A stretch of 32,330 nucleotides of DNA, from assembly GCA_017550385.1 (NCBI GenBank), contig JAFZPJ010000006.1:1-32330 (forward strand), written 5' to 3'. Of the stretch, positions 1 through 32,330 are shown in pieces (the first letter of the stretch is position 1; every line of letters starts with the position of its first letter). Position numbers and translations under genes: made by a program. Origin of the DNA: Clostridiales bacterium (lineage in GTDB: Bacteria > Bacillota > Clostridia > Saccharofermentanales > Saccharofermentanaceae). Under the pieces are notes generated by a model. That model was given only the letters and a program-made list of their open reading frames with translations, was not told the DNA's origin and did not search any database.

Positions 1-1051
<1,051 letters not shown>

Positions 1052-1078
1052 TATCCGTATCATAATCTAAGCTTATTG

Positions 1079-1113
1079 CCGTCCACGGGGATTATCCTGT
1101 GGACGGTTTTTTT
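1079..1113 (+). terminator. Rho-independent terminator of gdhA
   Basis: Perfect 8-bp stem CCGTCCAC / GTGGACGG (1079-1086 with 1099-1106) followed directly by seven T. It lies 28 bases after the gdhA stop. Confidence 0.92.
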
Positions 1114-1144
1114 GTCAGTTTTCGGATACGGTGTTTCTTTCTGA

Positions 1145-1173
1145 TTGAATAATGAACAACTAGACTATATATT
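1145..1173 (+). promoter_or_regulatory. Putative sigma-A-type promoter for the GH9 gene
   Basis: TTGAAT (1145-1150), a 17-base spacer, then TATATT (1168-1173). The predicted start is near 1180, about 23 bases before the ATG at 1203. Found by eye from consensus only. Confidence 0.5.
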
Positions 1174-1202
1174 TGTATTATTAATCTTTAGGAGTGTTCT
1201 AT

Positions 1203-3503
1203 ATGAAGAAGGCAAATGCGATTACGGCGATCTCGCTCGTCCTTGCGGCATCCTTTGTTATGAGCAGCTGTGCTCTTATGAAGTCGGAAGGATTCAGAGG
1301 TCCTATGGTAGGCAAGCAGGCAGAGAAGCCGGCTGCTACGCTCGAAGACAATGCTCCGCAGGTATCCAGCGGTGAAGATGCTGGTCTTGCGGCAAACCAG
1401 GCTGTCGTGGATATCAATTTCGATGACAATGATGTCGACGGTTTCCAGGTATTTACGGACGGTGGCAATTATACCCTCAAAGCCCAGGACGGCCAGCTGG
1501 TATGTGCCATCAGCAGCTGCGGCAAGAAGGATTATGCTAACCAGGCATACTGGGACGGATTTGAACTCGCAGAGGGGTGCGAGTACACATACAGCTTTGA
1601 TATCTCCTGCGATATCGAGAGACAGGTCGAGTATCGTCTCCAGCTCAACGGCGGCGACTATCACGCATACCAGGGCGAGTATATTACCGTAGGGCCCGAG
1701 GTCACGAACTTCTCGGTGGATTTTACGATGAACGAGGCTTCGGATCCGGCGCCCAGGCTTTGCTTTAACATGGGTAAGATGGATGACATGACTGATGATC
1801 CTGGCAGCCACAACATCTATATCGATAACGTCAAGCTCGTTATCAAGAATGCTGACAATGCCCAGAGCGTTGCGATGCTTCCCACTTATCTGAACGTCAA
1901 CATCAACCAGATCGGATACCTGCCCGAAGATACGAAGACGGTCTTCGTTAAGACTGACGCTGATCAGGAGGATTTCTACGTAGTAAATAATGATACGGGA
2001 CTGATCGTATATCAGGGCAAGCTCGGCGGCGCCAATTACGATCCTGCAAGCGGCATGAACGTCGCGCGGGGAGACTTCTCCGAGATCAAGGATCCCGGCA
2101 CATACTACATATACACGAATGCCGGTTCTTCATATACGTTCAAGGTCGGCACTGACGTATACAGCGACATCTACAAGGATACGGTCCTCATGCTCTACAG
2201 GCAGCGCTGCGGTACTGATCTCGATCCCGCCATCGCAGGCGATTTTGCACACGGCGCATGTCATGACTCTGAGGCTTTGATCTACGGCACGAGCGAGTAT
2301 AAGGACGTCTCGGGCGGCTGGCACGATGCAGGCGACTATGGAAGATATATCGTCTCCGGCGCGAAAACTGTCGCTGACCTCTTTGCTGCTTACGAAGACT
2401 GGAACGCTGCCGCAGATGATCTCGGTATCCCCGAGAGCGGCAACGGAGTTCCGGACCTTCTCGATGAAGCAAGGTACGAACTCGAGTGGATGCTCAAGAT
2501 GCAGGATGAGGAATCCGGCGGCGTATATCACAAGGTAACCGGCATGGTATTCCCGGGTATGGTCATGCCTGAAGAGGAGACAGAAGAACTTATCATCTCA
2601 CCGATCTCCACGACTGCAACAGGCGACTTCGCAGCAGTAATGGCTAAGGCTTCCGTGATCTATAAGGATATCGACGCTGAGTTCTCTGCTGTCTGCTACG
2701 AAGCAGCAGTTAAGGCTTGGGGCTATATCGCTGACATCGACGATACGACCGGATTCATCAATCCCCAGGGAATGGATACAGGTGAGTATCCAGATGCAAA
2801 CACTCTGGATGAGAAGCTCTGGGCTGCTGCCGAGCTCTATATCGCATGCCAGTCAGGCGTTACAGGTGCTGATAGCGCTGATGCCTCCGGATATTCAGAT
2901 TTTATCCAGACTGCATGGAACGGCGAATATGTTGAAGGCCTCAGCTGGCTCGATGTCGGAATGTACGCCGAATACGACCTGGCAAAGTCTAAGACCGACC
3001 TTGCCGGGACTGCAAAATCCAGGCTTCTTGCCGAGGCTGACAAGCTCATAGCCGCTGCTGAAGGTGATGCTTACTACCAGAGCCTTGGCACCAACTATTA
3101 CTGGGGTTCGAATATGGGAATTGCCAATAACGGCATGATCCTGTACATGGCAGCTAATGTCTCCGAAGGAGATGCTGCGGCAAAGTATAAGGCAGCTGCA
3201 GGCAAGGAACTCGATTATCTGCTCGGCGCGAATGCTCTCGGATACTGCTTCGTGACCGGATACGGCACGTTCAGCCCGACGGATATCCACCACAGACCTT
3301 CACAGGCGATCGGCGAGGTCGTTCCCGGCATGCTCGCAGGCGGTGCGAACAATAATCTGGAGGATCCGTATGCAGAGATGGTCCTTGCAGATGAAGCTCC
3401 TTCTATGTGCTACGTTGACAGCTCGCAGAGCTATTCGACCAACGAAGTAGCGATCTACTGGAACTCTCCGCTGATCTACATCTTCGCAGCCGAGATGTCG
3501 TAA
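1203..3503 (+). CDS. Glycoside hydrolase family 9 lipoprotein (endoglucanase-type)
   Basis: Predicted 766-residue surface beta-glucanase. The start is ATG 1203, because AGGAG at 1190-1194 sits 8 bases before it; an in-frame GTG at 1194 overlaps that site. Residues 1-22 form a lipoprotein signal with Cys23 after VMSS, so the enzyme is probably lipid-anchored on the outer membrane face. Residues about 65-215 look like a CBM4/9-type carbohydrate-binding beta-sandwich, 225-315 like the Ig-like domain preceding many GH9 domains (NINQIGYLP), and 320-766 are the GH9 catalytic barrel. Catalytic marks are present: GGWHDAGDYG with Asp375 and Asp378, HHRPS (696-700), and SYSTNEVAIYWN with acid Glu748. 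No dockerin is visible, so it does not look cellulosomal. Substrate (cellulose, mixed-linkage glucan or xyloglucan) cannot be told from sequence alone. Monocistronic between its own promoter and terminator. Confidence 0.9.
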   Translation: MKKANAITAISLVLAASFVMSSCALMKSEGFRGPMVGKQAEKPAATLEDNAPQVSSGEDAGLAANQAVVDINFDDNDVDGFQVFTDGGNYTLKAQDGQLVCAISSCGKKDYANQAYWDGFELAEGCEYTYSFDISCDIERQVEYRLQLNGGDYHAYQGEYITVGPEVTNFSVDFTMNEASDPAPRLCFNMGKMDDMTDDPGSHNIYIDNVKLVIKNADNAQSVAMLPTYLNVNINQIGYLPEDTKTVFVKTDADQEDFYVVNNDTGLIVYQGKLGGANYDPASGMNVARGDFSEIKDPGTYYIYTNAGSSYTFKVGTDVYSDIYKDTVLMLYRQRCGTDLDPAIAGDFAHGACHDSEALIYGTSEYKDVSGGWHDAGDYGRYIVSGAKTVADLFAAYEDWNAAADDLGIPESGNGVPDLLDEARYELEWMLKMQDEESGGVYHKVTGMVFPGMVMPEEETEELIISPISTTATGDFAAVMAKASVIYKDIDAEFSAVCYEAAVKAWGYIADIDDTTGFINPQGMDTGEYPDANTLDEKLWAAAELYIACQSGVTGADSADASGYSDFIQTAWNGEYVEGLSWLDVGMYAEYDLAKSKTDLAGTAKSRLLAEADKLIAAAEGDAYYQSLGTNYYWGSNMGIANNGMILYMAANVSEGDAAAKYKAAAGKELDYLLGANALGYCFVTGYGTFSPTDIHHRPSQAIGEVVPGMLAGGANNNLEDPYAEMVLADEAPSMCYVDSSQSYSTNEVAIYWNSPLIYIFAAEMS

Positions 3504-3533
3504 GTTTACGCAGACTCTGATTCAAACCAAAAG

Positions 3534-3564
3534 AAGAGGCGCTCCGTTGCGGGGCGCCTCTTTT
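3534..3564. terminator. Shared terminator between convergent GH9 and DUF3048 genes
   Basis: 9-bp stem AAGAGGCGC / GCGCCTCTT (3534-3542 with 3554-3562) ending in TTTT on the plus strand. On the minus strand the stem is followed by a broken T-rich tail (CTTCTTTT), so it can serve both convergent genes, better for the plus strand. Confidence 0.85.
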
Positions 3565-3585
3565 ATTGACCGATTGTAATTAGGA

Positions 3586-4779
3586 TCAAGGATTGATCGT
3601 TGTCTTATCAGCGTTGGAAGATCTAACCAGGCAGATGTATGACTTACCGCGGTTGACCTCGACCTCTTCGCCGTCTTCATTGTAGACCTTGATGGGCTCG
3701 TGTACGTCTGTCTTCGTCCAAGTTACATTGATGATCTTGCCGTCGCAGATGTAGTAACCGGAACCGCCTTCTTCGAAGAAGTAGTCTGTACGGTAGTTAT
3801 CGTCTGCAAGAGCAACTCTTACGTAGAGAACGAATACGTTCGTAACAGCGATCTGATTGCCGTTGTTCTCGTCGATCTGAGGATCGCCGTACTGGCTCTT
3901 GTAGTAGAGACCATCGCCTTCGTTGTACTCGAAGTAAGCGTCATCATTGGAAGCTGAGAAGTAAACGTTAATTGAAGAGCATGTCTCTGTAGCGTTCTCG
4001 ATATCCTTGGAGTTATCGGGAACGAAATTGAACATCATGGGTGTCTCGTCTTCGCCTGTAGCGAGATCGATGCCCTTGTACTCGAGCGCTTCCTTGATGT
4101 GTGTACCGTCAGATACAGCTGTGTGCTCGATAGCTCTCTTGCTTGCCCAGTCCTTGTCTCTCCAGAAGAATGTGCTGCCGGGGAGATCAACGTAGCCGTC
4201 TTCGTAATCGGAAGAGCTGTACTTGCCTGCGCACAGGTAGTTACCGTCGATGTGTACGATGTTGTTGTTGGAGAAGTAGGATACGACTCTTGCTTCACGG
4301 CCGAAGTGTACGAAGATCGCATTAAGACCTGCGGACAGGTTAGCCGTTACAACACGCGCACTTCTGAGGGAACCGATCTCAGGGATCGTATTAACGTCAG
4401 CGAAAACGCAGAGCAGACGGGAGATGCCGCCCTCAGTCTCGTACTCGAAAATAGCGTCTGCCTCGGAAACGCCTCTCTGGGGCATTGCGGCATAAACGTT
4501 ATTTACAACGATGGTGATAGGCTTGTTGCCGACATTCTCAAGATCCATATCCTGAACACCTGTGATGGGGTTAAGACCATACGGGAGATCGGGATCATAG
4601 AGAACGGGTTCTGTCTCTGTAGTTGTCGTAGCTTCAGTCGTGGTCGTCTCAGAAGGCTCTGAAGCCATGACGGTCGTAGTAGTTGTTGTTGTCTCAGGAG
4701 TCTCTTCCTTCTTGCAAGCCGCAAAGGGGATAGCAAGCGTCAGAATGAGCATCGCTGAAAGTAGTTTTTTTGTTTTCAT
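3586..4779 (-). CDS. DUF3048 family lipoprotein (YerB-like)
   Basis: A 397-residue predicted lipoprotein: charged start MKTKK, hydrophobic stretch, then lipobox IPFAAC with Cys22. Residues about 28-60 are a Thr/Glu/Ser linker with runs of six and four threonines, followed by the DUF3048 fold (YGLNPITG near 66, then NNVYAAMPQRGVSEADAI, IGSLRSAR and FVHFGREARV). The closest characterised relative I know is Bacillus YerB, whose function is not established, so no reaction is assigned. The start has GAGG about 9 bases upstream. It is transcribed away from the LCP gene from a shared 125-base intergenic region. A similar Thr-rich linker occurs in the membrane protein at 6012-7682, suggesting both span or sit in the same wall layer (inference). 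Confidence 0.85.
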   Translation of the reverse strand: MKTKKLLSAMLILTLAIPFAACKKEETPETTTTTTTVMASEPSETTTTEATTTTETEPVLYDPDLPYGLNPITGVQDMDLENVGNKPITIVVNNVYAAMPQRGVSEADAIFEYETEGGISRLLCVFADVNTIPEIGSLRSARVVTANLSAGLNAIFVHFGREARVVSYFSNNNIVHIDGNYLCAGKYSSSDYEDGYVDLPGSTFFWRDKDWASKRAIEHTAVSDGTHIKEALEYKGIDLATGEDETPMMFNFVPDNSKDIENATETCSSINVYFSASNDDAYFEYNEGDGLYYKSQYGDPQIDENNGNQIAVTNVFVLYVRVALADDNYRTDYFFEEGGSGYYICDGKIINVTWTKTDVHEPIKVYNEDGEEVEVNRGKSYICLVRSSNADKTTINP

Positions 4780-4808
4780 AGTAATACCTCGCTATAAAAC
4801 TTAATTTG

Positions 4809-4817
4809 AGTATAACA
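4809..4817 (-). promoter_or_regulatory. Putative extended -10 promoter of the DUF3048 gene
   Basis: Minus-strand TGTTATACT, an extended -10 (TGnTATACT) with no clear -35 element. The predicted start is about 20-25 bases before the ATG at 4779. Confidence 0.4.
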
Positions 4818-4839
4818 TTCTTTATAAATTCTCCATGTG

Positions 4840-4867
4840 TTGGAAAATTACAATTTGATGTTATAAT
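4840..4867 (+). promoter_or_regulatory. Putative promoter of the LCP operon
   Basis: TTGGAA (4840-4845), 16-base spacer, consensus TATAAT (4862-4867). The predicted start is near 4874, about 30 bases before ATG 4905; GGAG at 4894-4897 is the ribosome-binding site. Confidence 0.65.
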
Positions 4868-4904
4868 ACGTGGTGCATTAAGGCCCTTAATATGGAGTTA
4901 AATA

Positions 4905-6008
4905 ATGAGTAAAAAGAGCTCGGATTCTTCTTTTGTTCAAACGAAGAAGAAGTCTAAAGCTGTGAAATATAGTGTCAGGATCATTCTCGGCATCCTCGGT
5001 TTTATCGTGGGTGCTGCTCTGTATTTTGTCTGGATCTTCGGCGGCACGTATGTCGCTATCCCCATTGTTTCCGAGGAAGAGTACGAGACCATGGTCTTAA
5101 GTGCCGATATGAGCACTACCGGCGGTGACGTCACTTCACCGTGGTCAGCCGGCGGTCATACGAGGCTTTATTATGACCCTGAACACCCGATAATCAAGGT
5201 CGAACAGATAGACCCGAATGTTGAGAACATTCTTGTTTTCGGTGTCGATTCGAGAGGTACCGACGATTACAAGTGCAGGACCGATGCCATGATAGTCGTA
5301 TCCATCAATAAGCAGGCGGGTACGGTTAAGCTCATCTCGCTCATGAGGGATACCGGCGTATATATCGGCGATACCGATGAGACGGCTTCAACAAAGCTGG
5401 ACAAGCTCAATGCCGCATATGCTTACGGCGGAGTAGGGCTCATGATCAACACGATCAACAGGAACTTCGGCCTCGATATCCAGAGATTCGTTATGCTGGA
5501 CTTCGGCAGCTCAGCCGAGCTCATCGATCTTGTTGGCGGTGTTGAGATAGACGTCGCTCCCGAGGAAGTAAAGTATGCAAACCCTTATATCCAGGAGATC
5601 AACGCCCTTAACGGCACCGATTCTCCGCTTCTTACGACCAGCGGCCTTCAGAATCTTGACGGAACTCAGGCTACCGGCTGGGCCAGGATCAGATATCTCG
5701 ATTCGGATTTCGTAAGAACATCGCGCCAGAGAACAGTTGCGATGGCGATGATGAAGAAAGTAAGCAACATGAGCTACGTGGCGCAGCTCATGCTCCTCAA
5801 TGACTCTGCCGGAGTCTTTGAGACCAACATGGTATCAATGGACCTCATGCGTGTTGCGACCAATGCGATGGGAGGCCTTGATAATATTCAGGAGTACCGC
5901 GTTCCTGCAGACGGCCTTTATACCGTTCAGAACAATCCGTGGATGATGATAATTGACTTTGAAACTCAGAAACAGTTATTATATGATTTTATTTGGGGAG
6001 ACGCTTAA
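4905..6008 (+). CDS. LytR-CpsA-Psr (LCP) family wall-polymer ligase
   Basis: LCP enzymes move undecaprenyl-linked glycopolymers (teichoic acids, capsule) onto peptidoglycan outside the membrane. The 367-residue protein has a basic cytoplasmic start (1-22), one membrane helix (about 24-50), and the LCP domain from about 105. The conserved pyrophosphate and Mg-binding residues are visible: VFGVDSRG (111-118, Asp115 and Arg117), CRTDAM (124-129), SLMRDT (145-150), KLNAAYAYGG (167-176), and RIRYLDSDFVRTSRQ (261-275) with its arginines. So it should be active; the polymer transferred is unknown. It is first in a two-gene unit: its stop is 3 bases before the next start, so expression is coupled to the pseudophosphatase-like protein. 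ATG 4905 is preceded by GGAG at a 7-base distance. Confidence 0.93.
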   Translation: MSKKSSDSSFVQTKKKSKAVKYSVRIILGILGFIVGAALYFVWIFGGTYVAIPIVSEEEYETMVLSADMSTTGGDVTSPWSAGGHTRLYYDPEHPIIKVEQIDPNVENILVFGVDSRGTDDYKCRTDAMIVVSINKQAGTVKLISLMRDTGVYIGDTDETASTKLDKLNAAYAYGGVGLMINTINRNFGLDIQRFVMLDFGSSAELIDLVGGVEIDVAPEEVKYANPYIQEINALNGTDSPLLTTSGLQNLDGTQATGWARIRYLDSDFVRTSRQRTVAMAMMKKVSNMSYVAQLMLLNDSAGVFETNMVSMDLMRVATNAMGGLDNIQEYRVPADGLYTVQNNPWMMIIDFETQKQLLYDFIWGDA

Positions 6009-6011
6009 CCT

Positions 6012-7682
6012 ATGAGTAAAACAGTAGCAACTTGTATAGCAGAAACCAACCAGGCCCAGAATATGCCTCAGGAGAACGTATTCTTCCTGACGCTCTCTCG
6101 TAAACTCGAGGATTTTCCCAACGAGTTCCTCAGAACGGCAAGATCGACATCTCCTATCCAGATCTGTGCTATCTTCTCGACGATCGGTCCCGATAACCTT
6201 GCAGCCGTTCTCAACCTTGAGCTCAACAACGAGCTTGAGAAGATCGTTGCAGCTGCATCCAACCAGCCGGTCCTTGATTTCGAAGGATTCTCTAATCAGG
6301 TAATCAATACACTTAACGTAAGAGTCTGCAACTTTGCTGCCAACAAGGGTCAGCAGTTCAAGACATCAATGACCATGCTCGTTATCGAGGGAGACATCCT
6401 GCGTGTAATCCATGTCGGTGTTACAAAGGCTGTCCTCTTCAGAGACCAGCGCATCATGCTCCTCACTGAAGAGCAGACTGTTGCTCACAGATACGTACAG
6501 CTCGGCTCCATCACAGCTGATCAGGAGAAGACACATCCCGAGAACATGAACCTTACACAGTATCTGGGCAAGATGCCTCAGGACGGTCAGGTTCAGGCTG
6601 ACAGGAAGATCCACCTTAAGCTCAAGGACGGCGACGAACTCTTCCTCATGGGTCTCGGAATCTCCAGACAGATGCCGCCACAGATGCGCAATCAGATCAT
6701 TGCCAAGCCTGTATCCACGGAGAACAAGGCTAAGGAGATGATCGCTTCCGCAGTAAACTACGGCATCAAGTCCGGTCTTACTTTCGTTGACCTCAAGGTT
6801 GAGTCTACATTCCTGCTTCCCGGCGATGCAGTTATCGGAAGCAACCTCAATTCTGACGGCAGAGTTGCCCAGCAGAAGGCTAAGTCTCCCGAAGATGCTT
6901 ATACATCTTTCGGTGGCGGTGCCGCTGCAGGTGCTAAGGGCGGTGAAGAGGAGAATACCATCAGCTTCGTTCCCGGCCGCGGCAGCGATGATGATGATTT
7001 CGTGCCCGTAGTCAACGAGAAGAAGGAGAGGATCATGTCCGTCGTTATCCCGCTGGTCATCTTCCTCGGATGCATCGTTCTCGGCTTCGGTGTTATGTTC
7101 CTCGTATTCAATATGAAGAACCTCATCGACTTCGATCAGGAAGAGACGACGCAGACGATCACTATCGGCTCCGTTCTCTATGTTATTAACGACAACACAC
7201 CTGTTTATTCACAGAATGATACGAATTCCACTATCATCGGCTACCTCAACAGAGGCGACGTCGTAACTCTCTCCGAAGAGACCGACGAGACCTTCAAGAA
7301 GGTCGTAACCGGTGACGGCAAGGAAGGATACATCATGTCGGCTGCACTCTCCACAGAAGATCCGACCATCTATGATGAGACATCTTCCGAGATGCTCGAA
7401 GATCCGACACCCGTACCGGAAGAGACAACTTCCGAGACTACAACTGCAGCTGCTACTGAAGCTACAACTACTACTGCAGATCCTGCACAGAACACTCAGG
7501 CTACAACAACGGCATCTGAGACAACTTCTGAGACTACTACAGAAGAGACTACTACAGTTGATCCTAATACTGTTGAGCCTGGTGAGATACCTGAAGATAC
7601 AACAGCTGCTCCTGCTGAGCCTGAGACTCCAGCAGAACCTGCACCTGCTGATCCTGGCACAGGCGACGCTGGTGAAGTTTAA
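6012..7682 (+). CDS. Membrane protein: degenerate PP2C-like cytoplasmic domain, one TM helix, external SH3 domain, Thr-rich tail
   Basis: 556 residues. Residues about 5-264 follow the order of a PPM/PP2C Ser/Thr phosphatase: beta-strand TSMTMLVIEGDILRVIHVG (118-136) and TKAVLFRD (138-145); LTEEQTVAHRYVQLGSIT (151-168); HPENMNLTQYLG (175-186); and LKDGDELFLMGLG (204-216). The metal-binding aspartates are gone: the usual GDS is GVT (136-138), SDG is MGL (213-215), DGMGG is replaced near FSTIGPD (55-61), and the late RDN motif is SGLTF (254-258). Catalysis is therefore unlikely and a sensing or scaffold role is inferred. One helix spans about 341-366, then a bacterial SH3-type domain (388-446, ending EGYIMSAAL) and a Thr/Glu/Pro-rich tail (465-550), both predicted outside. 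No signal peptide is seen, so the N-terminus stays cytoplasmic. ACA- and GTT-rich codon use suggests strong expression. The PP2C assignment rests on pattern matching by eye. Confidence 0.75.
   Translation: MSKTVATCIAETNQAQNMPQENVFFLTLSRKLEDFPNEFLRTARSTSPIQICAIFSTIGPDNLAAVLNLELNNELEKIVAAASNQPVLDFEGFSNQVINTLNVRVCNFAANKGQQFKTSMTMLVIEGDILRVIHVGVTKAVLFRDQRIMLLTEEQTVAHRYVQLGSITADQEKTHPENMNLTQYLGKMPQDGQVQADRKIHLKLKDGDELFLMGLGISRQMPPQMRNQIIAKPVSTENKAKEMIASAVNYGIKSGLTFVDLKVESTFLLPGDAVIGSNLNSDGRVAQQKAKSPEDAYTSFGGGAAAGAKGGEEENTISFVPGRGSDDDDFVPVVNEKKERIMSVVIPLVIFLGCIVLGFGVMFLVFNMKNLIDFDQEETTQTITIGSVLYVINDNTPVYSQNDTNSTIIGYLNRGDVVTLSEETDETFKKVVTGDGKEGYIMSAALSTEDPTIYDETSSEMLEDPTPVPEETTSETTTAAATEATTTTADPAQNTQATTTASETTSETTTEETTTVDPNTVEPGEIPEDTTAAPAEPETPAEPAPADPGTGDAGEV
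7405..7580 (+). repeat. Low-complexity Thr/Glu/Ser-coding tract
   Basis: Imperfect repeats of ACA/ACT threonine codons with GAG/GAA and TCT/TCC encode the tail of the preceding protein (units such as ETTSETTT occur twice). This is protein-level low complexity, not a mobile or tandem DNA repeat. It may vary in length between strains. Confidence 0.75.
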
Positions 7683-7701
7683 GTTCTAACAATTAGATTT
7701 C

Positions 7702-7732
7702 AAGGCTGTCCGATCGGGCAGCCTTTTCTTTT
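7702..7732 (+). terminator. Terminator of the LCP operon
   Basis: 7-bp stem AAGGCTG / CAGCCTT (7702-7708 with 7719-7725), extended inside by CCG/CGG, with a T-rich tail TTTTCTTTT. Confidence 0.85.
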
Positions 7733-7776
7733 GCACAAATCATCTCTTCCTGTGATCTCAAACCCGAAGACAAATT

Positions 7777-7804
7777 AAAACCCCGCCGGAGTCAACCGAC
7801 GGGG
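7777..7804 (-). terminator. Terminator of the aspartate kinase gene
   Basis: Stem CCCCG-CGG / CCG-CGGG G (7781-7789 with 7796-7804), one mismatch inside. On the minus strand it is followed by TTTTAATTTG. It lies 24 bases after the aspartate kinase stop. Confidence 0.8.
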
Positions 7805-7828
7805 CTGAAGTTCCAACTTATAAGCCTA

Positions 7829-9181
7829 TCAATATCTGAACAGTTCTTTGTACAGAACTCTTACGGCATAAGAGCAGTAAGACTCGGATACACCGAACAT
7901 CATGGAGATCTCGGAAGCACCCTGGTTAACGATCCTCAGGTTGATACCTGCGGAAGACAGTGCGGATGCTGCTCTTGCCATGATACCTACGGAATTCGCC
8001 ATAGCTTCACCGACGATCATGACTATCGCGAGGTCGCGGTCGACTTTGCACTTGGCATCGAGTTCCTTCTCGATACGTCCGACGATCTTCGCTTCCTTCT
8101 CTTCAGTGAAGTACTTCTTGCGGAGAACGATCGTGACTGTGTCGATTCCGGAAGGAATGTGATCGATCGAGATGCCTTCGTCTGCGAAGATCTCGAGGAG
8201 CTTAGCCAGGAAGCCGACCTGGTGGTTCATCATGTACTTGTCTACGGTAACGGTGCAGAAACCCTTGTCACCTGCGATACCGGTTACGAGTGAGTCGTAA
8301 TGCGTTCTCTTGGATACGATCCATGTGCCCTTAGCGGAAGGATTGTTCGTGTTCTTGATGTTGAGCGGGATACCGCGTGCGAAAACAGGGTAGATAGCCT
8401 CCTCATGAAGGACGGTAAAACCTGCATAGGAAAGCTCTCTCATCTCGTCGTAAGTGATCTCGGTTATCGGGAACGGGTTCTTGACGAGGTTCGGGTTTAC
8501 CGCGAAAACGTTATCTACATCCGTCCAGTTCTCGTATACCTCTGCACCAACTGCAGCGGCGAGGATGGAACCTGTAATGTCGGAACCGCCTCTGGAGAAC
8601 GTGATTATGTTGCCGCTCTTAGAGTAGCCGAAGAAGCCGGGGAATACGGCGATGGTATCCTCTTCGTCGGCAATGTGGGAGAGATTGTCGTATGTCTCAG
8701 GCAGGATGACTGCTTTGCCTGCAGCATCGTGCTCAAGGTAAAGACCGCACTCGGAAGGGTCACAGTACTTAGCCTTGTGGCCTGAAGCGTTAAGGTAGTA
8801 AGCGACAAGTCTTGCGCAGGAGTCTTCGCCCATTGCCTTGACCGAGTCGAGATACATAACGTCGTCGGTGTAGGCGGCAGCGCAGATCTTTCTGATATTC
8901 ACTTCGATGCCGGGCATGACTCTCTCGATATTGAGCTCATCGGCAATCTCCGCATATCTCGCGAGGACTGCTTCGATCTCCTTGGAGTAGTCTTTGCCGG
9001 CAAGTCTTGCCTTGGCTACTGCGATGAGCAGGTCTGTTACTTTTGTATCGTCCTTGGTGCGCTTGCCGGGTGCGGATACGACCATGATCCTGCGGTCAGG
9101 ATCTGAGAGGACTATGTTGCAGACCTTCTGTATCTGAAATGCATTGGCGAGTGATGAACCGCCGAACTTTGTGACTTTCAT
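7829..9181 (-). CDS. lysC: Aspartate kinase
   Basis: Phosphorylates L-aspartate with ATP, the first step toward lysine, threonine, methionine and diaminopimelate for peptidoglycan. The 450 residues match the family: KFGGSS at 5-10, the kinase core with TFSRGGSDITGS near 210 and ENWTDVDNVFAVNPNLV after it, then two ACT-type regulatory segments (about 300-450; VGFLAKLLEIFADEGISIDH, then the final region with VGIMARAASALSSAGINL). ACT domains imply feedback control by lysine and/or threonine, but which one cannot be read from sequence. The start has AAGGAG 9 bases upstream. It stands alone, with no asd, dapA or homoserine dehydrogenase gene beside it. The short leader has no room for a lysine riboswitch. 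Confidence 0.94.
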   Translation of the reverse strand: MKVTKFGGSSLANAFQIQKVCNIVLSDPDRRIMVVSAPGKRTKDDTKVTDLLIAVAKARLAGKDYSKEIEAVLARYAEIADELNIERVMPGIEVNIRKICAAAYTDDVMYLDSVKAMGEDSCARLVAYYLNASGHKAKYCDPSECGLYLEHDAAGKAVILPETYDNLSHIADEEDTIAVFPGFFGYSKSGNIITFSRGGSDITGSILAAAVGAEVYENWTDVDNVFAVNPNLVKNPFPITEITYDEMRELSYAGFTVLHEEAIYPVFARGIPLNIKNTNNPSAKGTWIVSKRTHYDSLVTGIAGDKGFCTVTVDKYMMNHQVGFLAKLLEIFADEGISIDHIPSGIDTVTIVLRKKYFTEEKEAKIVGRIEKELDAKCKVDRDLAIVMIVGEAMANSVGIMARAASALSSAGINLRIVNQGASEISMMFGVSESYCSYAVRVLYKELFRY

Positions 9182-9217
9182 ATTCTGGTGCTCCTTGACT
9201 TGTCTTGTAGCGTTAAT

Positions 9218-9226
9218 ATAATATCA
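9218..9226 (-). promoter_or_regulatory. Putative extended -10 promoter of the aspartate kinase gene
   Basis: Minus-strand TGATATTAT (extended -10 form TGnTATTAT) about 37 bases before the ATG; no convincing -35 element. Confidence 0.4.
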
Positions 9227-9298
9227 CAAGCGGTTTGGTTGTAGTTTTATATTATTATTACAGTAAAACACGCGTAAAACCGTGCGGGGGAGTATATC

Positions 9299-9796
9299 TT
9301 GAACATATTTAGTGCAATGAAGCCCGAGAAAGTCTACGGATCACTCGATGTGATGCCGTGGAACGAGCTTGCCGGAGAAGGCATCAAGACGGCTCTTCTT
9401 GATTTCGATAACACGCTCGGTCCCGATCATGCGACCGAACCCGAAGAATACAGCTATAAGTGCGTAAAGATGATAGAGGAGGCAGGCATCAGGTGCTGCC
9501 TGGTGTCCAATGCCAAGTCCGGAAGGTCTTCCAAGATAGCCGAGATGCTCGGCATCCCGTGCGTTACTTATGCCAACAAGCCCGGCACTTCAGGAGTTCT
9601 TAAGGCCATAAAACTCATGGAGTCTTCTCCTAAGACATGCGTTATGGTCGGCGATCAGATCTTTACTGACGTTATAGCAGGGAACAGGTCGGGTGTCAGA
9701 ACATTCATGGTAGAAAGGCTCCACAAGAAAGAGGTATGGTATATCGTGCTCAAGCGTGTGTTTGAGCGGATAGTCCGTGCCATTGCTCGTTTTTGA
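9299..9796 (+). CDS. yqeG: YqeG family HAD phosphatase
   Basis: A 165-residue HAD-superfamily protein of the YqeG/GEP4 type. Relatives include phosphatidylglycerophosphate phosphatases, so a role in phospholipid synthesis is possible but not shown. Motif I is LLDFDNTLG (DxD aspartates near 37 and 39), motif II is LVSNAKSG with the Ser at about 71, and motif IV is [17 protein letters not shown]. The start is TTG 9299, supported by GGGGGAG at 9286-9292; the next in-frame ATG (9317) has no such site and would drop the first six residues. It lies upstream of efp, which has its own candidate promoter. The C-terminus is basic and could contact the membrane. Confidence 0.87.
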
Positions 9797-9800
9797 GGGG

Positions 9801-9829
9801 TTGCAAGAAATATACCTTTCAAGTAAAAT
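9801..9829 (+). promoter_or_regulatory. Putative promoter of efp
   Basis: TTGCAA (9801-9806), exactly 17 bases, TAAAAT (9824-9829), directly after the yqeG stop. The leader is about 34 bases, with AAGGAG (9858-9863) before ATG 9870. Confidence 0.55.
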
Positions 9830-9869
9830 TAGTCAGTTATACCTAATTAAGATTTTTAAGGAGTACAAA

Positions 9870-10427
9870 ATGATCAGCGCAGGCGATTTCAAGAACGGTT
9901 TATGTTTTGAGATGGACAATCAGGTCTATCAGGTAGTTGAATTCCAGCACGTTAAGCCCGGCAAAGGTGCGGCTTTCGTACGTACAAAGTATAAGAACGT
10001 AAAGACAGGTTCTGTTGTAGAGCGTTCTTTCAACCCTAACGAGAAGTTCGAGCAGGCTCAGCTCACAAGAAGAGATATGCAGTATATCTATTCCGAGGGT
10101 GACCTCTACTTCTTCATGGATCAGGAATCTTATGAGCAGATCCCGATCTCAGCTGATAAGATCGGTGACGCTATCAAGTTCCTCAAGGAAGAGATGGTTT
10201 GCAAGGTCGTATCCTACAAGGGCGACATCTTCCAGGTTGAGCTTCCCATCACAGTTGAGCTCGTTATCACAGAGTGCGAGCCCGGTGTAAGAGGCGATAC
10301 TACAAACAATGCTTCAAAGTATGCTACACTTGAGACAGGTGCTGTTGTTAAGGTACCTCTCTTCGTAAACCAGGGAGAGACGATCAGAGTAGATACAAGA
10401 ACGGGAGATTATCTCGAGAGAGCTTAA
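9870..10427 (+). CDS. efp: Translation elongation factor P
   Basis: Relieves ribosome stalling at polyproline by binding near the P-site. 185 residues, the normal length, with three beta-barrel domains. The start is ATG 9870 with AAGGAG 6 bases upstream; the longer open frame upstream is non-coding leader. The tip loop that is modified in many bacteria reads [13 protein letters not shown], with Lys32 at the modification position. The C-terminal signature is conserved ([37 protein letters not shown]). No modification enzyme gene (EpmA/B, EarP or YmfI-like) is in the window, so its modification state is unknown. Thr ACA and Val GTT/GTA codons indicate high expression. Confidence 0.96.
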
Positions 10428-10458
10428 GTCTTCAGCTTAAAGACTACCGATTTTTGAC

Positions 10459-10860
10459 ATGGAAAGTAACTTCAATTCCGAATCTATCAAGGGCGACCGC
10501 TCGATGACTCAGGGCTTTGTGGCTCAGTATGCCGCCGAAGCAGCGCTCAGGATAGACGGGGTTGTATCGCTAGTACCTTCATTCGCAGTAGCGTTGAAGG
10601 AGAAGGCCGGGGTAGTACACGAAGGTAAGGGTGTAAGGGTCGTTTTCGATGAGAATGACGACAACACCGTTTCCATTACATGCTACCCCGTTATCAGTTA
10701 CGGCAAGATTATTCCCGAAGTGGCGTGGCTCATCCAGGAGAAGGTCAAGGGCGACGTCGAGAAGTTCACGGGACTCAACGTGGATACTGTAGACGTATAT
10801 GTCTGCGGTGTCAGCGATCTTGAAGAGCCCGGGGATGTGAAAGGAGAACTGGAAGAATGA
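10459..10860 (+). CDS. Asp23/Gls24 family envelope stress protein
   Basis: A 133-residue small alpha/beta protein of the Asp23/Gls24 family, cytoplasmic proteins that gather at the membrane through AmaP and are linked to cell-envelope stress. The family core is visible: AAEAALRIDGVVSLVPS (about 26-42), GKGVRVVFDENDDNTVSITCYPVISYG (57-83), and VKGDVEKFTGLNVDTVDVYVCGV (95-117). ATG 10459 has no Shine-Dalgarno site; ATG 10504 has AAGGG 10 bases upstream but would lose the first strand of the fold, so the longer form is preferred with some doubt. It overlaps the next start by 4 bases (ATGA), so it is translated together with the membrane anchor gene. Confidence 0.85.
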   Translation: MESNFNSESIKGDRSMTQGFVAQYAAEAALRIDGVVSLVPSFAVALKEKAGVVHEGKGVRVVFDENDDNTVSITCYPVISYGKIIPEVAWLIQEKVKGDVEKFTGLNVDTVDVYVCGVSDLEEPGDVKGELEE

Positions 10861-11411
10861 ATGGATTTGTCAGAGTACTGATGTTCATCTATTCCGTTGT
10901 TATTGCGGTTATATCCGTTGTACTTTTATATGCGCTCGTCGATGACGGCATCTTCGCGGATATCTTACAGCCTCTCAGATCGGTCGTTACGGGACCGGTG
11001 AGCAAGTGGGTGTATTTTGCCGTTCTCATGCTCTTATTCATCACTTCGATTATTTCGATCACAAATGCTATTACATACGGCAGACTCAACAGGACCAGAC
11101 TCAGAAAGACAGACATCGGTTCCGTGGATATAGGTGCCGACGCTATCGAGAACATTGCGCTCAACAGTGCGAGAGCAGCCCAGGTCGGTATCAAGAATGC
11201 AAGATGCCGCGTAACGCCCGGTAAGAACGGCGCCATTAGGGTCATCATCTCATGCGTTCTGTATTCCAACGTCGAGATCCCCGCTTCCATGGCTAAGGCC
11301 CAGGAGAAGATCAAGAAGGATATCGAGCGTTACACGGGTATCGTCGTACAGGACGTCTTTGTTAAGGTCACTAAGGTTGAAGCTACGACGGCAAAGGTTG
11401 AGAACAGATAA
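10857..11411 (+). CDS. amaP: AmaP-like alkaline shock response membrane anchor
   Basis: 184 residues with two membrane helices (about 5-27 and 51-72) and a C-terminal Asp23-like domain (about 85-180; GVKNA-type motif seen as VGIKNARCRVTPGK, later KKDIERYTGIVVQDVFVKV). In staphylococci AmaP holds Asp23 at the membrane; the order Asp23 - AmaP - DUF2273 here supports that role. The start overlaps the Asp23 gene by ATGA and the stop overlaps the next gene as TAATG, so the three are translationally coupled. Beyond anchoring, the molecular function is unknown. Confidence 0.83.
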   Translation: MNGFVRVLMFIYSVVIAVISVVLLYALVDDGIFADILQPLRSVVTGPVSKWVYFAVLMLLFITSIISITNAITYGRLNRTRLRKTDIGSVDIGADAIENIALNSARAAQVGIKNARCRVTPGKNGAIRVIISCVLYSNVEIPASMAKAQEKIKKDIERYTGIVVQDVFVKVTKVEATTAKVENR

Positions 11412-11647
11412 TGGAGAGATTCCTGTCCAAATTATTCGAGAAGCTCAGTAACACCAAAGCCGGTGTTATCTTTGCATTCCTGTTCTTTGTTGCGGGAATA
11501 CTGCTGTGCATCTTCGGATTCTTCAAGACGCTGTTCATCATACTTTTTACTGCAGCCGGCTTCTTCGTAGGTGCGTTCCTGTTCTCGGATACCAGCAAGT
11601 TCAAGAAATTCCTTGACAGGATCCTGCCGCCGGGGAGGTTCAGATGA
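11411..11647 (+). CDS. DUF2273 small membrane protein
   Basis: 78 residues with two hydrophobic helices (about 17-37 and 41-60) joined by a tight turn, plus a basic C-terminus. This is the DUF2273 pattern that normally travels with Asp23 and AmaP. It starts inside the amaP stop (TAATG) and ends overlapping the nusB start (ATGA). Function unknown; a structural partner in the Asp23 membrane assembly is inferred from neighbourhood. Confidence 0.82.
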   Translation: MERFLSKLFEKLSNTKAGVIFAFLFFVAGILLCIFGFFKTLFIILFTAAGFFVGAFLFSDTSKFKKFLDRILPPGRFR

Positions 11648-12042
11648 GCAGAATAGAGACACGCGAACATGTATTGATGTTCCTTTTCCAGGCATCTTTC
11701 CGTACTGATCCTGTTGCGGGACAGCTCGAGATGTTCAAGGAAGATTATCCCGAGGTCAATGATGACCCCGTATATTTTGTGGATATGGTCTACGGCGTTA
11801 TCAACAAGCGCGCCGAGATAGACGAGAAGATCGCTCCTTTCCTCAATAAATGGAAGATCGACAGGATCCCTCTTGCTGACAGGATCGTACTCGAGATAGC
11901 CGCATATGAGATACTCTTCATGGAAGACGTCCCTGTAAGCGTATCCATCAATGAAGCAGTTAAGCTTTCCAAGAAATACGGCACCGACAATTCCTCCGCA
12001 TACATCAACGGCGTCCTCAGCAGCTTCGAGAAGAGCCTCTGA
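11644..12042 (+). CDS. nusB: Transcription antitermination factor NusB
   Basis: 132-residue all-helical RNA-binding protein that, with S10 (NusE), binds boxA RNA and supports antitermination in rRNA operons. Family marks are the N-terminal basic helix SRIETREHVLMFLFQ, then KWKIDRIPLADRIVLEIAAYEIL (about 71-93) and the final PVSVSINEAVKLSKKYGTDNSSAYINGVLS (100-129). Its start overlaps the DUF2273 stop by 4 bases; xseA follows after 14 bases. The link of nusB to the Asp23 group is common in Clostridia. Confidence 0.94.
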   Translation: MSRIETREHVLMFLFQASFRTDPVAGQLEMFKEDYPEVNDDPVYFVDMVYGVINKRAEIDEKIAPFLNKWKIDRIPLADRIVLEIAAYEILFMEDVPVSVSINEAVKLSKKYGTDNSSAYINGVLSSFEKSL

Positions 12043-12056
12043 CGGAGGAGCGCGCC

Positions 12057-13376
12057 TTGGTATTCGATTCGCTGAGTGAACTCGTAAGTCACCTTAATAA
12101 CGTTACCTTCCAGGATGACCCAGATATCCTGGGTTTTGAGGTCACGGGCGAGATCACCGGCTACAGGCCGAAGCCTTGGAACAACATTGTATTTATCAGT
12201 TTTTCTCTTCAGGAAGATATCGGTAAGGGTAAATTCCTGAAGCTGTTTTGCAATACCAGGGAAGACAGATGCAATTTCATAGGTTTTGACGGAAGCCCAA
12301 AGGACGGGGATAAGGTCACGATCAGGGCATCTCTTCAGTACAACAGGAACATAAGTGTTCTTCAGGCTGATGTATTTGAGATCAAGAACACCGGCAAAGG
12401 CGACCTGCTCCTGAAGTTCCAGGAGATCAAAGAGCGCCTGGACAAAGAAGGTCTCTTCGACGAAGACAGGAAGACGGGACTGCCCGTTCTTCCCAGAAGG
12501 ATCGGACTGATCACCGGCGCTGACGGTACCGAGGGCAGAAGGGACTTCCTCGATGAGATAGAATGCAGGTCGCCCTACTACGATATCCATATATATAGCG
12601 CCAGGATGCAGGGTGAGAACTGCCCTCCGCAGATAATCGCGGGTCTCGATTATTTTGAGTCCGTTAGTGGCGACGCGGATAAGCGTGTCGACGTAATAGT
12701 CATTACCCGTGGCGGCGGTGATAAGTATACGGACTTTGTCTGTTTCAATGATGAGGCTCTCGCCAGAAGGGTAAGTGCCTGCAAGATCCCCGTTGTATGC
12801 GGAGTAGGCCACTCATCTTACGAGACGATCCTTGACTATGTTGCTGATGTGTCCGTAAAGACTCCTACTGCAGCGGCAGATGCCGTGATCCCGATATTTG
12901 ATGATGAGATCGCAGGTATCGAAGCTCTGACATCTTCGATGGAGCAGGCGCTGACATCCCGAATGAGATTGTCACAGGGTACGATAGATTCTTATAAGTA
13001 CCATAAGGCGTTTGCCGGCGGCTTTATCGACAGCAGAAGGACATATCTAGCCGGGCTTACGACTCTTCTTGAGAAGCACAATCCCTCATCGGAACTCGCC
13101 GACAGGCAGAGAAAGTTCTACGAGCAGAAGGTCAAGCTTGAAGTGTTTACCGGCAGGCTTGAGATGATGAAGGTCGAGCAGGAAGCGCTGGCCTTAAGGC
13201 TCGAGTCTGTCAATCCCGATAATGTCTTAAGCCGCGGTTATTCTTATGTCGAGTCAGCAGAAGGCGATGCCATTGATTCCGTATCCAAGGTCAGTGCCGG
13301 ACAGGAAGTAAAGATAGTTTTCGCCGACGGAACGGCAAATAGCACTATAATAGATACCAGAAGAAAGGAAGTCTAA
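12057..13376 (+). CDS. xseA: Exodeoxyribonuclease VII large subunit
   Basis: Catalytic subunit of ExoVII, which trims single-stranded DNA from both ends without ATP, in repair. 439 residues: an N-terminal OB-fold for ssDNA (about 1-105), the nuclease core (about 125-320) with RIGLITGADGTEGRRDFLDE, VIVITRGGGDKYTDFVCFND and IPVVCGVGHSSYETILDYVADVSVKTPTAAAD, then a long coiled coil and a C-terminal cap (NVLSRGYSYVES). The start is TTG 12057, set by GGAGGAG at 12044-12050, 6 bases upstream; the first residues then align with the family OB-fold. The core usually has a Ser/Thr pair after GAVGA; here GADGTEG is a mild variant. The stop is 3 bases before xseB. Confidence 0.93.
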   Translation: MVFDSLSELVSHLNNVTFQDDPDILGFEVTGEITGYRPKPWNNIVFISFSLQEDIGKGKFLKLFCNTREDRCNFIGFDGSPKDGDKVTIRASLQYNRNISVLQADVFEIKNTGKGDLLLKFQEIKERLDKEGLFDEDRKTGLPVLPRRIGLITGADGTEGRRDFLDEIECRSPYYDIHIYSARMQGENCPPQIIAGLDYFESVSGDADKRVDVIVITRGGGDKYTDFVCFNDEALARRVSACKIPVVCGVGHSSYETILDYVADVSVKTPTAAADAVIPIFDDEIAGIEALTSSMEQALTSRMRLSQGTIDSYKYHKAFAGGFIDSRRTYLAGLTTLLEKHNPSSELADRQRKFYEQKVKLEVFTGRLEMMKVEQEALALRLESVNPDNVLSRGYSYVESAEGDAIDSVSKVSAGQEVKIVFADGTANSTIIDTRRKEV

Positions 13377-13379
13377 GAT

Positions 13380-13619
13380 ATGGCTGAATTAGAGAAGAAG
13401 ATCGAATCAGGTAAGCTTAGCTACGAAGAAGCGCTCGAAGCACTGTCTTCCGTAGTTAAGAGCCTTGAGAGCGGAAAGGTCATAACAGGCGGCGAGGAGA
13501 AGGATCTGACTTTGGACGATTCCATCAAGCTGTACCGTACGGGCAAGTTCCTTTCTGATTATTGTGAGAAACTGCTTACCGAAGCTCAGAACCAGATAAA
13601 AGAGATCAACAATGGCTGA
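13380..13619 (+). CDS. xseB: Exodeoxyribonuclease VII small subunit
   Basis: 79-residue helical small subunit that binds the XseA coiled coil. The family pattern is LSYEEALEALSSVVKSLESG (14-33) and then LTLDDSIKLYRTGKFLSDYCEKLLTEAQNQI. Between the helices there is a short extra stretch (KVITGGEEKD, 34-43) in place of the usual tight turn. It follows xseA by 3 bases and overlaps the ispA start by 8 bases, so production of XseA, XseB and IspA is likely coupled. Confidence 0.9.
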   Translation: MAELEKKIESGKLSYEEALEALSSVVKSLESGKVITGGEEKDLTLDDSIKLYRTGKFLSDYCEKLLTEAQNQIKEINNG

Positions 13620-14529
13620 TATTGCAAGATTAATAGAAGAATGCAGCGAGTGGATAACTCCCGAACTCGAGAGTTGTTTTACTGTCAAGCAGCAAGAGGA
13701 CATAACCGTAAAGGCTGCCATGTACAGCCTTATGGGCGGCGGCAAGAGATTAAGACCCCTCATGATGAAGATGACGGCCGAGATGCTCGGATGCTCTGAA
13801 GATGAGATGGCGGATGTCAGGTATTTTGCCGCAACGCTTGAGATGATACACACATATTCTCTTATCCACGACGATCTTCCGGCGATGGATAACGACGACC
13901 TGAGGCGCGGCAGGCCTACCTGTCACAAGGCTTTCGGTGAGGGTATCGCGCTGCTCGCGGGAGACCTTCTGCTGAACAGTGCTTACGAGAGGCTCTTCGC
14001 GAAAACGATATCCAACCCCGGTTATGCATACGCATCCGGCAGGATGTGCACGCTAGCAGGCATCGAAGGCATGGTCGGCGGCCAGAGCATCGACCTTGCT
14101 TCAGAGGATAAGAAGATATCCATGGAACTTCTTACTGAACTTCAGGAGAAGAAGACAGGTGCGCTGATCGAGACAGCGATAGTTACTCCTTGTTATCTCA
14201 AGGGCAACATGACAGAGGAGCAGGCCGAAAGCGATAAGACGGTAAGACTCTTAAGACAGCTCGCGGCTCATCTGGGACTCGCGTTCCAGATCAAGGACGA
14301 TCTGCTCGACGTAACATCGACTGCTGAAGTTCTCGGCAAGAGCGTCGGCAAGGATTCGAGGGACGACAAGTCGACTTTCGTAACGCTGTTAGGCCTTGAA
14401 CAGGCTAAGGTTTGCCTTGAAGACGAGACTGCAGCTGCAGTCAAAGTGCTCAAAGAATTGTCAGACATGGGTTACAATACTGAGGATTACCGTATCCTGG
14501 CTGATTACATGATAAGCAGGGAGAACTGA
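13612..14529 (+). CDS. ispA: Polyprenyl (farnesyl/geranyl) diphosphate synthase
   Basis: Head-to-tail prenyltransferase joining isopentenyl diphosphate to allylic diphosphates, giving the C15 primer for undecaprenyl phosphate and quinones. 305 residues. The first aspartate-rich motif is HDDLPAMDNDDLRRGRPTCH (86-105) and the second is QIKDDLLDVTS (226-236); GGGKRLRPLM (42-51) binds isopentenyl diphosphate. The two residues inserted in the first motif (DDLPAMD) are the type typical of bacterial farnesyl diphosphate synthase, so C15 product is likely. Its stop and the dxs start share a base (TGATG), tying it to the upstream isoprenoid enzyme. Confidence 0.94.
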   Translation: MADIARLIEECSEWITPELESCFTVKQQEDITVKAAMYSLMGGGKRLRPLMMKMTAEMLGCSEDEMADVRYFAATLEMIHTYSLIHDDLPAMDNDDLRRGRPTCHKAFGEGIALLAGDLLLNSAYERLFAKTISNPGYAYASGRMCTLAGIEGMVGGQSIDLASEDKKISMELLTELQEKKTGALIETAIVTPCYLKGNMTEEQAESDKTVRLLRQLAAHLGLAFQIKDDLLDVTSTAEVLGKSVGKDSRDDKSTFVTLLGLEQAKVCLEDETAAAVKVLKELSDMGYNTEDYRILADYMISREN

Positions 14530-16415
14530 TGGAATATAAGATACTCGGCAAAAGTGATCTGACGCCGCAGGCGATCGCTTCTCTGTCAGCAAAAGACAGG
14601 GAAGAGCTCTGCGCTGAACTGCGTGACAAGATCCTTAATACTGTGTCTGCCAACGGCGGGCATCTCGCGAGTAATCTCGGCGTGGTCGAACTGACCGTTG
14701 CCCTGCTGTCCGTTTTTGACTATACAAAGGACAAGATCGTATTTGACGTCGGTCATCAGTCCTATTCATATAAGCTTCTTACCGGAAGATACGACAAGTT
14801 CGATACGCTGCGTAAGAAGGGCGGCGTGTCCGGGTTCCCGCGTATCAGCGAGTCGCCGTACGATGCTTTCGATACGGGACACAGCTCCACTTCGATCTCT
14901 GCCGCTATCGGTATGGCAAGGGCCAGAGACCTCAAGAAGGAAGATAATTACGTTGTTGCCGTTATCGGCGACGGCGCTCTTACAGGCGGTCTGGCTTACG
15001 AAGCGATCAACGATCTCGGTCACAGCAAGACCAGGATGATCGTCATCCTTAACGACAACGAGATGAGCATCGACAGGAACGTCGGCGGTCTGTCCCGCTA
15101 TCTGTCCAAGCTCAGAGTATCTTCCGGATACATCTCCGCGAAACGCACCACTGAAGGCTTCCTCAAGAAACTCGGCTGGTTCGGCAGAGGTATCATCAAG
15201 ATAATCCTTGCTATTAAGGATTTCTTCAGATTCCTTCTGTACCGTAAGAAGCCTTCTATCTTCGAAGACTTGGGACTTAATTACTACGGCCCGGTTGACG
15301 GTCATAACACGGAAGATATCATCGAGGCTCTTAATGCAGTCAAAGACATCAAGGATCCTATGCTGATCCATGTCATCACCAAGAAGGGCAAGGGTTATGC
15401 TCCTGCCGAGAACAACCCTGCCGATTATCACGGCGTAGGAGCTTTTGACCTTGAGACAGGCGTCACCAAGAACGGCAAGTGCAGCTATACCACTGCTTTT
15501 GCAGGCGCTCTTGAAGAGCTTGCCGAGAAGAATCCCAAGGTCGTGGCAATATCTGCTGCAATGGCGCAGGGTACCGGTCTCGATCATTATTCAATGAGAT
15601 TCCCAACAAGGTTCTTCGACTGCGGCATCGCAGAAGAGCACTGCGTTACGATGGCGGGCGGCCTTGCCGTATCCGGATTCGTACCTGTTGTTGCAATCTA
15701 TTCTTCGTTCCTGCAGCGTGCGTATGACGAGATGATCACTGATGTCTGCTTCATGAACAACCACGTAGTATTCTCGATCGACCGTGCAGGCTTCGTCGGC
15801 CAGGACGGTCACACGCATCACGGTCTGCTCGATCTGTCGTATCTTAATTCAATGGTCAATATGACCTTGTTCGCTCCCCGTGATTATAAGGACCTCAGGA
15901 ATTGTCTCGATTATGCCGTCAATACCTGCACGGGCCCTGTTGCTATAAGATACCCCAGAGGAAGCTCTCCTTTCGAAGCGGAAGGTCCTCTGTACGAACT
16001 CCCGGAAGATTGCATCAAGCCGCATCTTGCTTCGAGCAAGGGATATGACTTTGTCATCATCTCGGTCGGCAGGATCTGTGAGGAAGCAGAGAAAGCATGT
16101 GTTCTTCTTGCAGATGAAGGAATTAACGGCACGCATATTAATCTGTCTCTTGTAAAACCTGTTCCTGCCAAAGAGATAGTAGAACTCCTTGGTGATACAA
16201 AGAATGTATTCACGCTTGAAGAAGGTATCTTAAGCGGCGGCGTCGGAGAAGATATCCATGTCCAGCTCAACAGGATCGGCTGGAACTATAATGTCATAAG
16301 CATCGCTGTGGAAAACCCTGTTATCAAAGCTTCTTCGCCTGAGGATCAGATCAGGACTGCAGGGCTTGACGGCGAATCGGTTGCTGCGAGAATAAAGAAC
16401 TCACTCGGCAGGTAA
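14529..16415 (+). CDS. dxs: 1-deoxy-D-xylulose-5-phosphate synthase
   Basis: Thiamine-diphosphate enzyme condensing pyruvate and glyceraldehyde 3-phosphate, the entry step of the MEP isoprenoid pathway. 628 residues, full length. Visible: GGHLASNLGVVEL (43-55), GHQSYSYKLLTGR (75-87), GHSSTSISAAIGMA (117-130), the ThDP motif GDGALTGG (147-154) to NDNEMSI (175-181), and the second-domain active site DCGIAEEHCVTMAGG and DRAGFVGQDGHTHHG. The C-terminal domain has FTLEEGILSGGVGEDI. It overlaps ispA by one base. In many Clostridia tlyA comes next; here it is a small membrane protein gene. Confidence 0.96.
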   Translation: MEYKILGKSDLTPQAIASLSAKDREELCAELRDKILNTVSANGGHLASNLGVVELTVALLSVFDYTKDKIVFDVGHQSYSYKLLTGRYDKFDTLRKKGGVSGFPRISESPYDAFDTGHSSTSISAAIGMARARDLKKEDNYVVAVIGDGALTGGLAYEAINDLGHSKTRMIVILNDNEMSIDRNVGGLSRYLSKLRVSSGYISAKRTTEGFLKKLGWFGRGIIKIILAIKDFFRFLLYRKKPSIFEDLGLNYYGPVDGHNTEDIIEALNAVKDIKDPMLIHVITKKGKGYAPAENNPADYHGVGAFDLETGVTKNGKCSYTTAFAGALEELAEKNPKVVAISAAMAQGTGLDHYSMRFPTRFFDCGIAEEHCVTMAGGLAVSGFVPVVAIYSSFLQRAYDEMITDVCFMNNHVVFSIDRAGFVGQDGHTHHGLLDLSYLNSMVNMTLFAPRDYKDLRNCLDYAVNTCTGPVAIRYPRGSSPFEAEGPLYELPEDCIKPHLASSKGYDFVIISVGRICEEAEKACVLLADEGINGTHINLSLVKPVPAKEIVELLGDTKNVFTLEEGILSGGVGEDIHVQLNRIGWNYNVISIAVENPVIKASSPEDQIRTAGLDGESVAARIKNSLGR

Positions 16416-16423
16416 CAGGATAC

Positions 16424-16666
16424 ATGTCATTTAATCTGATCGAAGCTTTCATATGTTTCCTGCTTGCATTTGTCGGCATTTTTGCTGTTGCTATGTTAAT
16501 ACTCTCGGTCTGCCTTCTGATCAGATGGATCAGGGATTTTGCCAACAAGAAGAGTAAGCCGTACAGGATAAGGATAGGAATAGCGTTACTTGTTATCTCC
16601 ATAATGTTTATGCTCTTTTATTGCGTTGAGCTTCTTCCTAATCTGTATTGGCCGTTCAGCTTCTGA
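16424..16666 (+). CDS. Small two-helix membrane protein, family not recognised
   Basis: 80 residues with two hydrophobic helices (about 7-33 and 50-66) around a basic loop (RWIRDFANKKSKPYRIR), so the loop is probably cytoplasmic. I do not recognise the family. Support for being real: the position 8 bases after dxs in a tight same-strand run, a start preceded by CAGGA at short distance, and the membrane pattern. It fills the slot where tlyA is usually found between dxs and nadK. Function unknown. Confidence 0.6.
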   Translation: MSFNLIEAFICFLLAFVGIFAVAMLILSVCLLIRWIRDFANKKSKPYRIRIGIALLVISIMFMLFYCVELLPNLYWPFSF

Positions 16667-16734
16667 TGCTGCTATGTATTTTTATGCAAAAAAGTGTTTA
16701 AATATATAGGCAGAAAACAGGAAAGGGAATGCTT

Positions 16735-17607
16735 ATGAATTACGGCATAGTATCTAACGGCACGCGTGATGCAGGTTATGCCACCGCGATAAGAGCTGCG
16801 GAAGTCATCCTCGGCAGCGGCAATACGCCTGTTTTCGAGAAGGAGCTTGAAGGTAAGTTCGATGCACCTGAAGGTTCTGTGTTTGCCGTCTTTGATACAT
16901 TGGATATAAAGACGATAATCTCGATCGGCGGCGACGGAACGTTCCTGTCCGTTGTCACCAAGTACCGTGAGCTCGATACAGAGTTCATAGGCATCAATAA
17001 GGGCAGTATCGGATTCCTGACCGAGATCACCGAGGCTAGCCTCGAGAGCGATCTGGGCAAACTCATATCCGGAGATTACTCCACCATAGAGAGAACACAG
17101 CTTAAGTGTGAAGTTTGGAATAACGCAGGCGACTTCAAGGGAAGTGCTGTTTGCCTTAACGATATCCTCATAGTCAGAGGCGTTAAGCCGCATATCACAA
17201 AGCTCGAGCTCTTTATCGACGGACAGAGGGTAGAGAAGTTCTACGGTGACGGTCTGATCGTATCTACTGCGACAGGTTCCTCGGCATATTCACTTGCTGC
17301 AGGCGGCCCGCTCCTCATGCCATCCATGAAGGACATCATAGTCACACCCGTAAGTTCGCATACGCTTTACGGCCTCAAGTATGTCGCAGGTCCCGAGAGC
17401 GTTGTAAGGGTAGTGCTCGATGATTTCGAGACGGCGCCCATCATATGCCCGGACGGAAGGGACTTCGTTGCTCTCGAAGCGTTCGATTCCATAACGATCA
17501 GAAGGCACGATAAGGTGCTCAAGACTGCGACGCTGAAGCGTGACAATTTCTTCAGCGATGTACGCAAGAAGATAGTTCAGAGAGGCTCATTCTATGAAAA
17601 CAGCTAA
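16735..17607 (+). CDS. nadK: NAD kinase
   Basis: Phosphorylates NAD to NADP in the cytoplasm, supplying reductants including those for glutamate dehydrogenase and isoprenoid synthesis. The start is ATG 16735: the AGGAAAGGG site ends 7 bases before it but only 1 base before the in-frame ATG at 16729. 290 residues. Motifs are IGGDGTFLS (64-72), the NE/D-type region CLNDILIVRG, and the glycine-rich nucleotide site GDGLIVSTATGSSAYSLAAG (about 172-191), all canonical. The first residues NYGIVSNG match the usual start of the fold. Its stop overlaps the argR start by 14 bases. Confidence 0.94.
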   Translation: MNYGIVSNGTRDAGYATAIRAAEVILGSGNTPVFEKELEGKFDAPEGSVFAVFDTLDIKTIISIGGDGTFLSVVTKYRELDTEFIGINKGSIGFLTEITEASLESDLGKLISGDYSTIERTQLKCEVWNNAGDFKGSAVCLNDILIVRGVKPHITKLELFIDGQRVEKFYGDGLIVSTATGSSAYSLAAGGPLLMPSMKDIIVTPVSSHTLYGLKYVAGPESVVRVVLDDFETAPIICPDGRDFVALEAFDSITIRRHDKVLKTATLKRDNFFSDVRKKIVQRGSFYENS

Positions 17608-18076
17608 GAATGCACGTCAGGAAATGATAATCAAGCTCATCAAAGAGCACGACATATCGACCCAGGAAGAACTGACTGCCAAGGTCAAGGCGGCAGGCTT
17701 CGAAGCAACACAGGCAACATGCTCCAGAGACATCAAGGAGCTCGGCATCATAAAGATCACGATGCCTGACAAGACTACGAAATATGCAGTCCTTGACAGG
17801 ACAGGTGACGTTGCTCCCGGACGGCTTCTTGCAGTATTTGCAAACTCGCTGATATCAGTCCAGTCTGCGATGAACATGCTCGTCATCAAGACTCTTCCCG
17901 GCATGGCTCAGGCTGCAGCATCCGCTCTGGATTCTATGCACCTTGAAGATGTCGTCGGTACCATCGCGGGAGACGATACGGTATTTGCCTGCGCGACAGG
18001 TCCAAATGAGGCACAGGCCCTTGTTGTAACCATAAGAGACATGATGGAATCCGGTGCTGCGCCGGACAGAGCTTGA
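17594..18076 (+). CDS. argR: Arginine repressor ArgR/AhrC
   Basis: Hexameric arginine-sensing regulator of arginine synthesis and breakdown genes. 160 residues: N-terminal winged helix (about 1-68; the recognition region is ATQATCSRDIKELGIIK, 38-54) and C-terminal oligomerisation and arginine-binding domain (78-155), with the arginine-binding signature GTIAGDDTVFA at 122-132. The start lies inside nadK. No arg operon is present, so it acts elsewhere. nadK-argR-recN is a common Clostridia order. Confidence 0.94.
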   Translation: MKTAKNARQEMIIKLIKEHDISTQEELTAKVKAAGFEATQATCSRDIKELGIIKITMPDKTTKYAVLDRTGDVAPGRLLAVFANSLISVQSAMNMLVIKTLPGMAQAAASALDSMHLEDVVGTIAGDDTVFACATGPNEAQALVVTIRDMMESGAAPDRA

Positions 18077-18077
18077 T

Positions 18078-19778
18078 ATGCTGCTCAGACTAGAGATAAG
18101 AGATTTTGCAGTCATCTCCAATATGGTCTTCGAACCGGGTTACGGTCTTAACGTCATAAGCGGTGAGACCGGCGCGGGCAAGAGCCTTATCGTCGGTGCG
18201 ATCGGACTGATCCTTGGCAACAAATCCACAAGGAACGTTATCCGGACGGGACACCCCAGCTGTTATGTCGAAGCGTGCTTTGACTGCTCTGATATCGATG
18301 ATGCGGATTTTGCAGAGTGCCTTGAAGCATACTCAATTACCCCTGATGACGGAATGCTGATAATCAGCAGGACCATATATGAGAACGGCAAGAGCGTAGC
18401 CAGGATCAATGGAGAGGGAGTGACCCTTACTGCGCTCAAAGCCGTTACTTCATTCCTTGTGGATATACACGGCCAGCACGATACCCAGAAGATCTTCGAC
18501 GAGAAACAGCATGTTAAGCTTCTCGACCGCTATGCCGGCAAGAAGGTAGAATCTCTGTATACCGAATACACTGAACTTCTCGGAAGATACAAGGATATCG
18601 TTACGCGCATCCGCGGCATATCGTCTTCTCCCGATTATCTCGATAAGAGAAGGGAATACCTGGAATTCGTGGTAAACGAGATCACTGAAGCAAACTTCAA
18701 GTCAGGTGACGAGGAGAGGCTTACCGAGACCCGTAAGAAACTCATCGCTGCAGAAGAGACTGCAGGAGACATCAACGAGGCAGCTTCGATCCTGTCGGAC
18801 GAAGGCATGACCAGAAGCGTTGTTGCCGGCGTTCAGGAAGCTTCGAGAGCTCTGGAGAAGGCCGCTTCGACCAACAAAGAATACAGGGAACTGGCTGACC
18901 GGGCGAATTCGATATATCTTGATCTTGATGCTCTGGCATCAGATCTGGGCTCAGTCCTCGATAAGATGAACTATGAGCCAGAGCTCAAGATACAGATGGA
19001 AGAGAGGCTCGGCCTGCTGTTCGACCTCAAGGCAAAGTACGGTTCTACCGTTGACGAGATCAACGCTTTTGGTGACAAGGCGGGCGAGGAGCTCGCATCC
19101 ATAGAAGGCAACAAAGACCTTCTCAAGGAACTCAAAGAGAAGCGGAAGGCAGTGGAAACTGAGCTCGTTGCCTGTGCAGAGAAACTCTCTGATGAACGCG
19201 TTAAGGCAGGCAGGAAGCTGTCGGCTGAAATAGTTCGCGAGCTCGCAGATCTTGAGATGCCCGATGCAGTCTTTGAGGTCAGCTTCACAAGACACGACAA
19301 GAGCAAGTATTTCTCTTCGTCCGGTATCGACGATATAGCATTCAGGTTCAGCGCCAATCCGGGACAGGATGTCCGTTCTCTGTCTGCGATCGTATCAGGA
19401 GGCGAGGCATCCAGGATCATGCTGGCGATCAAGAACATCCTCGGCCGCTGTGATTCCACACAGACATTGATCTTCGACGAGATCGATACCGGTGTATCAG
19501 GCAAGGCTGCAGGCGCTATCGCATCGAAACTCAGATCCATATCCTCGGGACGTCAGGTCCTCTGCGTTACCCATACCGCCCAGATAGCAGCCGCGGCAGA
19601 CTGCAACTTCAAGCTCTCCAAGAAGGTATCTTCCGGTAATACCGAGACTTCCTGCGAGCTCCTCGGAATAGACGGCAAGACAGAAGAAGTTTCCAGGCTC
19701 TTATCCGGCGGATCTCAAGACAGCTCAGTCAAGCTGGCAAGAGAGCTTATCGATACTTATTTTGGCTGGATCAGTTGA
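18078..19778 (+). CDS. recN: DNA repair ATPase RecN
   Basis: SMC-like ATPase that holds DNA ends during double-strand break repair. 566 residues. Start ATG 18078 is 1 base after the argR stop; the earlier in-frame region lies in argR and adds nothing conserved. Walker A is GETGAGKS (29-36), the N-terminal segment continues with DIHGQHDTQKIFD, two coiled-coil arms surround the centre, and the C-terminal half carries the ABC signature LSAIVSGGEASRIMLAIK and Walker B TLIFDEIDTGVSGKAAG, then VLCVTHTAQIAA. It ends the long plus-strand run, overlapping the convergent rluA-type gene by 8 bases; no separate terminator hairpin is seen. Confidence 0.95.
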   Translation: MLLRLEIRDFAVISNMVFEPGYGLNVISGETGAGKSLIVGAIGLILGNKSTRNVIRTGHPSCYVEACFDCSDIDDADFAECLEAYSITPDDGMLIISRTIYENGKSVARINGEGVTLTALKAVTSFLVDIHGQHDTQKIFDEKQHVKLLDRYAGKKVESLYTEYTELLGRYKDIVTRIRGISSSPDYLDKRREYLEFVVNEITEANFKSGDEERLTETRKKLIAAEETAGDINEAASILSDEGMTRSVVAGVQEASRALEKAASTNKEYRELADRANSIYLDLDALASDLGSVLDKMNYEPELKIQMEERLGLLFDLKAKYGSTVDEINAFGDKAGEELASIEGNKDLLKELKEKRKAVETELVACAEKLSDERVKAGRKLSAEIVRELADLEMPDAVFEVSFTRHDKSKYFSSSGIDDIAFRFSANPGQDVRSLSAIVSGGEASRIMLAIKNILGRCDSTQTLIFDEIDTGVSGKAAGAIASKLRSISSGRQVLCVTHTAQIAAAADCNFKLSKKVSSGNTETSCELLGIDGKTEEVSRLLSGGSQDSSVKLARELIDTYFGWIS

Positions 19779-20664
19779 TGACTGCTTCCATGTCTGACGG
19801 AAGCGGCGCAGTGAATTCCTTGTCTTCTCCGCTGAACGGATCCTTGAAGGTAAGCTTATATGCGTGAAGAGCGCACCTACCCATGAGCGCGTCCAGTTCT
19901 GCTGAATTGGGGAAAGAGCTATTCGGATTGTCTATAGAGTTCGGTCCGTAAAGACCGTCTCCCAGGAGCGGATGTCCCATATAAGTCGAATGAACCCTTA
20001 TCTGGTGGCAGCGGCCGGTTATCAGCTTGAATTCCACGAGTGAGATATCCTTGTCCGGATAATAGGCAAGGCTCTTATACAAAGTCGTGGATTCTTTTCC
20101 GTTGGGATCGACGTCTCTGATCATGACCGAGTTGGGCCTTCTCGCTATAGGCCGGTCGATCGTGCCCTCTTCCGGGGTGTATCTTCCGTAGACGAGAGCT
20201 TTGTATGATTTCGAGATGTTGCCGTACAGATGAAGGGAATTGTGGGAATATCCGTCCTTAGCGATGATGATAAGACCTGAAGTCTCGCGGTCGAGTCTCA
20301 TTACGGGGTGGAGCGTATGGTCAGACAGCTGAGTCAGGAGCGAGTCGTCTAGGTGGCCTTGGACCGGATGCGTCACGATACCTGCAGGCTTATTGATGAC
20401 TGCGTAATGAGAATCCTCGTAAAGTACGGGGATGGAATCGACCTTGTTAAGCGTAAAATCGGAATCGCCGTATTCGAGATAGAGTTCGTCACCCTCATGA
20501 ACATGCTCCCGGACAGTGGCATGAACGCCGTTAAGATTAACTGTTCCGTGGAATTTGAGACGTTTGATCATTACGCCGCTCATCTTGAACTCTCTTACCA
20601 AAACCTTATAGATCTCATGATCTTCGTAAGATTCGGGGACTTTATAGCATATTTTCATGCACAT
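19771..20664 (-). CDS. RluA family pseudouridine synthase
   Basis: Predicted to turn specific uridines in rRNA or tRNA into pseudouridine. 297 residues from ATG 20664 (295 from ATG 20658). Residues 15-65 form a weak S4-like RNA-binding domain, then the catalytic domain with VINKPAGIVTHP (89-100), the catalytic motif MRLDRETSGLII (122-133; Asp125), and GRCHQIRVHSTYMGHPLLGD. Which RluA subgroup (RluA, C or D) cannot be decided. No Shine-Dalgarno is present; a TATAAT ends 6-7 bases upstream of the second ATG, suggesting a leaderless message from that ATG. Convergent with recN, overlapping its last 8 bases. Confidence 0.9.
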   Translation of the reverse strand: MCMKICYKVPESYEDHEIYKVLVREFKMSGVMIKRLKFHGTVNLNGVHATVREHVHEGDELYLEYGDSDFTLNKVDSIPVLYEDSHYAVINKPAGIVTHPVQGHLDDSLLTQLSDHTLHPVMRLDRETSGLIIIAKDGYSHNSLHLYGNISKSYKALVYGRYTPEEGTIDRPIARRPNSVMIRDVDPNGKESTTLYKSLAYYPDKDISLVEFKLITGRCHQIRVHSTYMGHPLLGDGLYGPNSIDNPNSSFPNSAELDALMGRCALHAYKLTFKDPFSGEDKEFTAPLPSDMEAVIN

Positions 20665-20670
20665 ATTATA
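20665..20670 (-). promoter_or_regulatory. Candidate -10 element placing the rluA-type transcript start at its ATG
   Basis: Minus-strand TATAAT, directly followed by ATGTGCATG. Normal spacing from the -10 would put transcription at about the second ATG (20658). There is no good -35 hexamer, so confidence is limited. Confidence 0.35.
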
Positions 20671-20677
20671 CCGATTA

Positions 20678-20706
20678 TTGACTTTAGTAGTATTTATTTA
20701 TAGAAT
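20678..20706 (+). promoter_or_regulatory. Promoter of rny
   Basis: TTGACT (20678-20683), exactly 17 bases, TAGAAT (20701-20706). The predicted start is about 20712-20714, giving a leader of about 68 bases. Confidence 0.65.
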
Positions 20707-20712
20707 TCTAAA

Positions 20713-20728
20713 TGGCTTGTCAGAGCCA
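20713..20728 (+). promoter_or_regulatory. Hairpin at predicted 5' end of rny mRNA
   Basis: TGGCT / AGCCA (20713-20717 with 20724-20728) with a 6-base loop, starting at the predicted first base of the transcript. 5'-terminal hairpins slow 5'-dependent decay; the role here is inferred. Confidence 0.4.
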
Positions 20729-20780
20729 ATTATAAATGTTCTTTGACAACTAAATAAACTATTTGGAGGTGAGTACCAAC

Positions 20781-22361
20781 GTGCCAGACATAGATTTGGG
20801 TCTAATATTGGCCGCGATCGTTTGTCTTGTAATTGGTCTGCTTCTGGGTTTTGGAATAACTGCGCTTTACTTTAAGAAGAAGATTTCTAAGGAGCAAAAG
20901 CAGCTGGAAGAAGATAAGGCGAAGTCTCAGGATAACGCAAACATTTATCTCGCCAACGCTCAGAAGGAAGCTGAGAACAACAAACGAGATTTACTCTTGC
21001 AGGCGAAAGAAGAAGTTGCCCGTGTCCGTTCCGAACTGGAGCGCGATGCCAAGGAAAAGAAACAGGAACTTGCGAGAGAGAGGAACAAGCTTGAGCAGAA
21101 GGAGAGCAATCTCGCCCGTATTGAAGCAAGCTATGAGCGCAAGCAGGAAGAGATCGAGAAGAAGCAGCAGTCTGTTGCAGAACTCGAAGCACGTGCGAAG
21201 GATTACGAATCCCGTAAGAGAGCCGAACTCGAGAGAGTATCCGGACTTTCCGTTGCGGAGGCAAGATCACTCGTACTTGACGAAGCACAGCGCGAATACA
21301 GCCACGATATGGTCCTGATGCTTAAGCAGATGGAAGAAAAGACCAAACAGGATGCCGATAAGATCGCAAAAGATATTATCGCAGGCGCTATCCAGCGTTA
21401 CGCATCCGATTATGTATCTGAGGTTACTGTATCAGTTGTTAACCTTCCCAACGACGAGATGAAGGGAAGGATCATCGGCCGTGAAGGCCGTAACATTAGA
21501 GCAATCGAGACAATTACCGGCGTTGATCTGATCATCGACGATACACCTGAAGCAATCGTTCTTTCTTCGTTCGATCCTATAAGGAGAGAGATAGCGAGAC
21601 TTACGATAGAGAAGCTCGTTGTAGACGGAAGAATCCACCCGGCAAGAATTGAGGAGATGGCTAACAAAGCCCGCAAGGAACTCAATAACACCATTAAGAC
21701 CGAAGGTGAGAAGGCTGCATTCGACACAGGCGTAATGAATCTTCACCCTGAGCTCATCAAGCTCCTCGGAAGACTCCGTTACCGTACGTCATACGGCCAG
21801 AACGTTCTTCAGCATTCGATCGAAGTGTCATGGCTTGCTTCTATGATGGCAGACGAGCTCGGACTTGACAGCACACTGGCAAGGAGAGCAGGACTTCTGC
21901 ACGACATAGGTAAGGCCGTTGACTTTGAACAGGAAGGAACCCACGTACAGCTTGGTGTTGACATTGCCAAGAAGTATCATGAATCGCCCAATGTAATCAA
22001 TTGCATTGAAGCACATCACGGCGATGTGGATGCCCTTACACCCGAAGCAGTTCTCGTCGCAGCTGCAGATGCCATATCCGCAGCAAGACCTGGAGCGAGG
22101 AGAGAGAATCTCGAGACCTACATCAAGAGGATCGAGAAGTTGGAGGAAATTGCCACAAGCTTCGACGGAGTTGAGAAGAGTTATGCCATTCAGGCAGGAC
22201 GCGAGATCCGTGTTATCGTTCAACCGGAGAGAGTATCCGATGATGAGATGGTCCTCAAGGCTCGCGATATCTGTAAGAAGATCGAAGAAGAGCTCGACTA
22301 TCCCGGACAGATCAAGGTTAATGTCATTCGAGAGACTCGCGCAACCGATGTTGCAAAATAA
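20781..22361 (+). CDS. rny: Ribonuclease Y
   Basis: Membrane-bound endoribonuclease that starts mRNA decay in Firmicutes. The start is GTG 20781: GGAGGTG at 20765-20771 lies 9 bases upstream, and an in-frame TTG at 20763 overlaps this site, so it is rejected. 526 residues, matching the family (about 520). N-terminal membrane helix (about 6-31), long charged coiled coil (35-190), KH domain with [19 protein letters not shown] (about 228-246), and HD domain with [20 protein letters not shown] and the metal-binding [17 protein letters not shown], then IEAHHGDVD. It has its own promoter and terminator, so it is a single-gene unit upstream of rimO. Confidence 0.96.
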
Positions 22362-22412
22362 TTCATATATATTATTTTGGCATTTGGAATTTGCTTACAT
22401 CACAAACAAAAG

Positions 22413-22440
22413 AGGGACTGCAATAAGCGGTCCCTTTTTT
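22413..22440 (+). terminator. Terminator of rny
   Basis: 6-bp stem AGGGAC / GTCCCT (22413-22418 with 22430-22435) with an 11-base loop and a run of six T. The stem is moderate, so some read-through to rimO is possible. Confidence 0.8.
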
Positions 22441-22452
22441 AATGTCTTACTG

Positions 22453-22461
22453 TGTTATAAT
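22453..22461 (+). promoter_or_regulatory. Extended -10 promoter at the rimO start, leaderless type
   Basis: TGTTATAAT is a perfect extended -10 (TGnTATAAT), ending 7 bases before ATG 22469. Transcription would begin at or next to that ATG. No -35 is obvious, as is allowed for extended -10 promoters. Confidence 0.5.
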
Positions 22462-22468
22462 GCCCGAT

Positions 22469-23815
22469 ATGGAACGCAAAGATATTAACATCACACTTGT
22501 TGCACTCGGCTGCTCGAAGAATCTCGTTGACTGCGAGTGCATGTCCAAGCTTCTCAAAGAAGCCGGCTACAACGTGGTCTCTGATATCGCAGACTCTGAC
22601 GTTGCCGTCATCAACACTTGCGGATTCATAGAATCTGCCAAGACAGAGGCGATCAGCACTATTCTCGATGTTGCGGACTATAAACAGGAAGGCAGGCTTA
22701 AGCACATTGTTGCAACGGGATGCCTTGCCCAGAGATACAGCAGCGAGATCTTAGACCAGATGCCGGAAGTCGATGCTGTGCTCGGCACAGCTCACTACGG
22801 AGACATCGTAAAGGTCGTAGACGAGTTGTTTGGCAGTGATATGTTGGAGAATAACCTGACTGACGGTCTGGGCGGTCTTACGCATATGCTCGAAGACAGA
22901 GACATCTCGACCCCCGGATATGCATGGCTCAAGATTGGCGAGGGCTGCCTTCACCGCTGTGCTTTCTGCGCGATCCCGCTCATAAGGGGAACGTTTATCT
23001 CCAGACCCATGGAAGATATCGTCAAAGAGGCTGAAGTCATCGCTTCCAAAGGTATTAAAGAGATAATCCTCGCCGCACAGGATACGACCAATTACGGCAT
23101 TGACCTCTACAAGAAGAAGTGCCTGCCCGAGCTTCTGCGTAAACTCTCCGAGATCGACGGGATCGAGATGATCAGGGTCATGTACGGCTATATGGACGGC
23201 ATGACAGATGAACTGATCGACGAGATGGCAACTAATCCCAAGATCACTCACTATTTTGATATCCCGATCCAGCACGGATGTGCGAAGATCCTGAAGGCGA
23301 TGTTCAGGAAAGATACTCCCGAACTTATCACAGAGAGACTTGCGGCCATAAGAGCCAGGATACCTGATGCCATCATCAGGACAACTGTCATGGTAGGGTT
23401 CCCGGGAGAGACGGAAGAGGATTTCGAAGAGCTTAAAGCAAACCTCTCGAAATGGGAGTTCGACCGTCTGGGATGCTTTATCTTCTCGCCCGAGGAGGGT
23501 ACCAAGGCCTTCGACATGGAAGACCAGGTTCCTGATGACGTAAAGCAGAGAAGATACGAGGAAGTCTATGCCCTCCAGCAGGAAATATCGTCAAAGCTTA
23601 CAAAGAAGAGGCTCGGAACGACCGTAAAAGTTAATATTGTCTCAGTCTCGGATGATGGTATATTCTATATCGGCCGCAGTTACGGCGAATCTCCGGAAGT
23701 CGATCCGGTGATCTATGTGGCAGCGGAGACAGGCGAACTTAATATCGGTGACATCGTTGATGTTAAGATCGTCGACTGTTCGGACGATTACGACATGACA
23801 GGAGTAACAGTATAA
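22469..23815 (+). CDS. rimO: Ribosomal protein S12 methylthiotransferase RimO
   Basis: Radical-SAM enzyme that methylthiolates the conserved aspartate of ribosomal protein S12. From ATG 22469 it has 448 residues. The N-terminal domain carries the auxiliary 4Fe-4S cysteines (Cys15 in ALGCSKN, Cys51 in INTCGFI, Cys85 in ATGCLAQR), the radical-SAM triad is GEGCLHRCAFCAIP (Cys160, 164, 167), followed by IRGTFISRP, DTTNYG and DIPIQHG, and it ends with a TRAM-like domain. CAIPxIRG and the AQDT context favour RimO over MiaB. Upstream in-frame ATGs at 22442 and 22460 have no ribosome site and precede or overlap the -10, and the first conserved residues begin after ATG 22469. The stop overlaps pgsA (TAATG). 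Confidence 0.92.
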   Translation: MERKDINITLVALGCSKNLVDCECMSKLLKEAGYNVVSDIADSDVAVINTCGFIESAKTEAISTILDVADYKQEGRLKHIVATGCLAQRYSSEILDQMPEVDAVLGTAHYGDIVKVVDELFGSDMLENNLTDGLGGLTHMLEDRDISTPGYAWLKIGEGCLHRCAFCAIPLIRGTFISRPMEDIVKEAEVIASKGIKEIILAAQDTTNYGIDLYKKKCLPELLRKLSEIDGIEMIRVMYGYMDGMTDELIDEMATNPKITHYFDIPIQHGCAKILKAMFRKDTPELITERLAAIRARIPDAIIRTTVMVGFPGETEEDFEELKANLSKWEFDRLGCFIFSPEEGTKAFDMEDQVPDDVKQRRYEEVYALQQEISSKLTKKRLGTTVKVNIVSVSDDGIFYIGRSYGESPEVDPVIYVAAETGELNIGDIVDVKIVDCSDDYDMTGVTV

Positions 23816-24432
23816 TGAATCTTCCTAATAAGCTCTCACTGCTGAGGATAATCCTCGTGCCGTTTACGATGCTGTTCATGCTGCCCGTTAATATCTACGG
23901 CTGGCAGCCTGAAGGATGGAATGCTTTTATCAACAGCAACGGAATGACTGTCGCAGCTGCAATCTTCATCATCGCATCTCTGACCGACATGGCAGACGGC
24001 AAGATCGCCAGAAAGTATAATCTCATCACGGACCTCGGCAAGTTCCTGGACAGCCTTGCGGATAAGATCCTTGTCATAAGCATCATGCTCGCTCTGGTAT
24101 ATCTCGGAAGACTCTCACCGATCATGGTCATGATCATCATCTTAAGGGAGTTTGCAGTATCCGGTCTTAGGATGATCGCCGCATCCAAGGGAGAGGTCAT
24201 CGCAGCCCGCATGATCGGCAAGGTAAAGACCGTAACGCAGATGGTTGCGATCATCTACATCATGTTCGAACCGATCCTTCTTAAGATATTCGGAATGACT
24301 TACAACGGCTATCCGCTCGAGATATCTGCCGTTACGATCATCGGTGACGTGCTCTTCGATATATGCGTCATCATGACCATCGTATCGGGTATCGATTACA
24401 TTATTAAGGGCAAGAAGTACCTCAAAGGTTAA
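23815..24432 (+). CDS. pgsA: CDP-diacylglycerol-glycerol-3-phosphate 3-phosphatidyltransferase
   Basis: Makes phosphatidylglycerophosphate from CDP-diacylglycerol and glycerol 3-phosphate, the committed step to phosphatidylglycerol and cardiolipin, in the membrane. 205 residues with about five hydrophobic helices. The full CDP-alcohol phosphotransferase motif is present: Asp58, Asp61, Gly62, Ala65, Arg66, Gly75, Asp79, Asp83. The N-terminal NLPNKLSLLRIILVP is typical of PgsA. It starts within the rimO stop with AGGAG inside rimO, so translation is coupled. No clear terminator follows; acpP has its own promoter. YqeG (9299) could supply the next phosphatase step (inference). Confidence 0.94.
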   Translation: MNLPNKLSLLRIILVPFTMLFMLPVNIYGWQPEGWNAFINSNGMTVAAAIFIIASLTDMADGKIARKYNLITDLGKFLDSLADKILVISIMLALVYLGRLSPIMVMIIILREFAVSGLRMIAASKGEVIAARMIGKVKTVTQMVAIIYIMFEPILLKIFGMTYNGYPLEISAVTIIGDVLFDICVIMTIVSGIDYIIKGKKYLKG

Positions 24433-24460
24433 AATACTTCGATAATCAAAATAATGCCTA

Positions 24461-24487
24461 TTGACAATAATCAAACTTTAATATAAA
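24461..24487 (+). promoter_or_regulatory. Promoter of acpP with flanking inverted repeats
   Basis: Consensus TTGACA (24461-24466) and TATAAA (24482-24487), with a short 15-base spacer. CAAACT (24472-24477) and AGTTTG (24491-24496) form an inverted repeat across the -10, and TGATTTAAATCA (24502-24513) is a perfect 12-base palindrome just before the ribosome site. Operator function is a guess. Confidence 0.55.
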
Positions 24488-24528
24488 AACAGTTTGTAGG
24501 TTGATTTAAATCACGGAGGTAAATACAA

Positions 24529-24774
24529 ATGACAAACGAAGAACTCTTTAAGAGCATTAAGCAGATGATCGTAGACCAGCTTGGTGTAGATGAGGATACA
24601 ATCACAGAAGATTCCTCTTTCGTTGACGATCTCAATGCTGATTCTCTGGATATGGTAGAGCTCGTTATGGCAATGGAGCAGGAATTCGACATCGAGATCC
24701 CTGATGACGTTGCTGAGAAGGTTGCTACGGTTAAGGACGCAGTTGAGTACGTTCAGAACCTGATGGAGGGCTGA
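24529..24774 (+). CDS. acpP: Acyl carrier protein
   Basis: Small acidic carrier that holds growing acyl chains as thioesters during type II fatty-acid synthesis. 81 residues, typical four-helix size. The phosphopantetheine attachment site is [20 protein letters not shown] with Ser39. Strong GGAGGT (24515-24520), 8 bases before ATG 24529. It lies directly upstream of rnc and smc, as in many Firmicutes, but no other fab or plsX gene is next to it here. A strong terminator follows, so high acpP output is separated from rnc. Confidence 0.96.
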
Positions 24775-24805
24775 TATCAGTCCCGGCATTTAGACTGAAG
24801 ACTAT

Positions 24806-24840
24806 GGCTGAATGTGTATTTATGCGCATTCAGCCTTTTT
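24806..24840 (+). terminator. Terminator of acpP, ending 8 bases before the rnc ATG
   Basis: Perfect 9-bp stem GGCTGAATG / CATTCAGCC (24806-24814 with 24827-24835) followed by five T. The T run ends 8 bases upstream of the rnc start, so any transcript reaching rnc either reads through it or starts inside it. Confidence 0.9.
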
Positions 24841-24848
24841 ATTAGATC

Positions 24849-25559
24849 ATGGCTACTGATTATTCTGAATTTGAGACAACTCTGGGATACGAGTTCAAGG
24901 ACAAGTCGCTGCTGGAGGAGGCCTTCACGCACACGACTTTTGTTTTCGAGCGCGGCGGAGGGCACTGGGAGTCCAACCAGAGACTTGAGTTTATAGGAGA
25001 TTCGGTAATAGACCTTGTTGTCGGATGCGAGCTCTATAAGATGAAGCCGACTGAAGGTGAAGGCTATCTGTCCAAAATGAGAGCCATTGTCGTCTGTGAG
25101 AGATCTTTCGCGGAGGAAGCACGCAGGCTTGATATGGGCAGGTATCTCATGCTCGGTAAAGGCGAGGAGCAGTCGGGAGGTGCCGATAAGGATTCGACCC
25201 TGGCAGACTGTTTTGAGGCCGTAATGGCTGCCGTTTTCTTTGACGGCGGTTATGAGGCGGCAAGATCATGTATACTGAAAAATCTTTCCGATACCATGCA
25301 GAAGGCGGTAAACGGTGAGATCTTCCTGGATTACAAGAGCAGACTGCTTGAGCTGGCGCAGATGAAGGGCAGACAGCATAATATCAAGTTCACGGTTACC
25401 GATGAACGCGGCCCTGCGCATGCTAGAGAGTTTGACGTAGAGGTATATGCCGACGATTCATTTCTTGCCAAAGCTTCCGGCAAGAGCAAGCGCGATGCCG
25501 AGCAGAAGTGCGCTCAGGCAGCAATCGAGACTTATCTCATGCTTTTTCCAGAGAAGTGA
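24849..25559 (+). CDS. rnc: Ribonuclease III
   Basis: Cuts double-stranded RNA, including rRNA precursors. 236 residues: the nuclease domain (1-150) has signature NQRLEFIGDSVIDL with catalytic Glu47 and Asp51, and LADCFEAVMAAVFFDGG with Asp120 and Glu123; a double-stranded RNA-binding domain follows (about 160-232; ASGKSKRDAEQKCAQAAIE). The reading frame has a TAG at 24843-24845, so ATG 24849 is the first possible ATG, yet no Shine-Dalgarno lies before it. A GGGHW insertion follows the first helix. Genes downstream (smc, ftsY) are in the classic order. Confidence 0.95.
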   Translation: MATDYSEFETTLGYEFKDKSLLEEAFTHTTFVFERGGGHWESNQRLEFIGDSVIDLVVGCELYKMKPTEGEGYLSKMRAIVVCERSFAEEARRLDMGRYLMLGKGEEQSGGADKDSTLADCFEAVMAAVFFDGGYEAARSCILKNLSDTMQKAVNGEIFLDYKSRLLELAQMKGRQHNIKFTVTDERGPAHAREFDVEVYADDSFLAKASGKSKRDAEQKCAQAAIETYLMLFPEK

Positions 25560-25565
25560 TATAAT
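25557..25565 (+). promoter_or_regulatory. Extended -10 promoter of smc-ftsY at the rnc stop codon
   Basis: TGATATAAT, an extended -10 whose first three bases are the rnc stop codon. The leader is about 25 bases, with AAAGGAT (25584-25590) before ATG 25597. Confidence 0.5.
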
Positions 25566-25596
25566 TAGTCGGTATTTTTAATTAAAGGATCAATTA

Positions 25597-28500
25597 ATGT
25601 TTCTAAAGAAGTTGGAGCTCCAGGGATTCAAATCTTTCCCTGACTATACCGTTATCAAGTTCGAGAAGGGTCTTACGGCCGTTGTCGGACCTAACGGCAG
25701 TGGTAAATCCAACATAACGGATGCCGTAAGGTGGGTTCTCGGTGAGCAGAGCGTAAAGTCTTTGCGAGGCGGCAAGATGGAAGACGTCATCTTCGGCGGT
25801 ACGGCTGCCAGGAAGCCGATGAACTATTCCGAAGTTACGATAACATTCGATAATTCGGATAAATATCTTGATTACGATTTCCCTGAGATCCAGGTTACGA
25901 GAAGACTCTACCGTTCCGGCGAGTCCGAATACAGCATCAACAAGGTAAACTGCAGGCTCAAGGATATTACCACTCTCTTCCTTGATACCGGTCTCGGTAA
26001 GGACGGTTATTCCATCGTAGGACAGGGCAGGGTCGATGATATCCTCTCTCCGAAGTCCGAGGACAGACGCCGCGTTATTGAGGAAGCTTCCGGTATCGTT
26101 AAGTATAAGGTCCGTAAGGAAGAGGCTGAGCGTAAGCTGTCCAATACGGAACAGAACCTCTTGAGGATCGATGATGTCCTTAATGAACTCAACGAGCGCA
26201 AGGGACCTCTTGAAGAGCAGGCCGGCAAGGCCCGTGAATACCACAAGGCTTACGAAGAACTCAAAGAATTGGAGATATCACTTCTCGTACACAAGATCAC
26301 CGAGGCTGAAGAACAGATCGGCGGTTCTGCTGCAGTTAAGAGCCAGCTGGAAAAAGAGATCGAAGAGCGCCAGGATGCCTATCTGTCGCTTCGCCAGGAG
26401 AACAAGGCGGAGATGGACGAGAGCGAGAACCTCGAGAATGAGATAGAAGACAACAGACAGTTCCTGTCAGACCTTACCGAGAAGGAGCACGATCTCATCA
26501 CGGAGCAGAAGGTCTCGGCAGAGCGTAAGAACCAGGCTGAGGCGAAGATCAAAGAGTCCGAAGCCGCAAACGAAGACGCCGAGAAACAGAAGCAGGAATT
26601 CACCGAGCAGATCAGGGAATATAACGAGAAGGCTGACAAGCTCCTCGTCGAGGCAAATGATGCCAAGTCCAAGGCTGAGGCAGTTGCCGAAGAACAGAAG
26701 GAACTCTATAAGACATATGAAGAGTCAGAACTGAGCAGGAAGGACCTGAACAGTGCCGTGGACAAGAAGACAACGGAGCTCTTCGACGTAAGAAGGAAAG
26801 TATCCGAAGGTAAGACCCGTATCGAGGGTATGGAAGCCAGGATCAAGGAACTGTCCGAGCAGAGACAGAATGCCGCAGGTTCTCTTGAGGCTTTGGAAGG
26901 CGAACTCGAAGCCAAGGACAGGAACCGCGTCGACATGAAGCAGAAGAAGGGCGAAGTCCTGTCTGATATCGACAAGCGCAACAAGAAGCTTGAAGAACTC
27001 AGAGGCAAACAGGTCGAGCTCAACCAGTTCTTCGACGAGCATAACAAGAAACTCTTGGCAGAAGAGGCAAGACTCAAGACCTTGAAGGACTTGGAGCGCC
27101 GTAAGGAAGGCTACCAGGAGTCCGTAAGAAGGCTCGTGCAGGAGGCTGAGAATGACGGCAGCGTTAAGAGACGCATCGTCGGTATCTTAGGCGACCTCAT
27201 CACGACTGACACTAAATATCAGACCGCAATCGAGATCGCTCTCGGCAACGGTATCCATAATGTAGTAACAAAGACGGAAGAAGACGCTTCAAAGCTTATC
27301 GGTTTCCTCAAGGACAATAAGCTCGGCCGTGTTACGTTCCTTCCCATCGAGAACATCAAGCCTCGTGACCTCGAGCAGTCCCTGCAGGATAAGGCCATGG
27401 GCGAGGACGGCTATATCGGCATGGCTTCCGAACTCGTCAAGTGCGACAAGGAGTTAGAGGACATCGTATCGAACCTTCTGGGAAGGATAATCGTATCCGA
27501 TACTCTTGATTCCGCAAGGCGCATCGCATCACGCATCAACCACAACGCGAAAGTAATCTCCCTGTCAGGAGATTCCGTTAACCCCGGCGGTTCACTTACC
27601 GGCGGAAGCGTTAAGAAGTCCGGCGTAGGTATCCTCGGAAGGGCTAAGGAGATAGATACCCTTACCAAGTCCATTGCAAGCCTCGAAGAGAAGCTTGCCA
27701 ATTCCGAAGAATCCCGCCAGGAAGTGGATGACGGCATCGGCACACTGAAGCGCGAACTTGAGATGCTCGGCGAGCAGCTCAAGTTCTACACGTTAGAAGA
27801 GGTCAAGGCTGAGAACGAGTATGCCAATACCGAAGAGAAGCTCAAGGCGGCAAAGGAGGATTCTGCAAGTTACGACGAGAATATCAGTGCCATATCAAAG
27901 GATAAGATCAGGCTCGAAGAGGATATCGATGAGCTTGTGCGCATAGAATCCGAGATCGAAGATGAGCTTGCCGACTTCAAGGACAGCATCGAAGAGAGTG
28001 ACGCGAAGACCAGGGAGTTCAACGATAAGCTCAACGCCCTGCGTGAGAAGGAAGCCGAGTTCGTAGCGCTTACCGACAGGAAGATCACTGAACGTAATGG
28101 TGTGCTTAACCTTGCTGATCACATCAAGGGTCAGATCAAGCAGACTGATACCGCCATCGAGAATAAGAAAGCCGAGATGGAGGAGACACGTGCTCTCATC
28201 GCGCAGATCGATAAGGAGATCGAAGGCTTCGATAAAGAGATCGAGAAGGTCCGCGGTGAAGAGAAGATCTATGAAGACAAGATCTCTCAGCTCTCTTCAA
28301 GAAGAGATGCGGTCAATGCCAAGCTTGCTTCGTTCTCCGACAGGCTTAGCAATGCTTCTGATGCTATCAACGATCTGCAGAATAAGCTTAATAACCTCGT
28401 TGCCAAGTACGACAGGTATTTCACCGAGATAGATATCGATAAGAACAAGCTCTGGGAAGACTACGAAGTCACATATGACAACGTCAGGGAATCCGCGAAG

Positions 28501-29154
28501 CCTGTCGAGAAGCCGGGTGAACAGGCTAAACAGATCACGACCCTCAAGAATAAGATCAAATCTATAGGTCCCGTTAACCTCGGCGCGATAGATGAGTTCA
28601 AGGAACTGTCCGAGAGACTCGATTTCATGAATTCACAGCGTGAGGATATCGAGAATGCCAAGAAAGATCTCGAGAAACTCATAGCTGATCTTATCGCAGA
28701 GATGGAGACTCAGTTCAATGAGCACTTCAAGATAATCAACGATAACTTTAAGCAGGTATTCGTCGACCTCTTCGGCGGCGGTACCGCAGAGATACAGCTC
28801 GAAGGCGAAGACGTCTTAAGCTGCAACATCGAGATCAAGGCTCAGCCTCCGGGAAAGACGCTCAAGACACTGTCCCTGCTCTCCGGCGGTGAGAGATGCC
28901 TTACGGCGATAGCTCTTCTGTTTGCGATACTTGAGCTCAAGCCTTCTCCGTTCGTTATCCTCGATGAGGTCGAGGCGGCTCTCGATGATGCGAATATCGT
29001 AAGGTTCACCGACTTCGTAAAGCGTTACAGCAAGAAAACGCAGTTCATGCTCGTTACCCACCGTAAGGGTACGATGGAAGCATGCGACCAGATATACGGC
29101 GTCACGATGGCAGAGCGCGGTATCTCTAAGATCCTTTCTATGGAGCTTGACTGA
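25597..29154 (+). CDS. smc: Chromosome segregation protein SMC
   Basis: ATPase that loops and condenses chromosomal DNA with ScpA and ScpB. 1185 residues, full length. N-terminal head with Walker A GPNGSGKSN (31-39), then VRWVLGEQSVKSLRGGKMED and GYSIVGQGRVDDIL (Q-loop region); first coiled coil about 170-510; hinge about 525-680 with VTFLPIENIKP and VNPGGSLTGGS; second coiled coil to about 1000; C-terminal head with LSLLSGGERCLTAIALLFAI and Walker B VILDEVEAALDDANI. AAAGGA precedes ATG 25597. It overlaps ftsY by one base (TGATG). The many antisense frames across the coiled coil are shadows of its repetitive codons. Confidence 0.97.
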   Translation: MFLKKLELQGFKSFPDYTVIKFEKGLTAVVGPNGSGKSNITDAVRWVLGEQSVKSLRGGKMEDVIFGGTAARKPMNYSEVTITFDNSDKYLDYDFPEIQVTRRLYRSGESEYSINKVNCRLKDITTLFLDTGLGKDGYSIVGQGRVDDILSPKSEDRRRVIEEASGIVKYKVRKEEAERKLSNTEQNLLRIDDVLNELNERKGPLEEQAGKAREYHKAYEELKELEISLLVHKITEAEEQIGGSAAVKSQLEKEIEERQDAYLSLRQENKAEMDESENLENEIEDNRQFLSDLTEKEHDLITEQKVSAERKNQAEAKIKESEAANEDAEKQKQEFTEQIREYNEKADKLLVEANDAKSKAEAVAEEQKELYKTYEESELSRKDLNSAVDKKTTELFDVRRKVSEGKTRIEGMEARIKELSEQRQNAAGSLEALEGELEAKDRNRVDMKQKKGEVLSDIDKRNKKLEELRGKQVELNQFFDEHNKKLLAEEARLKTLKDLERRKEGYQESVRRLVQEAENDGSVKRRIVGILGDLITTDTKYQTAIEIALGNGIHNVVTKTEEDASKLIGFLKDNKLGRVTFLPIENIKPRDLEQSLQDKAMGEDGYIGMASELVKCDKELEDIVSNLLGRIIVSDTLDSARRIASRINHNAKVISLSGDSVNPGGSLTGGSVKKSGVGILGRAKEIDTLTKSIASLEEKLANSEESRQEVDDGIGTLKRELEMLGEQLKFYTLEEVKAENEYANTEEKLKAAKEDSASYDENISAISKDKIRLEEDIDELVRIESEIEDELADFKDSIEESDAKTREFNDKLNALREKEAEFVALTDRKITERNGVLNLADHIKGQIKQTDTAIENKKAEMEETRALIAQIDKEIEGFDKEIEKVRGEEKIYEDKISQLSSRRDAVNAKLASFSDRLSNASDAINDLQNKLNNLVAKYDRYFTEIDIDKNKLWEDYEVTYDNVRESAKPVEKPGEQAKQITTLKNKIKSIGPVNLGAIDEFKELSERLDFMNSQREDIENAKKDLEKLIADLIAEMETQFNEHFKIINDNFKQVFVDLFGGGTAEIQLEGEDVLSCNIEIKAQPPGKTLKTLSLLSGGERCLTAIALLFAILELKPSPFVILDEVEAALDDANIVRFTDFVKRYSKKTQFMLVTHRKGTMEACDQIYGVTMAERGISKILSMELD

Positions 29155-30068
29155 TGGGGATATTTGAGACATTCAAAAAGGGCCTTGCCAACACACGTAA
29201 CTTCTTCAGCAGCGGTTTTACAAGACTTGCCGCAGGAAGCGGGCATTTCGATGATGATATGCTTGATGAGCTCGAGGAACTCCTGGTCAGGGCTGACTGC
29301 GGTTTCCAGGCGTCTAAAGAGATAATCGACAGCGTCAAGGCAGGCATCAAGAAGACGGGCGACGACAGCAAGGAAGCCGTGTACGCTTCGGTCAAGAGCA
29401 AGATGCTCGACATATTGGGTGACAAGCAGACATACGAGCCCGAGGAAGGCAAGCTTAACATCCTTCTTATGATCGGTGTTAACGGAACCGGAAAGACAAC
29501 GACTTCCGGCAAGCTTGCGCTGAGATACAAGAAGCAGGGCAAGAAGGTTATCCTGGCTGCTGCGGACACTTTCCGCGCGGCAGCGGTCGAGCAGCTTAAG
29601 GCCTGGGGCGAGAGGACGGATACGACCGTTATCTCCCAGGGTTCTGACGGTGCTGATCCTGCAGCTGTTGTCTATGATGCGGTTCATGCAGCCGTCGCGC
29701 GTAAAGCCGATGTCCTTATCGTCGATACGGCGGGAAGGCTGCATAATAAGAAGAACCTGATGGATGAGCTGTCAAAGATCAGAAGGATAGTCGTCAGAGA
29801 AGCCCCCGAAGCCTCACTTAAGTCGATGCTCATCATCGATGCTACTACAGGTCAGAATGCCGTTCTGCAGGCCGAGGCTTTCTCCGAGGCATGTGAACTT
29901 GACTATATCGGCATCACCAAGCTCGACGGTAGCGCAAAGGGCGGAGTTGCCATTGCGGTTGCTTATAACACGGGCAAGCCCGTCGTACTTGCCGGCTTAG
30001 GCGAAGGCGAAGAAGACCTGGTTGATTTTGATCCTGAGATTTTTGTCGATTCGCTTACTGAAGAGTAA
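29154..30068 (+). CDS. ftsY: Signal recognition particle receptor FtsY
   Basis: GTPase receptor that docks SRP-ribosome complexes at the membrane. 304 residues, a short form without the long acidic A domain. The N domain is about 1-95 and the G domain 100-300: G1 GVNGTGKTTT (108-117), DTFRAAAVEQL (138-148), G3 DTAGRL (191-196), G4 TKLDGSAKGG (255-264), and the closing GLGEGEEDLVDFDPE. GTGKTT in place of the more usual GxGKTT consensus is normal for FtsY. It starts in the smc stop codon and is followed by a terminator; ffh and ylxM, often next, are not here. Confidence 0.96.
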   Translation: MGIFETFKKGLANTRNFFSSGFTRLAAGSGHFDDDMLDELEELLVRADCGFQASKEIIDSVKAGIKKTGDDSKEAVYASVKSKMLDILGDKQTYEPEEGKLNILLMIGVNGTGKTTTSGKLALRYKKQGKKVILAAADTFRAAAVEQLKAWGERTDTTVISQGSDGADPAAVVYDAVHAAVARKADVLIVDTAGRLHNKKNLMDELSKIRRIVVREAPEASLKSMLIIDATTGQNAVLQAEAFSEACELDYIGITKLDGSAKGGVAIAVAYNTGKPVVLAGLGEGEEDLVDFDPEIFVDSLTEE

Positions 30069-30090
30069 TCCCAATATATTGTGTTTTTCG

Positions 30091-30122
30091 AGAGCCGGTC
30101 CTGAGTGGCCGGTTCTTTTTTT
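30091..30122 (+). terminator. Terminator of smc-ftsY
   Basis: 8-bp stem AGAGCCGG / CCGGTTCT (30091-30098 with 30109-30116, one G-T pair) followed by seven T. Confidence 0.88.
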
Positions 30123-30183
30123 GGAAACACGATTACTGTTCCGCCATGCAGTACAGCCGTAGTAACAAACGGTCCTTTTCGAT

Positions 30184-30228
30184 GCGAAATACACTGCAAA
30201 TGTACCGCATAGCAATGTATTTTGCGGT
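30184..30228 (+). other. Intergenic inverted repeats with two competing hairpins
   Basis: GCGAAATACA (30184-30193) can pair with TGTATTTTGC (30216-30225). ACCGCA (30204-30209) can pair with TGCGGT (30223-30228). The two pairings share 30223-30225, so they exclude each other. No T run follows. The rest of the 260-base gap between ftsY and the next gene has the terminator above and a small dyad at 30271-30284. Confidence 0.4.
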
Positions 30229-30266
30229 GACAAACGCTTCCCGCCTGCAAAAATGGTACAAATGGG

Positions 30267-30284
30267 TGATAGATTCGGGAATCT
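30267..30284 (+). promoter_or_regulatory. Possible extended -10 overlapped by a dyad, upstream of the DUF4428 gene
   Basis: TGATAGATT (30267-30275) resembles an extended -10, and AGATTC-GG-GAATCT (30271-30284) is a perfect 6-bp dyad overlapping it, as an operator would. No -35 is seen. Confidence 0.3.
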
Positions 30285-30328
30285 TAAATTTGTAAAATCA
30301 TCCTAACAACTCAAGGAGGATTTGAACA

Positions 30329-31195
30329 ATGGGATTTTTCAGTGATCTGTTTGGTAAGAAGACATGCTGCCTTTGCGGTGCTGAGTGCGGTGCTATGAAG
30401 AGGGAGAAGATCAAGAATAAGGAATATGTATGCAACGAATGCAAGAGAAAGTGCAGCAGCTTCGTAAGGATCTCAGAGATGGACAAAGAGACTGTCCAGG
30501 AGCACATAGCCTTCATGGAGAAGAGGGAGAAGATATATCAGGAGATCCTCCTTAACTCCAAGGTTCAGAGATTCGAGAGCAAGAAGAAGGATAAGGGATT
30601 CTACTTCTACGATGATCACGGATTCGTTGTTATCGAGAACAAGAAGGCCGGCGTACCCAAGGAAAACCACGAAGTCATCAGATATGACGAGATCGACAGC
30701 TACGAGATCTATACAGAGATGAATGAGCCTACCGAGGCAGGCAAGCCGAAGACATTCAAGGAAGACGGCGTTCTCATCAGACTCGTAAACTCAAAGCCGG
30801 GCGTACAGCTCTCATCAGACACAAAGAACAAGGGCGCTCACGCATATCCTTACAATACCAGGGATATCAAGGTATGTCTCAGGACATCCGAGAAGGATAC
30901 ACAGTATGCAGACAACGTTGTACAGCATCTCGATTATATCTTTGGTGTACACGACAATCAGTCCGCGCTCTTCAGCTTCGGCTTGAATAAGCAGCAGAAG
31001 AGGGAGATGCAGGCTCAGGTCGACATGGCAAAGCTTATGGGTGGTGCCATCAAGGCAGCCGTAAGCGGTGAAGAAGATACTGAGAAACTCCAGGCTCAGA
31101 TGGAACAGGCGCAGGCTTCTACAGCAGCAGCCGAGACAAGCGGTCTGTCTGCATATTCAGCAAAGGCTGATGCTGCTGAGCAGCAGGTTGGATAA
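30329..31195 (+). CDS. DUF4428 zinc-ribbon protein
   Basis: 288 residues. The N-terminal DUF4428-type zinc ribbon has CxxC pairs at Cys13/Cys16 and Cys35/Cys38 (with extra Cys14, Cys20, Cys42), followed by a helix (50-75) and a beta-rich middle domain (about 80-215; GFYFYDDHGFVVIENKKAG, RYDEIDSYEIY, DGVLIRLV) that resembles a PH-like fold. The last 60 residues are helical and low-complexity, rich in Ala, Gln and Glu. No signal peptide or membrane helix is seen, so it is probably cytoplasmic. The function of the family is unknown. Strong AGGAGG about 10 bases before ATG 30329; single-gene unit between two terminators. Confidence 0.8.
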   Translation: MGFFSDLFGKKTCCLCGAECGAMKREKIKNKEYVCNECKRKCSSFVRISEMDKETVQEHIAFMEKREKIYQEILLNSKVQRFESKKKDKGFYFYDDHGFVVIENKKAGVPKENHEVIRYDEIDSYEIYTEMNEPTEAGKPKTFKEDGVLIRLVNSKPGVQLSSDTKNKGAHAYPYNTRDIKVCLRTSEKDTQYADNVVQHLDYIFGVHDNQSALFSFGLNKQQKREMQAQVDMAKLMGGAIKAAVSGEEDTEKLQAQMEQAQASTAAAETSGLSAYSAKADAAEQQVG

Positions 31196-31237
31196 GCCAT
31201 AACATTCTGCCCGTTTGGGATAGTTCGATCCGATAGT

Positions 31238-31274
31238 GGGGTGGCAGCGATAACCGCTGTCACCCCGAATTTTA
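31238..31274 (+). terminator. Probable terminator of the DUF4428 gene
   Basis: Strong stem GGGGTGGCAGCG / CGCTGTCACCCC (31238-31249 with 31255-31266, one G-T pair), followed only by GAATTTTA, so the T tail is weak. Confidence 0.65.
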
Positions 31275-31346
31275 ATGATCTGAAATACATTGTTTGAATA
31301 TTTCGCAATATACGGCAAAAATTTCTCTGTATTAACAATAATTTGA

Positions 31347-31375
31347 TTGCCAAACCAAACCATTATCAGTATAAT
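31347..31375 (+). promoter_or_regulatory. Promoter of the pyrophosphatase gene
   Basis: TTGCCA (31347-31352), exactly 17 bases, TATAAT (31370-31375). The leader is about 48 bases, with AAGGAGGG (31413-31420) before ATG 31430. Confidence 0.7.
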
Positions 31376-31429
31376 CTTTGCGGTAAATTCCAATTCTATT
31401 CCTATATTTAATAAGGAGGGACCAAAGTC

Positions 31430-32330
31430 ATGCCTTTAACGACTTCCTGGTTAATCGTTCTCGGCGTAGTAGTGCTTGCACTTGTCTATGTCGCTTACAA
31501 CTACTTCCGTATTAAGAAGATGCCCGAAGGAACACCTGATATGATCGAATTGTCAGGCATCATCCGTTCCGGTGCGCAGACCTTCCTTAAGACGGAATAC
31601 AAGAGCATCGCCATCGTTGTTGGTGTTGTTGCCGTTATCTTCACACTCTTTGTAGAGAAGACGGCAGGTATCACATTCCTCATGGGCGCACTTATGAGCT
31701 CTATCGTTTGCGTTCTCGGAATGCAGAGCGCTACTTATGCTAATGTTCGTACTTCGAACAAAGCAAGAGAGAGCCTCTCTATCGGTGAGACCGTTAAGGT
31801 TGCACTTTGCGGCGGTTCCATCAGCGGCCTTGCAGTTCAGGGCTTCGGTATGCTGGGACTTCTCGCAGTTCTCCTTTGCTTCGGCGGCGTAAAGCATGAT
31901 GCAGAGAGCACAGGTCTTATCGCAGGCCTCACATGCAATCCTTACATCATGAGAATATCCACATATTCTCTCGGCTGCTCCATCGTTGCTATGTTCAACC
32001 GTGTTGCAGGCGGTAACTACACAAAGGCTGCTGACATCTCTTCCGATATCCTCGGTAAGCTCAGACATGACCTTCCTGAGGATGACTCCAGGATCCCTAA
32101 CACCATCGCAGACTTCATCGGTGATAACGTTAACGATATCGCAGGTAACTGCTCTGACCTCCTTGAGTCATTCGTCGCTACAATGTCCGCTTCTCTCATG
32201 ATCGCTGTTACTCTCTTCCAGACACACGGCGGAAATGTTTCCGATGAGTTGTTCAACGCAACAGTTCTTTTCCCGACGATCCTCGCAGGCTGCGGTCTTG
32301 TAGGCTGCCTTATCGGTCTCGGCCTCGCTA
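31430..32330 (+). CDS. hppA: Membrane-bound ion-pumping pyrophosphatase, divergent type, 5' part
   Basis: Hydrolyses pyrophosphate and pumps H+ and/or Na+ across the membrane. The first 300 residues are present; the family has about 650-800. The start has AAGGAGGG 9 bases upstream. Helices at about 6-26, 61-82, 85-100, 120-150 and onward fit the family, as does the opening segment SGIIRSGAQTFLKTEYKSIAI. The active-site stretch reads GGNYTKAADISSDILGKLR, then LPEDDSR, IGDNVNDIAGNCSDLLESF. Compared with the usual DVGADLVGKVE, the final Glu is Arg, and DNVGD is DNVND, though the lysine and most aspartates remain. Thr ACA and Val GTT codon choice suggests high expression. The ion pumped cannot be told because the deciding residues lie beyond the window. 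Confidence 0.88.
   Translation, partial: MPLTTSWLIVLGVVVLALVYVAYNYFRIKKMPEGTPDMIELSGIIRSGAQTFLKTEYKSIAIVVGVVAVIFTLFVEKTAGITFLMGALMSSIVCVLGMQSATYANVRTSNKARESLSIGETVKVALCGGSISGLAVQGFGMLGLLAVLLCFGGVKHDAESTGLIAGLTCNPYIMRISTYSLGCSIVAMFNRVAGGNYTKAADISSDILGKLRHDLPEDDSRIPNTIADFIGDNVNDIAGNCSDLLESFVATMSASLMIAVTLFQTHGGNVSDELFNATVLFPTILAGCGLVGCLIGLGLA

Follow-up and report, generated by a model that had tools for sequence, protein, structure and literature searches.

Architecture of the protein and its relationship to PP2C phosphatases

What does a membrane protein gain from a PP2C-type phosphatase domain whose metal-binding residues have all been replaced? The gene that raises this question lies in a 32,330-nucleotide stretch of Clostridiales DNA (the window), at the position and on the strand given by the initial annotation (table 1). 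That annotation also described a single membrane-spanning helix, followed by an SH3 domain outside the cell and a tail rich in Thr, a layout that stands: SH3_3 scores above the Pfam cut-off, a helix is predicted from hydropathy, and in 91 of 94 family sequences with a single helix lysine and arginine are commoner on its N-terminal than on its C-terminal side, which argues that the PP2C part is inside the cell and the SH3 domain outside. SH3_3 was detected at E ≤ 0.01 in 17 of the 19 full-length sequences scanned. Past the SH3 domain lies a DPT...DPTPVP stretch (window positions 7350–7421); P469 is invariant in 19/19 full-length sequences.

Table 1. Position of the gene, its upstream neighbour and the predicted parts of its product in the window.
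Feature	Position	Strand	Basis or remark
LytR-CpsA-Psr (LCP) wall-polymer ligase gene	4905–6008	+	E = 1e-34; 3 bases upstream of the ORF
ORF, 556 aa	6012–7682	+	PP2C-type domain, linker, one helix, SH3_3, Thr-rich tail
PP2C-like domain, residues 1–273	6012–6830	+	five metal-ligand acids and phosphate-binding Arg (Q16) gone
Cytoplasmic linker, residues 274–344	6831–7043	+	sequence-variable
NTISF motif, residues 315–319	6954–6968	+	contains T316; resembles IreB/ReoM kinase site
Predicted transmembrane helix, residues 345–365	7044–7106	+	hydropathy; N-terminus inside
Predicted external SH3_3 domain, residues 395–446	7194–7349	+	Pfam 31.9 bits, cut-off 27
Predicted external Thr/Pro/Glu-rich tail, residues 447–556	7350–7679	+	sequence composition

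Residues 83–257 match the NCBIfam model NF033484 (Stp1/IreP) with E = 2.1e-16, although the score of 60.1 bits is far below the curated cut-off of 230 bits; the Pfam PP2C score, at 13.6 bits, is below threshold. Solved Stp enzymes were matched by phmmer (best E = 1.8e-8), a 51-row profile recovered solved Stp1 (2pk0; E = 2.2e-13), and profile–profile comparison with six active membrane PP2Cs gave a probability of 99.6 and E = 7e-24 over 270 columns. These matches bear out the PP2C relationship first proposed: by sequence comparison residues 1–273 are a PP2C-type domain, which presumably adopts the PP2C fold. The protein resembles the Stp1/IreP/PrpC-type phosphatases over the NF033484 region and in the order of its motifs, but differs from them in having no metal-ligand acids and in carrying a helix, an SH3 domain and a tail.

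Named relatives were found at 70 loci, 61–100% identical and many of them from rumen or gut. Their records are titled Saccharofermentans, Mageeibacillus, Ruminococcaceae or Clostridia (genus was taken from the titles), and the host family is apparently that of Saccharofermentans. Within the window's genus the gene was present in 31 of the 35 genomes examined, once as a contig-end piece; the four genomes without it are 64–90% complete. A long homologue was found in 28 of 30 genomes examined from the family's other genera; genome G165 yielded Stp-length matches only, and genome G096 short pieces and no long homologue.

Loss of the catalytic site and retention of the domain

At the five metal-ligand columns the window protein has Q20 (E of NED), S56 (D of DG), V137 (D of GDS), L215 (D of SDG) and S254 (D of KDN). 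We took a census of these columns in 98 family sequences, comprising the window protein, the 70 named loci and 27 sequences from other genera, and found no aspartate or glutamate at any of them (98 readable rows for NED, DG and GDS, 97 for SDG and 96 for KDN, the numbers being uneven because two rows contain stretches of N). All five acids are present in 7/7 active membrane PP2Cs and 11/11 Stp sequences. The replacement of the metal-binding aspartates, originally proposed for this one protein, thus extends throughout the family. Two of the motif pairings behind that proposal need correction: SDG aligns with GLG (residues 214–216) rather than MGL, and the DGMGG loop, described as lost, is present and reads STIGP (56–60).

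The same census rules out that the aspartates have merely shifted. Around the DG and GDS sites, two columns to either side, every row is free of acids, and around the SDG and KDN sites one row each has an acid; at NED, the invariant E21 occupies the position of the neighbouring D, and 27 rows have an acid two columns earlier. The replacements are themselves fixed, NED having become QEN and DG having become S[TACS] in 98/98 (Q20 and S56 in all 98), while N13 and D61 are newly fixed. Phosphate binding by PP2C enzymes is done by an arginine, which is lost in 97 of the 98 rows. Taken at the level of sequence, these changes indicate a PP2C domain that is probably catalytically inactive.

The dead domain is nevertheless better conserved than its live counterparts. 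Mean identity among 17 genomes was 80% for the dead domain versus 56% for their PP2C/Stp sequences, and the dead domain was the more conserved in 136 of 136 pairs; with the removal of two genomes in which the PP2C compared is possibly a different paralogue, the values were 83% versus 61% and 105 of 105 pairs. Usable dS (between 0.1 and 2) was obtained for 77 of 153 pairs, in which the dN/dS ratio had a median of 0.079 and a maximum of 0.16, values that are approximate because dS is high in most pairs shown. By these measures the domain is retained under strong purifying selection. Such selection despite the lost metal-binding residues suggests an enzyme that has been turned into a signalling scaffold reaching the cell wall.

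Relatives with intact and partly lost catalytic sites

Another family of the order has a PP2C frame of 540–653 aa in 7 of the 12 genomes examined. These membrane PP2Cs align with the window protein's domain with few gaps and share its helix, and five of the seven (L033, L034, L036, L037 and L038, but not L035 or L172) have an LCP gene directly upstream, as in the window. They differ in possessing all the catalytic residues, and in that their helix is C-terminal, following a long linker, with almost no ectodomain and no SH3 domain. Two genomes of a third family (L176 and L178) encode a half-dead form, a membrane PP2C beside an LCP gene, with a helix and a tail rich in Thr. It keeps the DG and DN acids and has lost the E of NED and the aspartates of GDS and SDG. 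One of these intermediates was scanned with Pfam, which found PP2C and did not find SH3.

In a tree of 42 rows the 19 dead sequences form one clade (100/100), placed within a membrane group of 31 rows that stands apart from the 11 Stp rows (100/99); the exact place of the dead clade is less sure because its stem is long, at 1.81 changes per column. The membrane group also takes in three short tail-anchored PP2Cs, on long branches, and a clade of the dead, active and intermediate forms that leaves them out was rejected (AU p = 0.025). They come from other families of the order (L039:3992–5044, L040:4300–5361 and L041:2026–2970), and by eye each is missing the Asp of GDS. Genes near them look, by their sequence, like smpB and tsaD.

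On this phylogenetic evidence, the most likely origin of the dead protein is a membrane PP2C of the kind that another family of the order still has in active form. That enzyme, anchored in the membrane and with an LCP gene as its partner, would have lost catalysis in the ancestor of the family, and the same lineage would have gained the extracellular SH3 domain and the wall-facing tail. The change from enzyme to scaffold would then be traceable in living relatives, as active, half-dead and dead forms that mostly keep the same gene neighbour.

A possible link to PASTA-kinase signalling

The initial annotation suggested, with a 'perhaps', a PASTA-kinase pathway. This link has indirect support: the window's genome encodes a kinase with three PASTA stretches (L048) beside a canonical Stp, together with IreB, which all 28 other genomes examined have as well. 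The linker of the window protein carries an invariant IreB-like threonine as well; any particular partner is still conjecture. T316 is the only invariant column of residues 276–343 (68/68 aligned rows), and F or Y stands at +3 from it in 66 of the 68. The strict motif [DENQ]-T-x-x-[FY] occurs in 61/68 linkers against a mean of 5.1 and a maximum of 12 in 1000 shuffles, a count that is a description and not an independent test, because the motif had been noticed before counting, and one made on rows that are related to each other. Elsewhere in the protein the strict motif is found in 0/69 N-domains and in 32/69 of the Thr-rich external parts. As a family-wide trait it was rejected, since only 1 of 25 linkers from other genera has it, not above shuffles (mean 1.5). 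Most linkers of the second large genus (L151–L169) have a conserved Thr stretch of their own, either APTIQS[DE]ELR or a sequence close to it. A second aromatic motif is seen in the aligned linkers (window positions 6900–6911), with F/Y297 in 65/68 rows and F300 in 56/67.

The likeness to IreB and its Listeria homologue ReoM lies in a threonine followed by an aromatic residue in a flexible segment, the spacing being compared with the IreB of these genomes, all 29 of which have T-x-[RK]-F near the N-terminus. In ReoM, Thr7 is phosphorylated by the PASTA kinase PrkA (PMC7286690). IreB and ReoM differ in being small soluble proteins, and what they have in common with the window protein is the shape of the motif alone. 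In C. difficile, GXT is the only enriched phosphothreonine motif reported in the parts of PMC9674922 drawn on here, and it differs from the T316 motif, which speaks against a PrkC site here. The IreB-like linker threonine, in a genome with a PASTA kinase, Stp and IreB, makes PrkC a candidate kinase for T316, which it may phosphorylate. A lineage devoid of FHA readers was also considered and rejected: none was found in the window's 85% complete genome, but FHA is present in 27 of 28 other genomes. In one member of the genus a further PP2C, separate from Stp/PrkC, lies directly 5' of what by eye is a kinase-like ORF (L050:4711–7200).

The reading that we prefer, to which we give a probability of a little under one half (about 0.48), is that the protein is a receptor-type pseudophosphatase scaffold in the PrkC/Stp/IreB wall-integrity pathway. 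The dead PP2C domain would be kept as a cytoplasmic binding platform, the SH3 domain and tail would contact the wall outside, and phosphorylation of linker T316 by PrkC would act as a switch on what is bound by that domain at the membrane. A more elaborate version is distinctly more speculative: a wall-sensing transmembrane receptor that mirrors the PASTA kinase, in which the cytoplasmic half, a metal-less pseudophosphatase that arose from an active membrane phosphatase via a half-dead intermediate, is switched by PrkC on an IreB-like threonine, giving a four-part wall-integrity circuit in which it joins the kinase, the live phosphatase and IreB. Either way, PASTA-kinase wall signalling in Clostridia would have one more member, and the idea can be tested at a single residue, T316.

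Other roles considered

The leading alternative, which we consider unlikely, is that the dead phosphatase holds or regulates the LCP ligase, its operon partner, to place wall glycopolymers, with no role in PrkC signalling. Of the 70 named loci, 45 have an LCP gene immediately upstream; among those with 1100 bases or more of upstream sequence the count is 44 of 63. The 12/12 other-genus loci examined and 2/2 intermediates also have this neighbour. Its presence upstream of active, intermediate and dead forms alike suggests that the pairing probably predates the loss of catalysis, and this favours an LCP adaptor. The dead domain persists, however, in the 19 of 63 loci where no LCP gene is adjacent, and in five such genomes that were searched only distant LCP paralogues, of 28–32% identity, were found. 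These observations weaken the case for LCP as an obligate partner, and the pair looks ancient but dispensable. Three of these five genomes were searched for IreB, and all three have it. Many loci also retain, close to the dead phosphatase gene, a DUF3048 gene that is divergent from the LCP gene (window positions 3586–4779); they include 7 of the 19 named loci without an adjacent LCP gene.

The emptied pocket might instead bind phospho-IreB or phospho-T316 as a phosphothreonine reader or decoy, in competition with Stp. The resemblance of the linker motif to the IreB site of the same genome group and the fixation of the pocket columns speak for such a role, which we regard as improbable given the near-universal loss of the phosphate-binding arginine; a dead pocket without it favours a protein-binding surface over a phosphate reader. 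Somewhat less probable again is a passive wall anchor, in which SH3 and tail fasten membrane and wall together while the cytoplasmic domain merely prevents the protein from sliding out. SH3_3 and the external tails of family members, which are long and rich in Thr, Ser, Pro, Glu or Gly, would suit an anchor; against this, the invariant columns of 19 full-length sequences lie nearly all within the dead domain, with few outside.

That the protein has remained an enzyme, one that uses metal differently or catalyses some other reaction, is very improbable. E21 and D61 are invariant in 98/98 and could be cited in its favour, but in the alignment they match different columns of the active enzymes, all five ligand columns have no acid, and PHLPP2 binds one zinc yet showed no activity (PMC12002173). 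A decaying relic on its way out is scarcely credible, since beyond the lost active site nothing favours it, and the dN/dS of at most 0.16 and the 61–100% identity across the named loci tell against it.

Comparison with known systems

The initial annotation knew of no described family with this layout, a statement that is not supported in that form. PstP of M. tuberculosis does combine a PP2C domain, one helix and an extracellular domain, but it is an Mn-dependent active enzyme and its ectodomain has 191 residues (PMC3052367). The eukaryotic PPM pseudophosphatases TAB1 and PHLPP2, each with one metal bound at its M2 site, offer a parallel as dead PP2C domains kept for a non-catalytic role (PMC12002173); they differ in that one metal is still bound, whereas the window protein has none of the five ligand acids. 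We assume that they and the window protein are independent in origin. Bacterial kinases and phosphatases have been reviewed (PMC6213207), and in the parts drawn on here of a 2025 review of bacterial pseudokinases the word 'pseudophosphatase' occurs once, in a reference title (PMC12599244). A literature search of titles and abstract openings found no bacterial PP2C pseudophosphatase described. Pseudophosphatases of the PP2C type are known from eukaryotes, and the window protein, judged by its residues, appears to be a bacterial case.
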